Assembly (NCBI GenBank): GCA_004292675.1 | Contig: RDXO01000013.1 | Coordinates: forward strand, 1-64,000 | Origin: Alphaproteobacteria bacterium | GTDB taxonomy: Bacteria; Pseudomonadota; Alphaproteobacteria; Rickettsiales; UBA998 | DNA: 64,000 nucleotides | Direction of reading: 5' to 3' | In this document: in pieces, positions 1 through 64,000 of the stretch | Layout of the letters: each line of letters starts with the position of its first letter | Numbering within the stretch: the stretch's first letter is position 1 | Translations under genes and position numbers: made by a program | The notes under the pieces: model-generated | Database searches by the model: none | Seen by the model: the letters and a program-made list of their open reading frames with translations, nothing else | What the model was told of the DNA's origin: nothing

Positions 1-86
1 AAGGTATCCGACGCATCCTCTATGCAGCACTGAACCTCACCACAATCCCAAAACTATGGCATTACGCTAAACTTGTCGGGTGGTAA
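1..86 (+). CDS. 3' end of an unidentified gene cut by the window edge
   Basis: One frame is open from base 3 to a TAA at 84-86 and reads GIRRILYAALNLTTIPKLW and on to a Trp before the stop. The 'RRILYAALNLT' pattern is reminiscent of the C-terminal region of IS110-type transposases (RR-x-LY-x-AAL), but only 27 residues are visible, so this is a suspicion. It is followed at once by repeat DNA, which would suit a degraded mobile element. Confidence 0.25.
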   Translation, partial: GIRRILYAALNLTTIPKLWHYAKLVGW

Positions 87-125
87 GGGTGGTGAGGTGC
101 GTATGTCAATTCGTAAACTAGACAA

Positions 126-358
126 ACCGCCCTATACATTATGTAAAAATTTCACGCTATGCATTCAATCTTATGCTCGCCCGCCTGCGGGGGATCTGGT
201 GAAGCAAGGATTTCTCAAAAGAAATCCGATGCTGAACCGTGGGGGAGGCATTCTATTGCCCCCCACCCAATCATCTGCGGTTTTTTATTGAAAAACCTTG
301 ATTCTTGGACTCCCCCGCAGGCGTGGGAGTAAACCATTCATACCTCCTGAGGGGTGGG
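126..358 (+). repeat. Interspersed repeat family 1, copy 1 (full length)
   Basis: About 233 bp closely matching the copy at 12102-12332. It contains four short palindromes: a GC-rich CCCGCCTGCGGG hairpin, TTTCTCAAAAGAAA, a GGTTTTT/AAAAACC hairpin, and CTCCCCCGCAGGCGTGGGAG. A 17-nt direct repeat, GACAAACCGCCCTATAC, lies at 121-137 and again at 365-381 on either side of the copy. The small open frame across 73-291 is a by-product of this repeat. Nothing gene-like is visible between 87 and 568. Confidence 0.8.
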
Positions 359-417
359 TGAGGGGACAAACCGCCCTATACCACACAACAAGGCTTGCGC
401 GAAACGGTGGAATGGTT

Positions 418-544
418 TATAGTCGTTTGTCAAAAAAATGACTCATTTTTTATGTCAAAGAACGACTATAAATATATGATTTATAGTGCTTTTATCATTA
501 TATTATTGCCGATTTATCGGTAATAATATAATGGAAGCCCTATA
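418..544 (+). repeat. Interspersed repeat family 2, copy 1 (two-hairpin element)
   Basis: Two adjacent inverted repeats: TATAGTCGTT...AACGACTATA (about 418-471), then ATAGTGCTTTTATCATTATA...TATAATGGAAGCCCTATA (about 482-544) with a loop around CCGATTTATCGG. The same bipartite unit occurs at 16267-16394 (reversed) and 32286-32411. The element ends 25 bp before the aminotransferase start, so it may lie in that gene's leader. Confidence 0.8.
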
Positions 545-568
545 TGAAACATAGGGGAGGAATGAATT

Positions 569-1432
569 ATGAGAATTGCTTACGTGAATGGACGCTACGT
601 CCCCCACCATACCGCCGTTGTACCGATGGAAGATCGGGGCTATCAATTTGCTGATGGCATTTATGAAGTGGTGATGTTCTATCATCGTCGGTTTTTGGAT
701 ATGCCGTTGCATATGGCACGCCTCAAGCGGTCACTGGATGAGATGCAGATCGCCATGCCGATGAGCGAAGCAGCGTTGCTGTTGGTGATGCGTGGGATGG
801 TCGAGCGCAACCCCTGTACGCATGGATCAATTTATATTCAAATTACGCGTGGTGTCGCAAAGCGGGCGCATCTGTTCCCCCACAACACGCCACCTTCTGT
901 CACGATGTCGGTGATGCCCTTGCGGGCGTACCCTAAGAATGCGTACCGCGATGGTGTGAGCGTCATTTCCTATCCTGATGAACGCTGGGGGCGTTGCGAT
1001 GTGAAATCGATTGCGTTATTGCCGAATGTATTGGCACGGCAAGCAGCAGCAGAACGCGGGGCAGCGGAAGTTTTTTTAACGACTAAAGAGGGCATGATGA
1101 CGGAAGGTTCGCTTTCTACCGCCTTTATTGTGAAAGATGGCACAGTCATCACCCATCCGAATGATCGGGCGGTATTGCCAAGCGTGCGCAAGCATGTGAT
1201 CCGTGAATTATGTGTGCAGCACCATATCCCCTATGTTGAGCGCATGAGTAGCATGGCAGAAGTGCGTGCGGCGGATGAGGCGTTTCTTGCAAGTGCGAAC
1301 AGTCATGTGTTGCCTGTCACCCGCCTTGATGATCAGATGATTGGATCGGGGCAGGTTGGAGCAATCTCAGCACGGCTTTATGCTCTTTATCAACAGCACG
1401 TCACACAACAAACGGGATATATATGGCTCTAA
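569..1432 (+). CDS. Class IV PLP aminotransferase, D-amino-acid transaminase-like
   Basis: A 287-residue fold-type IV PLP enzyme that transfers amino groups between an amino acid and a 2-oxo acid. The closest family features are those of D-alanine aminotransferase: an N-terminal VNGRYVP segment, the catalytic-lysine motif CDVKSIALLPN (Lys about residue 148), and the PLP-binding Glu motif MTEGSLSTAF (about 180-189). The length fits Dat (about 280-290). The product could feed D-Ala/D-Glu for peptidoglycan; branched-chain or 4-amino-4-deoxychorismate activity cannot be excluded. A GGGGAGG ribosome site precedes the ATG. The 3' end overlaps the next gene by 10 nt, so the two are cotranscribed. 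Confidence 0.82.
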   Translation: MRIAYVNGRYVPHHTAVVPMEDRGYQFADGIYEVVMFYHRRFLDMPLHMARLKRSLDEMQIAMPMSEAALLLVMRGMVERNPCTHGSIYIQITRGVAKRAHLFPHNTPPSVTMSVMPLRAYPKNAYRDGVSVISYPDERWGRCDVKSIALLPNVLARQAAAERGAAEVFLTTKEGMMTEGSLSTAFIVKDGTVITHPNDRAVLPSVRKHVIRELCVQHHIPYVERMSSMAEVRAADEAFLASANSHVLPVTRLDDQMIGSGQVGAISARLYALYQQHVTQQTGYIWL

Positions 1433-2079
1433 ATCTTCCTCGCCCACGTGCCATTCTTTTTGATTGGGATAATACACTCGTTGACACATGGCCGATTATT
1501 TACAAGGCATTGCATGATACCATGCAGCGATGGAACATGACGCCATGGACACTTGAAGAAGTGAAGCTGAAGGTCGGTAAATCCATGCGTGATTCCTTCC
1601 CCGAAATGTTTGGGGAGGCATGGGAAGAAGCGGGGGATTTTTACCTTGCGGCGTATCGTTCCTATCATTTGGAGCAATTAGTTGCCTTGCCCGGTGCAGT
1701 GCGGATGCTTGATGCAGTGCGTGCCTATGCTCCCTATGTTGGGGTGGTGAGCAATAAACGTGGCGATAGTTTGCGTATTGAGGTAGCGCATATGGGGTGG
1801 AATCATTATTTTGACGTGCTGGTGGGGGCAGGGGATGCGTTGCGTGATAAGCCCTATGCTGATCCTGCTCTTTTTGCGTTGCAGGGAAGTGGCATTGAAG
1901 CGGGGCGTGATGTTTGGTTTGTAGGCGACACCACAACGGATTTAGAATGCGCTCGGGCGTGCGGGATGACGGCGATTTTATACGGTGATGTGCAACCTGA
2001 ATCTACCGCACATTATCTTGGTGTACCGTATCATCTGCATGTGCGCGATCATGATGCATTCATCCATGCCTTGGTGTGA
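1423..2079 (+). CDS. HAD-superfamily phosphatase (phosphoglycolate phosphatase-like)
   Basis: A 218-residue HAD subfamily I hydrolase. Motif I is DWDNTLVDTW (nucleophile Asp about residue 15), motif II is VVSNKRG (about 107-113), and motif III/IV includes a Lys and the DTTTDLECA acidic motif (about 169-177). The helical cap lies between motifs I and II, as in Gph. The likely reaction is Mg2+-dependent dephosphorylation of a small phosphate ester; phosphoglycolate is a guess from overall layout. The start overlaps the end of the upstream aminotransferase gene, which indicates translational coupling. Confidence 0.8.
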   Translation: MALNLPRPRAILFDWDNTLVDTWPIIYKALHDTMQRWNMTPWTLEEVKLKVGKSMRDSFPEMFGEAWEEAGDFYLAAYRSYHLEQLVALPGAVRMLDAVRAYAPYVGVVSNKRGDSLRIEVAHMGWNHYFDVLVGAGDALRDKPYADPALFALQGSGIEAGRDVWFVGDTTTDLECARACGMTAILYGDVQPESTAHYLGVPYHLHVRDHDAFIHALV

Positions 2080-2199
2080 TGCATAAATGCACCAAATAGG
2101 CTCATTGTGAATATTTGATGGTATTGGTGAATATTAGGCTTGATGATGCAACGCACAGCATGATAGCATTCAACCATAGAGCGTAAATTAGGGGGTTTT

Positions 2200-2301
2200 A
2201 TGAAAAGATTTCAGCATACATGTTTTGATTTTGGTATCGCGGTCGCGATTGCTGGTTTGGCATTATTTACTGTCGGTATGGTCGCAGAATATTATCTCTA
2301 G
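2200..2301 (+). CDS. Small single-pass membrane peptide (33 aa)
   Basis: Short frame not forced by any neighbour: ATG at 2200 preceded by a GGGGG ribosome-binding stretch with 4 nt spacing, stop TAG at 2299. The peptide has a basic N-terminus (MKRFQH), then an uninterrupted hydrophobic core of about 20 residues (GIAVAIAGLALFTVGMV), and ends AEYYL. It looks like a one-helix inner-membrane microprotein. No family recognised. It lies 38 bp before the likely start of the next gene, in the same direction. Confidence 0.45.
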   Translation: MKRFQHTCFDFGIAVAIAGLALFTVGMVAEYYL

Positions 2302-2339
2302 GATTGAATAGAGGGCGCGTTCATGCTATCGTTAAGCGC

Positions 2340-3116
2340 ATGAAGATAACGATTCTTGGCTGTGGTCCATCTGCGGGCGTACCTTTGATTGGGTGCGAAT
2401 GTTCCGTGTGTCTATCCAGCACGAGCAAAAATAAGCGTACCCGTGCTTCCATCGCAATGACGATGGATGCAGGTAAGGTGATTCTTGTTGATGCGTCTCC
2501 TGATCTGCGCCAGCAGGCTTTGGCGTGTGGTTTGCGTCGTGTTGATGCCCTCATCCTCACGCACGCCCACGCCGATCATTGTCACGGCTTGGATGATATG
2601 CGATCCTTTAATTATCTTGTTAATGATGCGATTGATCTTTATGCCGATGCGCATACGCTTGATGAAGTGCGGGAGCGTTTCTCCTATGTTTTTACACCGC
2701 ATGATGTGCGTTATGGCTGGTATAAACCGCAATTTCGTTGCCATATTTTGCCCGATCATGTTGCAATGCACTCGATTGCAGGCGTTCACGTCCAGACATT
2801 CATGCAGCACCATGGATCGGTTCACAGCCTTGGTATACGCATTGGTAATGTTGCTTATTCTACTGATGTGAAATCTTTTCCTGAAGCATCCTTTGCGGCA
2901 TTAGAAGGGCTTGATCTTTGGATTGTCGATTGTTTGCGCCTACAAGAAGCTCCGACCCATGCTCACCTAGATTTAACTCTTGCGTGGATTGAACGACTCA
3001 AGCCAAAACGTACCATCCTTACCCATATGGGGCATGAATTAGATTATGATGCGTTAAACCCACAACTGCCTAAAGGCGTTGAAATGGCGTATGATGGTAT
3101 GGTTATTGAATGTTAG
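2340..3116 (+). CDS. Metallo-beta-lactamase-fold hydrolase, PhnP-like
   Basis: A 258-residue protein. The MBL zinc motif THAHADHCHG (about residues 78-87) and the opening MKITILGCGPSAGVPLIGC followed by CSVC match the PhnP / 1,2-cyclic phosphodiesterase group, which has a Cys-rich structural site near the N-terminus. Further metal ligands appear as MQHHGSVHSLG and YSTDVKSF, and the final His as LTHMGHELDY. I chose the ATG at 2340 over an upstream TTG because the conserved fold begins there. In alphaproteobacteria this gene often follows TatD-type nucleases; here it follows a HAD phosphatase. Its stop overlaps the convergent gene on the other strand. Confidence 0.8.
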   Translation: MKITILGCGPSAGVPLIGCECSVCLSSTSKNKRTRASIAMTMDAGKVILVDASPDLRQQALACGLRRVDALILTHAHADHCHGLDDMRSFNYLVNDAIDLYADAHTLDEVRERFSYVFTPHDVRYGWYKPQFRCHILPDHVAMHSIAGVHVQTFMQHHGSVHSLGIRIGNVAYSTDVKSFPEASFAALEGLDLWIVDCLRLQEAPTHAHLDLTLAWIERLKPKRTILTHMGHELDYDALNPQLPKGVEMAYDGMVIEC

Positions 3117-4207
3117 TGTAACTGCACGCTTTGGGCTGGTTGTTCACCCGTGATGCGATCGACAAAACTAATCGCGCTCTGGTTTTGCCGTGGGTGACGC
3201 TGTTCTTCCATCTGCACAAAACTTCTTGGATTTCGTTTCGCATTAAATTCAGATGCCCAATCAAGAGGACGTGCTTGTTGTTCAGGATCAAGGGCGATGG
3301 GATCGTGCTGTTGCATCCGCGCAGCTTGGGTTGCACCAACGCCCGCAAGGACTGATGCTGTGACCGTGGGAGCGATCACATTGATCGCAAATTCAGGAAC
3401 CGTCATCCCTTGTTCGCGCTCTACGGATACTCCGAGTTCAGGGCGTTCACTTTTTTGTTGTGCAGCGAGATATTCTGTATTCATCCGCTTATAGCCTTGT
3501 TCCGAGCATCGCACCGCTCCGAAGATACCACCAATCGCTAACGTCCCTAAGGTGAGCGCGGGAGGAATGGTCGTAACAACCGCTGCGATTTGCGCCCCAA
3601 GCCCTCCTGCTACGGCTGCTGGTGCAGCCCAAGCGGCTCCGAGTCCGAAAAGTGGCGCGCCCGCAGCGGCTAAGCCAATCATAGCAACCGTTAGCCCAAT
3701 ACGAAGCCCAACACCCCATCCAAGCGCACCTTTCAATGCATCACGATTGAAGTGGATGGGAGGGGTAATGGTCGCACCATGCTTCATCTCATGTTCATAA
3801 CGTGTATAATCACTGATAGCACCGACTATAGGAGCTGTGGCAAATGCTAAGGTCAAAGGAATAGAAGCACCACCAGTGACAAGCGCAAGAGCAGTACCAA
3901 GACCAGCAATAGCGAGACCTAATTTGCTATCACGCCCCATGGCTTTTTCGATGGCAAAAACTTTACCCGGTTCAACCCAACGCACTGATCCTAGGTTTTT
4001 TTCGACATCGGCTCGTTCGGAAAGTTCAACATTATAGATTGCACCTTTCGGTGGTCCAAAAATTAGGCGTTCCGCATGTTGTGCTGCAAATTCGATCCAA
4101 TCGATGGGGTTAAACCCAGGGGGACGCTTGGGCATAGCAGATGCATCACCCACATTCGTGGATTTTACAAAATCTAGCCGTCGTGCTCTCAGCGGTTCAA
4201 AAGCCAT
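3113..4207 (-). CDS. Pho-box set protein A: Gly/Ala-rich multipass membrane protein
   Basis: 364 residues, no recognised family. About 90 polar N-terminal residues precede a hydrophobic pair (about 95-133), a conserved-looking HFNRDA motif (152-157), a second Gly/Ala-rich hydrophobic block (about 160-230), then GYKRMNTEYLAAQQ (239-251) and another hydrophobic stretch (about 272-292). The C-terminal 70 residues are polar and probably disordered. FNR[DE]A and RMN[TK]E recur in the protein at 32765-33424, so the two are probably paralogues. A C-terminal FVDRI-xx-G-x-P (348-356) resembles FVERI near the end of the divergent neighbour. A Pho-box-like site and -10 lie upstream (4253-4286). Confidence 0.75.
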   Translation of the reverse strand: MAFEPLRARRLDFVKSTNVGDASAMPKRPPGFNPIDWIEFAAQHAERLIFGPPKGAIYNVELSERADVEKNLGSVRWVEPGKVFAIEKAMGRDSKLGLAIAGLGTALALVTGGASIPLTLAFATAPIVGAISDYTRYEHEMKHGATITPPIHFNRDALKGALGWGVGLRIGLTVAMIGLAAAGAPLFGLGAAWAAPAAVAGGLGAQIAAVVTTIPPALTLGTLAIGGIFGAVRCSEQGYKRMNTEYLAAQQKSERPELGVSVEREQGMTVPEFAINVIAPTVTASVLAGVGATQAARMQQHDPIALDPEQQARPLDWASEFNAKRNPRSFVQMEEQRHPRQNQSAISFVDRITGEQPAQSVQLH

Positions 4208-4252
4208 GATTGCTCTGTTGTTGCTCTGTTGTTGTATAGAAATACAAAGCAG

Positions 4253-4286
4253 ATTCTATCAGAAACTTATGACTGTTTGATGACAG
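4253..4286 (-). promoter_or_regulatory. Pho-box-like promoter for protein A
   Basis: Reading the minus strand, CTGTCAT-CAAA-CAGTCAT (4286-4269) is followed after exactly 10 bp by TAGAAT (4258-4253). Two 7-bp direct repeats with a 4-bp A/T-rich gap, placed where a -35 would sit, is the known Pho-box architecture. The gene starts about 40 nt downstream of the inferred transcription start. Confidence 0.7.
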
Positions 4287-4320
4287 TTGCGAAAAAAATC
4301 CGTGAAGATAAGGGTGAAAA

Positions 4321-4365
4321 TATTCACAGAAATGTCATGCTTTTATAGGAAAAATGTGCTATAAT
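4321..4365 (+). promoter_or_regulatory. Pho-box-like promoter for protein B (displaced box)
   Basis: TATTCAC-AGAA-ATGTCAT (4321-4338) precedes a perfect TATAAT (4360-4365), but with 21 bp between them instead of 10, i.e. shifted by about one 11-bp half-site. It shares the 4208-4460 intergenic region with the canonical box for protein A. The first half-site matches the consensus weakly. Confidence 0.5.
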
Positions 4366-4460
4366 TACCCCATTTAATGGATAAGGTATCTTGATGGCGT
4401 ATCCCGTTTATTGTGGGAAAGTACACGTAACCGCTTGGTGTGGTACGGGGAAGGTGCGCC

Positions 4461-5753
4461 ATGTTTAAGTTGCTGGATGACGCTGCCCTGTTAGCGCAAC
4501 GTGCTGCTATGTTTATTACGGGGCGAGGTGCATCGATGACGGCGGTGGTCATTGCCTCGCAATTTGTGACAGAAGGAGCGGCCAATATTGCGCCGATGGT
4601 CGGTTTAGCGGTAGGAATGCCAATTACAGCGGCTATGTCTACCATGACGCATTATGTGCGCGAGAAAGCCATTTTGAATGATTTTCGCAAAGAATTATCT
4701 GCCTATTTTGATATTGCTCCTGCAGACGTTACCTTGGATCATTTGCGCTCGCTTGCCTATGGCAATCAAGAACGCGGCATAGAACCGCAACCCTTTTTTC
4801 AGGAAGTACTCAAGCGCAACGATAAGAATAGAATCCTAGAAATAGGTAGCAATTTTGCAGCGGCGGCTCTGACGATGGGCATGGTCACGCAAGTGCTTGC
4901 TATGGGCATATTTAAGGAAGGCATGTTGGCAGGTGCGCTCGCCGTCGGAGGGCTTCAAGTCGCTATTCCGCTTGCCATAGCATCGGGCGTGGCAATGTTT
5001 TGTATGAACCAATTATTTAATACGGTTGGGCATCAAATGTTTAGTGATAAAGGTCGCACAGGCTATGAGAAATTAGAATCTCTATCCATAGATGTGGATA
5101 AACAGCGCGATGTCACTCCTATGCAGGTGATGGGAGTGGTTGCCAATACTCACCCTGATATTAGCCACGCATTAGCCCAACATTATAATGGGGCAAAGTT
5201 TGATTTGCTTCTTCCTGCCGATCAGAAAAAACTTTTTGAACAATTTGAACCGCAAATACATTTCAGCGAACTTGCAGATAAAATTAATCGCGGTGCGATG
5301 GCTCCAACTGAATTAGGGTTTATTGCATCTGGCACATCCTCGGGAAGAATCATTGATGATGCAGACGTGGGGCGACCTGCGCATCGCGGGTTGCGTGCTG
5401 AACTTGGCGCGATCAAACAACATGCCATCAACCATATGGAAGATCATGCGCGGGCGCGTAAGGTGATGCGCGAGGGCTTTGTTCCCGATCGTTTCGATGA
5501 TGCCAATGAATCTATGCCTCCTGTGATTGAGGGCGTTCCTGAGCAGATTATACGCTCGTTTAATGAACCGGGCATGAAGAATGCGATCATGCCTTCTCCT
5601 GTGTTGCAGGAGCATTCCATCCATTATGAGCATAAACTTGTGCCGTCACATTCTGTCGCGCGCCCTGAAAAAGGATCAGATACTGATTCAACGCGTGCTT
5701 TTGTGGAACGTATTCAAAAAGGATCGCCTGATTGCGCGATCAGTTTAGCTTAG
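4461..5753 (+). CDS. Pho-box set protein B: multipass membrane protein
   Basis: 430 residues, no recognised family. ATG at 4461 chosen because GGGGAAGG (4447-4454) sits at ribosome-binding distance; an in-frame GTG at 4440 is less likely. Hydrophobic blocks are at about residues 25-60 and 135-200, separated by a charged segment. The second half (about 215-430) is polar, with probable amphipathic helices. The C-terminus carries FVERI-xx-G-x-P (414-422), similar to FVDRI-xx-G-x-P at the end of protein A, transcribed divergently. No signal peptide or enzyme motif seen. Confidence 0.7.
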   Translation: MFKLLDDAALLAQRAAMFITGRGASMTAVVIASQFVTEGAANIAPMVGLAVGMPITAAMSTMTHYVREKAILNDFRKELSAYFDIAPADVTLDHLRSLAYGNQERGIEPQPFFQEVLKRNDKNRILEIGSNFAAAALTMGMVTQVLAMGIFKEGMLAGALAVGGLQVAIPLAIASGVAMFCMNQLFNTVGHQMFSDKGRTGYEKLESLSIDVDKQRDVTPMQVMGVVANTHPDISHALAQHYNGAKFDLLLPADQKKLFEQFEPQIHFSELADKINRGAMAPTELGFIASGTSSGRIIDDADVGRPAHRGLRAELGAIKQHAINHMEDHARARKVMREGFVPDRFDDANESMPPVIEGVPEQIIRSFNEPGMKNAIMPSPVLQEHSIHYEHKLVPSHSVARPEKGSDTDSTRAFVERIQKGSPDCAISLA

Positions 5754-5756
5754 ATG

Positions 5757-7532
5757 CTAATAATGCCGAGCTTCGGGCATAAGGGGGGCTTCACCTTCCG
5801 ATGCGTCCATGCGTACTGCAAGGGTGCTGCACGCAAAATCCCATTCTTCAGAACATGCAATCAGCGTATGTACCAACCACTGATCGTCATTGCGTGCAGG
5901 GTAATCTGAGCGGGCATGTGCGCCACGTGATTCCGTTCTGAAGCGTGCAGCGTGAAGGGTAGCAAGGGACTGCATCATGAGATTTTCTGTCTCCAGAGCT
6001 GTCACAAGACCATTATTCCATAGCATGGTGCTGTGATGCAGACCGCACGCATCATGCATATGGGTGCGCACATCCTCAAGGGTGGTGATGCCCTCGTTCA
6101 AACTCATGCCGTCACGGATGATCCCTGCATAGGATTGGGTGAGATGCTGTGTGCGCGTGCGAAACCAATCAGGATCAATCGAGCCGTGGGCATAACGCCA
6201 CCCATCGAGCCGTGCGAGTATTTTTTCTACCGCATAGGAGGGCAGATCGCTATGTTTTAATGATGCACGTTTGCCGTGTTGGGCAGCATAAGCACCAGTG
6301 CGTTTACCAAAGACCACTAAATCAAGCAAGGAATTGCATCCTAAACGATTCGCGCCATGTACGGAGGCACATGCAGCTTCTCCGATGCAATAAAGCCCCT
6401 GCGCTCCAAGTACCTTGCCATCCAAATCAGCAGGAATTCCTCCCATCGTATAATGGGCGGTGGGAATAACGGGTAGCGGATCGCGTGTGACATCGCACCC
6501 TAATAATTCTTTGGCAAGGGACTGTGTGCCGGGAAGATAGGTTGCAAAGCGTTCAGCGGGAATGGCTCTCAGATCAAGTTCAATATAAGCACCTTCTGCA
6601 CCACATCCACGCCCTTCGCGTATTTCTTGAATCATGGCACGGGTCACAACATCCCGTGAGGCGAGATCAAGGTAATTGGGGGCATAACGCTCCATAAAGC
6701 GTTCACCTAGCTTGTTGCGCAAGATACCACCTTCGGCACGCGCTGCTTCGCTGATGAGAACACCCGAACCATAGAGTCCTGTTGGATGAAATTGTACAAA
6801 TTCCATATCTTGTACATATAAGCCTGCGCGTAGTGCAAAGGCGTTGCCATCTCCCGTGCAGGTGGATGAGGAGGTGGCGGAGGCAAAAATCTGCCCATAT
6901 CCCCCCGTGGCAATGATGGTATGCAGGCTCAAAAATACGTGTAATGCACCGCTATCCAATTCCCATGCGATGCATCCAAGGCATTGATTATTCTCACGCA
7001 TCAGGAGATCAAGCACGATAAATTCATTGTAGAATGTCACGGGATAACGCTTCACATAGTCATAAAGACCCGTCATCATCGCATCCCCCGTGCGATCAGC
7101 CGCCGCACAAGCGCGAAAGGCAACATCACCCTTGCCATAATGGGTGGACATGCCCCCATAAGGGCGTTGATAAATATTACCCTGATCATCGCGGGTGAAG
7201 GGAACGCCCATCTGTTCAAGATCACGGATCGCTTCGGGTGCATGTTTGCACATATAGCGTATGGCATCTTGATCGCCCAGCCAATCTGATCCACGGATGG
7301 TGTCATAAGCGTGCCAACGCCAATCATCTTCAGTGACGTTGCCCAGTGCCGCATTAATGCCACCTTGTGCCGCAACGGTGTGGCTACGTGTGGGAGGGAC
7401 TTTGCTTACCACTCCCACCGATGCGCCACCACGTGCTGCTTCAATCGCAGCACGTAAACCTGCTCCGCCTGCACCAATAATCAAGACATCATAGGTATGA
7501 TATGTCAAAGGATAGGCAATATTACTAATCAT
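5757..7532 (-). CDS. sdhA: Succinate dehydrogenase flavoprotein subunit
   Basis: 591 residues, usual SdhA length. Dinucleotide motif GAGGAG (20-25); the RSHTVAAQGG stretch contains the His that carries covalent FAD (His51). The QFHPTG active-site motif and the EAARAEGG Arg follow, then TAHYTMGGIP near the substrate, and a C-terminal region ending with an acidic tail. It oxidises succinate to fumarate and passes electrons to the iron-sulfur subunit at the inner membrane. sdhB, sdhC and sdhD are not adjacent: secB lies upstream and an unrelated convergent gene downstream. Confidence 0.95.
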   Translation of the reverse strand: MISNIAYPLTYHTYDVLIIGAGGAGLRAAIEAARGGASVGVVSKVPPTRSHTVAAQGGINAALGNVTEDDWRWHAYDTIRGSDWLGDQDAIRYMCKHAPEAIRDLEQMGVPFTRDDQGNIYQRPYGGMSTHYGKGDVAFRACAAADRTGDAMMTGLYDYVKRYPVTFYNEFIVLDLLMRENNQCLGCIAWELDSGALHVFLSLHTIIATGGYGQIFASATSSSTCTGDGNAFALRAGLYVQDMEFVQFHPTGLYGSGVLISEAARAEGGILRNKLGERFMERYAPNYLDLASRDVVTRAMIQEIREGRGCGAEGAYIELDLRAIPAERFATYLPGTQSLAKELLGCDVTRDPLPVIPTAHYTMGGIPADLDGKVLGAQGLYCIGEAACASVHGANRLGCNSLLDLVVFGKRTGAYAAQHGKRASLKHSDLPSYAVEKILARLDGWRYAHGSIDPDWFRTRTQHLTQSYAGIIRDGMSLNEGITTLEDVRTHMHDACGLHHSTMLWNNGLVTALETENLMMQSLATLHAARFRTESRGAHARSDYPARNDDQWLVHTLIACSEEWDFACSTLAVRMDASEGEAPLMPEARHY

Positions 7533-7574
7533 AGATCACCTAAACATGATCATTGGTGAAGGCAGAAATAGGGG

Positions 7575-8057
7575 TTAGTTAATCGCAGCCGTTGCCATAG
7601 GTTGTGACGCTTGTTCCGCTTCCTGACGGCGACGTTGCTCGTATAGCCCTAAGAAGTCGATCGGATCAAGCATCAATGGAGGGAAGCCACTGTCACGTGT
7701 GATGTCTGCAACAACGCGACGAGCAAATGGGAATAGAGCAAACGCGCTATCAACAAGCAATACACGCTCGATCAATTCCTCAGGAATGTTGACAAGTTCA
7801 AACAAACCAGCATACGTTAAATCCAGTACGAACAAGACTTGCTCACCAGAGAGCGTCTTGACGCTTGCCGTGATTGCGAGTTCATAAAAATTATCGGCAA
7901 CGCGACGACCTTGCAAATCAAGGTTGAGATCAACACGAGGTTGTTCTTTCATAGTCATCAGATTCTCAGGAGCATTGGGGTTCTCCAGAGATAAATCTTT
8001 GATATATTGACCTTTCATTGAAAAGCGTGGCTGTTGATCATTGGTAGTTTCTTCCAT
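7575..8057 (-). CDS. secB: Protein-export chaperone SecB
   Basis: 160 residues, typical of alphaproteobacterial SecB. The signature YIKDLSLENPNAP (about 18-30) and the LLVDSAFALFPFARRVVADITRDSGFPPLMLDPIDF core (about 103-138) are present. SecB is a cytosolic homotetramer that keeps preproteins unfolded and delivers them to SecA. It is divergent from a Tim44-like gene and mltA, the standard alphaproteobacterial arrangement. A Gln/Ala-rich tail ends the protein. Confidence 0.96.
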   Translation of the reverse strand: MEETTNDQQPRFSMKGQYIKDLSLENPNAPENLMTMKEQPRVDLNLDLQGRRVADNFYELAITASVKTLSGEQVLFVLDLTYAGLFELVNIPEELIERVLLVDSAFALFPFARRVVADITRDSGFPPLMLDPIDFLGLYEQRRRQEAEQASQPMATAAIN

Positions 8058-8203
8058 AAGGCTTCCTTAAAATAGATACGATGTTTGTGTTATAGATTGC
8101 ACTGATTCCGTACAAGATATACAGACTAGCATCTAAAATAAAAATTTCCATCATTTTTTAATGTTATTTATGCTATTAAAGGCGTATAAATAATATATGT
8201 GTA

Positions 8204-8231
8204 TTGACTTGCGCACAATCAAGCATAGATT
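8204..8231 (+). promoter_or_regulatory. Sigma-70-type promoter for the Tim44-like gene
   Basis: TTGACT at 8204-8209, 16-bp spacer, TAGATT at 8226-8231, about 50 bp upstream of the Tim44-like start. The rest of the 8058-8282 gap is AT-rich with no further gene. Confidence 0.5.
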
Positions 8232-8282
8232 ATGGGCAAGAGGTTCGATATGTTGATATTATTTTCGTTGTAGTGGGTTGAT

Positions 8283-8969
8283 ATGCCAGTTGATATAATT
8301 GTTTTTGGAGCTATTGCTGTATTTGTGCTGTTGCGCCTTTATGGCGTGTTGGGGCAGCCTATGGGGCATGATGATCGTCATGATCGTAGTCATTCCAATA
8401 AACCCAAAGATTCGCGTGATACGAGTTTTGATTTAGGGGGCAATGTTATTGAGCTTACGCCACGTGAATTAAAGCAATCTGACCCCAAAGAAGATGAATT
8501 TGCAAAAGAAGATCAATCGCTTAGTGCTGATGTGAGGGCGGGGGTGCAAGCGATACGCGCAGAAGAACGTAGTTTTCGCATGAAGCATTTTTTAGAAGGC
8601 GCATCTGCTGCATTTGACATGGTGATGGAATCCTTTAATAAGGGTGATCGTGAGACGTTACGCAATTTGCTTTCTGCAAGCCTCTATCAAGAATTCACCA
8701 AAGAGATGGATGAGCGCAGCAAACAAGAGAGCTATACCGAAACAACATTGGTATCGGTGGTTGAAGTTCTGCCGACAGATGTGACATTAGAGCAACGAAA
8801 GGCGCGTATTTCTGTGCGATTCATCACGGAACAGATTCATGTATTGCGCAATCGTGATGGTAGCACCTTAAAAGATTCCGCTTCTGCTATTGAACAAGTG
8901 GAAGATGTGTGGGTGTTTGAGCGCGATGTGCGTTCACAAAATCCGAATTGGAGCATTGTAGGCATTTGA
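8283..8969 (+). CDS. Tim44-like domain protein (TimA)
   Basis: 228 residues. One N-terminal helix (about 4-22) anchors it in the inner membrane; a charged, low-complexity linker (about 28-75) follows; the C-terminal 140 residues form a Tim44-like domain (FLEGASAAFDMVMESFNKGDRETLRNLL; closing WVFERDVRSQNPNWSIVGI). In alphaproteobacteria this protein sits beside secB and is thought to assist protein transport at the inner membrane, as a bacterial relative of mitochondrial Tim44. Its stop codon overlaps the mltA start (TGATG). Confidence 0.9.
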   Translation: MPVDIIVFGAIAVFVLLRLYGVLGQPMGHDDRHDRSHSNKPKDSRDTSFDLGGNVIELTPRELKQSDPKEDEFAKEDQSLSADVRAGVQAIRAEERSFRMKHFLEGASAAFDMVMESFNKGDRETLRNLLSASLYQEFTKEMDERSKQESYTETTLVSVVEVLPTDVTLEQRKARISVRFITEQIHVLRNRDGSTLKDSASAIEQVEDVWVFERDVRSQNPNWSIVGI

Positions 8970-10039
8970 TGCGTAAAAGAAATATTAGGCGCGGTGGTGC
9001 GTTGGTGCTTGCCATGAGTGTTTTTTTGATGTCGGTTCAATACGCCGTGGCGCAACCTCAGATGCAGGAAGTGCCATTTGCGCAGCTTCCTGCATGGTCT
9101 GCTGTGCAGGCGCAAGAAGGCTTTAAGGCGTGGCTGCATTCCTGTGGGCATTATCACGCGCATGGGGCGGGTATCTTTGGCAAAAGAGTCCCCTTGCAGC
9201 GATGGCAACGTGTCTGTGATCGTGCTAAGCGCACTCCGATAAGCGAAGCGCAACGCTTTTTTGAAGAAGAATTTATTGCCTATGCTTTGCGCTTGCCTCA
9301 TAGTGCAGAGGGCTTCATGACGGGCTATTACACACCGCATGTTGATGCGAGTGCTAGCCGTTCCGCTGCTTATCCCTATCCGATCTACCGCAAGCCCAAG
9401 ACGGATGCCCTGCGCACTGCTTATAGTCGCGCACAAATTAATGCGGGCGCACTGGCGGGAAAAGGGTTGGAACTATTGTGGGTAAACAATGAAGTGGATG
9501 CTTTTTTCCTGCATATTCAAGGTTCGGGTTATGCGCGTTTTGCTGATGGTACGTTGCGTAAACTGGTATTTGCGGGAAAAAATCAGCATCCCTATGTGGC
9601 GATTGGTCGTCAGTTTGTGCAAGAGGGCGTGGTGGATGCCAAGCATATGTCGATGCAATGGTTGAAAGCATGGCTTCATGCCCATCCGCAGCAAGCACGC
9701 AGCGTGATGGAGCGTAATCCTTCCTATATCTTTTTCGATGAGGCTTCCGCTTCAGAAGGGATTCGTGGTGCAGCGGGTACGCAACTTTCGCCCTATCATT
9801 CGGTGGCGGTTGACCCTGCCTATATGGATTATGGCATCCCGCTTTATATTGATGCGCAAGCCATGCCGAAACATGGTACGCATCAGGCTATGGCAATCAC
9901 GCAGGATACAGGCAGTGCCATTAAAGGGGCGTTGCGCTTGGATTATTATCTAGGCACAAGCGATGAAGCGGAGCAAATTGCTGGGGAATTAAAATCCCCC
10001 GTGCGCTTATTTGCTCTGTTGCCACGTGCGATGCGTTAA
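8969..10039 (+). CDS. mltA: Membrane-bound lytic murein transglycosylase A
   Basis: 356 residues from the ATG overlapping the Tim44-like stop. A signal sequence (basic MRKRNIRRGG followed by a hydrophobic stretch ending AVAQ) targets the periplasm. The MltA barrel motif GYYTPHVDAS (about 117-126) and the 3D-domain signature TQDTGSAIKGALRLDYYLG (about 310-328), containing the catalytic Asp, are both visible. It cleaves murein between MurNAc and GlcNAc, forming 1,6-anhydroMurNAc. No lipobox Cys is evident, so it may be soluble or anchored by the uncleaved helix. Confidence 0.92.
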   Translation: MRKRNIRRGGALVLAMSVFLMSVQYAVAQPQMQEVPFAQLPAWSAVQAQEGFKAWLHSCGHYHAHGAGIFGKRVPLQRWQRVCDRAKRTPISEAQRFFEEEFIAYALRLPHSAEGFMTGYYTPHVDASASRSAAYPYPIYRKPKTDALRTAYSRAQINAGALAGKGLELLWVNNEVDAFFLHIQGSGYARFADGTLRKLVFAGKNQHPYVAIGRQFVQEGVVDAKHMSMQWLKAWLHAHPQQARSVMERNPSYIFFDEASASEGIRGAAGTQLSPYHSVAVDPAYMDYGIPLYIDAQAMPKHGTHQAMAITQDTGSAIKGALRLDYYLGTSDEAEQIAGELKSPVRLFALLPRAMR

Positions 10040-10593
10040 ACTCCTCTGCCTTGTTGCTGTGTTTTCTCTTGAGCATGTGCGATTGGGGTAGTCGATTGTT
10101 CTGGATCGCACACCGCAACCTCTGCTTGGTTTAATGCGTTCTTTATAGAAGCAATATCAGGTTGTTCTAGGGAAGACATCGAGCGTAGGGGGGTGGAAAC
10201 ACTTTTTACTACTTTGTTTGCAACCTCGTGGCTTTGATCTGTCCATTCGGGTATGCTAAATGCAGGGCGTGAATTGAGGTAATTGCTTGCGTTCATCGTT
10301 TCTTTATCAAGAGTCGATGTCACCTGTTGAATCAGTGCGTTGACTCCTTGAGGTGCTGTTACATTCTGAGATTGTGATGTTCGATAGCGATCATCAAAGT
10401 CACTACGAGACATCGTTCCCTTATCAGCATAGGATACGTCAGGTGGATTGGATGATTGATGTATCTCAAAGACCCGAATACCACCTTGATGGGCAACGGC
10501 AATAAATTCGCTGCTGCGTTGCCCGAGTAAAGAGGCTTTTTTAAGATCGCCTGAGATGATCTGTACATTGTTGTTTTGTTGTGCTTGTTCCAT
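10036..10593 (-). CDS. Unrecognised Gln/Ser-rich soluble protein
   Basis: 185 residues from ATG at 10593 (a TTG at 10611 is in frame but less likely). No transmembrane segment and no known domain. The N-terminal 60 residues look folded (QIISGDLKKASLLGQ, then FIAVAHQGGIRVFEIH, which has beta-strand character); the rest is Ser/Gln/Asn-rich and probably disordered, ending EKTQQQGRGV. In composition its tail resembles those of the Pho-box set proteins, but I find no box upstream, only TATACT at about 10604-10609. Convergent with mltA, overlapping it by 4 nt. Confidence 0.6.
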   Translation of the reverse strand: MEQAQQNNNVQIISGDLKKASLLGQRSSEFIAVAHQGGIRVFEIHQSSNPPDVSYADKGTMSRSDFDDRYRTSQSQNVTAPQGVNALIQQVTSTLDKETMNASNYLNSRPAFSIPEWTDQSHEVANKVVKSVSTPLRSMSSLEQPDIASIKNALNQAEVAVCDPEQSTTPIAHAQEKTQQQGRGV

Positions 10594-10638
10594 GGAAATA
10601 AAGTATAGCAAATAATGGTTAGTTTTTGCTAAACAAAA

Positions 10639-11073
10639 TTAGATATGCAATGCTTCATAGCCCTGCGCATCAAGAAAACCTTGCAAAATATAGGCAGCGG
10701 CGAGTTTATCGACATGCTGCGCCCGTTTGGCGCGTGAGAGATCCGCCTCAAGCATCATGCGCTCCACGGCAGAGGTGGAGAGGCGTTCATCCCAAAAATG
10801 CACCATTAATCCTGTGGCGTGCGTCATGTTCCGTGCAAAAGCGCGAATGGATTGCACGCGACTTCCTGCGCTGCCATCCATATGTACGGGGAGTCCTACG
10901 ACCAATGCTTCGATGGTATAATCCGTGATGATACGCTTCATATGCTCAAGATCATGGGTGAATTTGGTGCGCCGCACTGTTTCAAGCGGGGTGGCGATAA
11001 TGCCCCGATCATCGCTGATGGCAAGACCAATGGTTTTTGTCCCCACATCGCATCCTAGATATTTTGTCATCAT
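10639..11073 (-). CDS. ruvX: YqgF-family Holliday-junction resolvase-like protein RuvX
   Basis: 144 residues from the ATG at 11073 (11070 and 11085 are alternatives). RNase H-like fold with LGCDVGTKTIGLAISD at the N-terminus, then ALVVGLPVHMDGSAG, FWDERLSTSAVE and a closing DKLAAAYILQGFLD. Family roles include pre-16S rRNA 5'-end maturation and a proposed resolvase activity. The start codons lie inside the Pho-box-like site serving the divergent gene at 11155. Confidence 0.93.
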   Translation of the reverse strand: MMTKYLGCDVGTKTIGLAISDDRGIIATPLETVRRTKFTHDLEHMKRIITDYTIEALVVGLPVHMDGSAGSRVQSIRAFARNMTHATGLMVHFWDERLSTSAVERMMLEADLSRAKRAQHVDKLAAAYILQGFLDAQGYEALHI

Positions 11074-11097
11074 ATTGTCATACAATAAGGCTATAAT
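11064..11097 (+). promoter_or_regulatory. Pho-box-like promoter for protein C
   Basis: TTGTCAT-CATA-TTGTCAT (11064-11081), 10-bp spacer, then a perfect TATAAT (11092-11097). This is the cleanest copy in the window. It overlaps the start of ruvX on the opposite strand. Confidence 0.75.
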
Positions 11098-11154
11098 TTA
11101 GGCAAGCTTTATGGTACAAACATATCAGAGTGGGTGCATAAGTTGGAGGCACAT

Positions 11155-12054
11155 ATGGTTGATGCAGTGGAATCGTCTCAGGAAGTGAAATCTCAGGAAG
11201 CAGATGCGCAAGGCGCGTTATCGGCTGAAAGAAAAGCGCGGCTTGAGGAGCTTTATGTTGACAAGGATGTGACGACGCAGAGAATTCAACGCATTCCGAC
11301 AACGCAAATTTATGATGGCGTGTTATTAGGCGTTGGTTTAGGGGGGGGGCTTTCCACTATAAGCTATCTTGCAGCGAATAAAGAGCATATTGCACGCGGG
11401 CTTTTAGAGGATGTGATCCTTAGCAAAGCCAAGGATGGTGCTGGTGGTGTTAATTGGGACGAAGTGTTCAAGAGAATACCAAAATGGTTGCAAGATGTAG
11501 TTCTAGATGTTGATGCGTTGAAAGCATTTGGTGAAAAACATACACAATTTGGAACGCCTCAAGGCATATACGCACAGCTTAAAGATTTAGTTTCTGCAGA
11601 CGACAAGGTGTTAAATTCGTTGTCGCAGCAAATTGTGAACGGGAATGAGAAAAGTATTGAAACACTCATGAATACGATAACAGGTGTGTTGGATGATGAG
11701 AGAAAATCGTTAGTAAGTGATGCTATTAAGAATATAAACACAAGTGTTAGTGATCTTAAAAAATCTCCTGTGATGCAAGCATTTGAAGGGCAAGCAGAAC
11801 AACAAATTAATAGCAATGTCATCACAAAATTGAAGCCTGTTCAGTGGGTGGGTGAAAATCTTGGTGGGGATTGGAAGCAAAAATTGGGGGCAGTTGCTGC
11901 GGTGACGCTCGTGACGACTGGTGCAGTGGTGATCGCTAATCAGATTATGAATCGCGGCAAAAAAGAAGAGCGTGCTGAGCTTAAATCGCATCTCCAAAGC
12001 CTCAATGAGCGTATTGCCAAAGAGCAAGATGAATTGGGAACTGTTACGCGCTAA
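11155..12054 (+). CDS. Pho-box set protein C: two-helix membrane protein
   Basis: 299 residues, no recognised family. GGAGG at 11145-11149 fixes the ATG at 11155. The first hydrophobic segment is Gly-rich (VLLGVGLGGGLSTISYLAA, about 52-70) and the second lies near the C-terminus (GAVAAVTLVTTGAVVIANQ, about 248-266). The 175 residues between them are mostly charged amphipathic helix. The C-terminal 30 residues (KKEERAELKSHLQSLNERI) look like a coiled coil. This layout, two helices with a long loop, could place the loop in the periplasm. Confidence 0.7.
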   Translation: MVDAVESSQEVKSQEADAQGALSAERKARLEELYVDKDVTTQRIQRIPTTQIYDGVLLGVGLGGGLSTISYLAANKEHIARGLLEDVILSKAKDGAGGVNWDEVFKRIPKWLQDVVLDVDALKAFGEKHTQFGTPQGIYAQLKDLVSADDKVLNSLSQQIVNGNEKSIETLMNTITGVLDDERKSLVSDAIKNINTSVSDLKKSPVMQAFEGQAEQQINSNVITKLKPVQWVGENLGGDWKQKLGAVAAVTLVTTGAVVIANQIMNRGKKEERAELKSHLQSLNERIAKEQDELGTVTR

Positions 12055-12101
12055 TGGGCGCGTGCGTGTTTTGGATGAGATAGATATTTCTGTGTAACTT
12101 C

Positions 12102-12332
12102 TTACCACCCTTCACATTATGTAAAAATTTCATGCTATGCATTCGGTTTTATGCTCCCCCGCCTGCGGGGGAGCCAGTGAAGCAAGGATTTCTCAAAAGA
12201 AATCCGATGCTGAACCGTGGGGGTGCATTCTATTCCCCCCACCCAATCATCTGCGGTTTTTCATTGAAAAACCTTGATTCTTGGACTCCCCCGCAAGCGG
12301 GAGAGTAAACCATTCATAGATCATGAGGGGTG
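12102..12332 (+). repeat. Interspersed repeat family 1, copy 2 (full length, reference copy)
   Basis: About 231 bp running from TTACCACCCTTCACATTATG to CATGAGGGGTG. It contains CTCCCCCGCC/GGCGGGGGAG-type palindromes at both flanks and GGATTTCTCAAAAGAAATCC and TTTTTCATTGAAAAA inside. The ends read CACCC...GGGTG, so they are short terminal inverted repeats. Between here and bamA (12333-12502) I see only a fragment of a second palindrome (GATACCCACCTTCGCGGGTATGACG, about 12343-12369) and AT-rich DNA that should hold the bamA promoter. Confidence 0.85.
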
Positions 12333-12502
12333 CTGAGATGTTATGGATACCCACCTTCGCGGGTATGACGTAACCCGCGACGCAAACAGAGATCATATCA
12401 TTGTTCAATGCTAGGCATCTTCGGCATAGCGTTGATTTTTTTATTGTCAATGGGCGCAAAGATTGGTACAACTCATATGTTCATTTACGGACTTAGGGTT
12501 TC

Positions 12503-14788
12503 ATGATAGCGCATCGAACAGCATCTTTTCTTTTACGTTGTGTCGCACTTGGTGCGATCACAGCTTTTCAACCTGCATATGCGTATGAAATTTTGAGTGC
12601 TGTATCCTTACAGAAAGTCTCGATTTCAGGCAATAAACGTGTCTCTACGGATGTGATTAAGCGTTATGCTGAATTAGATGACGATGGCGGAGTCACCGAA
12701 TCGCAAGTCAATGATGGCGTGAAAAAGCTCTACCGTACAGGCTTTTTCTCTGATGTGCGCGTCCTTACAAAGAATAATGGCATCGAAATGCGCGTCATGG
12801 AAAACCCTTCCATCAACCAAGTGATGTTTAAGGGGAATGATAAGCTCGAATCCAAAAAATTAGAGGGTGAAATCCAGTTGCGCCCGCGTGGAATTTACAC
12901 CAAGCCCCGCATTCAAGAAGATGTGGAACGCATTTTGAATCTTTATCGTCGTTCAGGGCGTTTTGCTGCAACGGTGACACCAAAAATTGAACCGCTGGAT
13001 CAAAATCGTGTGAATGTGGTCTTTGAGATTACTGAAGGCAGCGTCACACGTATTGGGCATATCGAGTTTATCGGTAATAAATATTTTGATGATAGCACGC
13101 TCAAAAGCGTGATCAATACCTCGACGGAATGCTGGTATTGCGTCATGAGCGAAAATGATACCTATGATCCTGATCGCGTGGCGTATGATCAAGAATTATT
13201 GCGCCGTTTCTATATGAATCAAGGCTTTGCTGATTTTACAGTGAAGTCAGTGAGTTCAGAGCTTAGCCCAGAAAATGATGCGTTTTTCTTGACGATCGTT
13301 GTGGATGAGGGTGTGCGCTATACGGTGAATAAGGTCGCGTTCAATAGCGATATTCCCGATGCGCAGATGAAAGATTTGACAAAAACCATCCCGTTTGCGC
13401 AGGATCAGTTGTATAACGCGTCCGCCGTAGAAGATTCGATTGATAAATTGATTGATGATTTAGGGAATAAAGGCTTTGCGTTTGTGAACATTGAGCCTGA
13501 ATTGAAGCGTCATGAAAATAAGACGTTGGATATTACCTATAATGTCAAAGAAGGTGAGCGTGTTTATATTGAGCGGATCAATATTGAGGGCAATGTCCGC
13601 ACGCTTGATGGGGTGATTCGTCGTGAGTTCCGTTTGGTGGAAGGTGATCCGTACAGCACCTCAAAATTGCAGCGTTCGGAACAAAGATTGCGCAATCTTG
13701 GCTTCTTTGATGATGTGAGTATCACCACGAAGCGCGGGCGCACCCCTGATCGTGTTGTCATTGATGTGGCCGTCAAAGAGCGTTCTACGGGTGAAGTGAG
13801 CGTTGGGGCGGGATTTTCGACAGCGGATGGATTGCTTGCTGATTTTGGTGTGCGTGAGCGCAATTTACTCGGACGCGGGCAAGATTTACGCCTTCGTACC
13901 ATGATTGCAACACAGCGTGAACAATTTGATGTTGGCTTTACAGAGCCGCATTTTCTTGGACGTGATGTTTCGGCAGGCTTTGACCTCTTTCGACTTACGC
14001 AGGATTTACGGCAAGAAAGCTCCTTTGATCGTCAATCGAACGGGGGGAGGTTACGCTTTGGGTATGGCTTGACGGAAAATCTACGCCAAGAACTCTATTA
14101 TTCCTATTTGGATAATTCTGTATCGAATATCTCACCCTTTGCATCGCGTTTTATCCGTGATCAGTCGGGGCAGAATACCACATCGCTTGTGGGGCAATCG
14201 CTTATTTTAGATATGCTGGATAACCGCCTCACGCCCACTAAGGGTTATTTGGTGCGTGCCGATCTTGATTTTGCGGGAATCGGTGGGGATTCGCAATTTA
14301 TTCGCCCAGAACTTCGTAGTGCCTATTATTACACGCCGTATGAGCAATGGACGTTTATGTTCGCAGGGTCGGGTGGGTATGTTCACGCGCTTAATGATGG
14401 CATTCGTATTCAAGATCGCTTCTATTTAGGGGGGCGTGAGATTCGTGGATTTAACAATGCGGGTATCGGCCCTCGTGATGGCACTACGCGTGATGCGCTT
14501 GGGGGTAATGCTTATTATACCGCTACGGCAGAGTTGCTCTTTCCGCTTGGATTGCCTGAAGACCTTGGCTTTAAGGGGGCGGTATTTACGGATATAGGAT
14601 CATTGTTTGGCATTGATGAAACGGGTTCTGAAGTGCGTGATAGCAGTAAGCCACGCGGAGCAGCGGGGCTTGGTATTGCGTGGAACTCACCTTTTGGTCC
14701 TGTGCGCTTGGATTTTGCGCGGGCGTTCTTGAAAGAACAATATGACGAAACGCAAACTTTCCGTATTGGTTTTGGTTCACGTTTCTAG
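12503..14788 (+). CDS. bamA: Outer-membrane protein assembly factor BamA
   Basis: 761 residues, standard length. A signal peptide (about 1-27, ending AYAYE) is followed by five POTRA domains (about 33-430; each with the G-N-xx-x-S/D-xx-h pattern) and a 16-strand C-terminal barrel ending in IGFGSRF with the terminal Phe of outer-membrane proteins. It folds and inserts outer-membrane beta-barrels with BamD and other lipoproteins. The conserved loop-6 motif shows as FYLGGREIRGF (about 645-655; VRGF in many homologues). rseP, its frequent upstream neighbour, is absent here. Confidence 0.97.
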   Translation: MIAHRTASFLLRCVALGAITAFQPAYAYEILSAVSLQKVSISGNKRVSTDVIKRYAELDDDGGVTESQVNDGVKKLYRTGFFSDVRVLTKNNGIEMRVMENPSINQVMFKGNDKLESKKLEGEIQLRPRGIYTKPRIQEDVERILNLYRRSGRFAATVTPKIEPLDQNRVNVVFEITEGSVTRIGHIEFIGNKYFDDSTLKSVINTSTECWYCVMSENDTYDPDRVAYDQELLRRFYMNQGFADFTVKSVSSELSPENDAFFLTIVVDEGVRYTVNKVAFNSDIPDAQMKDLTKTIPFAQDQLYNASAVEDSIDKLIDDLGNKGFAFVNIEPELKRHENKTLDITYNVKEGERVYIERINIEGNVRTLDGVIRREFRLVEGDPYSTSKLQRSEQRLRNLGFFDDVSITTKRGRTPDRVVIDVAVKERSTGEVSVGAGFSTADGLLADFGVRERNLLGRGQDLRLRTMIATQREQFDVGFTEPHFLGRDVSAGFDLFRLTQDLRQESSFDRQSNGGRLRFGYGLTENLRQELYYSYLDNSVSNISPFASRFIRDQSGQNTTSLVGQSLILDMLDNRLTPTKGYLVRADLDFAGIGGDSQFIRPELRSAYYYTPYEQWTFMFAGSGGYVHALNDGIRIQDRFYLGGREIRGFNNAGIGPRDGTTRDALGGNAYYTATAELLFPLGLPEDLGFKGAVFTDIGSLFGIDETGSEVRDSSKPRGAAGLGIAWNSPFGPVRLDFARAFLKEQYDETQTFRIGFGSRF

Positions 14789-14803
14789 CATCTGAGGGTT
14801 CGT

Positions 14804-15316
14804 ATGATAGAATTTATGGCATTGCTGACTCAACCATCCTCACTTTGGTTGCTTGCTGCCGCTGTGATGATGGCACTGGAAGCGATGGGACTTAATGGTA
14901 TTGGTGTGTTGTTTGGGGGCATTGCCGCCTTTGTGGTGGGTGTGCTGATTGAACTGGGTGTGATTGATGCTGATGCAACCTTGGCGCAATGGGCGGTATG
15001 GTTTGCCCTCACTACCATCATAGGTTGGGCATTGTATAAACCGCTTAAGCGTTTTCGCTCCAACACCCAAGACAAAGATCAATTTAATAATATTGTCGGT
15101 ACGCAGGCGCGTGTTGCATCGGGTGGATTGATGGTAGGTAAGCAGGGCAAAGTACATTGGTCGGGTACGACGATGGGAGCGCAAATTGATCCGTCATCCT
15201 CGCAAGAGGCGTTCTTGGAAGGGGATATGGTGGAAATTATAGCTCTCAAGGGCAATCAATTATTAGTTGCGCCCTTAGGAAGCTATGCAGCTAGAATACG
15301 CAGGGATGAGGAGTAG
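14804..15316 (+). CDS. NfeD-like membrane protein
   Basis: 170 residues with three or four N-terminal hydrophobic segments (about 12-90) and a C-terminal OB-fold-like domain (about 105-165; VGTQARVASGG, GKVHWSGTTMGAQ, EGDMVEIIALKGNQLLVAP). This is the short NfeD1b type, whose genes normally sit next to an SPFH/stomatin gene, as here (5-nt gap). The pair is thought to organise membrane microdomains. Confidence 0.88.
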   Translation: MIEFMALLTQPSSLWLLAAAVMMALEAMGLNGIGVLFGGIAAFVVGVLIELGVIDADATLAQWAVWFALTTIIGWALYKPLKRFRSNTQDKDQFNNIVGTQARVASGGLMVGKQGKVHWSGTTMGAQIDPSSSQEAFLEGDMVEIIALKGNQLLVAPLGSYAARIRRDEE

Positions 15317-15321
15317 GGAAT

Positions 15322-16260
15322 ATGATAGGCATTTTTTTAAGTTTTGCATTTATTGTGGTGCTTTTTGTCTATAAAGGGATCAAGATTGTACCACAGCAAC
15401 AAGCATGGATTGTAGAAAAATTAGGGCGTTTTGATCGTAAACTTGAACCGGGTTTGCAATATCTTATCCCGTTTATTGATAAGGTAGCCTACCGCCATTC
15501 ATTGAAAGAATATGCCCACGATATACAAGAGCAAACCGCTATTACACGTGATAACGTATCTTTGATCATTGATGGGGTGATTTATTTGCGTATTATTGAC
15601 CCTGTGCAAGCATCCTATGGGGTATCCGATCCGATCTTCGCCGTGACGCAACTTGCCCAAACAACCATGCGTTCAGAAATTGGTAAACTCACCTTGGATC
15701 AATCCTTTGAGGAGCGCGAAGCACTTAATACGAATATCGTCAACGCCATTAATGATGCTGCTCAAACATGGGGCGTGCAATGTATGCGTTATGAAATTAA
15801 GAATATTAACCCGCCAGCAAGCGTATTAAAAGCCATGGAAACACAGGTGGCAGCAGAGCGCAAGAAGCGTGCGGAGATTCTGGAGTCAGAAGGAAGCCGT
15901 CAAGCGAAAATCAACATTGCAGAAGCGGAAAAACGTCAGGTTGAACTTGCCTCAGAAGCTGCAAAGATTGATCAAATTAATCGTGCCGAAGGGGAAGCTG
16001 CTGCTATTCTTTCTGTTGCAGAAGCGAACGCTCAGGGGATTGCGATGGTAGCGCAAGCTATTTTGCAAGAAGGTGGCAAAGAGGCGGTATCCTTGAAAGT
16101 GGCGGAGCAATATGTTGCTTCTTTTGGTAAAATAGCAAAAGAAAGCACCACCATCTTGTTGCCTGCTAATGCGGGAGATGCAGGTTCGATGGTCGCACAA
16201 GCACTTGGAGTGTTTGATGCTATTCGTCACCAAAAGGGTGGGAGCAATACGGCACTATAG
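15322..16260 (+). CDS. SPFH/stomatin-family membrane protein (QmcA-like)
   Basis: 312 residues: one N-terminal helix (about 2-20), a band-7 domain beginning VPQQQAWIVEKLGRFDRKLEPGLQ, and a long Ala/Glu-rich coiled coil (about 180-250; AEAEKRQVELASEAAKIDQINRAEGEAAAIL). Forms membrane-associated oligomers that modulate proteases such as FtsH or define lipid microdomains. Cotranscribed with the NfeD-like gene. Repeat family 2 begins 6 nt after the stop. Confidence 0.93.
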   Translation: MIGIFLSFAFIVVLFVYKGIKIVPQQQAWIVEKLGRFDRKLEPGLQYLIPFIDKVAYRHSLKEYAHDIQEQTAITRDNVSLIIDGVIYLRIIDPVQASYGVSDPIFAVTQLAQTTMRSEIGKLTLDQSFEEREALNTNIVNAINDAAQTWGVQCMRYEIKNINPPASVLKAMETQVAAERKKRAEILESEGSRQAKINIAEAEKRQVELASEAAKIDQINRAEGEAAAILSVAEANAQGIAMVAQAILQEGGKEAVSLKVAEQYVASFGKIAKESTTILLPANAGDAGSMVAQALGVFDAIRHQKGGSNTAL

Positions 16261-16266
16261 AAAAAG

Positions 16267-16394
16267 CTATAGTGCTTCCATTATATAATTACCGATCAAT
16301 CGGCAATTATATAATGGTAAAAGCACTATAAATCATAGTGTTATAGTCGTTCTTTGACATAAAAAATGAGTAATTTTTTTGTCAAACGACTATA
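16267..16394 (-). repeat. Interspersed repeat family 2, copy 2 (reversed)
   Basis: Same bipartite unit as 418-544 but in opposite order: CTATAGTGCTTCCATTATAT...ATGGTAAAAGCACTATA, then TATAGTCGTTCTTTGACAT...GTCAAACGACTATA. It starts directly after the SPFH stop codon, so its first hairpin would be transcribed at the end of that mRNA. Confidence 0.8.
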
Positions 16395-16420
16395 AATTTT
16401 GCTCAAAAGAATAATTTTTC

Positions 16421-16448
16421 TTGTGATTCGTCATGAAGATGGTATAAT
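16421..16448 (+). promoter_or_regulatory. Putative sigma-70 promoter for the 81-aa membrane protein
   Basis: TTGTGA (16421-16426), 16-bp spacer, TATAAT (16443-16448), 33 bp before the ATG at 16482. The spacer contains GTCAT, but I do not see paired half-sites as in the Pho-box-like promoters. Confidence 0.4.
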
Positions 16449-16481
16449 TGAGTCTTACCCTATTCTTTTGTGTTCATTTTT

Positions 16482-16727
16482 ATGTTCAGCAACCGATTTT
16501 TCTCGTACAGTGCTGCATTCTTCTTTCTAGTAATGCAGTGCGGTTTTGCAGGCTCTCTTTTTTTTGAAGAGCAAGAAAAGCGTGACCTAAGCATATTGCT
16601 TGGGATAATATCTTCGGTACTGTCTGTAGTATCTGCTACAACTGCCGTTGCGCTCACGATTAATGAATCAGAGCAACAAAAGAAACTAGAAGAGGAACGT
16701 GAAGTTCGGCATGATAGCCACAAATAG
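16482..16727 (+). CDS. Small membrane protein of unknown function (81 aa)
   Basis: Start at ATG 16482. The first 27 residues form a signal-anchor or signal peptide (MFSNRFFSYSAAFFFLVMQCG). A second helix spans about 36-58 (ILLGIISSVLSVVSATTAVAL), and the tail is highly charged (ESEQQKKLEEEREVRHDSHK). No ribosome site is obvious. The upstream -10/-35 pair and the intact frame support a real gene. No family recognised. Confidence 0.45.
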   Translation: MFSNRFFSYSAAFFFLVMQCGFAGSLFFEEQEKRDLSILLGIISSVLSVVSATTAVALTINESEQQKKLEEEREVRHDSHK

Positions 16728-16753
16728 CGTTTTTCGTTCTTGGTAACGCCAAG

Positions 16754-16874
16754 ATATAATCATTTCACGTCAAGGACTTGAATCCTTGACGTGAAATTAA
16801 GGGTGTATCTTACCTAAAAATACTCATCGTTTCCACATTTCGATACTACGCATCTTCATGTGCGATGAGTATAT
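16754..16874 (+). repeat. Interspersed repeat family 4, copy 1
   Basis: About 120 bp with two hairpins: TTTCACGTCAAGGA...TCCTTGACGTGAAA and ATACTCATCG...CGATGAGTAT (10-bp stem), separated by GGGTGTATCTTA. A near-identical unit lies at 53104-53223. Both copies follow the end of a gene, and both lie before the next gene in the same direction. Confidence 0.75.
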
Positions 16875-16880
16875 AACGGG

Positions 16881-16922
16881 TTAACTTTACAATGATACAT
16901 TTATATTGTGTCGTAAAGTTAA
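16881..16922 (+). promoter_or_regulatory. Inverted repeat upstream of tsaB
   Basis: TTAACTTTAC (16881-16890) is answered by its exact reverse complement GTAAAGTTAA (16913-16922), with ACAAT/ATTGT partly extending the symmetry inside. It could be an RNA hairpin or an operator; no T-tract follows, so it is not a standard terminator. Confidence 0.4.
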
Positions 16923-16986
16923 TCTGCTATAGTAATAGTACAGGATAAGAACATTCTTTGAACAACTATTATACTAAGGCGGACTC

Positions 16987-17649
16987 ATGATCTATTTAGT
17001 GATCGATACCAGCCAAGGCATCACGTCACTGGCGCTTATCATTGACGGTACGGTGCGGGTGTTGTGGAATGATGACACACCCAACCAACAATCAGCACAA
17101 TTAGTGCTTCAGTGCGATCATCTGATGCAAGATCATGGGCTGGCGTGGTCTGATCTGCATGGTATTGTATGCACGACAGGGCCGGGGGGCTTTACGTCGG
17201 TGCGCATTGCGATTGCGGCGGTGCGGGGTTTTGCGCTTGCAGCGAATGTCACATCACATGGTATCTCAGTGATGGAAGTGATGGCATGGTCGGCAATGCA
17301 ACGATCTGCATGTGAGCGTGTTTGTGTGGTTGTGCCAGCAGGGCGTAGCGAATGTGCCTATCAGTTTTTTGAAATGCGTGAGGCGTGTATCTGTGCTGTG
17401 TCCCCCCTGATGTTGAGCAAAAAAGAAGAATTGCATTGCAAGGTTGCATCCTATCCCTTATGTGTGCCTGAGACGTTTGAAGGTGAGGGGGAATATGCGG
17501 TGCGTATTGATATGCGAACATTAGCGCATCTGTTAGCGGATTATGTGTTAAGTGCGGGATGGAACGGAGCGGATTATCCTGCGCCCGTGCCGCTTTATGC
17601 GCGCCCTCCCGATGCCGCAATCGCTGCACCATTTTTGAAACATGGATGA
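16987..17649 (+). CDS. tsaB: tRNA t6A modification accessory protein TsaB
   Basis: 220 residues of the ASKHA-fold TsaB/YeaZ family. N-terminal LVIDTSQGITSLALI and the diagnostic GPGGFTSVRIAIAAVRGFALA (about 64-84) are present. TsaB is the non-catalytic partner of TsaD and TsaE in making threonylcarbamoyl-adenosine at position 37 of ANN-decoding tRNAs. rimI, which often follows, is absent; grpE comes next. Confidence 0.92.
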   Translation: MIYLVIDTSQGITSLALIIDGTVRVLWNDDTPNQQSAQLVLQCDHLMQDHGLAWSDLHGIVCTTGPGGFTSVRIAIAAVRGFALAANVTSHGISVMEVMAWSAMQRSACERVCVVVPAGRSECAYQFFEMREACICAVSPLMLSKKEELHCKVASYPLCVPETFEGEGEYAVRIDMRTLAHLLADYVLSAGWNGADYPAPVPLYARPPDAAIAAPFLKHG

Positions 17650-17655
17650 CGGCTC

Positions 17656-17684
17656 TTGTGTTTTGACACAAAACATACTATATT
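17656..17684 (+). promoter_or_regulatory. Putative promoter for grpE
   Basis: TTGTGT (17656-17661), 17-bp spacer, TATATT (17679-17684), 40 bp before the grpE ATG. The -35 is half of an inverted repeat TTGTGT-TTTG-ACACAA, a possible operator. I cannot decide between sigma-70 and a heat-shock sigma factor from this alone. Confidence 0.4.
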
Positions 17685-17724
17685 ATCCCTTGATCATGTA
17701 TCTTGAACAAAAAAGGAGTCCCTT

Positions 17725-18384
17725 ATGGAATCAACGGCACAGACATCATCAGAATCTTTGGCAGATCAACCATCAGCCATTCCTGAAGGAGAGAAAGAAG
17801 CTCTGGAAGCGATAGCTGCAGCGTTTCAATCGCCAAAAACGGATGCCCCCAACCTATATGATCGGATATCCGAGCTTGAGGAAGAAGTGCTTGCATGGAA
17901 AGATCGCGCCATGCGTGCTGTGGCAGATGCTGAAAATATCCGTCGTCGCGCTGAAAAAGAACAACAAGATATGAGTAAATACGCCATTACCAATTTTGCG
18001 CGTGACTTGATTAGTGTTGCAGAAAATCTTGCACGTGCGAGTACTAGCATTTCGTCAGAAGCGCGTAGTGCCAATGAGCAAGTGGATAATTTGGCAATGG
18101 GCGTAGATATGACGCTGCAAGAACTACAATCTGTGTTCGGCAAGCATCATATTCGTCGTATTGATCCCATGGGAGAGCCATTTGATCATAATTATCATCA
18201 GGCAATGACGAAGTTTGAAACAACAGAACATCCTGCGGGTACGGTGATACAAGTGGTACAAGCGGCGTATGTGCTGCATGATCGCTTGCTGCGCCCTGCC
18301 ATGGTCGTGATTGCGGCAGAACCTAAAACCCCAACTACAGGAGCAACGGATCATGCTACGTCGCATGTGGATCGCCAAATATAG
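17725..18384 (+). CDS. grpE: Nucleotide exchange factor GrpE
   Basis: 219 residues. An acidic, disordered N-terminus (about 1-40) is followed by a long coiled coil (about 45-110; ELEEEVLAWKDRAMRAVADAENIRRRAEKE) and the C-terminal beta-wing domain (about 130-195; DPMGEPFDHNYHQAM and GTVIQVVQAAYVLHDRLLRPAMV). It releases ADP from DnaK. AAGGAG lies 6 nt before the ATG. Its 3' end overlaps the ftsX start by 32 nt. Confidence 0.95.
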   Translation: MESTAQTSSESLADQPSAIPEGEKEALEAIAAAFQSPKTDAPNLYDRISELEEEVLAWKDRAMRAVADAENIRRRAEKEQQDMSKYAITNFARDLISVAENLARASTSISSEARSANEQVDNLAMGVDMTLQELQSVFGKHHIRRIDPMGEPFDHNYHQAMTKFETTEHPAGTVIQVVQAAYVLHDRLLRPAMVVIAAEPKTPTTGATDHATSHVDRQI

Positions 18385-19255
18385 ACGGCGATTACAATCT
18401 GATTTTGCTTTTCGTCATGATACTACGCTTGCGGTGTTACCCTTGGTAATAGCGTTTCTTACCATGCTTAGTATCTGCATGACCCATAGTGCTGCCTATA
18501 TGAAGCATGTGACGTTGGGCGGATCGGAGAATTTAGAGCAGCGTATTCATGTGCATATACCATTTGATAGCACCGCGATTCAAATGCAGCAAATGTATGA
18601 AGCGTTCTCTAAGGTGGATGGTATTGGTATTATTAAAGAAATACCCAAGGAGGAAGTGCAGAATTTTCTAGCGCGCTGGCTGAGTGTGGGTGATGAACTT
18701 GCTGATGATTTGCCGCTTCCTACCATTTTGGATATTAAATTACAGCCCAATGCATCGCGGGATATGGTGAAAGCGGTGATTGAAGATTATGTGAGTGAGC
18801 ATATTGATGGAGGGTTGGTGGAAACCTATGATGAGACCATTTCCTCCTTTAATCAATCCGCCCACGTGGTGAAAACGGGATTATATATTCTTGGCTTTTT
18901 AATTGTGGTGTGCATCACGTTAGTTGCCGTGATTATCTGCCGTATTAATATGGGGGTGCATCAACAGCATATTGAGATATTGCATCATTTGGGTGCAAGT
19001 GATCATTATATTAATCGGCAATTTTTGGTGCGTGCGTTTGTGATGGGGGGCGTGGGTGTGGCTATTGGCACATTCGTAGCACTGATTATTATGGAAAGCG
19101 TATCGGCGTATTTATCCGATGCTTTGATGCCTGTCGCGCAAGAATCCTTGCGGGGATTGTGGGTGTATTATGTGGTGAACCCGTGCTTGCTGATGGCACT
19201 TATCCTTGGTGCATCATGGATCAATATTGAAGCACATCTAAAAAGGCTACATTAG
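18353..19255 (+). CDS. ftsX: Cell-division permease FtsX
   Basis: 300 residues from the ATG at 18353, with AGGAG about 9 nt upstream. Layout matches FtsX: a basic cytoplasmic N-terminus, helix 1 (about 26-45), a periplasmic domain (about 50-165), then three helices (about 178-200, 225-250, 270-290) with an intervening HIEILHHLGASDHYINRQF coupling segment. In the FtsEX complex it signals to amidase activators at the septum. The ATPase ftsE is not adjacent; grpE occupies its place. Confidence 0.85.
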   Translation: MLRRMWIAKYRRRLQSDFAFRHDTTLAVLPLVIAFLTMLSICMTHSAAYMKHVTLGGSENLEQRIHVHIPFDSTAIQMQQMYEAFSKVDGIGIIKEIPKEEVQNFLARWLSVGDELADDLPLPTILDIKLQPNASRDMVKAVIEDYVSEHIDGGLVETYDETISSFNQSAHVVKTGLYILGFLIVVCITLVAVIICRINMGVHQQHIEILHHLGASDHYINRQFLVRAFVMGGVGVAIGTFVALIIMESVSAYLSDALMPVAQESLRGLWVYYVVNPCLLMALILGASWINIEAHLKRLH

Positions 19256-19258
19256 ACG

Positions 19259-19888
19259 ATGATGGAACAATCCAGCAGTGCGCACGAGCATCATGGTTAT
19301 GGATTTGTTGTGCGACGTATCATTATACGGTTGATGCCGCTTATCATCCTGATGTGGTTGGTGGGGCTTGCTACCTTCGCTACGATGATTCCACGAAATC
19401 CGGCCGTACCCGCGCAACGCTATGATGCGATGATCGTATTAACGGGGGGGGCAAAGCGTATACCCGCTGCGCTAGAATTGATGCGTCAACATAAGGCAGA
19501 TACGCTTTTTATTAGTGGTGTCGGCAATGATTTTCGCGTGGAAGATGTAGATGATGTTATCCCGCCCGAATTGCGCAAGCGTGTTATTTATGGCATGGAG
19601 GCACAAAGCACCGTTGGGAATGCCCGTGAAACACGTGATTGGTTGCGCAGTCATCCCGAATATCGCCGTATTTTGATTGTAACTGCCAATTATCATATGC
19701 CACGCACGCAGCTTTTATTTCATCATTATCTTGCAGGCTATGAGTGTGACTATTTCACGGTTGACCCCGCCCTCTTTACGCTGGAAAAATGGCCAACACA
19801 TCCTAATTCTCTTTATTTAGTGTTATCGGAATATAATAAATGGCTGGTGACGTTGTTGCATGTGTATGCAGGGTATGATGGGTTATAG
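19259..19888 (+). CDS. YdcF/SanA-like DUF218 membrane protein
   Basis: 209 residues. One N-terminal helix (about 20-42) and a DUF218 domain: YDAMIVLTGGAKRIPAALELM (about 57-77), DTLFISGVG, STVGNARETRDWL (about 117-129), ILIVTANYHMPRTQLLF (about 139-155). DUF218 proteins are linked to envelope integrity; the activity is not established. In many alphaproteobacteria this gene follows ftsX, as here (3-nt gap), before an acyltransferase that is missing in this genome segment. Confidence 0.85.
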   Translation: MMEQSSSAHEHHGYGFVVRRIIIRLMPLIILMWLVGLATFATMIPRNPAVPAQRYDAMIVLTGGAKRIPAALELMRQHKADTLFISGVGNDFRVEDVDDVIPPELRKRVIYGMEAQSTVGNARETRDWLRSHPEYRRILIVTANYHMPRTQLLFHHYLAGYECDYFTVDPALFTLEKWPTHPNSLYLVLSEYNKWLVTLLHVYAGYDGL

Positions 19889-19918
19889 TCCTTTGATTGT
19901 ACATGAATAATTGTTGCG

Positions 19919-19955
19919 CCTTAGCATCATTCTATGTTATTGATCGATGCTAAGG
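19919..19955 (+). terminator. Stem-loop after the ydcF-like gene
   Basis: Perfect 10-bp inverted repeat CCTTAGCATC (19919-19928) / GATGCTAAGG (19946-19955). It lies 31 nt after the stop and before the csrA-flagellar group. There is no following T run, so termination is uncertain; it may just separate transcripts or stabilise the 3' end. Confidence 0.4.
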
Positions 19956-20013
19956 GGATTATATATGATTTTTTATTACGAAAAAATGAAAACCATGTCA
20001 TTATATCAGAGCT

Positions 20014-21099
20014 ATGTTTGATCATTTTAAGAAATCGCTTCCGTGGAAAGAATGGCTCCAACCTCTTGATGGATCTATAAGGAAGAAATATTCTCTGCTT
20101 TGTGATATGCATCAAGGAGATCGCATTAGCTTTGGTGTCGTGCCAGTCGGAGATTTGACGAACAAGACCCTCACTTTGGGTGCATCGCACATGTATCATT
20201 TTGATGGTGTGCAAGTGGAATCCCATCCTTTGCTTGATGCGCAGGGGCATCCACTATGCAATCTTATCGTTACCTCAACCAAGCAGCACATTCCGTATCT
20301 GGTTGTGTCTTGCCCTATCCCAACCATTTATCAAAGCGATTTATGTACGCCCGAAGATTATAATGCCTTATGTCGGGGGCAATATCCACGCTATTTATAT
20401 GTGCGTGAGCATACGGCGCGTATGCGTGATTGGCTGTTTATGCGCTATGAATGCAAGATACACGATGTGCAAGGCGTGTGTGTGCGCCCTACCAATGATG
20501 TGGTATCGTTTCGTTATGCAATGTATCACGCCCCCGAGGAGCAAAAAGCTCTTGAGATTGAGCGTTCACCTTCAGGCATCTTTACCATCTATGCTACCTT
20601 ATTTCTGCCTGCATCCTCTATTGTCGCCATCGAAACAAAAACAAAGCATGTAACGCGTGCCTCTGTGAGTGCCGAACAACCCGCAGATAACACATCTGAG
20701 GAACAATCTTTTTTATCAACATTTCCCAAAAGCGCGCCACCTGTTACCGAGTGTGAAATCATCCCTTATCCACGGGCAACGATAGCAGTATCAAGGTCTG
20801 ATTCTTCCCAAGGTGCGGAGGGTGCAGAGCCATTGCGTTGTAGTTTGCGCATGGCATCCAAACTGATTGATGAAGCATTGCGGGCGGATCTCCCCGTATC
20901 CTATGTGATTCGTAAGGTGCTAGGTTTGGGTCTTGCTGATCATGATCAGATGACCTTTGATATTCATTTGAGCGAGCAGGATTATCAGAAACTTGCCGAG
21001 CAATTCAACCTACCTGTGACCCACAAAAAGGAAATTATGGAGCGGGTGATTGAGGAGCTTGCCCATTTTACGGGGGATGCGCTACATGAGACATCATGA
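20014..21099 (+). CDS. Unrecognised 361-aa protein upstream of csrA
   Basis: No membrane segment or signal peptide. The N-terminal 200 residues look like beta-rich domains (VVPVGDLTNKTLTLGASHMYHF; LCNLIVTSTKQHIPYLVVS), a low-complexity linker spans about 215-270, and a helical C-terminal domain follows (about 285-358; SKLIDEALRADLPVSYVIRKVLGLGLADHD, then FDIHLSEQDYQKLAEQF). Its position just ahead of csrA and flagellar genes suggests, but does not prove, a role in motility or its regulation. Cys and His residues do not form an obvious metal site. Confidence 0.7.
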   Translation: MFDHFKKSLPWKEWLQPLDGSIRKKYSLLCDMHQGDRISFGVVPVGDLTNKTLTLGASHMYHFDGVQVESHPLLDAQGHPLCNLIVTSTKQHIPYLVVSCPIPTIYQSDLCTPEDYNALCRGQYPRYLYVREHTARMRDWLFMRYECKIHDVQGVCVRPTNDVVSFRYAMYHAPEEQKALEIERSPSGIFTIYATLFLPASSIVAIETKTKHVTRASVSAEQPADNTSEEQSFLSTFPKSAPPVTECEIIPYPRATIAVSRSDSSQGAEGAEPLRCSLRMASKLIDEALRADLPVSYVIRKVLGLGLADHDQMTFDIHLSEQDYQKLAEQFNLPVTHKKEIMERVIEELAHFTGDALHETS

Positions 21100-21194
21100 C
21101 AGTTCGGCAACGATGCCGTGAAGAACGATCCATTCCACCTTATAATTAGGGAATAAAATTGAGATAGGTGCAAAAAAAATATACATTTATCTTT

Positions 21195-21461
21195 ATGTTG
21201 TATTTGACGCGCAAGGTGGGGCAGTCCATCATTATCAATAATAATATCGAAATGACCGTGACGGAAGTGCAGGGCAGGAGCGTCAAGATTGGCTTTCGCT
21301 TCCCATCTGACACCACCATTTTACGCAAAGAAGTGCATGATCGTATTTCTGAGGAGAATGTTGCAGCTCGTCATGTGGGTGATGATGATTTTGTATTGGA
21401 TGATTGTGAATTTAGCTTTGAGGGTGTTTTGCAGCCTCATCATGAAGATAGTTCCTCATGA
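21195..21461 (+). CDS. csrA: Carbon storage / flagellar translation regulator CsrA
   Basis: 88 residues from ATG 21195 (MLYLTRKVGQSIIINNNIEMTV...). The signature MLxLTRKxGESI/QSI start and VKIGFRFPSD...LRKEVHDRI segment (about 30-54) match CsrA, which binds GGA motifs in mRNA leaders as a homodimer. The C-terminal tail (about 60-88) is acidic and longer than the 61 residues of E. coli CsrA. It overlaps the next gene's start (ATGATG), so it is coupled to flagellar genes, where CsrA commonly controls flagellin translation. Confidence 0.92.
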   Translation: MLYLTRKVGQSIIINNNIEMTVTEVQGRSVKIGFRFPSDTTILRKEVHDRISEENVAARHVGDDDFVLDDCEFSFEGVLQPHHEDSSS

Positions 21462-21808
21462 TGTCGCTCGAAGATGAACCGCCCATCATTGATATGCGTG
21501 ATGATGAGAGCGCAGTGCCGCAATCGTTTAAGCAAAAACGTGCTAAAGCGGTGGCATTAGGCTATGAACGTGATCATGATGATGCGCCGCGTGTTGTCGC
21601 CACAGGTGCGGGGGTGATTGCGGAACAAATGCTAAACCTTGCTTTTGCGCATGGTGTGCGCGTGCGTGAAGATGCTGATTTGGTTGAGATATTGTCGCAG
21701 CTTGAAATTGACAGTGTTATCCCGATTGAAACCTTTAGTGCGGTGGCAGAAATCCTCAATTATGTTTATCGTATGAATGCCCGCTACGGTAAACCGAAAT
21801 ATTCTTAA
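21458..21808 (+). CDS. FlhB-like C-terminal domain protein (FhlB-type)
   Basis: 116 residues. Residues about 25-110 resemble the cytoplasmic domain of the export-gate protein FlhB without its membrane part: KAVALGYERDHDDAPRVVATGAG, then GVRVREDADLVEILSQLEIDSVIP and a closing AEILNYVYRMN. The NPTH autocleavage motif of true FlhB is not present. Such short paralogues occur with flagellar genes and can partly replace the FlhB C-terminus. The N-terminal 20 residues are acidic and variable. Start overlaps the csrA stop. Confidence 0.82.
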   Translation: MMSLEDEPPIIDMRDDESAVPQSFKQKRAKAVALGYERDHDDAPRVVATGAGVIAEQMLNLAFAHGVRVREDADLVEILSQLEIDSVIPIETFSAVAEILNYVYRMNARYGKPKYS

Positions 21809-21827
21809 CGCATGAAGGAGTTCTCCT

Positions 21828-22190
21828 ATGATGTCCACGGCTACAGAAATCGATGAACGCAATCATCTGTGGGTTATATTGTTGCATCATGCGGTGCAGT
21901 TGGTGCAAGAAATGCGTGATCATGCGGAGCATGGACGGATCGAGGATATTATCGCGCTCGAAGAAGCATTTGTAGGATTAACGGCAGAGCTGGAACATAT
22001 GGATGAGGATGAAATTATCGTACATCATGATTTATTGCAGCATTTGCATCACGAAGTCATGATGATGCGGGATGTGATGGTTGCACAACGCGATGCGATT
22101 ATCACACAGTTGGGCGGTATGGGAAGCGCAACGGGGGCAGTGAAGGCATATATTAAATCCTCTCTTGTGCTTCCTGAGGAACATGAGTAA
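21828..22190 (+). CDS. Putative flagellar chaperone (FlgN/FliT-like)
   Basis: 120 residues, predicted almost entirely alpha-helical, strongly acidic and Met/His-rich (ILLHHAVQLVQEMRDHAEHGRIEDIIALEEAFV; ending AQRDAIITQLGGMGSATGAVKAYIKSS). A small helical bundle encoded between FlhB-type and FliO genes suggests an export chaperone of the FlgN/FliT class, which bind hook-associated proteins or cap before secretion. This assignment rests mainly on position and helix pattern. AAGGAG lies upstream of the ATG. Confidence 0.55.
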   Translation: MMSTATEIDERNHLWVILLHHAVQLVQEMRDHAEHGRIEDIIALEEAFVGLTAELEHMDEDEIIVHHDLLQHLHHEVMMMRDVMVAQRDAIITQLGGMGSATGAVKAYIKSSLVLPEEHE

Positions 22191-22199
22191 GTTGTGATT

Positions 22200-22499
22200 A
22201 TGATGGCATGGTCGCAACTTGGACAAGTTTTATTTTCATTTTTATTCGTCATTGGCTTGATGTTTGCATTAAGCTATCTGGTGCGCCGTTTTGGTTTTGA
22301 GAAAAAATGGCAATATTTCAAAAGTTCATCGGGTACGCTACGGTTGGAAGATTCTCTTTTTTTGGATGCGAAACGTCGCATGATGGTGATTGGAATGGAA
22401 GATAAACGCTATGTCGTGTTGTTGGATAGTGAGCGCGCCCATATTGTGGATACGTTGCCTCGCGCCGTAGACCCTGCACTCACCAAACCCTTAGATTAA
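22200..22499 (+). CDS. fliO: Flagellar biosynthesis protein FliO
   Basis: 99 residues. One N-terminal helix (about 8-28; VLFSFLFVIGLMFALSYLV), then a compact domain with RLEDSLFLDAKRRMMVIGMEDKRYVVLLD, the FliO pattern. FliO assists assembly of the FliP ring of the flagellar export gate and is usually directly upstream of fliP, as here. An alternative GTG start at 22194 would add two residues. Confidence 0.88.
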   Translation: MMAWSQLGQVLFSFLFVIGLMFALSYLVRRFGFEKKWQYFKSSSGTLRLEDSLFLDAKRRMMVIGMEDKRYVVLLDSERAHIVDTLPRAVDPALTKPLD

Positions 22500-22511
22500 G
22501 GAAGTGACTTC

Positions 22512-23237
22512 ATGCGTTTGTTGATCTTTTTCTTGTTGATGATGATCCCTAATATGGGAGAAGCTGCTTCCATTAATTTGAATTTTGGTGATCTTGAAGG
22601 TGGTTCTGCCACGGCACGTATGATTCAGATCATTTTGTTGATGACTGTTTTGACGTTAGCCCCTTCTATTTTGGTGATGATGACCTCCTTCACCCGTATT
22701 GTGATTGTGCTTTCCTTTTTGCGTACAGCGATTGGTGCGCAAACCACACCGCCCAATCAGGTATTGGTTGCGTTAGCGTTATTTCTCACAGCCTTTATCA
22801 TGGCACCCACCCTTGAAAAATCCTATAATGACGGCATATTGCCACTGATTGAAGAAGAAATAACGGAAGAACAAGCACTTGAGCGCAGTGCTGAGCCGTT
22901 TCGTACTTTTATGTTGGTGCATGTGCGTGATAAAGACCTTGAGCTTTTCATGAATATGGCACCTGAGATGAAGGTAGAAGAACGTGCTGAAACGCCGTTT
23001 CGGATTCTTATCCCTGCTTTTATGATTAGTGAATTAAAACGCGCTTTTGAATTAGGGTTCTTGATTTTTATTCCGTTTTTGATTATAGATTTATTAGTGT
23101 CATCCATTCTCATGGCAATGGGTATGATGATGCTTCCGCCTGTAGTGATTTCGTTACCCTTTAAGCTGATCTTTTTTGTGCTGGTGGATGGGTGGCATAT
23201 GACTGCGGCCAGTCTGACTCGGAGCTTTGGATTATGA
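22512..23237 (+). CDS. fliP: Flagellar export-gate protein FliP
   Basis: 241 residues, typical length. A cleavable signal peptide (about 1-20, ending GEAAS) precedes the first helix. The FliP signatures SILVMMTSFTRIVIVLSFLRTAIGAQTTPPNQVLVALALFLT (about 53-95) and the C-terminal LLVSSILMAMGMMMLPPVVISLPFKLIFFVLVDGWH (about 194-229) are clear. Five FliP subunits form the core of the flagellar type III export channel. fliQ and fliR do not follow; the next gene overlaps the stop codon. Confidence 0.97.
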   Translation: MRLLIFFLLMMIPNMGEAASINLNFGDLEGGSATARMIQIILLMTVLTLAPSILVMMTSFTRIVIVLSFLRTAIGAQTTPPNQVLVALALFLTAFIMAPTLEKSYNDGILPLIEEEITEEQALERSAEPFRTFMLVHVRDKDLELFMNMAPEMKVEERAETPFRILIPAFMISELKRAFELGFLIFIPFLIIDLLVSSILMAMGMMMLPPVVISLPFKLIFFVLVDGWHMTAASLTRSFGL

Positions 23238-23563
23238 TACAACAAATACTCAACCTACTTAAAGTGCTGCTCGCCTTAGGGGTAGTCGCTGGGTTGATTT
23301 TTATTGGGTTTACTGTGGTGATGGCATTAGTTGGCGTTGGTCTTGTGATTGCGGTGATTATGTGGATGCGCGCCCGCTTAGGATTAAGTGATGCTGATCG
23401 CGCTCCCGCCGTGCGGATGCGTCAAGCGCGCCCGATGGCAGATAAAGAGCCATGCACCATAGATGCGCTGACCCATGATGCTGCTTTTGGTGCAACGATT
23501 ATTGAGGGAGAGGCTGAGGATATTACCACTACCACTATGTCTGCACGTTCAGCGGCACAATGA
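23234..23563 (+). CDS. Small membrane protein downstream of fliP
   Basis: 109 residues from the ATG that overlaps the fliP stop (ATGA). Two helices at the N-terminus (about 6-24 and 26-46) followed by a polar region ending in TIIEGEAEDITTTTMSARSAAQ. The 'TIIEGE' C-terminal pattern occurs in several small alphaproteobacterial membrane proteins of unknown role. It is translationally coupled to fliP. Confidence 0.65.
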   Translation: MIQQILNLLKVLLALGVVAGLIFIGFTVVMALVGVGLVIAVIMWMRARLGLSDADRAPAVRMRQARPMADKEPCTIDALTHDAAFGATIIEGEAEDITTTTMSARSAAQ

Positions 23564-23603
23564 TGATGTATCGGTTGCCTTGAGCCAAGAAGGAGGAATG
23601 ATG

Positions 23604-24671
23604 ATGACGAGTCCTACCAGTTTGGAAGAACATGCTGATGCGATCATCCTAGATGAAAAAGATTCGGTTATTCGCCCGCGTTTGCGCCGTCGCTACACGA
23701 TAGGGGCAGGGGGTGTGGTGCTTGTGGCGATGTGGGGGCTGCTCTATAGTATGATGACCCCACCCAATGAGAAGCTGTTGGCAAATGCGAAAACCTCCCT
23801 TGCGCGTGTGCAAGCGCAGCAGGAAGCACGCACACACACGATGCAGAAATCGCCTGAGATGCCTGTTGTGCCTAAAGTTACGCCTATGCCGAAAGTGGTG
23901 ACCTTGACATCCCCAAAAATTCCATCTGTTGCGGTTGCGCAAGAAGAACCTAAGGATCGTGACCTTGCGGCATTATCGCAAAGTTCGGTTGCAGTTGCGA
24001 AACAATTTCTTGATCGCCTTCAAGCGCATGAACAAGAAACACAGCGTTTACGCAATCAGATTCGTGAAATAGAACGGCAACGTGATGATGTTTATGCGAA
24101 GCATTCCACCATGTTGGATTATATGCAGCATATGACGCAGTTACGCCAGCATGTGCGTGCAGGAGCATTAGACCGTGTGGATAGCACGCGATTATTGGAG
24201 GATGCACAACTGCCTGACGATGTGAAAGAACCGTTGCGGTTTTTCGCGGAAACGAAGGATGAACCTATTCCCTCTGAAGTGGCATTACGTGGTGCGTATG
24301 ATGCAGCACTTGAACAATATTATCATGCCTTGGCGCATTCTGAACCAAGCGAAGATGATCCGTGGTATTATGGGGTGATGCAGCGTATGCGCGCATGGGT
24401 GGTGATTCGTAAGGTGGGTGCGCAGCATAAAGGAACGGATGATGCCTCGATCATTGCACGGGCAGAAGCATGGATGCACGAGGGTGATGTGCCTCATGCG
24501 TTGGAAGAAGTGCAGCGTTTAACGGTACATGCTGCACCATATTTTGCACAGTGGCGCGCCCAAGCGCATCGTTATGATGCAGCCTACCGTTTATTGGATA
24601 GCATGGAACATGCCATGATGAATCATATGCGTCATGCATTGCCTAAGCCACCAGAAGCATCAACGCCATAG
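23604..24671 (+). CDS. Mic60/mitofilin-like inner-membrane protein
   Basis: 355 residues; AGGAGG at 23591-23596 places the start at the third ATG (23604). One helix at about 33-51, a Pro/Thr/Val-rich linker (about 75-125), a coiled coil (about 130-185; RLQAHEQETQRLRNQIREIERQRDD) and a C-terminal helical domain (about 285-345; ARAEAWMHEGDVPHALEEVQRL, then WRAQAHRYDAAYRLLDSM) match the alphaproteobacterial Mic60 layout. Family members shape intracytoplasmic membranes and tether the envelope. The adjacent hemY is the usual partner; hemC and hemD, normally upstream, are absent. Confidence 0.82.
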   Translation: MTSPTSLEEHADAIILDEKDSVIRPRLRRRYTIGAGGVVLVAMWGLLYSMMTPPNEKLLANAKTSLARVQAQQEARTHTMQKSPEMPVVPKVTPMPKVVTLTSPKIPSVAVAQEEPKDRDLAALSQSSVAVAKQFLDRLQAHEQETQRLRNQIREIERQRDDVYAKHSTMLDYMQHMTQLRQHVRAGALDRVDSTRLLEDAQLPDDVKEPLRFFAETKDEPIPSEVALRGAYDAALEQYYHALAHSEPSEDDPWYYGVMQRMRAWVVIRKVGAQHKGTDDASIIARAEAWMHEGDVPHALEEVQRLTVHAAPYFAQWRAQAHRYDAAYRLLDSMEHAMMNHMRHALPKPPEASTP

Positions 24672-24684
24672 AAGAGGACATGCC

Positions 24685-25968
24685 ATGGGAATGATTATAC
24701 GATGGTTGCTGGTGCTATTATGTTTGGCAGGGTTGATCCATGTTGGTTTATGGATTGCGCAACATTCGGGTGACGTGCAGATGGATGTGCAGGGCTACCG
24801 CATTACGACCCATGTTGGGGTTGCTTTGGCGTTGATGGCATGTACCGTAGTTGCTGTGCATATGCTTTATGGGATGGTGCATTGGCTGTTGACGTGGCGT
24901 AGTCGACAAAAGCAAAAACGCAGCGTGTATCATTATGAGCAAGCCATTCATTCCATGACATCGTATATTGTGGCATTGGGGTGCCGTGATATGCGTGCAG
25001 CGAAGAATCATAGTGCAGCGTTGCAGCGTCATCTTGGAAAAGATGCCCCCTTGACCTTATTGCTTCAAGCGCATTTGGCGGTAAAACAACAAAATCAAGC
25101 GGAAATGGCGCAGGCATTTGAAGCATTGCAGGCGCATCCTTCGACGGCCATGTTGGCGCATCATCAACTTTCTGTGTTGGCATATCAACAAGGGGATGCG
25201 CAGCGGGCGATGCATTTGGCGCGTCAGGCCTATGATGCACAACCGCATCTTTATGATGTGGTCAAGCATTATATTGGTATGTGCCTTGCGCATGGGGATA
25301 AGCAAGCGGCGCAGCGTGCTTTGCTTCACGCAACGCGCCATCATGTTTTTGATGCGCAAGAGGCGGGGCATATGCGTGCGATGCTTGCCTTATTCATCTA
25401 CCGTACTGAAGGGGATCATGTGGCGTTGAATCATGCCTTTATGCATGATATGCGTTTTGCTCCTGCCTTTACCTATCTGGATCGGGTGATGGAACAGGGT
25501 AATCCACGCAAAGCATGGAAATTAGTGACCAAAGCATGGAAAACACAACCGCACGCCTTGCTTGCGGAGCGTGTGGTGCGTTTTTCTGTGCAGGAAAAGC
25601 CCGAACAGCGCATGAAACGGGCGCAATCGCTGTATAATATGCACCCACACCATCTTGAAAGCCAGCTTTTGATGGCGCATATGGCGTGTGATTTGGGGAA
25701 ATGGGAGTTTGCAGATATGTATGTGCGTGCTGCAGAACATTATGCACCGCAGCAGCGTGTGGTGGCATTGCGTCATGCGTTGGTACGCCATGGCTATGGT
25801 GAGGCGTGGTCGTCGATTATTATGCCCGATCCCGCGTGGCACTGTGATGCATGTGGTACAATCCATGAGGCATGGGAGAGCCATTGCAACCATTGCCATA
25901 GCTTTGATCGGATGATTTGGGGTGTGCCACAACCGAAAGCTGATGATATGATGCCGATGGTGTGGTGA
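24685..25968 (+). CDS. hemY: HemY-type TPR membrane protein
   Basis: 427 residues from ATG 24685 (AGAGG upstream). Two N-terminal helices (about 4-24 and 38-62), then TPR-like repeats (about 85-385). The C-terminus carries WHCDAC-x11-CNHC (about 392-410), a zinc-ribbon-like knuckle followed by FDRMIWGVPQP, typical of alphaproteobacterial HemY. Role: inner-membrane scaffold linked to haem synthesis; not the protoporphyrinogen oxidase of the same name in Gram-positives. Starts 13 nt after the Mic60-like gene. Confidence 0.88.
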   Translation: MGMIIRWLLVLLCLAGLIHVGLWIAQHSGDVQMDVQGYRITTHVGVALALMACTVVAVHMLYGMVHWLLTWRSRQKQKRSVYHYEQAIHSMTSYIVALGCRDMRAAKNHSAALQRHLGKDAPLTLLLQAHLAVKQQNQAEMAQAFEALQAHPSTAMLAHHQLSVLAYQQGDAQRAMHLARQAYDAQPHLYDVVKHYIGMCLAHGDKQAAQRALLHATRHHVFDAQEAGHMRAMLALFIYRTEGDHVALNHAFMHDMRFAPAFTYLDRVMEQGNPRKAWKLVTKAWKTQPHALLAERVVRFSVQEKPEQRMKRAQSLYNMHPHHLESQLLMAHMACDLGKWEFADMYVRAAEHYAPQQRVVALRHALVRHGYGEAWSSIIMPDPAWHCDACGTIHEAWESHCNHCHSFDRMIWGVPQPKADDMMPMVW

Positions 25969-26018
25969 TGGTTTTTTTGAATGGACGAATTAAAAAGGAG
26001 AAATAGTGCAAAAAAAAC

Positions 26019-26047
26019 TTGACATAGTGATATGAATGCCATATAAA
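26019..26047 (+). promoter_or_regulatory. Sigma-70 promoter upstream of the 108-aa protein
   Basis: A consensus TTGACA (26019-26024), 17-bp spacer, TATAAA (26042-26047), about 120 bp before the ATG at 26168. This is among the best-matching sigma-70 promoters in the window and implies a long leader or an unannotated short RNA. Confidence 0.6.
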
Positions 26048-26167
26048 GAGGTCGTTCCTTAGTTTTTGCTTCTTTTTTGAAAGCACCTATTTTACTAATA
26101 GATACTGTCTAAAAAGTGGCTGGCTTTGGGGCATGAAAACCAAGAAGTCCTAAAAGGCAAAAAAAAC

Positions 26168-26494
26168 ATGTCTGCGATTGAATTGTTGGAATTGCAAGTT
26201 TCTCTGTTCGTTGTTGCGTCTGTTGTTTATCTCTTGTTTCAAGAGTATAAGCGTCAGACTTCCTTTTTCGCTCAAGTTGGGCGCGCTTGGAAACGTTACG
26301 TGGACTATTGCGAAAAAAACAAAGAGTACACTCTGTCGGTGTCTCGCTTGTTTTTTGACATGATGTCACGCGATGTCGATCGTTTGAACGATTCTTATTC
26401 CGAAAAGGTGAGAAGCGAGCAAACAGAACGCATGGTCAGCTTCATGGAAAAGTTAGTGGAATATCTCGAAAAAGCGAGTAAATCTGCTAACTAG
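26168..26494 (+). CDS. Small membrane-anchored coiled-coil protein
   Basis: 108 residues from ATG 26168. One N-terminal helix (about 7-23; QVSLFVVASVVYLLFQEY), then a basic and helical body resembling phasin-like amphipathic helices (VGRAWKRYVDYCEKNKEYTLSVSRLFFDMMSRDVDRL; closing RMVSFMEKLVEYLEKASKSAN). No family recognised. It stands alone between a strong promoter and a terminator, so it is probably well expressed. Confidence 0.65.
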   Translation: MSAIELLELQVSLFVVASVVYLLFQEYKRQTSFFAQVGRAWKRYVDYCEKNKEYTLSVSRLFFDMMSRDVDRLNDSYSEKVRSEQTERMVSFMEKLVEYLEKASKSAN

Positions 26495-26521
26495 TTATAA
26501 ATAAAAAACACCTGTTTTTTT

Positions 26522-26553
26522 CCTCCTCACATCACGTGCGGAGGTTTTTTTTT
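26522..26553 (+). terminator. Rho-independent terminator after the 108-aa gene
   Basis: CCTCC-T-CAC / GTG-C-GGAGG stem (one internal mismatch, 5-nt loop) directly followed by nine T residues (26545-26553). It lies 27 nt after the stop codon. Confidence 0.8.
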
Positions 26554-26584
26554 GATGGCATGACGTGTAGCGGTAACGTGCCTC

Positions 26585-27574
26585 CTATAGCCATTTCTTC
26601 TTTTTGAACAGACGATACGGCAACCATGCCGATCCTAGCATGAGAAATATTGCGAGCGGATAGCCAAGATTCCACTGTAGTTCGGGCATGAGCTGAAAAT
26701 TCATGCCATAAATGCTTGCCACTAAGGTTGGCGGAAGAAACACGACGGATACGACAGAAAATATCTTGATGATGGCGGTTTGCTTGATGCCTACAAGCCC
26801 AAGAGCCGCTTCTAATAAAAACCCTGTTTTATGCGATAATGCATCTAGTTGATCCAATAAAGCAGGAATGTCTTTTAATAACATGGTGCAGTGGGCGCGC
26901 ACTTCATGATCCATCGTGTGATGTAAACTATTGCTAAGGAACGCCACCATCCGTTCAATGCTGAGCAGGCTTTCACGTATCTTGGACACCTTATCTGCTT
27001 GAATGCCAATAAGGCGGAGTATTTCATCAAAATCAGGGGCAGAGTTCTGACGTTCTTTTGGGTCGGTGATGGCGGGGCGAAAAAGGGTGTGATTTAATAC
27101 ATCAAGCGCACGCCCCGAATCGTCGATATTATCGGCAATGCGATTGGTTATTTCTTGAATTAATCCAATAGCATAAGATGATCCTGTGCGTGGCACGGGG
27201 GCATGTTCATGCAGATTCTTGGCATAATGCGCAAAAGCGTAGGGTTCACTGTAACGTAACGTAATTAAGGAGGTGTCAAGCACCATGAGCGATACCGCAT
27301 GAAGTTCAGGCATCGGGGTTTGTGCGTTGGTCATGATACTAATCGTCGCATAGAGGCAGCCATGTTCTACATAAAAACGGTTGGATGGTTCAAGTTCATG
27401 CATTTCCTCCCGCGTGGGAATGGCAATGCCAAGGAAGCGTTCTGCCCATTCTTCTTCTTCTTTATCAGGATGCGCGAGATCGCACCAGATGAGGCTTGAA
27501 GCATCTTCAGGGGCATCGATTCGGGTGTGTTGGGTAATGTGCTGCTGCTGGTGACAATAAAGATGAAGGGGCAT
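26585..27574 (-). CDS. corA: CorA-family Mg2+/Co2+ transporter
   Basis: 329 residues. A large N-terminal cytoplasmic domain, a long helix, then two C-terminal membrane helices (about 265-287 and 300-320) with the YGMN signature between them (SIYGMNFQLMPELQW). A basic tail (FKKKKWL) follows. CorA is a pentameric channel for magnesium uptake gated by cytosolic Mg2+. Monocistronic; divergent from gltX. Confidence 0.94.
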   Translation of the reverse strand: MPLHLYCHQQQHITQHTRIDAPEDASSLIWCDLAHPDKEEEEWAERFLGIAIPTREEMHELEPSNRFYVEHGCLYATISIMTNAQTPMPELHAVSLMVLDTSLITLRYSEPYAFAHYAKNLHEHAPVPRTGSSYAIGLIQEITNRIADNIDDSGRALDVLNHTLFRPAITDPKERQNSAPDFDEILRLIGIQADKVSKIRESLLSIERMVAFLSNSLHHTMDHEVRAHCTMLLKDIPALLDQLDALSHKTGFLLEAALGLVGIKQTAIIKIFSVVSVVFLPPTLVASIYGMNFQLMPELQWNLGYPLAIFLMLGSAWLPYRLFKKKKWL

Positions 27575-27750
27575 GGGTGGATTCCTTGAGGATATTGCTA
27601 TATATGCAGTACTTCGCGCATAAAAACAATCATATTATGCTGCTCGCATAGAAGATGCTATGCATCTTCATGAAGCATTCACATGAATTTCTTTGCAATC
27701 CCTCTCATGCTTTGCTATGAATCAATGCCCAACATTTGAGGAATAGCTCT

Positions 27751-29082
27751 ATGATCAACGTTCGATTTGCTCCGTCACCTACAGGCTATGTGCATGTGGG
27801 GAATGTGCGCACCGCCCTCATGAATTGGCTGTTTGCCAAGCAGCAAGGTGGCACGTTCATGTTGCGTATTGATGATACCGATGTGGAGCGTTCACGCAGC
27901 GAATATGAAACGGCGATTGAGGAAGATTTGCGCTGGTTGGGCTTGGAGTGGGATGAGAAAACACGGCAATCTGATCGTATGGAACGCTACCGCACCGTAC
28001 AGCAAGAATTGATGCAAGCTGGGCGTATTTATGCCTGCTATGAAACCGAAGAAGAGCTTGAAATTAAACGCAAAATGCTGATGAGTCGCGGTAAGCCTCC
28101 GATGTATGATCGTGGGGCGTTGAGCCTGACTGACGCACAAAAAAAGGCTTATGAAGCGGAGGGGCGTATCCCGCATTATCGCTTTTTGATGCATGATGGT
28201 GATGTGGTGTGGAACGATATGATTCGTGGTGAAGTGCGTTTTCAAGGGCAGTTCCTTGGTGATCCTGTGGTGGTGCGTGCTGATGGCGTGCCTTTATTCA
28301 CCTTTGCGAGTTGCGTTGATGATAGCGATATGGGCATTACGCATATTTTGCGTGGTGAAGATCATGTGAGTAACTCCGCTGTGCAGATGCAGATTTTTGA
28401 GGCGATGGGCGTTGTTGCACCACAGATGGGGCATATGGCGTTGCTGACGATGAAAGATGCTAAACTATCCAAGCGTGCGGGCAGTGCCTCTATTCGTACT
28501 ATGCGCGAAGAAGGATTTATGCCATTGCCGTTGCTTTCTTATATGGCGAAAATTGGCACATCCGATGCGATTGAATTGGCGCAGGAGGTGAAGGCGTTGA
28601 TTGAAGCGTTCGATTGCGCGAAGTTTGGGCGCGCTCCCGCAACTTTTGAGCAAGAGGAATTACAACGCCTCAATGCGAAATATCTGCATCAAACGCAGTT
28701 TGATGAAGTAAAAGGCTGGCTTGAAGCCCATCATATCCAGATTACTGAGGCATTTTGGTTGACAATTCGTGCTAATTTAACCCAACTGGCGGATGTAGCC
28801 ATGTGGTGGGATATGATCCATCAACCCGTGACCCCTGTGATTGAGGATGTGGAATATTGCACGCTCGCTGCCTCATTATTGCCTGAAGGCGTATGGGAAG
28901 TGGCGCGTTGGCAGGAGTTTATTGAAGTGATGAAACAGACCACAGGGCGTAAAGGTAAATCATTATTCATGCCATTACGTCTTGCGCTTTCTGCCCGTGA
29001 AGATGGCCCTGAGCTTCCCACATTGTTTGTGTTGCTTGGGCATGATAAGGTGAAGCAACGTTTGTTGGGAATGACCATCTAG
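27751..29082 (+). CDS. gltX: Glutamyl-tRNA synthetase
   Basis: 443 residues from ATG 27751. Class I synthetase motifs: RFAPSPTGYVHVGNVRTAL (HVGN in place of HIGH) and KDAKLSKRAGS (KLSKR in place of KMSKS, about residues 241-245). Other landmarks are RIDDTDVERS and HILRGEDHVSN. Slightly shorter than the usual 460-480. Alphaproteobacteria lacking GlnRS often carry two gltX copies, one of which charges tRNA-Gln for amidation; the window alone cannot say which this is. Confidence 0.93.
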   Translation: MINVRFAPSPTGYVHVGNVRTALMNWLFAKQQGGTFMLRIDDTDVERSRSEYETAIEEDLRWLGLEWDEKTRQSDRMERYRTVQQELMQAGRIYACYETEEELEIKRKMLMSRGKPPMYDRGALSLTDAQKKAYEAEGRIPHYRFLMHDGDVVWNDMIRGEVRFQGQFLGDPVVVRADGVPLFTFASCVDDSDMGITHILRGEDHVSNSAVQMQIFEAMGVVAPQMGHMALLTMKDAKLSKRAGSASIRTMREEGFMPLPLLSYMAKIGTSDAIELAQEVKALIEAFDCAKFGRAPATFEQEELQRLNAKYLHQTQFDEVKGWLEAHHIQITEAFWLTIRANLTQLADVAMWWDMIHQPVTPVIEDVEYCTLAASLLPEGVWEVARWQEFIEVMKQTTGRKGKSLFMPLRLALSAREDGPELPTLFVLLGHDKVKQRLLGMTI

Positions 29083-29090
29083 CCAAAGCA

Positions 29091-29756
29091 CTATTCACGT
29101 TCAATCACGATGACAACGCGACGGTTTAATTCGCGGTTTTCGGGGATGGCGTTGCCTTCATCATCGATATTAGGAACTTTCGGTTTGGTGTCTGCATAGG
29201 AAATCACTTTCATGTGTTGTTCGTCAAGCCCTTCTTCAATGAAAAATCGTACCACACGGCTTGCGCGTCCTGAAGAAAGTTCCCAATTCGTAGGAAATGC
29301 GGGATTATTGCCACTCATGGGGACATCATCCGTATGACCTTCTACGTCAATACGGTAGGCATCATAATTGAAATCTTTGATCATATCGACCAAATCCATC
29401 AGAATAGGGATAGCCTCATCTTTGAAATCGGCTGAACCTTGGGCATAAAATGCTCCACTTGCCAATTCAATCATCATCCCGCGTTCGGTTTGTTCCACCG
29501 ACATTGCATCATCCATCATTTTTTCTTGAATCATGGTTTGTATTTCAGACGTTAAATCGGTAAAGGTATTATCTGCCTTGCCATCCACCGCTTCGGCAAA
29601 AGCACTACGTAATGAATCAAATTTCTCTTTTTTAGGTTCCATGATGGAAAGAAGCAACACAAAGAAACAGAGCAAGAGCGTGATGGCATCCGCATAGGTG
29701 AGCATCCAATCTTCATCAATGGTGGTCGTCTTTTTTTTGCTGCGATTCGTTGTCAT
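29091..29756 (-). CDS. motB: Flagellar motor stator protein MotB
   Basis: 221 residues. Single helix (about 17-38) with the proton-channel Asp in WMLTYADAITLLLCFFVLLLS, a plug/linker region, and the OmpA/MotB peptidoglycan-binding domain (about 110-218; YRIDVEGHTDDVPMSG and NWELSSGRASRVVRFF). It anchors the MotA4B2-type stator to the cell wall. 15 nt downstream of motA in the same operon. Confidence 0.95.
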   Translation of the reverse strand: MTTNRSKKKTTTIDEDWMLTYADAITLLLCFFVLLLSIMEPKKEKFDSLRSAFAEAVDGKADNTFTDLTSEIQTMIQEKMMDDAMSVEQTERGMMIELASGAFYAQGSADFKDEAIPILMDLVDMIKDFNYDAYRIDVEGHTDDVPMSGNNPAFPTNWELSSGRASRVVRFFIEEGLDEQHMKVISYADTKPKVPNIDDEGNAIPENRELNRRVVIVIERE

Positions 29757-29771
29757 AGAATACCTTTGAAA

Positions 29772-30590
29772 TTATCCGCGAAGTTGTCTGTCAATATCAA
29801 AATGTTTCACAGGGTCAAGGAAGCTGTTGAGCTTATCCTGCATGAAGCGAGGTCCTTTTTTCTGTGATAACATGATCAACCCTTCTATCATCATTTGATT
29901 ACGAAACAGTTCAATTTCTTCTTTTTGTTGAAGTTGCATCGCTGCGGGGAGAAAGAGCATACGTGCAAATAATACGCCATAAAGGGTGGTAATTAACGCT
30001 AACGACAAGCCAGAGCCGATCTGCCCAAGGTCTTCACCAAAACTTTGCAACATCACGACAAGACCAATTAATGTTCCAAGCATCCCAAACGCAGGCGCGC
30101 TACCTGCCATGCTTCGCAATACTTCCGCAGGAATGGTATGGCGTTCAAACTGTGCGTGTATCGCGGTTTCCATCATGGATCGTAGTTCATCGGGAGCATG
30201 ATTCGTTGCGACAAGAGTGAGGCAATAGCTCATAATGCTATCAGAGGGGGGGACGTTTTTTACCTCATTTTCGAGTGCGGGAATACCACTTTTTTGCACA
30301 ACATACGACCATTTGATCAGGCGTGCTATTTCTGCATTGAGGCTATCACGCGTGGCAACGGGCTTGCGGAACATCCATATAATTGCCTTAAAGGCAATAT
30401 TAACATAGATCGCTTGAAAGCTCATATAGGCTGTTGCTACGCTGCCACCAAGCACCATCAAGAGGCTGGGCCAATCAAAGAATGAGGCATAATTATCTGT
30501 ACTCATAGCGATGGAGACACAGAAGAGAAAAACACCAAATAATGCACCAGCTAATGCGGTTAAGGACATAAAAAAACCATTCTTGTACAT
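29772..30590 (-). CDS. motA: Flagellar motor stator protein MotA
   Basis: 272 residues from ATG 30590 (30569 is possible). Four membrane helices: two near the N-terminus (about 10-30, 35-55; FFDWPSLLMVLGGSVATAYMSF) and two after a cytoplasmic domain (about 170-190; SAPAFGMLGTLIGLVVMLQ, and 200-225; GLSLALITTLYGVLFARMLFLP). This is the PomA-like MotA type. With MotB it converts ion flow to torque. Confidence 0.94.
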   Translation of the reverse strand: MYKNGFFMSLTALAGALFGVFLFCVSIAMSTDNYASFFDWPSLLMVLGGSVATAYMSFQAIYVNIAFKAIIWMFRKPVATRDSLNAEIARLIKWSYVVQKSGIPALENEVKNVPPSDSIMSYCLTLVATNHAPDELRSMMETAIHAQFERHTIPAEVLRSMAGSAPAFGMLGTLIGLVVMLQSFGEDLGQIGSGLSLALITTLYGVLFARMLFLPAAMQLQQKEEIELFRNQMMIEGLIMLSQKKGPRFMQDKLNSFLDPVKHFDIDRQLRG

Positions 30591-30701
30591 GGATAACAAT
30601 AAGATGGCGCATATATTTATGCTGCCACATTAGTGACTGTACCGAGCAAAGATTAAGAAAGCGGAAATAAAATCGATATGCGCTCTCTTAGATGTTTTAT
30701 T

Positions 30702-30802
30702 CACCCCCACCCAATCATCTGCGGTTTTTCGTTGAAAAACTTTGATTCTTGGACTCCCCCGAAGTCGGGAGAGTAAACCATTCATATCTCATGAAGGGTG
30801 GT
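30702..30802 (+). repeat. Interspersed repeat family 1, copy 3 (right half)
   Basis: About 100 bp corresponding to the right half of the reference copy: CCCCCACCCAATCATCTGCGG, TTTTTCGTTGAAAAA, the CTCCCCCGAAGTCGGGAGAG hairpin and CATGAAGGGTGGTGAG. The left half is missing. It lies in the 490-bp gap between motA and metK (30600-31089), which also contains the hairpins listed separately and no gene. Confidence 0.75.
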
Positions 30803-30895
30803 GAGTTATTCATCTAATAATCATTGCATCTTGAGCAAAGAATACTTATAATACATCCATGTTGGGATTTGCTTCGTTTGCCGCCACGTATCATC

Positions 30896-30962
30896 TATAG
30901 CACTTCAATTTTATAATTACCCATCGTGGATGGGTAATTATAAAATTGAGTAGTGCTATATA
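30896..30962 (+). repeat. Repeat family 2-related hairpin
   Basis: Long inverted repeat CTATAGCACTTCAATTTTAT AATTACCCATC...GATGGGTAATTATAAAATTGAGTAGTGCTATA. It has the same TATAGTGC/GCACTATA ends as the second half of family 2 but a different core. Boundaries are accurate to a few bases. Confidence 0.6.
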
Positions 30963-31005
30963 TTATTTATAGTGATACAAAAGGTCTAAGCGCGTTGAGT
31001 GAATA

Positions 31006-31049
31006 TTAGGGGCTGCTCCCTAACTATTCCTCAATCTATGCGAAGCATA
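31006..31049 (+). promoter_or_regulatory. Paired hairpins in the metK leader
   Basis: TTAGGG-GCTGCT-CCCTAA (31006-31023) and TATG-CGAAG-CATA (about 31037-31049) stand 40-85 nt before the metK ATG. SAM-responsive leaders are known before methionine genes in alphaproteobacteria, but I cannot match this one to a known riboswitch consensus. Confidence 0.3.
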
Positions 31050-31089
31050 ATAGCTGCACACAACAATTTTTAGTAGTGAGAAGCCTTAG

Positions 31090-32298
31090 ATGAATTATGC
31101 GCAACAACGCCAGCGTGAACGTTTTATTTTTACCAGTGAATCCGTGTCTGAGGGACATCCTGATAAGGTATGTGACCAAATATCTGATGCGATATTAGAT
31201 GCGTTTTTAACGCAAAATCCTTTTGCGCGAGGCGCGATTGAAGTATTGGCAACCACCAATCATTTGACGATTGCTGGAGAATATCGTGGTGTGGTGATGA
31301 GTCGTAATGATATTAATGAAGTGGCGCATCGCGTTGTGCGTGATATTGGTTATGCACAACAAGGCTTTAGCTGGAACAATATGCAGGTGATTAATTTGCT
31401 GCATGAACAATCCGCTGATATTGCCATGGGTGTTGATGCGTCGTCTACGAAAGATGAAGGGGCAGGAGATCAAGGCATTATGTTTGGTTTTGCGTGCGAT
31501 GAAACGCCCACCTTTATGCCCGCTCCTATTTGCTATGCTAATGCGATTTTGAAAAAACTTTCTGAAGGTCGTCATGCGGGGCTTTATCCCGAACTAGGGC
31601 CAGATGCGAAAAGCCAAGTCTCGCTGGTTTATGAACATGGCGTGCCTGTACGTGCTGCCTCGATTGTCGTCTCAACGCAGCATCGCGCTGATGTGCAGCA
31701 GCAACGGGTGCGTGAAATTGTGTTGGAAGCTATCCGTAGTGTATTCCCCAAAGATTGGATGTGTGATGAGCGTGAAATTTACATTAATCCGACAGGGCAA
31801 TTCATCATTGGGGGGCCTGATGGCGATGCGGGGCTGACAGGGCGTAAAATTATTGTGGATAGTTATGGCGGTGCTGCACCACATGGCGGCGGAGCGTTTT
31901 CAGGAAAAGATCCCACGAAAGTGGATCGCTCTGCTGCCTATGCGGCACGCTATCTTGCCAAGAATGTTGTGGCAGCAGGGCTTGCAAAACGCTGCACAAT
32001 CCAGATTTCTTATGCGATTGGGATTGCGCATCCACTTTCATTTTATGTGAACACCGAAGATACGGCACTGGTTGATGAAGCGGCATTGGAGCGTATTTTG
32101 CCAGAAATGGTGAACTTATCGCCACGGGGAATTCGTGAGCATCTGCAATTAAACCGTCCTATCTATCAGCCTACCGCTTCGTATGGACATTTCGGGCGGG
32201 AATATCATGAACGAGGCGCAAGCATGGGAGCATTTTCTTGGGAGCAACTCGATCTTGTGGAAGCATTGCAAGGGCATTTTAACAGTATAGTCGGTTGA
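31090..32298 (+). CDS. metK: S-adenosylmethionine synthase
   Basis: 402 residues, with the full motif series: [21 protein letters not shown] (about 14-34), [12 protein letters not shown] (about 125-136) and [19 protein letters not shown] (about 269-287, P-loop-like). Makes S-adenosylmethionine from methionine and ATP. The last codons and stop lie within repeat family 2 (32286-32411), so the C-terminal SIVG is encoded by repeat DNA. The window also holds two SAM-dependent DNA methyltransferases. Confidence 0.97.
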
Positions 32299-32411
32299 CA
32301 AAAAAATGTCTCATTTTTATGTCAAAGAACGACTATAACACTATGATTTATAGTGCTTTTACCATTATATCATTGCCGATTTATCGGTGATTATATAATG
32401 GAAGCACTATA
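32286..32411 (+). repeat. Interspersed repeat family 2, copy 3
   Basis: TATAGTCGG...AACGACTATA followed by TTATAGTGCTTTTACCATTA...ATATAATGGAAGCACTATA, the same order as copy 1. It begins inside metK, 13 nt before the end of its stop codon, so it is part of the metK transcript. Confidence 0.8.
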
Positions 32412-32507
32412 GTGCAGCCAAAAGAGCGTGATGTTTATGTGATGGGAATGTTGAGGAGTCGCATTTGTAGATGGTGAAACTCTGTGAATGCGGGTTCTAG
32501 GTTCTTT

Positions 32508-32579
32508 GTCACGCCTGCTTAAGGCAGGCATCCAGAATAACGGTTCTAACTGGACTCCTGCTCTCAAACAGGAGTGACG
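32508..32579 (+). repeat. Imperfect palindromic repeat (GTCACGCCTGC type)
   Basis: GTCACGCCTGCTTAAGGCAGGC, a TCCAGAA...CTGGA core and CTCCTGCT...AGGAGTGAC. The layout of two hairpins around a TCCAG/CTGGA centre is like the 'gtcattcccgc...gcgggaatgac' palindromic elements seen in many alphaproteobacteria. It directly precedes a family 1 copy. No gene is visible in 32299-32764. Confidence 0.6.
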
Positions 32580-32593
32580 AAAATCAGAAAAAA

Positions 32594-32740
32594 ATCAAAA
32601 GAAATCCGATGCTGAATCGTGGGGGTGTATTCTATTCTCCCCCCACCCAATCATCTGCGGTTTTTCAATGAAAAACCTTGATTCTTGGACTCCCCCGCAG
32701 GCAGGAGAGTAAACCGTTATATATCATGAGGGGTGGCAAG
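32594..32740 (+). repeat. Interspersed repeat family 1, copy 4 (5'-truncated)
   Basis: About 147 bp beginning within the AAAAGAAATCCGATGCTGAA part of the reference and ending CATGAGGGGTGGCAAG. The left third is missing. Ends 25 bp before the stop of the minus-strand gene at 32765. Confidence 0.75.
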
Positions 32741-32764
32741 GCTATGGATAAAGTTCTGGCACTA

Positions 32765-33424
32765 TTAACGGGCTGATTGAGTGCCTGCTAGGGCTGCTTC
32801 AGCGGCCATTTGCTGCTCTAGTTCACGCTGCTGGATAGCTGCCGTATGTTTGCCAACAACGGCGCGTCGTCTTTGTGCCTCTTGCATGTCTTGATATTCT
32901 TTGGTTGTTACTGTATTCATGCCACCCACAAACGGAGCGTTCGCACGATTATCCATGGCAGGCAGTTGGTTTGTTGCTTGTATTCGTTGCTTCGTTTCCA
33001 AATCCTCTAAGCCATATTGCTGTTTGGCTGTGATACGCTCTTTGTTCATCCGATCTTCGCCCATCTTACCTGCGGCAAACGTGGCAACAAGACCAACAAG
33101 TGGAGCAAAAGGCACAGCGACAACGGTACTTGCTAATACAACTGCTCCTGCAGTAAGCATTGCCTCACGGTTGAAGATAGTGGCGGGCTTATATTCTTCA
33201 TAGGTGATACCTTTTATCGTATTTTTCTGATCCTCACCATAATTCGTCACGCTATTGACACCTGCGCCAACAACCGCACCAACGATACCCATCGTGACGT
33301 TACCGATACCTGGCACAAGCGACCCTGCAACAAAACCTGCTGCTGCACCCGTTGCTAGATTTTCAACATCGAACAAATTGGGTTTTTTATCGGAACGTAC
33401 AAGGATGGAGGGGTTTTTTGCCAT
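32765..33424 (-). CDS. Pho-box set protein D: Gly/Ala-rich membrane protein, paralogue of A
   Basis: 219 residues. Hydrophobic pair at about 24-58 with glycine-zipper spacing (ATGAAAGFVAGSLVPGIG; GIVGAVVGAGV), NYGEDQ, then TIFNREAML (82-90), a second hydrophobic pair (about 90-119), and MGEDRMNKERITAKQQYGLE (121-140). FNR[DE]A and RMN[TK]E in the same relation to membrane segments also occur in protein A. The C-terminal 80 residues are polar, helical and Gln/Ala-rich, ending GTQSAR. Function unknown. Pho-box-like promoter at 33455-33488. Confidence 0.75.
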   Translation of the reverse strand: MAKNPSILVRSDKKPNLFDVENLATGAAAGFVAGSLVPGIGNVTMGIVGAVVGAGVNSVTNYGEDQKNTIKGITYEEYKPATIFNREAMLTAGAVVLASTVVAVPFAPLVGLVATFAAGKMGEDRMNKERITAKQQYGLEDLETKQRIQATNQLPAMDNRANAPFVGGMNTVTTKEYQDMQEAQRRRAVVGKHTAAIQQRELEQQMAAEAALAGTQSAR

Positions 33425-33454
33425 AGTCACTTAATCTCTTATTCTTACCTTTTT

Positions 33455-33488
33455 AGTATACATGATAACTATGAAAGATTTATGACAA
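33455..33488 (-). promoter_or_regulatory. Pho-box-like promoter for protein D
   Basis: On the minus strand: TTGTCAT-AAAT-CTTTCAT (33488-33471), 10-bp spacer, TATACT (33460-33455). Distance and half-site layout are the same as for A, C, E and H. Confidence 0.7.
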
Positions 33489-33519
33489 TGCGCATGAAAT
33501 TTAATTTTATGTGCATTCT

Positions 33520-33708
33520 CTATAAGGCGCACGACGAAGTGGATGATGCGAATTCCATCATCAGGATGCCGATAATAAGCATCGCGAATACGATATATAA
33601 TGTTTTTTGGGTGCGCTCAGGTGTGCCATACAGCATATCGACAGCACGTAGGAACGCTGCTTTAAGAGGGCGTAAGGGATGTGCTAATGCTTGTGCGTGC
33701 TGTGCCAT
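33520..33708 (-). CDS. Small C-terminally anchored membrane protein (62 aa)
   Basis: ATG at 33708 with CGGAG 5 nt upstream. Polar/amphipathic N-terminus (MAQHAQALAHPLRPLKAAFLRAVDML) then one helix at about 36-53 (KTLYIVFAMLIIGILMMEF). No family recognised. It lies between folE and protein D, all in the same direction. Confidence 0.5.
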   Translation of the reverse strand: MAQHAQALAHPLRPLKAAFLRAVDMLYGTPERTQKTLYIVFAMLIIGILMMEFASSTSSCAL

Positions 33709-33791
33709 AAAAACTCCGTGTGCGTAGGGTGTGTTACACTATCATTATAGCAAAAAATGCGTCATACAACAACAGTATAGTTTATATAATG

Positions 33792-33858
33792 CTATAGTGC
33801 CGTACTGCTTTTATAATTCCCTATGAATATGAGAAATTATAAAGGCAAGGCACTATAT
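33792..33858 (+). repeat. Repeat family 2-related hairpin overlapping the folE stop
   Basis: CTATAGTGCC...TTTTATAATT ...AAATTATAAAGGCAAGGCACTATA. The inverted repeat overlaps the last codon position of folE on the minus strand (TAG at 33853-33855), so its RNA would form a stem right at the end of the folE message. Confidence 0.6.
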
Positions 33859-34485
33859 ATTGATCGAACCAATCGCGGGGGAGCAGACAAGTGTCATAAA
33901 TTCTTGACGTGTGAGAGGGTCTTCTTTGAACACACCCAATAAACGGCTCGTCACGGTTGTGGTTGCAGTTTTGTGAACGCCACGGGTGGTCATGCACTGA
34001 TGCGCGGCATCAATGACGACGGCAACACCTTTTGGTTGCAATACCTCATTAAGCGTATCCGCAATTTGCGCTGTCATGGTTTCTTGCGTTTGTAGGCGTT
34101 TTGCATAAATATCAAGCAAGCGAGCCAATTTTGAAATGCCAACAACGCGCTTATCAGGAATATAGGCAATATGCGCGACACCAATAATAGGCACCATATG
34201 ATGCTCGCAATGCGATTCAACGCGCATATTTTTCAACAGCACCATCTCATCATACCCTTCGACTTCTTCAAATGTTTTGGAGAGAATAGCTTTGGGGTCT
34301 TCATCATAGCCTGCGAAAAATTCACGATAGGCATGGACAACACGTTTCGGAGTTTCAATCAATCCTTCACGCAACACATCATCGCCTGCCCATGCAATCA
34401 GCGTGCGTACTGCCGCTTCCGCTTCTTCTTGGCTTGGGCGTGCAATCTCATGAGGTGTGTGAGAAAGAGTAGTCAGTGTGGGCAT
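33853..34485 (-). CDS. folE: GTP cyclohydrolase I
   Basis: 210 residues. Zinc and catalytic motifs are present: VESHCEHHMVPIIGVAHIAYIP (about 98-119), GISKLARLLDIYAKRLQTQE (about 124-143) and AHQCMTTRGVHK (about 168-179). Converts GTP to dihydroneopterin triphosphate, the first step to tetrahydrofolate and also the precursor used by QueD, encoded at 37258. The stop codon is inside a hairpin repeat. Confidence 0.96.
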   Translation of the reverse strand: MPTLTTLSHTPHEIARPSQEEAEAAVRTLIAWAGDDVLREGLIETPKRVVHAYREFFAGYDEDPKAILSKTFEEVEGYDEMVLLKNMRVESHCEHHMVPIIGVAHIAYIPDKRVVGISKLARLLDIYAKRLQTQETMTAQIADTLNEVLQPKGVAVVIDAAHQCMTTRGVHKTATTTVTSRLLGVFKEDPLTRQEFMTLVCSPAIGSINI

Positions 34486-34579
34486 ATGGTGACATCCTAT
34501 AAAAACATTCTATGATTAATTTTATATAGGTTGTTCTTGGCAGTGATGCAAGCATCTGTACGGATAAAAAGAATATTTA

Positions 34580-35080
34580 CTAACGTGACAGGGTAATTTC
34601 AGGATCATCACGTGTGCGTGGGGGCGTGATGGGCGCACTGATCGTGAGTTCTTCTGACTTTTGGCATGATGGTGTATCATCACGGCGGGCGTGAAAAGCC
34701 GTGCGTAATTCTGTCTGAGTGTTATTATTATGTGCGATTGGTTCAACTCTTAATTCGGAAGAATGCCCCTGTTCACGAACGCGACTACGCTCTTGGCTTG
34801 GTTCGCGGCGTGATTTGGCGCGTTCCGAACTTGAATCTTGCTGCCGTTCTGAGTTTGAATCGGGAGCAGCACGCGCCGCCGCAACCAACATCACGCCGAT
34901 CGCCATCATCGCAATAGTGCCAAAATTGACTCCACCAAAAAGCATCGCAAGACCACCAAGCCCCAACACCAGCCATGAACCTTCATTGCGCACAAAATCA
35001 AAGATGCCTCGGGTCATTTTGCCACGATTCTTCTTTTTTTCTTCTTCGCTGATCTTGGGTTCAGTATTCCATTCGGTCAT
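34580..35080 (-). CDS. Pho-box set protein E: membrane protein with charged Ser/Arg tail
   Basis: 166 residues from ATG 35080 (an upstream in-frame start at 35167 would run through the promoter). A basic, Lys-rich N-terminus is followed by two closely spaced hydrophobic segments (about 36-70; WLVLGLGGLAMLFGG, GTIAMMAIGVMLVAAA). The remaining 95 residues are strongly polar (SERQQDSSSERAKSRREPSQERS) and surely disordered. No family. The -10 hexamer ends 7 nt before the ATG, so its mRNA may be leaderless. Confidence 0.65.
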   Translation of the reverse strand: MTEWNTEPKISEEEKKKNRGKMTRGIFDFVRNEGSWLVLGLGGLAMLFGGVNFGTIAMMAIGVMLVAAARAAPDSNSERQQDSSSERAKSRREPSQERSRVREQGHSSELRVEPIAHNNNTQTELRTAFHARRDDTPSCQKSEELTISAPITPPRTRDDPEITLSR

Positions 35081-35087
35081 AAATTTT

Positions 35088-35121
35088 ATTCTAGCATCGT
35101 TAGATGTCAGAATGATGACAA
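35088..35121 (-). promoter_or_regulatory. Pho-box-like promoter for protein E
   Basis: On the minus strand: TTGTCAT-CATT-CTGACAT (35121-35104), 10-bp spacer, TAGAAT (35093-35088), then only seven bases to the ATG. Transcription would start at or next to the start codon. Confidence 0.7.
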
Positions 35122-35133
35122 TGATCGCGATTT

Positions 35134-35180
35134 TTGTCATGAAATTGTCACGATACTTTTGCGACAAAATAAGGTATAAA
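35134..35180 (+). promoter_or_regulatory. Pho-box-like promoter for protein F (displaced box)
   Basis: TTGTCAT-GAAA-TTGTCAC (35134-35151), then 23 bp to TATAAA (35175-35180). A further half-site-like TTGCGAC sits at 35159-35165. The spacing is longer than in the five canonical copies, as for B and G. Confidence 0.5.
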
Positions 35181-35218
35181 TTTAAACGTGGTACTGTTGC
35201 TTTGTAAAAGGAGTTGTT

Positions 35219-35764
35219 GTGGAAGTGCTAGATAAGGCTTTGGATCTCTCTGTAAAAGAGATAAAAAACAATCTGACATGGAAGAATTTTTGGGTCGCTG
35301 TCGGCGTGATTGCCCTTCCTGTGGTTGCGATGATCGTTATTGGTATGTGTACGGGGTTATTCCTTGATGCGGGGCTTTTGAGTAGTGCTGCTGCTAGTCC
35401 GAGCGGTGGTGTGCTTGGGACATTGGCAGGATGGGGTGTCAATGGCTTTTTTGGTGCGATTACGGTTGGGACGTGTTTTTATCAAGCCAATGCCTATGCG
35501 CAAGATAATCAAATTAAAGAAGAACGACTACATGATCAGGTCAAGGAAGAAGCCCAGCAAACCGCTCTTGAAGCGAATGTTCTTAAAGTATCGCAAAACT
35601 TAAATCAATTAGCGCAAGAAGTAGGTACGATTAAATCTGTCCATATGTCTGAAGCACCAGATATGAGTGCGCGCACAAAAGAAGCGTCGCCTTCGGCGGT
35701 GATTAATGCAGCGGAGCGTCACGGTGCTGTTGCGCAGGAGCTTGCCTTGGGTAAGGCGTATTAA
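35219..35764 (+). CDS. Pho-box set protein F: two-helix membrane protein
   Basis: 181 residues starting at GTG 35219, chosen because AAAAGGAG ends 5 nt before it. Two hydrophobic stretches (about 24-45; FWVAVGVIALPVVAMIVIGMC, and 60-85; Gly-rich) are followed by a coiled-coil-like segment (about 95-140; QIKEERLHDQVKEEAQQTALEANVLKVSQNLNQLAQEV). Ends QELALGKAY. No family. Divergent from protein E across a 138-bp region holding both boxes. Confidence 0.7.
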   Translation: MEVLDKALDLSVKEIKNNLTWKNFWVAVGVIALPVVAMIVIGMCTGLFLDAGLLSSAAASPSGGVLGTLAGWGVNGFFGAITVGTCFYQANAYAQDNQIKEERLHDQVKEEAQQTALEANVLKVSQNLNQLAQEVGTIKSVHMSEAPDMSARTKEASPSAVINAAERHGAVAQELALGKAY

Positions 35765-35772
35765 ATCACGAT

Positions 35773-35822
35773 CTATAGCGTGTCACGATAGGGTTAGTTA
35801 CGTTTATATAAGCGTGCCTATC
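35773..35822 (+). repeat. Repeat family 3, partial copy
   Basis: TATAGCGTGTCACGATAGGGTTAGTTACGTTTATATAAGCGTGCCTATC: the same sequence family as 41985-42049 on the other strand, but the right arm stops at CCTATC where a family 1 element begins. This suggests the family 1 element interrupted it. Confidence 0.6.
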
Positions 35823-36056
35823 TTACCACCCCTCATGAGATATGAATGGCTTACTCTCCCGCCTGCGGGGGAGTCCAAGAATCAAGGTTTTTCAACGAAA
35901 AACCGCAGATGATTGGGTGGGGGGCAATAGAATGCACCCCCACGGTTCAGCATCGGATTTCTTTTGAGAAATCCTTGCTTCACTAGCTCCCCCGCAGGCG
36001 GGGGAGCATAAGACCGAATGCATAGCGTGAAATATTTACATAGTGTGAAAGGTGGC
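35823..36056 (-). repeat. Interspersed repeat family 1, copy 5 (full length, reversed)
   Basis: About 234 bp, from TTACCACCCCTCATGAGA to TGAAAGGTGGCAAG, i.e. CTT[AG]CCACC at both ends in inverted orientation. Contains the CTCCCCCGCAGGCGGGGGAG palindrome, GGATTTCTTTTGAGAAATCC and GGTTTTTCAACGAAAAACC. Fills most of the 35765-36142 gap; the remainder should hold the galM promoter. Confidence 0.85.
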
Positions 36057-36142
36057 AAGCGTACCTATGAAACATTTGCTAGTTTGCGAAAAACATGCTA
36101 ATTTGTGCATCTTTATGAATATAGTAGCACATTAGAGCGCAT

Positions 36143-37204
36143 ATGACAGAGACGCAACTTGAAATCCAAAAAATAACTTTGAGCAATCAGCATGGTATGA
36201 GCGTTGATCTCACCAATTTTGGTGCGACGATCATGTCCATTAACGTGCCTGATAAATATGGAACGCTCGGTGATGTGGTGATTGGCTATAATCAACCAGA
36301 AGATTATCGGGATAAGGATAATCCTTCGATGGGTGTGCCGGGTCGCTATGCGGGGCGCATTGGAGGGGGAAGTTTTCATCTAGAAGGGGTGGACTACACG
36401 CTTGATCAAAATAATGGCAGAAATTGCCTGCATGGTGGGAATAATAGTTTATATAAAACAACATGGAACATTGAAGCATTATCCCCTCAAAGTGTGACGT
36501 TCGGGTGTATTTCACCTGAGGGTGATGGAGGCAATGGGATCGATAGAACGGGTTTCCCGGGCAATCTTGATGTGCGCGTCACCTATACGCTTAACGATAA
36601 TAATGCCATCACGATCCGCTATGAGGCAGAGACTGATAAGCCAACAGTACTGAATCTGACGAATCACACCTATTTCAATCTGGCAGGTGAAGCAAGTGGG
36701 CGTAATGTTACTGATCTGATAGTGACGATGCCCGCAAAGGAATATCTTGCCGTTGATGCGGAGATGCTTCCTCATGAGATCGTACCTGTAGCGGGAACGC
36801 CCTTTGATTTTACTACGCCCAAACCTCTATCACATGCTTTAGCACACACGGATGATCCACAAATTAACATAGCGGGCGGGGGTATTGACCATACATTCCT
36901 TATACCAGACTATGATGGCACAACACTGCGTTTGGCAGCTCATGCAGAAGACCTTGAGAGCGGACGCAGCATGGATGTGTACACCACAGAACTAAGTATG
37001 CAGGTGTATACACCGAACTCGTTGGCAACGATTCCAACAAAAGATGGCACAAAACAGCATGGACGGCATGATGCCATTTGTTTTGAAACACAACATCTTC
37101 CTGATAGCCCGAATCATCCTGAATATCCGACAACGATATTAAAACCGGGTGAACGCTATACATCCGAAACTATGTATCAATTTTCCGTGCAAGCAGCGCG
37201 TTGA
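36143..37204 (+). CDS. galM: Aldose 1-epimerase (mutarotase)
   Basis: 353 residues of the galactose mutarotase fold. Landmarks are NCLHGG (about 91-96), NLTNHTYFNLAGE with the catalytic His (about 171-183), GGIDHTFLI (about 246-254) and AICFETQHLPDSPNHPEYPTT with the catalytic Glu (about 310-330). It interconverts alpha and beta aldoses, supplying beta/alpha-glucose for glucokinase of the Entner-Doudoroff operon further along. Cytosolic; no signal peptide. Confidence 0.93.
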   Translation: MTETQLEIQKITLSNQHGMSVDLTNFGATIMSINVPDKYGTLGDVVIGYNQPEDYRDKDNPSMGVPGRYAGRIGGGSFHLEGVDYTLDQNNGRNCLHGGNNSLYKTTWNIEALSPQSVTFGCISPEGDGGNGIDRTGFPGNLDVRVTYTLNDNNAITIRYEAETDKPTVLNLTNHTYFNLAGEASGRNVTDLIVTMPAKEYLAVDAEMLPHEIVPVAGTPFDFTTPKPLSHALAHTDDPQINIAGGGIDHTFLIPDYDGTTLRLAAHAEDLESGRSMDVYTTELSMQVYTPNSLATIPTKDGTKQHGRHDAICFETQHLPDSPNHPEYPTTILKPGERYTSETMYQFSVQAAR

Positions 37205-37257
37205 ATGCGCGTTGGATAGTGCTTCCCAAACGCGCTAAGGGTTGCTATAATGTGACC

Positions 37258-37785
37258 ATGAGTTACGCTATCCAATTTGAACGCCGCATCAGCATGGCGC
37301 ACCGCTTAATTGCTGGTGCAAGCGAAAAATGCGCCACACCGCACGGGCATAATGAATATATACGTGTATGGCTGCAACCTGAAAACCTCCCCTTGCTTGC
37401 CCCTTATAATATGGTGGCATCCTTTGAGGATTTGAAGCGTACATGGCATCGCTGGTTGGATGATGTGGTGGATCATGCCTTGCAGTTAAACCATACTGAT
37501 CCATTGCTTAGTTATTTTCAGCAGCATGAACCGCAGCGACTTTCGCGCATCATGGTGACACCCTATGATCCCACCACGGAAATGACGTGCGCCTTATATG
37601 CGTGTAAATTGCAGGCATTGATTGCAGCCGAGGGCTTGCCTGTCACCCTCCATGCCTTAGAAGTGGAAGAAACGCCCACGAATAAGGTGCGCCTTGATGC
37701 ACTTGCGCGCGATGCCACCATCATCATGTTACAACAACAACAAGGATGGTGGAATCGTGCAGACCTAAGCATGAATGATCTTTAG
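37258..37785 (+). CDS. queD: 6-carboxytetrahydropterin synthase family (QueD-like)
   Basis: 175 residues from ATG 37258, 9 nt after a TATAAT (37244-37249). Family motifs: FERRISMAHRL with the first zinc His, EKCATPHGHNEYIRVWL with the catalytic Cys and two zinc His (about 24-40), VDHALQLNH (about 74-82), and EVEETPTNKV with the substrate Glu. It uses the FolE product in queuosine biosynthesis. The N-terminus begins close to the promoter, so the leader is very short. The length is larger than E. coli QueD (121). Confidence 0.85.
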   Translation: MSYAIQFERRISMAHRLIAGASEKCATPHGHNEYIRVWLQPENLPLLAPYNMVASFEDLKRTWHRWLDDVVDHALQLNHTDPLLSYFQQHEPQRLSRIMVTPYDPTTEMTCALYACKLQALIAAEGLPVTLHALEVEETPTNKVRLDALARDATIIMLQQQQGWWNRADLSMNDL

Positions 37786-37886
37786 AAGTAGGCGAGGCGC
37801 GTTTTTTTTACCCACTGATTTATCCTTTGTTTACTAGAATTATGCTACTGCTAAATTAAGTATGTTGTGTTTTTTCGGGATGAACC

Positions 37887-40052
37887 ATGAAGGATTTTTT
37901 TAATCGCATTAATATATCGCGCAAGTTTACGATTCTTGTCTTATGCGCGTCTGTGCTTGCTTCGGTGATTGCTACAACATGTAGCGTGTTACTCATCCGT
38001 TCGGATTTGACGGAGGAGGCAGAAGCAATACTCAAAACCGTGTCATCCATTAAACATAAAGAAATCACTCTTTATTTGGAGAAGATTCGCAATGATGTGA
38101 TCAATAATGCCCAAAGCGAGCATGTGGAACATGCGGCGCAGCAATTTTCCGAGGCGTGGAGTGCCTTGAGCGTAGAGGGCGGACAAACAAAGATATTAAA
38201 AGACCTCTATATCAATAATGTTACCCTTTCAGAACCTTTGCCCATAGGCAAGAAAGATCAGCTTTATGATGCAAAAGACGGTTCGTCATACTCGCAGGTG
38301 CATAAAAAATATCATCCTTGGTTTCATCATTTTCTACAATCGAACGGTTATTATGATATTTTTATCTTTGATACGCATGGCAATCTTATTTATTCCGTGT
38401 TCAAAGAACCTGATTTTGCAACGAACATGATTTCGGGTGAATATAAAGATACCGATCTTGGGAAAGCATATCGCACCGCCATGGAGCTAGCCAAAGGGGA
38501 AGTCGCATTTTTTGAATTACAAGCCTATGCACCAAGCAATGGAGCAGCAGCAAGTTTTATTGCCACACCTATTTTTGATGGTGAACGCCGTATCGGGGTA
38601 TTAGCCTATCAGATGCCCAATGGTAAGATTCAAGAAATGGTCGATCTTAGCAAGGATGCGGGTGTAACCACACAATCCTATCTTGTGGGAGGTGATGGGA
38701 AGTATCTGACGAATTTGAAACTCTCTGATGGAACATATAGTGATGATATGCTTAAGACAAAGGCAGATAAGCAAGTCACAGCATTGATTGAACAGGGAAA
38801 AAATGCTGAAATGATGGTGTTTGAAACGGTCAATAAAGCGGGGCATGATGCCATGGTAAGTGTGGCAGTTCTGGAAATTTTAGGGAAAAAATTTGGCTAT
38901 GTCATTGAAAAAGAACGTGATGAGATTTTAGAGCCTATTGTCGATCTGCAAATTATTTCGTATACTATTGCGTTTGTTGTGGCGTTGGGCATTGCAGGCT
39001 TTGGGTATATGCAGGCAAATAATATTGCGCGCCCTCTCACAGACATAGGTGATGCCTATGATAAGTTGAATAATCATGAACTTGAACATGAGATTCCCCA
39101 TACAGAGCGTCTGGATGAGGTTGGATTACTTGCGCGTTCAGCCGTGGTGTTCAAACGGCATATCCAAGAAAATATGGCGCAAGAAGAGAGCATGAAACAA
39201 GCGCAGCTTGATCTTGCCGATCGCTTTGAAGTGGAAATTAAGGGGTTTGTCTCTATGGTAGCAGAGGCGGCGGCGCAACTTGCTCATGCCGCGCAAGATG
39301 TGGCGACAACCGTTGGCAAAACTACAGATACATCGATGGGTGCATCCCATGCAGCGGAAGATACCGCACAAAATGTGCATTCTGTCGCACGAGCTGTAGA
39401 GCAACTTTCTTCCTCAGTGCGTGATATTTCTTCGCAAATGCAACGCTCGAATGATTTAGTGAATGAATCCGTGCGCCGCGCCGAAACAGCAGATGTTCAT
39501 GCGCAATCGCTTAGTATTGCAACGAATAAGGTGCGTGAGGTGATAGAATTTATTTCTGAAATTGCAGGACAAATTAATTTGCTTGCTCTTAATGCCACCA
39601 TCGAATCTGCACGTGCGGGTGAGGCTGGAAAAGGATTCGCAGTCGTAGCAAATGAGGTTAAAAGTCTTGCAAATCAAACGGATAAATCGATTGTTGATAT
39701 TGCGCGTGTTATAGATGAAATGAATGGCGCATCGAATAATATCGTACATTCTCTTACGTCGATCAAAGATTCTATTCGTAATATTGATTCTTCTAGTCGA
39801 TCCATTTCTAATTCCGTGCAGCAACAAATGCAGACAACCAACCTTATTGCCCAAAATATGCAAACCGCATCTGAAGGGACGGGGCTTATCAGTGAAGGCT
39901 TACATGAGGTGCGCGTTATGTCCGCAGAAGCAGATCAGTCTGCAGGGCAGATTCTGGACGCATCGCACCAGCTATCACGCCAAGCAGAACAGTTGAGCTT
40001 TCAAGTGGATTCATTCCTGCATAGGTTACGCAATGGAAATGGTGGAGGATAG
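37887..40052 (+). CDS. Transmembrane methyl-accepting chemotaxis protein
   Basis: 721 residues. Helix 1 at about 14-34, a periplasmic Cache-like sensor (about 35-350; [17 protein letters not shown] and [28 protein letters not shown]), helix 2 at about 355-375, HAMP (about 376-430), then the signalling domain with the hairpin tip [40 protein letters not shown] (about 557-596). It senses an external ligand and signals through CheA/CheW, not encoded here. The first 57 nt upstream hold no clear promoter. Confidence 0.95.
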
Positions 40053-40102
40053 CGGAAGCCATAGTAAACTTAAAAAAACACTTGCTTGATAAAAAAAAGA
40101 AT

Positions 40103-40116
40103 GCTAACTATAGTAT
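40103..40116 (+). promoter_or_regulatory. C-box-like operator before the MT-A70 methyltransferase
   Basis: GCTAACTATAGTAT, 16 nt before the ATG at 40132. The identical 14-mer lies, inverted, upstream of the controller gene (41738-41751). ACTATAGT is the palindromic core expected of a controller-protein half operator. Confidence 0.7.
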
Positions 40117-40131
40117 TCAAAGCGAGGAATC

Positions 40132-40857
40132 ATGAACAAAACAGCTTTACTAGATCTTTTTGGAGAAACTCAACAGCCAGAAGAAACTATTAATCCGCAC
40201 AAGTTAACGGGTTATCGTATTTACAATGCAGAGCAAAAACGCAGAACCAAACGTAATGATCTGCCTGAGCTGTATCCGGATCTACCAGAAGAAAAATATG
40301 ATATTATATATGCAGATCCACCATGGGATTATGGCGGAAAATTGCAGTTTGATAAGTCTAGTGCAAAAGCTGAAAAAATGGATTGGGATAAAAACATTTT
40401 CATTAGTTCCGCAAACTTTAAGTACCCAACTTTGAAGATGGAACAATTAAAGAAAATACCACTACTTGAAATAGCAAAAGATGATTGTTTATTGTTTATG
40501 TGGGTTACTAATCCTCACCTCGCTCAAGGTATAGAACTTGGTCAACATTGGGGGTTTCAATACAAAACAGTTGCGTTTGTCTGGGATAAGATGATTCACA
40601 ATCCAGGTAAATACACAATGTCGTATTGCGAAATGTGTTTGGTTTTTAAGCGAGGAAAAATTCCTTCTCCAAGAGGTACAAGAAATGAAAAGCAGTTGGT
40701 GCGCTCACCCAGAGGTGATCACAGCGTTAAGCCCCAAGAAATAAGAGATGCTATTCACAGAATGTTCCCTGAGCAGAAAAGAATTGAGTTGTTTGCAAGG
40801 TGTAACCCAAAAGACTGGGATGTGTGGGGACTTGATGTCAGAGAAGAGTTTGAGTAG
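40132..40857 (+). CDS. Adenine-N6 DNA methyltransferase, MT-A70 type (M of MunI-like system)
   Basis: 241 residues. The DPPW catalytic motif (62-65; YADPPWDYGG) and MT-A70 fold landmarks (LFMWVTNPHLAQGIELG; YCEMCLVFKRG; RSPRGDHSVKPQEIRDAI) define the class that contains M.MunI. Paired with a convergent MunI-like nuclease, it should methylate the inner adenine of CAATTG and protect the host. Base composition is lower in GC than the neighbours, consistent with acquisition by transfer. A C-box lies in its promoter. Confidence 0.9.
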   Translation: MNKTALLDLFGETQQPEETINPHKLTGYRIYNAEQKRRTKRNDLPELYPDLPEEKYDIIYADPPWDYGGKLQFDKSSAKAEKMDWDKNIFISSANFKYPTLKMEQLKKIPLLEIAKDDCLLFMWVTNPHLAQGIELGQHWGFQYKTVAFVWDKMIHNPGKYTMSYCEMCLVFKRGKIPSPRGTRNEKQLVRSPRGDHSVKPQEIRDAIHRMFPEQKRIELFARCNPKDWDVWGLDVREEFE

Positions 40858-40866
40858 AAAGCAAGT

Positions 40867-41469
40867 CTATTTTTCAAGAAGTGGTGAAATGCACTCATCA
40901 AAATGCTTAAAAAGCAAATCGGGATCGGGTGCTTTTCGCCAAAAGAAAAAATGATTGATGTGCTTCCCGTACCAGAATGTCACTTCTCGTACCCTGCAAG
41001 GGTCACGACTAATATCACCCAAAAAGACTGTCCAGAACGGTAAGGCAGGTTCTTGAATTCCGCTTTTTTCTCTAAGTGCAGCCGTAAGTCCTGGCGTAAA
41101 AAACTTACAAGATCTCTCATGAGCGTTGCCTCTGCCATCGGAGCGTTTTTTGCCTTCTATCCATCCATCTTGTCTCTTCACTTCAATGTAGATTGTTTTT
41201 CCAGTTTTTCCGTTCTTTATGGCGTAATCAGGAAATACACCATGTCTTGTTATTGGTTCGTTTGGGTTATAAATTTCTCTAATAACAGCCTCGGACAATG
41301 GAACGGTAACATAGATGTTTTGAAAATCTTTTGGCTTCGGAATAATCGAATATTCTGTTCCCTCGAATACTTTTGAGAAGCAATCAAAAAATGCATTTTC
41401 AGCTATAGTGGCATTATTGCCTCCATAGTCTTGCCATTTACGCCTAATTCTATTGTGGTCACTTCCCAT
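40867..41469 (-). CDS. Type II restriction endonuclease, MunI family
   Basis: 200 residues, against 202 for MunI. From memory of the MunI sequence, similarity extends over nearly the whole chain: FPDYAIKNGKTGKTIYIEVKRQDGW carries the PD-(D/E)XK site (Asp81, Glu96, Lys98); GRGNAHERSCKFFTPGL (112-128) corresponds to the DNA-recognition segment; PFWTVFLGDISRDPCRVREVTFWY follows. Predicted target C^AATTG. It is convergent with its methyltransferase (9-nt gap) and its start is overlapped by the controller gene by 11 nt, so C and R form one transcript. Confidence 0.92.
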   Translation of the reverse strand: MGSDHNRIRRKWQDYGGNNATIAENAFFDCFSKVFEGTEYSIIPKPKDFQNIYVTVPLSEAVIREIYNPNEPITRHGVFPDYAIKNGKTGKTIYIEVKRQDGWIEGKKRSDGRGNAHERSCKFFTPGLTAALREKSGIQEPALPFWTVFLGDISRDPCRVREVTFWYGKHINHFFFWRKAPDPDLLFKHFDECISPLLEK

Positions 41470-41698
41470 CTATGATGCCCTTTAAAATGTCTATTAGATT
41501 GATTTCAAGAGCTACGGAAAACCTCACCAGTGTTAGTATAGTAATATTTTTCTCGCCACGTTCTACCATCCCGATATATGTACGATGCACGTTGGCGATT
41601 GCAGCTAACTCTTCCTGAGAAATAGCTCTCTCTAAGCGTAAATCTCTTATTCGCAGCCCTAACCTTTTCAGTATGTCTTTGTCATTCTTAGATTTCAT
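41459..41698 (-). CDS. XRE-type controller protein of the restriction system
   Basis: 79 residues, one helix-turn-helix domain (about 14-68): RLGLRIRDLRLERAISQEELAAIANVHRTYIGMVERGEKN. This is the size and type of C proteins that delay nuclease expression until methylation is complete. It overlaps the nuclease start and has two operator-like sites just upstream (41724-41751). Confidence 0.9.
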   Translation of the reverse strand: MKSKNDKDILKRLGLRIRDLRLERAISQEELAAIANVHRTYIGMVERGEKNITILTLVRFSVALEINLIDILKGIIDGK

Positions 41699-41723
41699 AA
41701 GTCATTTCAAAATATCACATGAT

Positions 41724-41751
41724 GACCATAGATCTACATACTATAGTTAGC
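41724..41751 (-). promoter_or_regulatory. Double C-box upstream of the controller gene
   Basis: On the minus strand: GCTAACTATAGTAT (41751-41738), 3 bp, then GATCTATGGTC (41734-41724). Two spaced palindromic half-operators match the usual C-box arrangement, in which occupancy of the first activates and of both represses. The left box equals the one before the methyltransferase. Confidence 0.7.
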
Positions 41752-41819
41752 TTTTTGCCTCTCGCTATGTATCTGAGTAAAATTTTCTCTGGAGAAAGAT
41801 TTTTCCGTTTTTTTTACAA

Positions 41820-41897
<78 letters not shown>

Positions 41898-41908
41898 CTA
41901 AGGCTAAG

Positions 41909-41973
41909 ATATAGCACGTTTCGATAGGATGGTTCTTTTTCAAGAACACGCCTATCGAAAATTCGTGCTATAT
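41909..41973 (+). repeat. Repeat family 3, hairpin copy a
   Basis: ATATAGCACG-TTTCGATAGG ... CCTATCGAAAATTCGTGCTATAT: a 65-bp near-perfect inverted repeat. It lies just upstream of the tRNA-Ala gene. Confidence 0.65.
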
Positions 41974-41984
41974 ATTATGTATTT

Positions 41985-42049
41985 TATAGCGCGACCTCAC
42001 GATAGGTAGGCTTATATAAATGTAACTAACCTATCGTGACGCGCTATAT
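41985..42049 (+). repeat. Repeat family 3, hairpin copy b
   Basis: TATAGCGCGACCTCACGATAGG ... CCTATCGTGACGCGCTATA, the same architecture as copy a and close in sequence to the partial copy at 35773-35822. Together with copy a and family 1 copy 6 it fills the 41896-42204 gap, in which I see no gene. Confidence 0.65.
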
Positions 42050-42100
42050 GCTCTTTTTTAGACTATTACGCCACGGAATGCAACTAGGATTTTATCCTTG

Positions 42101-42200
42101 CCCCCCACCCAATCATCTGCAGTTTTTCGTTGAAAAACCTTGATTCTTGGACTCCCCCGCAGGCGAGGGAGTAAACCATTCATATCTCATGAGGGGGGGG
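42101..42200 (+). repeat. Interspersed repeat family 1, copy 6 (right half)
   Basis: CCCCCCACCCAATCATCTGC... TTTTTCGTTGAAAAA ... CTCCCCCGCAGGCGAGGGAG ... CATGAGGGGGGG. Same half as copy 3. It ends about 5 bp from the purF stop codon on the other strand, so its hairpins would be transcribed at the purF 3' end. Confidence 0.75.
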
Positions 42201-42204
42201 GATT

Positions 42205-43704
42205 TTACCCCATCTCGCTTACGGCATTCACGCCATTGCCTGATTTTCCATGCGTGTTGCGGGCGCGATCCGTAAGCGGGATAGCGTAATCCCCCGTGAA
42301 ACAAGCATCACAAAATTGCGGAGAGGCATGATTGCGCTGCGCTTCGCCTGCTGCACGGTACAGCCCATCGATTGATAAGAATGCCAAGGAATCCGCCTCA
42401 ATGAAGGCGCACATTTCGGCAATATCCATGCGTGAGGCAAGCAGTTGCTCACGCTCAGGTGTATCAACCCCATAATAGCATGAATGGGTCGAGGGCGGGC
42501 TTGCAATGCGCATATGCACTTCTTTTGCTCCAGCCGCACGCACCATGGCAACAATTTTGCGTGACGTCGTGCCACGCACAATGGAATCATCCACCAACAC
42601 AACCCGCTTCCCTGCGATGCTTGCCACATTAGCATTATGCTTGAGTTTTACGCCAAGATTGCGGATTTTATCCGTCGGTTCGATGAAGGTACGCCCCACA
42701 TAATGATTGCGGATAATGCCTAAATCAAATGGTATTTTCATTCCTTCCGCATAACCAATAGCAGCGGGTACGCCTGAATCTGGCACAGGCACGATGACAT
42801 CCGCATCAATAGGTGCTTCTTTGGCTAGCTCATGCCCAATGGCTTTACGCACTTGATAGGTATTTAGCCCCTCAATGGTGCTATCAGGGCGAGCAAAATA
42901 GACATATTCAAAAATGCAAAAACGCTTGGAAACAGTCGGGAAGGGGCGGAATGATTGCACGCCATCCTCATCAATCACTACCATTTCCCCCGCTTCAATA
43001 TCACGAACATATTGCGCCCCGATAATATCAAATGCACATGTTTCAGAGGCAAGCACATACGCACCATCAAGATGCCCAAGCACTAGGGGGCGCACACCAT
43101 ATGGATCACGCACACCGATTAGTTCTTTATCCGTCAATACCACCAAGGAATACGCACCTTGAAGATGCGACAAAGCATCGACAATGCGTTCTTTAGCACT
43201 TTGTTTGATGCTGATAGCAATAAGATGGACAATCACCTCAGTGTCAGAGGTGGATTGAAACAAACATCCGCGTGATTTCAATTCTTCACGCAACATATAG
43301 GCATTGGTAAGGTTGCCATTATGCGCTAAGGAAAGCCCACCAAAATGATATTCAGCATAAAGCGGTTGCACATTGCGCAACATGGGTGCGCCTGAGGTAG
43401 AATAGCGATTATGCCCAATAGCAGAACTGCCCTTGAGGCGTTCAATAATGGATGGATGGTTGAAGGTATCCCCTACCAAGCCAAGGGCGCGATGGCTGTA
43501 AAACTGCCCGCCATGGGTTGATACAATCCCTGCTGCTTCTTGCCCGCGATGCTGCAAAGCGTGTAGCCCTAATGCGACATGGGCTGCGGCATTCTCCGCA
43601 CCAAATACGCCAAAGACTCCACATTCTTCTTGAAATTTATCCGCATCTTCACGCTGTATTGCCTGCATCGGAAAGTCATCGGAGGAGGAAAAAGAATGCA
43701 TCAT
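42205..43704 (-). CDS. purF: Amidophosphoribosyltransferase
   Basis: 499 residues if started at ATG 43704 (43701 and 43668 also possible). The nucleophilic Cys lies in EECGVFGVFG after a short propeptide, as in the processed B. subtilis-type enzyme. The PRPP motif is VVLVDDSIVRGTTSRKIV, and cysteines in HSCYYGVDTP and CDACFTGDY are the expected 4Fe-4S ligands. It converts PRPP and glutamine to phosphoribosylamine, the first step of purine synthesis. A tRNA-Arg gene lies directly upstream in the same direction. Confidence 0.95.
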   Translation of the reverse strand: MMHSFSSSDDFPMQAIQREDADKFQEECGVFGVFGAENAAAHVALGLHALQHRGQEAAGIVSTHGGQFYSHRALGLVGDTFNHPSIIERLKGSSAIGHNRYSTSGAPMLRNVQPLYAEYHFGGLSLAHNGNLTNAYMLREELKSRGCLFQSTSDTEVIVHLIAISIKQSAKERIVDALSHLQGAYSLVVLTDKELIGVRDPYGVRPLVLGHLDGAYVLASETCAFDIIGAQYVRDIEAGEMVVIDEDGVQSFRPFPTVSKRFCIFEYVYFARPDSTIEGLNTYQVRKAIGHELAKEAPIDADVIVPVPDSGVPAAIGYAEGMKIPFDLGIIRNHYVGRTFIEPTDKIRNLGVKLKHNANVASIAGKRVVLVDDSIVRGTTSRKIVAMVRAAGAKEVHMRIASPPSTHSCYYGVDTPEREQLLASRMDIAEMCAFIEADSLAFLSIDGLYRAAGEAQRNHASPQFCDACFTGDYAIPLTDRARNTHGKSGNGVNAVSEMG

Positions 43705-43734
43705 AAGAATATAAACGTACCGGACAATGTGGAA

Positions 43735-43811
43735 TGGCGCGCTCGGCAGGACTTGAACCTGCAACCTTCAGATTAGAAGTCAGATGCTCTATCCTATTGA
43801 GCTACGAGCGC
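43735..43811 (-). tRNA. tRNA-Arg (TCT), with a mismatch in the anticodon stem
   Basis: 77-nt cloverleaf on the minus strand with encoded CCA: acceptor GCGCTCG/CGAGCGC, D arm AGCTCAATAGGATAGAGC, T loop GTTCAAGTC, anticodon loop CTTCTAA (anticodon TCT). The anticodon stem is TCTGA/TCTGA, which leaves a T-T mismatch at the 29:41 pair; the usual partner would be TCAGA. Confidence 0.92.
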
Positions 43812-43858
43812 ACACACAAGAGCATATAGCATGAAGTCGTGCATCCGTCTAGTGGTTT

Positions 43859-44488
43859 TTATGATTCAAGGCACGCAACGCTTTGTCGTGCGAGTGCTTC
43901 AATGCGCCCCCAATCCTGTGATTGCATGGCATCTTTCGGGGTTAGCCATGATCCGCCAATGGCAAATACATTCAGAAGTTCCGCATATTCTTTGAGATTG
44001 CTAAGATCAATACCGCCTGTTGGGCAGAATCTGATATGTGGAAATACTGAGTGAAATTGTTTTAGCATTGGTACGCCACCAGAGAGTGACGCAGGGAAGA
44101 ACTTCAAATGTGTTGCACCATATTCTATGGCGTGCATGATTTGTGAGGCATTGGTTACGCCAGCAAGCCATGTGACATCGGTGCGGTGCGCATGATCGGC
44201 GAGGCGCGCCGTGAATCCGGGGCTTACCTGAAATTGCGCCCCTGCATTGCGTGCTGCATCCATCTGTTGCGGTGTGGTGATTGTGCCTGCACCGACAATA
44301 ATGTTGGGCACATCACGTGCAACGCGTTCAATCGCATAAAGCCCCGCTTCGGTGCGTAGCGTAATCTCAATGGAGGTGATACCTCCTGCATAGAGCGCAC
44401 GTGCTAACGGTACAGCATCAGCAGCATCATCCAGTACAACCACAGGAATAGGATTTTTTTTGGGAAATAACTCGTGAATCAGTGTCAT
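43859..44488 (-). CDS. eda: 2-dehydro-3-deoxy-phosphogluconate (KDPG) aldolase
   Basis: 209 residues. IEITLRTEAG with the catalytic Glu (about 39-48), IIVGAGTITTP (about 63-73) and ATHLKFFPASLSGG with the Schiff-base Lys (about 133-146) identify Eda. It splits KDPG to pyruvate and glyceraldehyde-3-phosphate. Last gene of the zwf-pgl-edd-glk-eda operon, 9 nt after glk. Confidence 0.95.
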   Translation of the reverse strand: MTLIHELFPKKNPIPVVVLDDAADAVPLARALYAGGITSIEITLRTEAGLYAIERVARDVPNIIVGAGTITTPQQMDAARNAGAQFQVSPGFTARLADHAHRTDVTWLAGVTNASQIMHAIEYGATHLKFFPASLSGGVPMLKQFHSVFPHIRFCPTGGIDLSNLKEYAELLNVFAIGGSWLTPKDAMQSQDWGRIEALARQSVACLES

Positions 44489-44497
44489 AATTAGCCT

Positions 44498-45442
44498 CTA
44501 ACGTAATAATGCCGCAGCACCAATCAGTGCATTACGGCTATGGGAAAGCATCATAAAAGTAGGAATCATTTTCACATAATCATGAAAGCGTCCCTTAGCC
44601 TCAAAACGGGTGCGAAATGGGCTGGTTTCAAATAATTCTTCTAGTTGTGGCGCAACGCCACCGCCAATATAGACCCCGCCAAACGCCCCAAGAATCATCG
44701 CTTGTGATCCTGCAAAGCTACCAAGCATACCACAGAAAAGATGAATCGTATCATAGCATACCCCCCCATGTTCCATCTTGGCGCGCCATGCAATTTCTTC
44801 GGCTTTTAGACGTTCGCGTGGTTTACCGTGGAGTTGTAAACGTACCTCATGCAGGTAGCTTAGCCCTGAACCACTAACAAAATCCTCAACGCGCACATGC
44901 CCTAATTCTCCGCGTGCGATGCGGAACAGTTCAATTTCTTCATCCGTAAAAGGTGAGAAATCAATATTGCCACCTTCGCCTTGCAGAGCAATCCAGCGAT
45001 CACCCTGTGGTAAAAGCCCTGATACGCCAAGCCCTGTGCCAGGTCCAAGGACGCTTATCGGCATATGAGGAATGGCAGTACCATTACCAATCTGTTTGAT
45101 GTTTTGGGGGGCAAGATGCGGTACGGACATTGCCATGGCGGTAAAATCATTTTTGAGCAACAGACGCTTCCATGCAAAACGTTGCTGATATTCCTCGCGT
45201 GAGAATTCCCATGCAATATTGGTGAGTTTAACGCGGTCATGTTGAATGGGTCCTGCTACGGCTAAACATGCCTCAATAGGTTGTTCGCCCACTTCTTTGA
45301 GGTAATGTTCAATGACATCCGCAAGGCTTGCAAATTCTTTGTTGGGATATTTGCGCGGTTCATAAAGTTCAATCTCAGATGTTTTACACAAAGCAAAACG
45401 TGAGTTCGTTCCTCCAATATCCGCCACTAATGCATAGGTCAT
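44498..45442 (-). CDS. glk: Glucokinase
   Basis: 314 residues of the bacterial Glk type. Phosphate motif ADIGGTNSRFAL (about 8-19), LAVAGPIQHDRVKLTN (about 60-75), VLGPGTGLGVSGLLP (about 128-142), and a GGEGGN-type loop (QGEGGNIDFSP). Phosphorylates glucose with ATP, feeding glucose-6-phosphate to Zwf in the same operon. 10 nt gap after edd. Confidence 0.95.
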   Translation of the reverse strand: MTYALVADIGGTNSRFALCKTSEIELYEPRKYPNKEFASLADVIEHYLKEVGEQPIEACLAVAGPIQHDRVKLTNIAWEFSREEYQQRFAWKRLLLKNDFTAMAMSVPHLAPQNIKQIGNGTAIPHMPISVLGPGTGLGVSGLLPQGDRWIALQGEGGNIDFSPFTDEEIELFRIARGELGHVRVEDFVSGSGLSYLHEVRLQLHGKPRERLKAEEIAWRAKMEHGGVCYDTIHLFCGMLGSFAGSQAMILGAFGGVYIGGGVAPQLEELFETSPFRTRFEAKGRFHDYVKMIPTFMMLSHSRNALIGAAALLR

Positions 45443-45452
45443 AGATGCTCTC

Positions 45453-47285
45453 TTATAAATCTTCAGCTAATGGTACGATGAAACTTGCGCCTTGCTCTGC
45501 TTCGGTGGAAGCAGCGCGGGCAGAATGGAACAACATGCGTCCAAATAAATAGGGTTCTTTTTGGGTGTCAATGGCTGTGACGCTGCGCCGTTCCCACTCA
45601 TCCGCATCCACCAACGCTTCCAGCACGCCATGCACCGCATCAACGCGGATCATATCGCCATCGCGTACCTTGCCAAGCAATCCGCCTGATGCTACTTCGG
45701 GGGAGACGTGGATCGCCGCAGGGACTTTGCCCGATGCGCCCGACATACGCCCATCAGTGACTAATGCCACCTTAAAGCCCATATTTTGCAATACGCCAAG
45801 CGGAGGAGTGAGTTTGTGTAATTCGGGCATACCATTTGCCTTTGGTCCTTGCCCAATGACAACCGCTACCATATCACCACCTAATTCACCTTTTTTGAAG
45901 GCATCATGCAACGCTTCTTGTGAAGTAAACACCCGTGCAGGGGCTTCCACCACATAATGTTCAGGTTTCAAGGCGGAGGTTTTGATCACTGCCCGCCCTA
46001 AATTACCTTGCAATAATTTCGTGCCACCATCGGGGCTGAACGGGTTGGCAGGATCACGCACGACATCTTCATTTTGTGAGGCAGCAACACATGCCCCCCA
46101 CTGAATCGCACCATTGCTTGCATCGCGTGTGCCTTCCACACAATAAGAGTGCATTCCTTTGCCCATAATAGTGGTGACATCATCATGCATCAAGCCATGA
46201 TTGAGTAGGCTTTGCACCAATACAGGAATACCACCCGCCTGATGAAAATGATTCACATCCGCTTCACCATTGGGATAAATACGGCAGAGCAGTGGGATGA
46301 TGTTGGAGAGTTCATCAAAATCTGTCCAGTTAATGAGAATCCCCGCTGCACGCGCAATCGCAATCAAATGAATCGTATGATTGGTTGATCCCCCTGTTGC
46401 CAGCAAGCCAATAATTGCATTGACAATCGCTTTTTCATCAACGATCTCATACATAGGGCGGTAGCTATCGGATAAAATAGTGTGGTTTAACACGGTACGC
46501 GTTGCTTCACGGGTGAAGGCATCACGCAAGGGAGTATTCGGATTGACAAAAGATGATCCCGGAAGTTGCAAGCCCATCATTTCGACCAACATCTGATTGC
46601 TGTTCGCTGTGCCGTAGAAGGTACATGTGCCAGCCGAGTGATAGGAAGCAGATTCTGCTTCGAGCAAGCCTTCTTTGCCTATTTCGCCTTTCGCGTATAA
46701 TTCACGAATGCGTACTTTTTCTTTATTAGGCAAACCAGAAGGCATTGGCCCAGCGGGAACAAAAACCACAGGAAGATAGCCATAATGCAGCGCACCGATC
46801 AGCATTCCCGGAACGATTTTATCACATAGCCCCAAGCACATCGCGGCATCAAACATATTATGGGATAAGGCAACCACAGTTGAGAGCGCGATCACATCAC
46901 GGCTGAATAAGGAAAATTCCATCCCCACTTGCCCTTGCGTTACGCCATCGCACATCGCAGGTGTTGCCCCTGCGACTTGCGCCACCGCACCTTGTGTGCG
47001 GGCTTCATCCTTAATCACATCGGGGAAGTCTTTATAGGGCTGATGGGCGGAGAGCATATCATTATACGCCGTAAGAATCCCGATATTGGCAGTAGGACCT
47101 TTGAGCTTTTCTTTATCATGCGTATCACATGCAGCAAAGCCATGGGCAAGATTCCCGCACGACAACGCTTCACGGAAAGGGGAGCGTGCGCCTGCTTGTT
47201 TCATCGCTTCAAGATAGATGGCGCGTGTGCGTGCGCTGCGTTCGGTAATGCGTTTGGTAACGGCACTAATAGTGGTATGTGTCAT
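45453..47285 (-). CDS. edd: 6-phosphogluconate dehydratase
   Basis: 610 residues from ATG 47285, which overlaps the pgl stop by 4 nt. IlvD/Edd family with Fe-S cysteines in [32 protein letters not shown] and [10 protein letters not shown], and the C-terminal [23 protein letters not shown]-like region. Dehydrates 6-phosphogluconate to KDPG, the defining step of the Entner-Doudoroff pathway. Confidence 0.96.
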
Positions 47286-48004
47286 GATTTTGCCCAATAA
47301 ATGGTTGGTTTATGTGTAGGGTGGAGCAAGAAATAACGGATAGGCATCGCCCCAATATCCTCATCATTGAGGGCGTGAAGCAGCACTTCATATTTGCTCT
47401 GCCCGACTAAGTGCAATAAGAGGTGACGTGTTTTGGCAAGGCGGGAAGCACTGAGCGTGACGCGCTGCGCAGGAGGTTTTGGGGAGTCGTTGATTGCCAT
47501 GCAATGCGGGGCATCATGTGCCAAAGAAGGAACAAGGGCAGGATGACGCGGAAATAAAGATGCCGTATGCCCATCTTCTCCCATGCCTAAAATCACGACA
47601 TCAAAGGCATCAGGAAAGTTTAGATGCATGGATGCGTCAATACGGTATGCACCTTCTTCTACGGTTTCATCTGCATGGGTTGGGGCAAGAGAAAAAATAT
47701 GCTTAGCGTTGGTGATATGATGACGCACTAAGCCTTCATTGCTTTGGGCATCATCCAGCATGACCCAGCGTTCATCGGCAACCAGCACCGTGATATAATC
47801 CCACGGGAGATCCGCATGGTTGAGTGCGTGAAAAAAGGGAACGGGCGTAGAACCTCCTGATACAACAAGGCTAGCACGCCCGCGTACCAGTACGGCTTCA
47901 CGGAGCATAAAAACAACGTCTTGCGCCAGTGCTTCGGCACAAGAAGTTGCAGAATCGTGGGTATGCACTGTCATGTCAGTGTGTGTCATTGTGTCATGTT
48001 CCAT
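47282..48004 (-). CDS. pgl: 6-phosphogluconolactonase
   Basis: 240 residues of the DevB/SOL type: [16 protein letters not shown] (about 43-58), [22 protein letters not shown] (about 71-92) and [17 protein letters not shown] (about 134-150). Hydrolyses the lactone from Zwf. Located between zwf (2-nt gap) and edd (4-nt overlap). Confidence 0.94.
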
Positions 48005-48006
48005 AA

Positions 48007-49488
48007 TTATTTGATACCCTTACTAATTTTATGCCAAGCGCGCCCATCACGTGCCAATAATAACGCTGCATGTTCTGGTCCTTCACTGCCTGCAGGATAG
48101 GGAATTACTTTTTGCGCACCATTTTTCCAGCCATCCAACAAGGTTTCAATCCATAACCACGCCGCTTCGACTTCATCACTACGCATGAACAAGGTTTGAT
48201 TGCCACGGACAACATCCATCAGTAAGCGTTCATAGGCATCGGGGTAGCGTTCTTCAAACTCTTCCGTGAGGCTTAAATTGAGTTTCACAGGCTTGAAGCG
48301 GTAGCCACCGGGGCCGGGGATTTTTGTCATCATCTGGAACTGAATATATTCATCGGGTTGCAGACGGATAACCAAACGGTTGCAGACATCATCAGGACGA
48401 TCCGCAAAAATGTGATGTGGTACTTCTTTGAATTGTACGACAATCTCAGAATAACGCTTTGTCATGGATTTGCCCGTGCGCACATAAAAAGGTACACCTG
48501 CCCAACGCCAATTATCCACATGTGCTTTGAAGGCTACAAAAGTTTCGGTATCAGAATCAGCAATACCCATTTCGTGCGTGTAATCATCGATCTGTTTGCC
48601 ACCAATGCTACCCGCTTTATATTGCCCGCGCACGGAATCTAGCCCAGCGGTTGCCGTGCTGAACGGACGAAGAGCGCGCAGCACTTTCAGTTTTTCATCG
48701 CGGATAGCATCAGGGGTGACATCGTTAGGTGGCTCCATCGCAATCAAGCATAAAAGCTGCAAGAGGTGGTTCTGCACCATATCACGCAACGCTCCTGCCT
48801 CATCATAATAGGCGTGGCGGTTCTCAAGCCCTGTGCTTTCGGCAACGGTAATCTGCACATGATCCACAACATCACCATTCCATAGACGATGAAAGACATT
48901 ATTCGTAAAGCGCAATACCATAAGATTCTGCACTGTCTCTTTGCCTAAATAATGATCAATGCGATAAATCTGTTGTTCGGTAAAGAAGCGCAACACGCTC
49001 TCATTAATGGCGCGGAATGAATCTAAGCCATAGCCAATAGGTTTTTCTAAGACAACGCGTGAGTCCGCCGTGGTGACTCCTGCATCATGCAGTTTTTCGC
49101 AAATATCGCCGTAAATATCCGCAGGTGTTGCCAAATAAAACATGCGTTGTGGGCGTGCATTCTTATCCAAAATCGCAGCAAGGCTTTTGAAATCCTCGAT
49201 TTTTTTTGCATCCAAAGAATGGTAGAAAACGCGTTGCGCTAAGAATGCATAGTCTTTTTCGTTCAACTCATGTTCAGGGATGAAGGTTTCGCACGCCTCA
49301 CGCAAGAAGTGCTGATGCTCCGCCTCCGTCTTTTGCGCCCTACCAAGGATGATGATACGAGAACTATCGGGAAGTTGCCCCTCACGCAAGCGATGATAAA
49401 AAGCAGGAAGAATCTTGCGTTTTGATAAATCACCCGTGCCACCAAACACAATAATATCGGTGGGTTGTAATTCCTGCCATTGACTCAT
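48007..49488 (-). CDS. zwf: Glucose-6-phosphate 1-dehydrogenase
   Basis: 493 residues. NADP-binding VFGGTGDLSKRKILPA (about 15-30), the substrate motif RIDHYLGKETVQNLMVLRF (about 175-193) and EKPIGYGLDSF (about 150-160). Oxidises glucose-6-phosphate and supplies NADPH. First gene of the operon; the promoter should lie in 49489-49592, where I see no clear consensus. Confidence 0.96.
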   Translation of the reverse strand: MSQWQELQPTDIIVFGGTGDLSKRKILPAFYHRLREGQLPDSSRIIILGRAQKTEAEHQHFLREACETFIPEHELNEKDYAFLAQRVFYHSLDAKKIEDFKSLAAILDKNARPQRMFYLATPADIYGDICEKLHDAGVTTADSRVVLEKPIGYGLDSFRAINESVLRFFTEQQIYRIDHYLGKETVQNLMVLRFTNNVFHRLWNGDVVDHVQITVAESTGLENRHAYYDEAGALRDMVQNHLLQLLCLIAMEPPNDVTPDAIRDEKLKVLRALRPFSTATAGLDSVRGQYKAGSIGGKQIDDYTHEMGIADSDTETFVAFKAHVDNWRWAGVPFYVRTGKSMTKRYSEIVVQFKEVPHHIFADRPDDVCNRLVIRLQPDEYIQFQMMTKIPGPGGYRFKPVKLNLSLTEEFEERYPDAYERLLMDVVRGNQTLFMRSDEVEAAWLWIETLLDGWKNGAQKVIPYPAGSEGPEHAALLLARDGRAWHKISKGIK

Positions 49489-49592
49489 AAATCATACCTT
49501 ACTGCTTCACATGCTAAAAACAGGGGTACTTTCGCGCAAAACACAGCATTTGTCAATCATAAGATGAATGAGATGCGTAGATATCAGCGTTA

Positions 49593-51023
49593 TCAGCGTT
49601 GTGGAGCTACCTTAGCAGGATTATTAGCAGGAGCATTTGCCACCGCAGGAGCGGGAGTATTCGCAACGGCAGGTGTTGTCGTGGGAGTGGCTGGCGCATT
49701 TGCGGGAGCAGCCGCCCCAGTGACCTGTTGCGTGCGTAGATTGCTTGCTGCTGCAAGGGCTTCTTGTTGCGCTTGCGGGTTTAGGGCTTGCGGTGATGTG
49801 GTTTGCGCGGGAGGGGTGAGAGTGCCACCGATATTACTTGCAGCAAATTGTCCTTCCTGATTCTGCCCCATGCCAAACATGGATAAGATACCGAACAACA
49901 TGCTGAATAATGTTCCCATCTCTGGTCCCATCATTTTGGATATTTCTGTAAAGAAGCTCATATCCTGCTGTTGTTGCGCAGGGAGCGTGCCGCTTTGTGC
50001 TTGTTGCACTGTGGTGGTAGCGACATTGGTTTTTTTATTATAGGATTGATCAATGAGTTGTTTTGCTTGCGAAACATTGAGTGCGCCAAGATTTTGCGGT
50101 GCTGCAACGCCCGTTTCTTTAAGCATTGCTTCAAAAGCCTTGAGTGATTCTGGGCGCATTCCCGGCACTTGCGATAACGGCGTTGCATCGGGAGCGGTCA
50201 ATAGCCCGATCGCAGCACGAGGTCCAATTTCCATCCCAAGCATCCATGTTGTGGGGGTGATGGGAACATTTGCCTGTTCATAGAGTGCTTGCGTGCGCTT
50301 TTGCAAGTCGTTCATTGCATCTTGCATTTGCTTAGGATTGGTAATTTTGCGCTCGTTATATTGTTTCGCAATCTGAGAGAGTTTCTGTCCGAATGCATCA
50401 TTGGCGGCGGTGAAATCGCTCGCAATGACGTTGATCTCTTGCGGAAGGGTGATGCCTGCACTCGCCGCTGCGGCAGTCGTATTGAGCAATACGGGATCGT
50501 TTTTGTATTTTTCAAAGCGTTGAATGCGGTCTTCTAAACCATTATGCCCGCCATTAATTTGCTTGGTAACACGTGCGACATCCCCCGATCTGGCTGCTTC
50601 TGGGCTAACACGTTCTTTCCAATATTCAACAGCAATAATCCCTGCAAGTTGTGGATGCTTTGCAAGATCAGGGTTTTTGATCAACATGTCGGGTGACGGC
50701 TCAAACCCAAGGCTTTTGATTAAGCCTGCATGGTTTGCTGCAAGTTTTGCACCAAAATGCTCATAGTTGGCGCGCCCTGTAAGCTGGATATAACCACGCC
50801 CTGCAAAGCGAGGGCCATCCCCCGGTTGAGTGTTGCCAAGGTCTTGTCGCCCATTATATTGAGAAAGATAAGCCTCATCTCCAATTTCTTTATCATATTG
50901 GAATCCACCCGATTCATGGGACATTTGTGCCGTGAACATGGCAAGTTCAGTTTTATCGGTAATACCCGCTTGTTTTGCAATGGAAATCAGCGTTTTTGCA
51001 TTATACTCAGGAGGAGGTGCCAT
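49593..51023 (-). CDS. Pho-box set protein G: GH19 chitinase/lysozyme-like protein with long tail
   Basis: 476 residues from ATG 51023. Residues about 1-165 form a GH19 catalytic domain: MSHESGGF with the general-acid Glu37, GRQDLGN, RFAGRGYIQLTGRANY (72-87) and QINGGHNGLEDRI. A middle region (about 170-330) is helical, a hydrophobic patch (MMGPEMGTLFSMLFGILSMFGMG, about 358-380) could be one membrane segment, and the last 75 residues are Ala/Pro/Thr/Gln-rich repeats (PANAPATPTTTPAVANTPA). No signal peptide. GH19 enzymes cleave chitin or peptidoglycan; no phage genes lie nearby. Divergent from protein H, with a Pho-box-like site upstream. Confidence 0.85.
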   Translation of the reverse strand: MAPPPEYNAKTLISIAKQAGITDKTELAMFTAQMSHESGGFQYDKEIGDEAYLSQYNGRQDLGNTQPGDGPRFAGRGYIQLTGRANYEHFGAKLAANHAGLIKSLGFEPSPDMLIKNPDLAKHPQLAGIIAVEYWKERVSPEAARSGDVARVTKQINGGHNGLEDRIQRFEKYKNDPVLLNTTAAAASAGITLPQEINVIASDFTAANDAFGQKLSQIAKQYNERKITNPKQMQDAMNDLQKRTQALYEQANVPITPTTWMLGMEIGPRAAIGLLTAPDATPLSQVPGMRPESLKAFEAMLKETGVAAPQNLGALNVSQAKQLIDQSYNKKTNVATTTVQQAQSGTLPAQQQQDMSFFTEISKMMGPEMGTLFSMLFGILSMFGMGQNQEGQFAASNIGGTLTPPAQTTSPQALNPQAQQEALAAASNLRTQQVTGAAAPANAPATPTTTPAVANTPAPAVANAPANNPAKVAPQR

Positions 51024-51059
51024 AATATAGTCTCGTGACAAAGTTTATTTATACTATCA

Positions 51060-51105
51060 TATATAGCACCTTTTTATTAGTATGTGTGTGACAATTCTGT
51101 GAAAA
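51060..51105 (-). promoter_or_regulatory. Pho-box-like promoter for protein G (displaced box)
   Basis: On the minus strand: TTTTCAC-AGAA-TTGTCAC (51105-51088). The likeliest -10 is TATATA (51065-51060), 22 bp away; a weaker TAATAA lies closer. Like B and F, it is the displaced partner of a divergent pair. Confidence 0.5.
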
Positions 51106-51161
51106 TACTAAAAAATACGCGGTTCTTTTTTAATATGGTGCATTGCGGATATTCTGTCTTT

Positions 51162-51195
51162 TTGTCATCATTTTGTCATAGAACTACTTTACAAT
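51162..51195 (+). promoter_or_regulatory. Pho-box-like promoter for protein H
   Basis: TTGTCAT-CATT-TTGTCAT (51162-51179), 10-bp spacer, TACAAT (51190-51195). Both half-sites are identical. Confidence 0.75.
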
Positions 51196-51285
51196 AGAGG
51201 AAATGACTCGTGACATCGTCATGTGTTTTCTGTGCAACCTGTCGCTAGTGGGGGAATCCCGTTCATTCAACGGATATAAATCATA

Positions 51286-52389
51286 ATGACTAAAGTCAAT
51301 TACACCGATCATCCATTTAGCCCGAATGATAAGCTGAAAAGCACGCAAAATTTCAATCCGAAGGAGGATGTGAAGGTCATTGATGGTGTGCATTATTTTC
51401 CTACTGATTTGCTGACGGATGAACAGCATCAGGTGAATAAATTGCCCAATGAAGTGTGGGGCGATTATACGGAAAGCATTGAAGGGCTTATTGCGCGTAC
51501 GGAGCGTATGTATGAGCGCCCGCTGGCGAGTTTGAACCGTTCTGAAGTGCCACTGGGACTCAAAGAAATGGCAATCGAATGTGCGGGGGGGTTTCTGGCT
51601 GCGGCACTTCCCTATGTGTTTGTGAATAAAATGTTTCATGGCAATCCTGCGCTTCATGATTATGCGGAAGTTGCAACGCATATCGCTGCGGGTACTTCCT
51701 TTGTGGGTGGCTTGCATCTGACATCACAGTTTTTGCATGGGGCGCATGGAATAGAAGAATCTTCTGAAGCAGAAGAAATGTTGAAGCAGGCGCGCAATCA
51801 GGCAAAGAAAACGGGAGCTGAGATTATTAAATGGGCGGAACATAACCCGCATCATGAGATTACTGAGCTGCAAGATAAGTTCGATACTATGGTTCGCTCC
51901 TATGAAGAGGCGATTCAAACCACCAAACAATCCATGGAACATGTGCCTTTTTGGAAGGTGGCGGGTACGGAGATGTTGGCAGGCTTGGCAGGTGCGGGGT
52001 TAGGCGCGGCTACCTACATCATAGGAAAAACGATGCTAAATGGGCAAGATCATGGTGGCTTGCTTCAGATGAGTACGTTTCTCACAACGGCGGGTATGAT
52101 TGCAGCGACGCACGCGACAGCCGAAATAATGCGTCCGCAGCATGTGAATACAACCTCCCAAAATACGGCGGATAAAACATTTGAAGCACGTGATTTAGGT
52201 CGTGAAATCTATGCCGACGCTTTTGGGTTGCGCCATGATCCTACAATAACGCAAGATGATCATAAGATCGCGCCCGCGCCAGAGCAGATGATTAATGCGC
52301 CGATGCCTGATTTTGTTGTGGATAGTTCGACATCTCAGTTGCACGGAGTGGCAGCACCGCAGCCTGCTGTAGCCGTAGCGCGTTCGTGA
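51286..52389 (+). CDS. Pho-box set protein H: membrane protein with coiled coil
   Basis: 367 residues, no recognised family. A polar N-terminus (about 1-85) precedes a hydrophobic block (about 95-150; MAIECAGGFLAAALPYVFVNKMF, then HIAAGTSFVGGLHLTSQFL), a long charged helix (about 155-215; EAEEMLKQARNQAKKTGAEIIKWAEH), and a second Gly/Ala-rich block (about 222-290; MLAGLAGAGLGAATYIIGKTM, FLTTAGMIAATHATAEIM). The tail (about 290-367) is polar and ends QPAVAVARS. Two membrane hairpins with a coiled coil between them resemble proteins A and B in layout rather than in sequence. Confidence 0.72.
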   Translation: MTKVNYTDHPFSPNDKLKSTQNFNPKEDVKVIDGVHYFPTDLLTDEQHQVNKLPNEVWGDYTESIEGLIARTERMYERPLASLNRSEVPLGLKEMAIECAGGFLAAALPYVFVNKMFHGNPALHDYAEVATHIAAGTSFVGGLHLTSQFLHGAHGIEESSEAEEMLKQARNQAKKTGAEIIKWAEHNPHHEITELQDKFDTMVRSYEEAIQTTKQSMEHVPFWKVAGTEMLAGLAGAGLGAATYIIGKTMLNGQDHGGLLQMSTFLTTAGMIAATHATAEIMRPQHVNTTSQNTADKTFEARDLGREIYADAFGLRHDPTITQDDHKIAPAPEQMINAPMPDFVVDSSTSQLHGVAAPQPAVAVARS

Positions 52390-52502
52390 CATGCGATACG
52401 AAAAATCATGGCATAGTGCATAAAATGCTTGCATTGCTGTATGAGGTGGTGTAATGAACGAAGTTCTATATTTTAAGAATATCACTTACAGAGTATTGTA
52501 TT

Positions 52503-53099
52503 ATGGAAACGGCATATATTTTTGAAGGTCAATCGCGTACCAACACAGGCACAGGTGCAGCGCGTGCATTGCGTAATGTGGGGCAAGTGCCTTCCGTGCT
52601 TTACGGAGAAGGGCAAGAACCTGTACATTTTGCTGTTGCGCATAAAGAAGTGTTGCGTGAATATCTCAAAGGCGGTTTTTTTGGTAAAATCGTGACGCTG
52701 AACATTGAAGGAAAGAAAATCTTGAGTGTTCCACGTGATGTGCAACTGCACCCTGTGACGGATCAAGTGTTGCATGTCGACTTCCAACAAGTGTCCGAAG
52801 AAGGTAAAGTGCGTGTGCGTGTTCCTGTGCGCTTCACTAACACGGATCGTTGCATTGGTATTCGTCGTGGTGGTGCATTTAACGTTGTGCGCCGTAGCAT
52901 TGAGATGATCTGCCCCGTGGCGGAAGTGCCTGAGGCGATCTATATTGATACAAAAGATATGAACATTGGTGATTCTGTTCACATTGACCAAGTGACGATC
53001 CCAGAAGGTGCAAAATTGACGATTGCGCGTAACTTTACGATTGTTGCCGTTGCAGGGCGTGTAAGCCGTACTGCGAAAGAAGAAGAAGCCAACGCGTAG
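52503..53099 (+). CDS. rplY: 50S ribosomal protein L25 (CTC form)
   Basis: 198 residues with an N-terminal 5S rRNA-binding L25 domain (GTGAARALRNVGQVPSVLYGEGQEP, about 17-41) and the C-terminal TL5/CTC domain ending in an acidic tail. The RDVQLHPVTDQVLHVDF motif (about 78-94) is diagnostic. A repeat family 4 element follows the stop. pth comes next, the usual bacterial order. Confidence 0.96.
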   Translation: METAYIFEGQSRTNTGTGAARALRNVGQVPSVLYGEGQEPVHFAVAHKEVLREYLKGGFFGKIVTLNIEGKKILSVPRDVQLHPVTDQVLHVDFQQVSEEGKVRVRVPVRFTNTDRCIGIRRGGAFNVVRRSIEMICPVAEVPEAIYIDTKDMNIGDSVHIDQVTIPEGAKLTIARNFTIVAVAGRVSRTAKEEEANA

Positions 53100-53103
53100 T
53101 ATT

Positions 53104-53223
53104 ATATACCCATTTCACTTCAGGGAGTTGAGTCCTTGAAGTTGAAATTAAGGGTATATCTTAGTAAAAATACTCATCGTTTCCACATTTAGATGCTACA
53201 CATTTTCATGTGCGATGAGTATA
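53104..53223 (+). repeat. Interspersed repeat family 4, copy 2
   Basis: About 120 bp nearly identical to 16754-16874: TTTCACTTCAGGGA...TCCTTGAAGTTGAAA and ATACTCATCG...CGATGAGTAT. The 260-bp gap between rplY and pth contains this and a second short hairpin (about 53248-53292: GCACGATTC...GAATCGTGC) but no gene. Confidence 0.75.
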
Positions 53224-53359
53224 GGTTGAACGAGCAATGAAATTGCTTGGTAGCACGATTCGTGTCTTAAAGAAGATAAGAATCGTGCTTTCTTTTATGG
53301 TGAAGGTGCTGTGCTTTATTGCTGGTGTTGAACGGGTGATGCGATGTTAAGAGCGATCT

Positions 53360-53938
53360 ATGTGGTTGTTGGTTGGATTGGGTAATATCGGAGCGCAATA
53401 TGAACGCACGCGGCATAATGCAGGTTTTATGGCACTCGATGCTATGATTCAGCATTATGGTGTGCAGGATATGGGTAAAAAATTTCATGCCCAGACCTAT
53501 AAAGGGATGATTGACGGAGTCGCGGTAATCGCTTTGAAGCCCCATACTCTGATGAATCGTTCGGGGATTAGTGTGGGTGAAGCGGCTGCTTTTTTCAAAA
53601 TACCGCCAGCGCAGGTGATTATCATCCATGATGATTTGGATTTAGCCTTAGCGAAAATGCGGGTAAAATGTGGCGGAGGGCATGGCGGGCATAATGGACT
53701 TAAAGATGTGGATCGTGTCTTGGGGCGTGATTATTGGCGTGTGCGTGTAGGTATTGATCGCCCCAACCATGCGGGGCAGGTGACAAGCTACGTGCTGAGT
53801 CCGTTTACCGCAGAAGAACAGCAGAAAATCAATGATGTCAGTGACGCATTAGCGCGCACATTGCCATGGTTACTGCACGGGCAAGCAGAACGGATGATGA
53901 CGGATGTTGCGCGTATGATGCAGGATGCAACCCCATGA
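53360..53938 (+). CDS. pth: Peptidyl-tRNA hydrolase
   Basis: 192 residues. GLGNIGAQYERTRHNAGFMALD with the catalytic His (about 7-28), KPHTLMNRSG (about 65-74), IIHDDLDLALAKMRVKCGGGHGGHNGLKDVDRVLG (about 90-124). Frees tRNA from peptides dropped by the ribosome. Its stop overlaps the thiD start (ATGA). Confidence 0.96.
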   Translation: MWLLVGLGNIGAQYERTRHNAGFMALDAMIQHYGVQDMGKKFHAQTYKGMIDGVAVIALKPHTLMNRSGISVGEAAAFFKIPPAQVIIIHDDLDLALAKMRVKCGGGHGGHNGLKDVDRVLGRDYWRVRVGIDRPNHAGQVTSYVLSPFTAEEQQKINDVSDALARTLPWLLHGQAERMMTDVARMMQDATP

Positions 53939-54741
53939 CATCGATGCCACGTATTTTAATTGTCGCAGGTTCAGATTCAGGCGGTGGCGCAGGGATTCAA
54001 GCGGATATTAAGACGATCACGGCATTGGGTGGCTATGCGATGACGGCGATCACCGCCATTACGGTGCAGAATACCTTAGGCGTGCATGGCGTGCATGTGA
54101 TTCCGCCCGAAATTATTGCCCAGCAAATGCAGGTGGTGATTGAAGATATTGGCGTAGATATTATCAAATTAGGGATGCTTGGCGATGTTGCAACCATTCA
54201 TGCGATTGCAGATGTGCTTGAACATGATACACATATTCCCGTGATTCTTGATCCTGTGATGACGGCAAAAGGTGGTGCGCGCTTATTGCAGCAACACGCC
54301 TTGGATGCTTTGAAGGCGCGTTTAATCCCACGTGCAACACTCATCACGCCTAATCTTCCTGAAGCGGAGCAGCTATTAGCGTGTGCGATCACCAGCGTGC
54401 AGCATATGCGCGAAGCTGCAAAAAAGGTGCATGATGCATATGGTTGTGCTGTGTTGATGAAGGGTGGACACGGGGAAGGTGCGCAGATTGTGAATCTGTT
54501 GCACACGGGTGATGGAAGTTATGCGATGCACTCGCAACGCATTGATACGCCACACACGCACGGAACGGGCTGTACCATGGCTTCTGCTATTGCACTACGC
54601 TATGGATTGGGGGATGATCTCTATCATGCGTGCCTTTTTGCGCAACATTATGTGCATGGCGCGATTGTTCGTGCGCCACATTTTGGCGGAGGGCATGGAC
54701 CGCTGCATCATGGATGGTGCATTGAACAAAAACTATCGTAA
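53935..54741 (+). CDS. thiD: Hydroxymethylpyrimidine (phosphate) kinase
   Basis: 268 residues from the ATG overlapping the pth stop. Ribokinase-fold landmarks: VAGSDSGGGAGIQADIKT (about 8-25), VILDPVMTAKGGARLL (about 103-118), LITPNLPEAEQLL and the anion hole HTHGTGCTMASAIA (about 204-217). Phosphorylates HMP and HMP-P for thiamine synthesis. Confidence 0.94.
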   Translation: MTSMPRILIVAGSDSGGGAGIQADIKTITALGGYAMTAITAITVQNTLGVHGVHVIPPEIIAQQMQVVIEDIGVDIIKLGMLGDVATIHAIADVLEHDTHIPVILDPVMTAKGGARLLQQHALDALKARLIPRATLITPNLPEAEQLLACAITSVQHMREAAKKVHDAYGCAVLMKGGHGEGAQIVNLLHTGDGSYAMHSQRIDTPHTHGTGCTMASAIALRYGLGDDLYHACLFAQHYVHGAIVRAPHFGGGHGPLHHGWCIEQKLS

Positions 54742-54799
54742 TACTATAGAAAATTTACGCAAATCATGTTATATATGTAGTCGTGACGTGAGGGAGCGA

Positions 54800-55438
54800 A
54801 TGGATAAAACAAATTATGGATGGAAAAGCATCATGAAAAAAGTGACGATAGGAAGCGTTGCTCTGATGCTGATGGGCGCAGTCGCGCTTGTGGCGTTTTA
54901 CAGCTATTTTGAATATCAATCCTATCATATTGCAAAACAACACCATCTTGCGCCTCAGGATGTGAATTCGATAAAACATGCCTATACGGCAGCCTTGGTA
55001 TATCGCGCCTTGCGTGGGGCGGGGCTTTCTTCGCATCGTGCAACTCAAACAACGCTTTCTTTTGGTATGGTGAATGAATATTTTGAGCGCGTGGTGAAAT
55101 ATCACCAACCCGATAGCATGAAAGAGATCATGAAAGATATGTATAATAATCATGCAGGCGTGGTGGCAATGCGTTGGCACGAGCAACATCATATCCCTAC
55201 CCATCCCTATTATGCATCCGTGGAAGCCATTATAGGGCGGATGGTAAAGCATCATGTAGTGCTTGCGACTGAATCGGATGTGCATGAACGGCATCATGAA
55301 GCATCGTCCATTCCCGCTGCGCATCGATGGGCGCAACAACAACAACTTCCGATTATGAAGCATGTGCATCGTGCCTTGATGATCCCTAAACGTAGCCTTG
55401 CCCATGAGGAAAAAATCGTGAGTAAACCTGCATCCTAA
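54800..55438 (+). CDS. Unrecognised His-rich membrane-anchored protein
   Basis: 212 residues from ATG 54800 (GAGGGAG at ribosome-binding distance). One N-terminal helix (about 15-35; VTIGSVALMLMGAVALVAFYS), then a polar, His-rich helical body, probably periplasmic (NSIKHAYTAALVYRALRGAGLSSHRATQTT; MRWHEQHHIPTHPYYASVEAIIGRMVKHH). No family recognised; the many His (HEQHH, HERHH) might bind metal, but no defined site is visible. Confidence 0.6.
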   Translation: MDKTNYGWKSIMKKVTIGSVALMLMGAVALVAFYSYFEYQSYHIAKQHHLAPQDVNSIKHAYTAALVYRALRGAGLSSHRATQTTLSFGMVNEYFERVVKYHQPDSMKEIMKDMYNNHAGVVAMRWHEQHHIPTHPYYASVEAIIGRMVKHHVVLATESDVHERHHEASSIPAAHRWAQQQQLPIMKHVHRALMIPKRSLAHEEKIVSKPAS

Positions 55439-55493
55439 GAACCTGCTTGCATGATAGATGAAATCATTCTACAAGCGTAGAAAAGGAGATTTC

Positions 55494-56057
55494 ATGCGAT
55501 TAATTGATGAACCCATGCAGGGATTAAAAGTGATTGGGCTACAGGTGCATGGTGATGCACGTGGTTTTTTTGTGGAACGCTATCATCGCCAAAAATTGGC
55601 GGATATTGGTATTGATGCGGAGTTTGTGCAGGATAATCATTCGCGCTCTGCACCGAATATTTTACGTGGTTTGCATTATCAACATACGCCACCGCAAGGG
55701 AAATTGGTTGGTGTTACGCGTGGGCGGGTGCTGGATGTGGCGGTGGATATTCGCCCACATTCCCCGACCTATGGGAAGCATCATGCGGTGGAATTATCAG
55801 GAGAAAATGGCGTGCTGTTCTGGATTCCTGCAGGATTTGCCCATGGATTTGCCGTGCTGGGGGATGAACCTGCCGATATGCTGTATAAGGTGAGCGGACT
55901 CTATGACCCGCAAGGGGAGGGTGGCATACGCTATGATGATCCTGACTTGGCAATCGATTGGGGGATACGTGATCCGCTGATTTCCGCACGCGATCAGGGA
56001 TTAATATCGTTTGCAGACTACCGCGCCAACCCTGCACCGTGGAAGGGGAGTAACTAA
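55494..56057 (+). CDS. rfbC: dTDP-4-dehydrorhamnose 3,5-epimerase
   Basis: 187 residues; AAAGGAG is 6 nt before ATG 55494. Motifs include DARGFFVERYH, FVQDNHSRSAPNILRGLHYQ with the catalytic His (about 45-64), and FWIPAGFAHGFAVLGD (about 107-122). Third enzyme of dTDP-L-rhamnose synthesis. rfbA, rfbB and rfbD are not next to it: the EcoRI-like cassette begins 2 nt after its stop, and a possible rhamnosyltransferase lies beyond. Confidence 0.94.
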   Translation: MRLIDEPMQGLKVIGLQVHGDARGFFVERYHRQKLADIGIDAEFVQDNHSRSAPNILRGLHYQHTPPQGKLVGVTRGRVLDVAVDIRPHSPTYGKHHAVELSGENGVLFWIPAGFAHGFAVLGDEPADMLYKVSGLYDPQGEGGIRYDDPDLAIDWGIRDPLISARDQGLISFADYRANPAPWKGSN

Positions 56058-56059
56058 TA

Positions 56060-57196
56060 ATGATACAATTAAAGCAACGTACATTTGAATCGATGCAACT
56101 GGAAAATCCATCCTACCTAGACTCTGAACTTATTACGTATATCGGAAACAAGCGTAGTTTGCTGCCCTTCATTAGTAAGGGGGTTGATCTAGTCAAGCAT
56201 CGCCTTGGAAAAGATCGCCTCAAGTTTCTTGACCTTTTTGCAGGAAGTGGTGTGGTATCTCGTTTCATGAAAATGCACAGCGAACGTATGGTATGTAATG
56301 ATCTGGAAGATTATTGTTCTATAATAAATACGTGTTATCTTTCGAATAGTTCAGAGTATGATCACGAGGAATTACGCTATCATTTGGATTGCTTGCACGA
56401 TGCAATCTCACGAGATTGGCGACGAGGTTTTATTGCAGAACTCTACGCACCGCAAAGTGACGCTGATATTAGAGAAGGTGAGCGGGTATTTTATACCCGT
56501 GCTAATGCCGAATTTATTGATACGGCACGGCAGCATATTGAGAATATACCCGAACCTATCAGAATGTTCTATTTAGCCCCGCTTCTTGTGCAAGCATCCA
56601 TTCATAATAATACGGCAGGGGTGTTCAAAGGTTTTTACAAAAATCGTCAAGGAATAGGTGCGTTTGGTGGTGAAGGAGCGCACGCCCTCAGCCGTATTCT
56701 TGGGGCGATCACGCTGCAACTTCCGACTCTTTCCAATTTTGAAACCTCCGTGAGCATCACACAACAAGATGCCGTAGCGTTTGCACGCGAACAGACGGAG
56801 TCTTTTGACCTTGTCTATATGGATCCTCCGTATAATCAGCACCCATATGGATCGAACTATTTCATGCTCAACCTTATTGCGAACTATAAGCAACCCACTT
56901 CATGCAGCAGAGTCAGTGGTATCCCTGATGATTGGAATCGCAGCCCTTTTAACAAACCGAATAGTGCTAAAGATGCTTTATTTTCGATTATTTCAAACTT
57001 AAACGCTACGTTTTTTCTAATTTCCTATAACAGCGAAGGCTTTATAAAAAAGGATGAGTTCATTTCTGGGCTTGAGCATATGGGGAATCTTAGTACGCTG
57101 GAAACTCGCTACAATACATACAGAGGAAGTCGTAATTTAGATGGTAGAAATCCCTATGTAACAGAATATTTGTTTCTATTAGAAAAAAAAGGCTGA
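56060..57196 (+). CDS. Adenine-N6 DNA methyltransferase, D12 class (M of EcoRI-like system)
   Basis: 378 residues. TYIGNKRSLLPFI (27-38), SAM motif FLDLFAGSGVVSRFM (57-71) and catalytic DPPYNQHPYGSNYF (255-268) define the D12/alpha class, similar to FokI-type methyltransferases. It is 3 nt upstream of an EcoRI-like nuclease, so it should methylate adenine in GAATTC. As I recall, the canonical EcoRI partner is a different methyltransferase class with an NPPF motif, so this would be an unusual pairing. Starts 2 nt after rfbC. Confidence 0.88.
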   Translation: MIQLKQRTFESMQLENPSYLDSELITYIGNKRSLLPFISKGVDLVKHRLGKDRLKFLDLFAGSGVVSRFMKMHSERMVCNDLEDYCSIINTCYLSNSSEYDHEELRYHLDCLHDAISRDWRRGFIAELYAPQSDADIREGERVFYTRANAEFIDTARQHIENIPEPIRMFYLAPLLVQASIHNNTAGVFKGFYKNRQGIGAFGGEGAHALSRILGAITLQLPTLSNFETSVSITQQDAVAFAREQTESFDLVYMDPPYNQHPYGSNYFMLNLIANYKQPTSCSRVSGIPDDWNRSPFNKPNSAKDALFSIISNLNATFFLISYNSEGFIKKDEFISGLEHMGNLSTLETRYNTYRGSRNLDGRNPYVTEYLFLLEKKG

Positions 57197-57199
57197 GTT

Positions 57200-57904
57200 A
57201 TGTCAAAAAAAGATGATCTTAGGAAGCAGCGTGCTGGTACTATTATTAATGTAATATCGAACGTGCAGGAAAAAGAGCTTAATGTTGCTATAGAGCGTAT
57301 TGTGATCGCACTGAAGGATAAGTTTCCTAGTATAGAATTAAGGTTTGAACGTCAGTGGTTTTTACGTGATGTCGTGGATTTACTTAGAAAAAAGTTCCCT
57401 GAAGTTGATTTTATGTATTATCATCAAAACTCATCGATGAAACCCGATGGAGGTATTTTAAGTATTTGTGGAAATGATGGTCAGACTTTTCCTATATTAA
57501 TTACGGAAAAAAAGAATCAAGGCACTAATGACATTAGAGCTTTGGAAGGAAAATCAAAGCAAGCCAAAGGGAATGCGATTGAACGTCTTGGAAAGAATGT
57601 AATCGGTTTTAGAGCAGCACTCTTACATGAAGCAATATTCCCTTTTGTGTGTTTTGGTGATGGGTGCGATTTTAGTGATGACTCTAGTATCCTTGATAGG
57701 GTTGTGACGATTGCAATGTTTGGAAAATTAAACCATGAGTATCTTCATGATATTGATGGTAAATTCAATAGAGGTTCATTCTATTTTCGAGTTGAGCGTT
57801 GGACGGCAGATGAAATGTTTGAAATCGGTCTGGCGATTGCGACGAAGAGCGTTTTTTATTACTATTCAAAATATGGTGAAGAGAGTTTTCAAAATTTATC
57901 CTAA
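57200..57904 (+). CDS. Type II restriction endonuclease, EcoRI family
   Basis: 234 residues; EcoRI has 277. The resemblance, from memory of EcoRI, is in the active site NSSMKPDGGILSI...ITEKKNQG (Asp83, Glu103, Lys105; EcoRI NSSIKPDGGI, AEAKHQG) and in the recognition segment AKGNAIERLGKNV (122-134; EcoRI AAGNAIERSHKNI), plus FPFVCFGDGCDF (EcoRI FPYVLFLEGSNF). Predicted target G^AATTC. It is about 40 residues shorter, mainly after the active site. Codon use is AT-richer than the neighbours. No controller gene is visible. Confidence 0.9.
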   Translation: MSKKDDLRKQRAGTIINVISNVQEKELNVAIERIVIALKDKFPSIELRFERQWFLRDVVDLLRKKFPEVDFMYYHQNSSMKPDGGILSICGNDGQTFPILITEKKNQGTNDIRALEGKSKQAKGNAIERLGKNVIGFRAALLHEAIFPFVCFGDGCDFSDDSSILDRVVTIAMFGKLNHEYLHDIDGKFNRGSFYFRVERWTADEMFEIGLAIATKSVFYYYSKYGEESFQNLS

Positions 57905-57971
57905 TAACCCAGCCCCCATGCATAAAATGAATCTGCTATCAAATAACCTGATAATCTTCAATTAAATATCT

Positions 57972-58769
57972 ATGAGTTCGCCAAGTCCTTCCGTTGTAAT
58001 AAGCATCGTCACCTATCATAGCGATCTGGAGGATGTATGCGCTGCCATCGCTTCGGTGCAATCGCAAAAGCTAGCCACACATCTGATGATTGCCGATAAT
58101 GATTCGGGGGCAGAGTACCAAGAGGCATTGCAATCCATCATCCCAAAGGATGCAACCTTCCTTGAACTTCCACGCAATGGGGGGTTTGGCTATGGGCATA
58201 ATCAGGTGATGCTACGCGCTCCCGCCTCGGATTATCTGCTCATCCTCAACCCTGATGTGGTGCTGCACAAAGGGAGTCTTGCCACTATGATCGCTTTCCT
58301 AGAAGCGCATCCTGAAGTAGGCATGGTCGCACCAAAAGTATTTTATCCTGATGAATCGTTGCAACCGCTCAATAAAATTCATCCCAATGTGCTGGATTTA
58401 GCACTACGCTTGTTCGCTCCGGCTATGATTACCCGCCTTCCTTGGGTGAAACGTCGCTTGGAACGCTATGCTATGATCGATAAGGGGTATGATAATGCCT
58501 ATTCTGTGCCGTTTGCAAGTGGTTGTTGCCTATGCATTAGGCGTGATGTGATGCTGCGTCTTGGTGGCTTTGATGAAGGCTTTTTCCTCTATTTTGAAGA
58601 TGCAGATTTAAGCCGTAGGGTGCATGAATTGGCGGATGTATGGTTTGTGCCGAGTGCGCATATTACCCATCGTTGGCAACGTGGTTCGCGTTCAAGCAAA
58701 AAATTATTATGGATTATGCTGCAATCAGCATGGCGTTATTTTATGAAATGGGGTGTGCAACTTGTGTAA
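57972..58769 (+). CDS. Family 2 glycosyltransferase (possible rhamnosyltransferase)
   Basis: 265 residues, GT-A fold: VVISIVTYHSDLEDV (about 7-21), LMIADNDSG, GFGYGHNQVM (about 72-81), the LILNPDVVL (about 92-100) in place of DXD, GCCLCIRRDVMLRLGGFDEGFFLYFEDADLSRRVHE (about 182-217). This subgroup often transfers rhamnose to O-antigen or related glycans, which fits the nearby rfbC. No membrane helix. Confidence 0.85.
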   Translation: MSSPSPSVVISIVTYHSDLEDVCAAIASVQSQKLATHLMIADNDSGAEYQEALQSIIPKDATFLELPRNGGFGYGHNQVMLRAPASDYLLILNPDVVLHKGSLATMIAFLEAHPEVGMVAPKVFYPDESLQPLNKIHPNVLDLALRLFAPAMITRLPWVKRRLERYAMIDKGYDNAYSVPFASGCCLCIRRDVMLRLGGFDEGFFLYFEDADLSRRVHELADVWFVPSAHITHRWQRGSRSSKKLLWIMLQSAWRYFMKWGVQLV

Positions 58770-58841
58770 TTCTGATTGCGTATTGATAATAGATGCGTTA
58801 TAGTTGTGCGCCATAAACGTTAGTATAAGGAGCATTGTTCT

Positions 58842-59261
58842 ATGCCTATTGAACTTCCAGAAGGATATAAGCCATCTGAATCAGAAGAATATATGAACCC
58901 AATGCAGCTTGAATATTTCAAGCGTAAACTTGTTGCATGGCGGGATGATCTTTTGAAAGAGTCACGCGATACTATGGAGCATTTGCGTGAAGAAAATTGG
59001 CATGAGGCGGATATTGCGGATCGTGCATCATTGGAGACGGAAGCAGGCGTAGAGCTTCGTACCCGTAATCGCTATTTGAAGCTGATCGCAAAAATTGATC
59101 AAGCCTTGCGCCGTATTGAAAAAGGTGAATATGGCTATTGCGAAGAAACAGATGAACCGATTGGGCTCCGTCGTTTGGAAGCACGCCCTGTGGCAACGCT
59201 CACCATCGAAGCGCAAGAACGTCATGAAAAAATGGAACGTCAATATAGCGATGATGATTGA
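58842..59261 (+). CDS. dksA: RNA polymerase-binding regulator DksA
   Basis: 139 residues. Coiled coil with the acidic tip (DIADRASLETEAGVE; Asp-x-x-Asp) at about 66-80, then YGYCEETDEPIGLRRLEARPVATLTIEAQERHE. Only one of the four zinc cysteines of E. coli DksA remains, the zinc-independent form common in alphaproteobacteria. Works with ppGpp at promoters. AAGGAG upstream. Confidence 0.94.
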   Translation: MPIELPEGYKPSESEEYMNPMQLEYFKRKLVAWRDDLLKESRDTMEHLREENWHEADIADRASLETEAGVELRTRNRYLKLIAKIDQALRRIEKGEYGYCEETDEPIGLRRLEARPVATLTIEAQERHEKMERQYSDDD

Positions 59262-59267
59262 TTGTTC

Positions 59268-60608
59268 ATGATTATTCTGGATCATTATTGCGGGCGAACG
59301 GTTGCGGTGCTGGGGCTTGGTGCTTCAGGTGTAGCAACTGTGCAAGCATTGCTCGCGGGTGGTGCGCATGTGGTGGCATGGGATGATAACGCTGATGGAG
59401 CATCCCTATCGATTGCCTTGACGCATTATGAGGCATGGCCGTGGGAAGAATTAGAAGCTATTGTTATTAGCCCCGGTGTGCCGTTGCATCATCCTGTGCC
59501 ACATCCTGCCGTGACGCTTGCTCATGGCCATGGTGTGCGCATTACCTCAGATATTACATTGCTGATGGAGGCGTGCGCACAAGCCCAATATATTGGGATT
59601 ACGGGAACGAATGGTAAATCTACCACCACAGCATTGATGGCGCATTGCCTGCGTGCCATGGGAGCGAATGTGCAGTGCGGTGGCAATATTGGCGTGCCTG
59701 CCTTAGCCTTGCAACCGTTGGATGCTGATGGCATTTATGTTTTGGAGCTTTCCTCCTATCAGTTGGATAGTATGGATTCGGGCGTTCTGGATATTGCGTG
59801 TCTGACAAACATTACCCCCGACCATATTGATCGGCACGGGTGCATGGATGGTTATGTTCATGCGAAAGAACGTATTTTCCGTGGGCAGCATCCACAAGTA
59901 CATGCCGCGATTATTGCGATTGACGATGAACATACGCGCCACATTGCACAGCATCGCCCTCATGCCATTACTGTTTCTGCCTATGGTGCTTCTGGGGCAG
60001 CATGGAAAATGGAGGGAGAAGAACTCATCGATGCGCGATCAGGGGAGGGAGAATCCTATGATCTCAGCGTTATCCTATCCTTAGTTGGGGCGCATAATCA
60101 TCAAAATGCGTTGATTGTGATAGCGGCGTGTGTGAGTGCTGGTTTTGATCCCGGAATGATTTATGATGCCATGCAATCTTTCGGAGGGTTGGCGCATCGT
60201 ATGGAGCGCGTGCGCACCGTAGATTGCGTGCTGTGCGTCAATGACAGCAAAGCGACGAATGCGGATGCTGCTGCAAAATCTTTGGGTTCGTATGACAATA
60301 TTTATTGGATTGTCGGTGGTGTTGCCAAAGCTGGGGGCATTGAGAGCCTTGAGGAATATATGCCACGTGTGCGTCATGCTTATTGCATTGGTGAAGCAGC
60401 GGAAATGTTCGCCCAAACATTGCGGGGCTATAATGTATTATGTACCATTAGTGGTACGTTAGAGCAGGCTGTACGCGATGCGTTCAGTGAGGCGCGTGGA
60501 CGTGAAGGATCGGTGATGTTGCTTGCCCCTGCCTGCGCATCATTTGATCAGTTCAAAAACTTTGAACAACGTGGAGATCACTTTAAGGGACTCGTTGCGT
60601 CTTTGTAA
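59268..60608 (+). CDS. murD: UDP-N-acetylmuramoylalanine-D-glutamate ligase
   Basis: 446 residues from ATG 59268. GLGASGVATVQALLAGG (about 15-31), the Mur-ligase P-loop ITGTNGKSTTTALMAH (about 107-122), ELSSYQLDSM (about 161-170), NITPDHIDRHG (about 183-193) and NDSKATNADAAAKSL (about 326-340). Adds D-Glu to UDP-MurNAc-L-Ala. It stands outside the usual mraY-murD-ftsW cluster. Confidence 0.96.
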   Translation: MIILDHYCGRTVAVLGLGASGVATVQALLAGGAHVVAWDDNADGASLSIALTHYEAWPWEELEAIVISPGVPLHHPVPHPAVTLAHGHGVRITSDITLLMEACAQAQYIGITGTNGKSTTTALMAHCLRAMGANVQCGGNIGVPALALQPLDADGIYVLELSSYQLDSMDSGVLDIACLTNITPDHIDRHGCMDGYVHAKERIFRGQHPQVHAAIIAIDDEHTRHIAQHRPHAITVSAYGASGAAWKMEGEELIDARSGEGESYDLSVILSLVGAHNHQNALIVIAACVSAGFDPGMIYDAMQSFGGLAHRMERVRTVDCVLCVNDSKATNADAAAKSLGSYDNIYWIVGGVAKAGGIESLEEYMPRVRHAYCIGEAAEMFAQTLRGYNVLCTISGTLEQAVRDAFSEARGREGSVMLLAPACASFDQFKNFEQRGDHFKGLVASL

Positions 60609-60810
60609 TTTTTGATGTAATCAACTGGCTAAAGGAGAAGGGCTATGGCACAGATACAGCAACATAAGAACCTGCCACGAATCCTTCTCTTATGGGCTGC
60701 AAATGGCGTTTTGCTGTGCGCACCAAAAATCATGTAGCTTAAGTACTACTTAAGTTGCGGTTCTCGCAAATCCGCCATTTTCGCCTCATAATAAAAAGAT
60801 TCTCTAAAAA
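60609..60810. other. Gap after murD with possible micro-ORF and palindrome
   Basis: An AAAGGAG with an ATG at about 60646 opens a frame of roughly 30 codons; the peptide has no clear feature. A near-perfect palindrome CTTAAGTA-C-TACTTAAG lies at about 60738-60755 and could be an operator. Between two converging genes, this stretch otherwise shows nothing. Confidence 0.25.
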
Positions 60811-61803
60811 TTACACTACGCGCTGAATAATCTGAGTGAGCGCACTACATAGAGTCGATGCCTTTTGCATATTTGCCGATACTTCACGCGTCACGATGCT
60901 CTGCTCCTCTATCGCCGATGCAACCGACCCAATGGCTTGGCGCACCGATGCCGTGCTATCATTCACATTGGTTGCCTGTTGCGACACTTGTTCAGATGTT
61001 TCTTGTAAGTTTTTGATTTGCTTGACAATATCATCCGTTGCTTGACTCACTTGCCCTGCTAATGCTTTCACCTCTGAAGCCACCACAGCAAAACCTTTAC
61101 CCGCTTCACCCGCACGCGCCGCTTCAATCGTTGCGTTCAGTGCCAATAAATTCACCTGCCCCGCAATACCACGGATAATTTGAACGACTTTCTCCATTGA
61201 TTTCGTAATACCTTGCAAGGCAACAATTTTTTCATGATTCGATTGCATATTTTGCGCAATCGTCACCACGGATGTTTTAGATGTTGCCATATTATTACTA
61301 ATTTCATAAACAGAGGCGGTAAGCTCCTCCGATGCCGCCGCAACAGATTGAATAATTGATTGCATATCTTGCGCGTGATGCTGCATTTCTTGACGTGCCA
61401 ATTTTTGCGCCGTAATATCTTGTGCAAATTTGATTGCTTTATACGGACGATTAAACTCATCAAATACGCACAAATACGAAGCACGAATCCATATGGCTTG
61501 CCCTTGCTTGGTATAGCGTAAAAACTCACCTACAAAAAACTCACCTGAAGCAATACGTTGCCAAAAATCAGCATATTCGGGGGAAGCAACATAGGCAGGA
61601 TCACAGAAAATACGATGATGCTTTCCTTGGATTTCGTGCAAATGATAGCCTACGGCTTTAAGAAAATTGCTATTCGCCGTGCGAATAGTTCCATCAAGTT
61701 CAAACTCTATCACGGCATACGCAGCATCCAAGGCTTTTGCCTTTGCAATCGCATCTTTATACGGATCAACCGCTTCTTTTTGATTTTGTACCGATGCTTC
61801 CAT
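60811..61803 (-). CDS. Soluble PAS-domain chemoreceptor
   Basis: 330 residues with no membrane helix. One PAS domain (about 20-130; [42 protein letters not shown], then [38 protein letters not shown]) and an MCP signalling domain with the tip [40 protein letters not shown] (about 210-249). Such cytoplasmic Aer-like receptors often sense redox or energy state through a PAS-bound cofactor; the cofactor is not determined here. Confidence 0.92.
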
Positions 61804-61897
61804 AGACTCCTCACAATTTAATCTTATCTGCGAGTATGATCCGAAACAATGAAGAAACTATTGCGTTTTTTGATTATACATGCTTTTTTTAATAGCA

Positions 61898-62674
61898 TCA
61901 CAACATAATAGCGGATAATTGTCGCCCATAATCATCTTCTTTGTGATGTGTAGCACGACGAAAGCTAAAATAACGCGCTTCATCCGCATAGGTATCATGA
62001 GGCAGGGTATGAATATGTTCAAAAAGAAGCCCGCATAAAAGAAGCTGCTGCGCTACATAGGCTTTATTATCAAATAAATAATGCGCTTCTGATGCAGGGG
62101 AAGGTACAAAAAAACGTGCATGACTCGCATCTTGCTCTAAAAACACCTCTCGAAACATCGTATCTACCTCATAGGATGGTTGCGCAATGGACGGACCTGT
62201 GGCTGCACAGATGCGTGCGGGATGCGCCCCAAGCGTACACATCGCCTTGATGGTGGATTGCACAATGCCCGCCCACGCGCCTTTCCACCCTGCATGGGCT
62301 GCACCAATGACGGCTGCCTCAGGATCATGTAGCAAAATAGGCACACAATCCGCACTCAACACACCAAGAATCAAACCCGCTTGATTGGTTACCAACGCAT
62401 CCGCCTCAGGTGCATCATGAGGATCATAGGGAGCATCGACGACCAAACAGCAATCACTATGGATTTGCTTCAGCGTGAGCAACTGCAATGGTGCTGCTTG
62501 AAAATAGCCTTGGGCGATCGCATCACGATTATGCTGCACCGCTCCACGTTCATCCGCCGAACCATACGCAACATTGAGTGACGCATAGATGCCCGTACTC
62601 ACGCCACCTGTGCGCGCAAAGAACCCGTGACGCACGTGGGATAATAAGGGAGAACAAAGAATATCAGCTATCAT
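61898..62674 (-). CDS. pgeF: YfiH/PgeF (DUF152) multicopper-like oxidoreductase
   Basis: 258 residues from ATG 62674 (an ATG near 62707 would add about 11). VRHGFFARTGGVSTGIYASLNVAYGSAD (about 14-41), LKQIHSDCCLVVD with the first His (about 67-79), ADALVTNQAGLILGVLSADCVPILLHDP with the Cys (about 92-119), and GAAHAGWKGAWAGI with the second His (about 125-138) match the LACC1/YfiH family. Members have purine nucleoside phosphorylase/deaminase activity or edit peptidoglycan precursors. Confidence 0.9.
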   Translation of the reverse strand: MIADILCSPLLSHVRHGFFARTGGVSTGIYASLNVAYGSADERGAVQHNRDAIAQGYFQAAPLQLLTLKQIHSDCCLVVDAPYDPHDAPEADALVTNQAGLILGVLSADCVPILLHDPEAAVIGAAHAGWKGAWAGIVQSTIKAMCTLGAHPARICAATGPSIAQPSYEVDTMFREVFLEQDASHARFFVPSPASEAHYLFDNKAYVAQQLLLCGLLFEHIHTLPHDTYADEARYFSFRRATHHKEDDYGRQLSAIML

Positions 62675-62911
62675 ACACACCAACCTAATCGCACTATATA
62701 TACTCATCACACAAGAAGATGCGTATAAGCCGCACGTTAGCGTTTGCTCCCCACTCTGTCAAGTGCTGCATGAACTTTGATGCAACGCTTCTTATAAATC
62801 AGATTGAAAAAGCATATGATTTTGCTGTAATGGAACGTATTTTCATAACAGCCACATCGCAAATCTTGTTATACTCTATAGAGTACATGACATGCATGAG
62901 GGAACATCGAT

Positions 62912-63889
62912 ATGGTGCGTTATTATGAAGTTGGGATTGATCCACGGTTTATTGCCGAATCTGATTTTGTGCATCGCAAACGTCATGGTACTGTCACACG
63001 CTGTATCGTCTATTACCTTGCGGGCATTTTTTCCTTATTCGCCCTCTATTTCATGCGCGATTTTATAAAGAATGATCTCGTATATCTTGGTGCATCTGTC
63101 GGCGTATTGCTGCTTTTAATGTTTTATTCTATTGGTTATGTCCAACGCAATCTTGATTTAGTGACCTCGATTGAGTTTCAAAACGCGCTTTTTTCTTCCG
63201 CCTTTCGGGAAGGTAAATTATTCTCGATGATTGTTGGGAATAATGATCAGATGTATTATGCCGATCCGGGATTTTATCGTATGTTTCCTGACCTTGCCAA
63301 ACGTAATGCGCAAGTGGTGGATGAAATTGTCAAAAACTCTGAGCATGTGCAGGAAAATCTTGAGAAACTCAACAAAGCCTTTGTTGAACGCACGACTCAA
63401 GCCTTAGATATTTTTGTGGAACATGATGCGCAAATCATCAAAGCCCGCATGTTGATCATCCCACTACCGCGCCCTTCTGGCTATTTCTTCGTCAGTGCGC
63501 GTAAATTTTGGGAACAACGCGCTTCCGATCAATATGACGCACTTTCACCTGAGACGTTGCATGTTGTCAATAGTTTGGTAGGCAGCATGGATGATATGAC
63601 CTATGTCGTCAATGAACAAGGCACGTTGGTTGCTGCTTCAAGTGCATTTTTGGATTTATTAGAACATAGCAACATGAATGATGTCATCCATAAACCCGTA
63701 CTCGAATTGCTTGATCAACCTCAAGACCACCATCCGATGCAATTCTTAGCGCATAATGTGCATGAGGGCAAACACGTCGTATGGCGCAGCAAAGAGGGGA
63801 ATATACGCCATACAAAAGTCATGCACAAACGCTTCAACAGTGATAAACGCAATCATGCATTAATTCTAGGCAAAGTGGTCATGGCATAA
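62912..63889 (+). CDS. Two-helix PAS-domain protein, possibly the N-terminal half of a CckA-like kinase
   Basis: 325 residues. GAGGGAA before ATG 62912. Two helices (about 30-50 and 56-76) near the N-terminus, then two PAS-like regions (about 92-190 and 215-322; MIVGNNDQMYYADPGFYRMFPDL; MDDMTYVVNEQGTLVAASSAFLDLL). It ends at TAA without a kinase domain. The next frame starts 1 nt later with another PAS-like sequence. Two helices, PAS, PAS is the N-terminal plan of CckA; the kinase would be in the following gene. Confidence 0.7.
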   Translation: MVRYYEVGIDPRFIAESDFVHRKRHGTVTRCIVYYLAGIFSLFALYFMRDFIKNDLVYLGASVGVLLLLMFYSIGYVQRNLDLVTSIEFQNALFSSAFREGKLFSMIVGNNDQMYYADPGFYRMFPDLAKRNAQVVDEIVKNSEHVQENLEKLNKAFVERTTQALDIFVEHDAQIIKARMLIIPLPRPSGYFFVSARKFWEQRASDQYDALSPETLHVVNSLVGSMDDMTYVVNEQGTLVAASSAFLDLLEHSNMNDVIHKPVLELLDQPQDHHPMQFLAHNVHEGKHVVWRSKEGNIRHTKVMHKRFNSDKRNHALILGKVVMA

Positions 63890-63890
63890 T

Positions 63891-64000
63891 ATGTTTTTTT
63901 TGAGCAAAGGACGAGAAGATCGCAGCGAATTCATCCGCACCTTTCTTGCGCATTCTCCCATCCCCATGGTGGAGATTGATCGCAATATCACCCTATTAGC
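63891..64000 (+). CDS. Start of a PAS-domain protein, cut by the window end
   Basis: ATG at 63891, one base after the previous stop; open to the window edge (36 codons). FIRTFLAHSPIPMVEIDRNITLL reads as the beginning of a PAS domain as in hybrid histidine kinases. The start lies on a run of eight T. Probably a sensor kinase translated together with the preceding membrane protein. Confidence 0.6.
   Translation, partial: MFFLSKGREDRSEFIRTFLAHSPIPMVEIDRNITLL

What the first reader, a model, noticed from the sequence alone, without database searches (positions are those of the whole stretch)
40103..41751. MunI-like restriction system with complete controller circuit
The nuclease is nearly the same length as MunI and keeps PD-x14-ExK and the GRGNAHER segment; the methyltransferase is MT-A70 type, like M.MunI; the controller gene overlaps the nuclease start. 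An identical 14-mer, GCTAACTATAGTAT, precedes both the methyltransferase and the controller, and a second box GATCTATGGTC precedes only the controller, so the regulatory logic can be read from sequence.
Basis: partly seen in the sequence, partly recalled or inferred. Interest (0 to 1): 0.6.

Follow-up and report, generated by a model that had tools for sequence, protein, structure and literature searches.

The report
MunI-like restriction system with controller circuit
This is a three-gene bacterial DNA-cutting and DNA-marking defence system of the known MunI kind, with a built-in timer protein whose binding sites can be seen in the sequence; it is a good new member of a known kind, and it sits between short repeats of a tRNA end, which suggests it was inserted there.

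Summary
Window 40103-41751 holds an intact Type II restriction-modification system: an MT-A70 methyltransferase (40132-40857 +) convergent with a controller gene (41459-41698 -) that overlaps a MunI-family nuclease (40867-41469 -). The nuclease matches R.MunI (1d02) at E 1.6e-58 and Pfam RestrictionMunI at E 6e-81. The 14-mer GCTAACTATAGTAT occurs exactly twice in 64 kb, once before each transcription unit. It belongs to an 18-mer operator found before related controller genes in Helicobacter, viral contigs and, with two changes, an Oligoflexia genome. The copy before the methyltransferase covers the -10 of a 10/12 promoter. The two boxes before the controller are 15 bp apart, as in Esp1396I. 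Best reading: MunI enzymes under Esp1396I-type control, inferred from sequence.

New here: a 19-nt repeat (18/19) of the tRNA-Ala 3' end flanks the cassette exactly, so it was probably inserted.

CAATTG is nearly absent genome-wide (9 in 1.6 Mb, about 750 expected), but this is not diagnostic: the sister species, with no MunI nuclease detected, avoids it equally, and some 25 other six-base palindromes are avoided too. That broad avoidance is unexplained and may be more interesting than the finding itself.

The parts
40038..40056 (.). Distal direct repeat AATGGTGGAGGATAGCGGA; includes the stop of the chemotaxis gene; 17 nt identical to the tRNA-Ala 3' end of related genomes
   Evidence: the repeat finder D2, 18/19; tRNA ends of relatives
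40086..40114 (+). Promoter of M: TTGATA - 17 nt - TATAGT (10 of 12)
40103..40116 (+). Operator box O_M, GCTAACTATAGTAT, covering the M -10
   Evidence: boxes also before M in L158 and L156
40132..40857 (+). M: MT-A70 type adenine methyltransferase, 241 aa, DPPW motif
   Evidence: PF05063 E 6e-21; PADLOC MTase_II E 1e-59
40867..41469 (-). R: MunI-family PD-(D/E)xK restriction endonuclease, 200 aa
   Evidence: PF11407 E 6e-81; 1d02 E 1.6e-58; Foldseek 1d02 E 2e-14
41459..41698 (-). C: controller protein, 79 aa, HTH; overlaps R start by 11 bp
   Evidence: C.BclI, C.AhdI, C.Esp1396I by phmmer; PADLOC Control_protein
41711..41719 (-). Possible extended -10 of the C/R promoter (TGTGATATT), no good -35
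   Evidence: read from sequence; inference
41724..41734 (-). Operator box O_R, GATCTATGGTC (presumed weak, repressing site)
   Evidence: 15-bp centre spacing to O_L as in Esp1396I
41738..41751 (-). Operator box O_L, GCTAACTATAGTAT, followed by GTAG
   Evidence: conserved upstream of C in L002, L003, L158
41818..41836 (.). Proximal direct repeat AATGGTGGAGCATAGCGGA, nearly all inside the tRNA-Ala 3' end
41820..41895 (-). tRNA-Ala (GGC), probable insertion target
   Evidence: ARAGORN

Best explanation
A horizontally acquired Type IIP restriction-modification cassette of the MunI family. M methylates adenine in CAATTG and R cuts unmethylated CAATTG. Control is of the Esp1396I type. On entry, M is made at once from a near-consensus promoter and protects the chromosome, while C/R starts from a weak promoter. 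C dimers fill O_L and activate C and R. As C accumulates it fills O_R and shuts off C/R, and it fills O_M on the M -10 and lowers methyltransferase. The cassette was probably inserted at the 3' end of tRNA-Ala, leaving a 19-bp target-like duplication. Shown: genes, motifs, boxes, promoter hexamers, repeats, homologous loci. Inferred: specificity, activity, order of operator filling, insertion mechanism.
For: R matches MunI at E 1.6e-58 over nearly the whole protein and PF11407 at E 6e-81. The active site and the GRGNAHER segment are invariant in homologues. M is MT-A70. C matches solved controller proteins. Same gene layout in Helicobacter and viral contig L158. The 18-mer operator is identical in Helicobacter although the proteins are only 46-61% identical. 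A box also stands before M in L158 and L156. The 15-bp box spacing equals Esp1396I, where C represses M at O_M and the units converge (PMC4041747). Viral contigs with the nuclease but no methyltransferase have no CAATTG in about 20 kb each (0/6.9, 0/7.6, 0/10.3 expected), whereas contigs with the methyltransferase keep it. The flanking repeat lies at the cassette borders.
Against: No methylome or cutting data. The Helicobacter system has no box before M, so M repression is not a fixed part of the family. CAATTG shortage is shared with a sister species lacking a detected MunI nuclease and is one of many. Other carriers show weak or no CAATTG avoidance (Helicobacter 0.38, Oligoflexia 0.97). L168 and L169 look like close relatives (same identity to the query), and L170 avoids palindromes generally, so the phage evidence is modest. 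No integrase lies in the cassette, and no empty site was found.
Confidence: 0.82

Rival explanations
1. MunI-family system whose sequence specificity has drifted, for example to another AATT-centred site, with the same regulation.
For: R is only about half identical to MunI; specificity can change at such distances.
Against: The segment GRGNAHER is identical to MunI, including the arginine (MunI R115) that, from general knowledge of the MunI structure, reads the outer base pair. CAATTG is among the most depleted hexamers while GAATTC is only mildly short (0.55).
Confidence: 0.1
2. C acts as in most C-controlled systems, on C/R only, and the box before M is a passive remnant with no regulatory effect.
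For: Helicobacter and L159 lack a box before M.
Against: The box covers the -10 of the best promoter-like site before M. Other systems, L158 and L156, have such a box too.
Confidence: 0.12
3. The CAATTG shortage in this genome is caused by this system.
For: 9 sites in 1.6 Mb against about 750 expected.
Against: The same-genus genome without a detected MunI nuclease has 0/96 in sample and 20 in 1.7 Mb; some 25 other palindromes are also very short.
Confidence: 0.15

Closest known systems
MunI restriction-modification system (R.MunI, PDB 1d02; PF11407)
   Same: Nuclease family, length, PD-x14-ExK, GRGNAHER; from general knowledge also the MT-A70 type methyltransferase
   Different: About half the residues of R differ; the regulatory sequences of MunI itself were not available to compare
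Esp1396I controller circuit
   Same: C/R operon convergent with M, two boxes 15 bp apart before C, one box on the M promoter, R-T-Y recognition residues of C
   Different: Box sequences AACTATAGTA and ATCTATGGTC instead of GACTTATAGTC; the C loop has E-K where Esp1396I has S45-R46; unrelated enzymes
Helicobacter didelphidarum MunI-like locus (L002)
   Same: Same gene order, same 18-mer operator; R 46%, M 61%, C 47% identical
   Different: No box before M; second box TATAGTATG
Viral contig L156 system
   Same: Same C clade and operator, convergent M with a box at its start
   Different: Different nuclease (342 aa) and a different type of methyltransferase

Membership tests
MunI restriction endonuclease family (PF11407) | Full-length profile match above the curated cut-off | tested here: met
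   271 bits against cut-off 25, positions 1-191 of 193
MunI restriction endonuclease family (PF11407) | PD-x14-ExK active site and GRGNAHER recognition segment | tested here: met
   D81, E96, K98 and 112-119
MunI restriction endonuclease family (PF11407) | Cuts C/AATTG | not testable with these tools
   Only indirect evidence: CAATTG depletion and zero sites around the lone nuclease in viral contigs
Type IIP R-M system | Cognate methyltransferase next to the nuclease | tested here: met
   MT-A70 M, convergent; same pair of families in L002, L158, L159, L160
C-protein controlled R-M | HTH controller gene upstream of R | tested here: met
C-protein controlled R-M | Symmetric C boxes upstream of C | tested here: met
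   O_L with dyad ACTATAGT, O_R 15 bp away
Esp1396I-type circuit | C box on the promoter of a convergent M gene | tested here: met
   O_M over -10 TATAGT; PMC4041747
Esp1396I-type circuit | Measured repression of M, and activation then repression of C/R | not testable with these tools
   needs reporter or binding assays
tRNA-targeted integrative element | Direct repeat of the tRNA 3' end at both borders | tested here: met
   18/19 repeat
tRNA-targeted integrative element | Integrase gene in the element | tested here: not met
   only M, R and C lie between the repeats

The most novel reading that the evidence does not exclude
The C protein and its 18-mer operator GCTAACTATAGTATGTAG form a portable control module, conserved across bacterial phyla and viral contigs and combined with unrelated nuclease and methyltransferase pairs, and here travelling in a compact tRNA-targeted cassette.
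Probability: 0.4. Interest if true: 0.45.

Novelty: new member of a known kind. Interest (0 to 1): 0.33.

Why it matters
R.MunI is a textbook relative of EcoRI, and few natural relatives turned up in large genome collections. This locus and the others found here (L002, L003, L158-L160) give a set in which an operator can be recognised by conservation across phyla. That makes a predicted controller circuit directly testable and suggests that M repression, called unusual in Esp1396I, recurs. The host genome's broad loss of restriction sites is a separate puzzle worth its own study.

Tried and rejected
CAATTG depletion as proof of specificity: rejected after the sister genome and the other palindromes were counted. 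An arsenal of resident methyltransferases as the cause of broad avoidance: only a few found with three Pfam families, but a D12-class enzyme in the window shows that this inventory is incomplete, so this stays open. Empty insertion site in relatives: the chemotaxis gene and purF do not lie beside the tRNA-Ala loci checked. Structure model of R: mean pLDDT 60 with 3 sequences, not used beyond the Foldseek hit to 1d02. No MunI relative in plasmids. The phage record MT836404 has the R end at a contig edge beside a long repetitive surface-protein-like ORF. Relaxed 17-mer operator search in viral contigs: 9 loci, of which only 3 are next to a C gene. Sorokin 2009 (C-box survey) and the MunI structure paper are not held.

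Full report
What is there. The three ORFs claimed are intact and placed as stated. M (40132-40857 +, 241 aa) is an MT-A70 protein with DPPW. R (40867-41469 -, 200 aa) matches Pfam RestrictionMunI at 271 bits and MunI 1d02 over residues 6-196 at E 1.6e-58. C (41459-41698 -, 79 aa) matches C.BclI, C.AhdI and C.Esp1396I and PADLOC control proteins. M and C/R converge with 9 bp between the M and R stops; C and R overlap by 11 bp.

Catalytic and recognition residues. D81, E96 and K98 give PD-x14-ExK, and residues 112-119 are GRGNAHER. All are invariant in the Helicobacter, Oligoflexia and phage homologues. The alignment places the arginine of GRG on MunI R115; that this residue reads the outer base pair is from general knowledge. 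The solved MunI chain shows A where the window has D81, consistent with an inactive D83A mutant having been crystallised (general knowledge).

Operators. GCTAACTATAGTAT is exact at 40103-40116 (+) and 41738-41751 (-), and the next-best site in 64 kb has 2 mismatches. Before M it covers the -10 of TTGATA-17-TATAGT. Before C it is followed by a second box whose centre is 15 bp away, the same distance as in the Esp1396I operator. The C/R promoter shows a possible extended -10 (TGTGATATT, 41711-41719) and no good -35; the leader to the C start would be only a few bases (inference). In Esp1396I the C and R genes converge on M, and C represses M at O_M, described as unusual (PMC4041747; operator sequences in PMC3758141). 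R35 and T36 of C.Esp1396I are kept here, while R46 is replaced by K in an E-K pair, which could fit the different box sequence.

Comparison. The genome scan found three relatives. In Helicobacter didelphidarum (L002) C-R and M converge in the same way, and GCTAACTATAGTATGTAG is identical, although C is 47%, R 46% and M 61% identical. Oligoflexia L003 has GCTAATTTTAGTATGTAG. L004 has broken R and M. IMG/VR gave seven more nucleases. L158 is a full convergent system (R 66%, M 74%) with GCTAACTCTAGTATGTAG before C and GATAACTATAGTAT before M. L159 has M convergent with R but no C was found. L160 has M divergent from C-R. L161-L163 are nucleases with no M or C found nearby; in L161 the neighbours are replication-type genes. 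An exact search for the 18-mer in viral contigs gave two hits, both directly before a C gene of this clade; one (L156) belongs to a system with a different nuclease and methyltransferase and also has a box at the M start. In the four C promoters found without using the operator as bait (window, L002, L003, L158), the box is always followed by ATGTAG or its overlap GTAG, while the M boxes are not followed by GTAG; what the GTAG does is not known.

Insertion. AATGGTGGAG[G/C]ATAGCGGA occurs at 40038-40056 and 41818-41836, 1780 bp apart, bracketing the cassette. The second copy is the 3' end of tRNA-Ala. TGGTGGAGGATAGCGGA, in the distal copy, is identical to the tRNA-Ala 3' end of several relatives. 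This points to integration at the tRNA end. No integrase is present, so either it was supplied from elsewhere or another mechanism made the duplication. Among 88 related genomes only this one has the nuclease, and 1 of 398 across the phylum scores above the cut-off, so horizontal arrival is likely.

Specificity evidence from genomes. CAATTG is absent from the window and occurs 9 times in 1.6 Mb, against about 750 expected from a second-order model (170.6 per 364 kb). But the same-genus genome G001 (87% complete), without a detected nuclease or MT-A70 gene, has 20 in 1.7 Mb and 0 of 96 in sample. In both, 21-27 six-base palindromes are below 0.15 of expectation, against 1-3 in samples of family mates, and 27% of palindromic REBASE specificities are below 0.15 in G000 against 3-7% in three family mates. 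CAATTG depletion therefore fits but does not prove MunI specificity. A cleaner hint is that viral contigs with the lone nuclease have no CAATTG in about 20 kb each, while contigs with the methyltransferase keep it; the numbers are small and not all independent.

Verdict. A real, ordinary-in-kind but well-preserved MunI-family system under probable Esp1396I-type control. The added value lies in the cross-phylum operator, the recurrence of the M box, the tRNA repeats, and the warning about using site avoidance as proof.

Noticed in passing
whole window; G000 and G001 samples: Extreme genus-wide avoidance of about 25 six-base palindromes and degenerate Type II sites (GCATGC, GTGCAC, GGCGCC, RGCGCY, GDGCHC, CCWGG and others), much weaker in family mates; few methyltransferases found with three Pfam families.
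   Followed up: partly
56060-57904 +: A second Type II system in the same window: D12-class methyltransferase followed by an EcoRI-family nuclease (PF02963 E 4.5e-18; EcoRI chain E 1.1e-14) with GNAIER, in a low-GC patch; GAATTC is only mildly avoided.
   Followed up: partly
L161 3001-3600, L162, L163: MunI-like nucleases without M or C nearby, in L161 among replication-type genes, on 56-203 kb viral contigs; about 20 kb around each has no CAATTG.
   Followed up: partly
L156 5202-7390: The same controller clade and operator precede a system with a different 342-aa nuclease and a different methyltransferase, with a box at the M start.
   Followed up: partly
window 41733-41751 (-) and C promoters of L002, L003, L158: GTAG follows the C-promoter box in all four unbiased cases but not the M boxes; function unknown, could be a start-stop or a promoter or operator element.
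   Followed up: no
L004 3431-4379: A decayed MunI-like system in a Desulfovibrionaceae genome, with both R and M broken.
   Followed up: no
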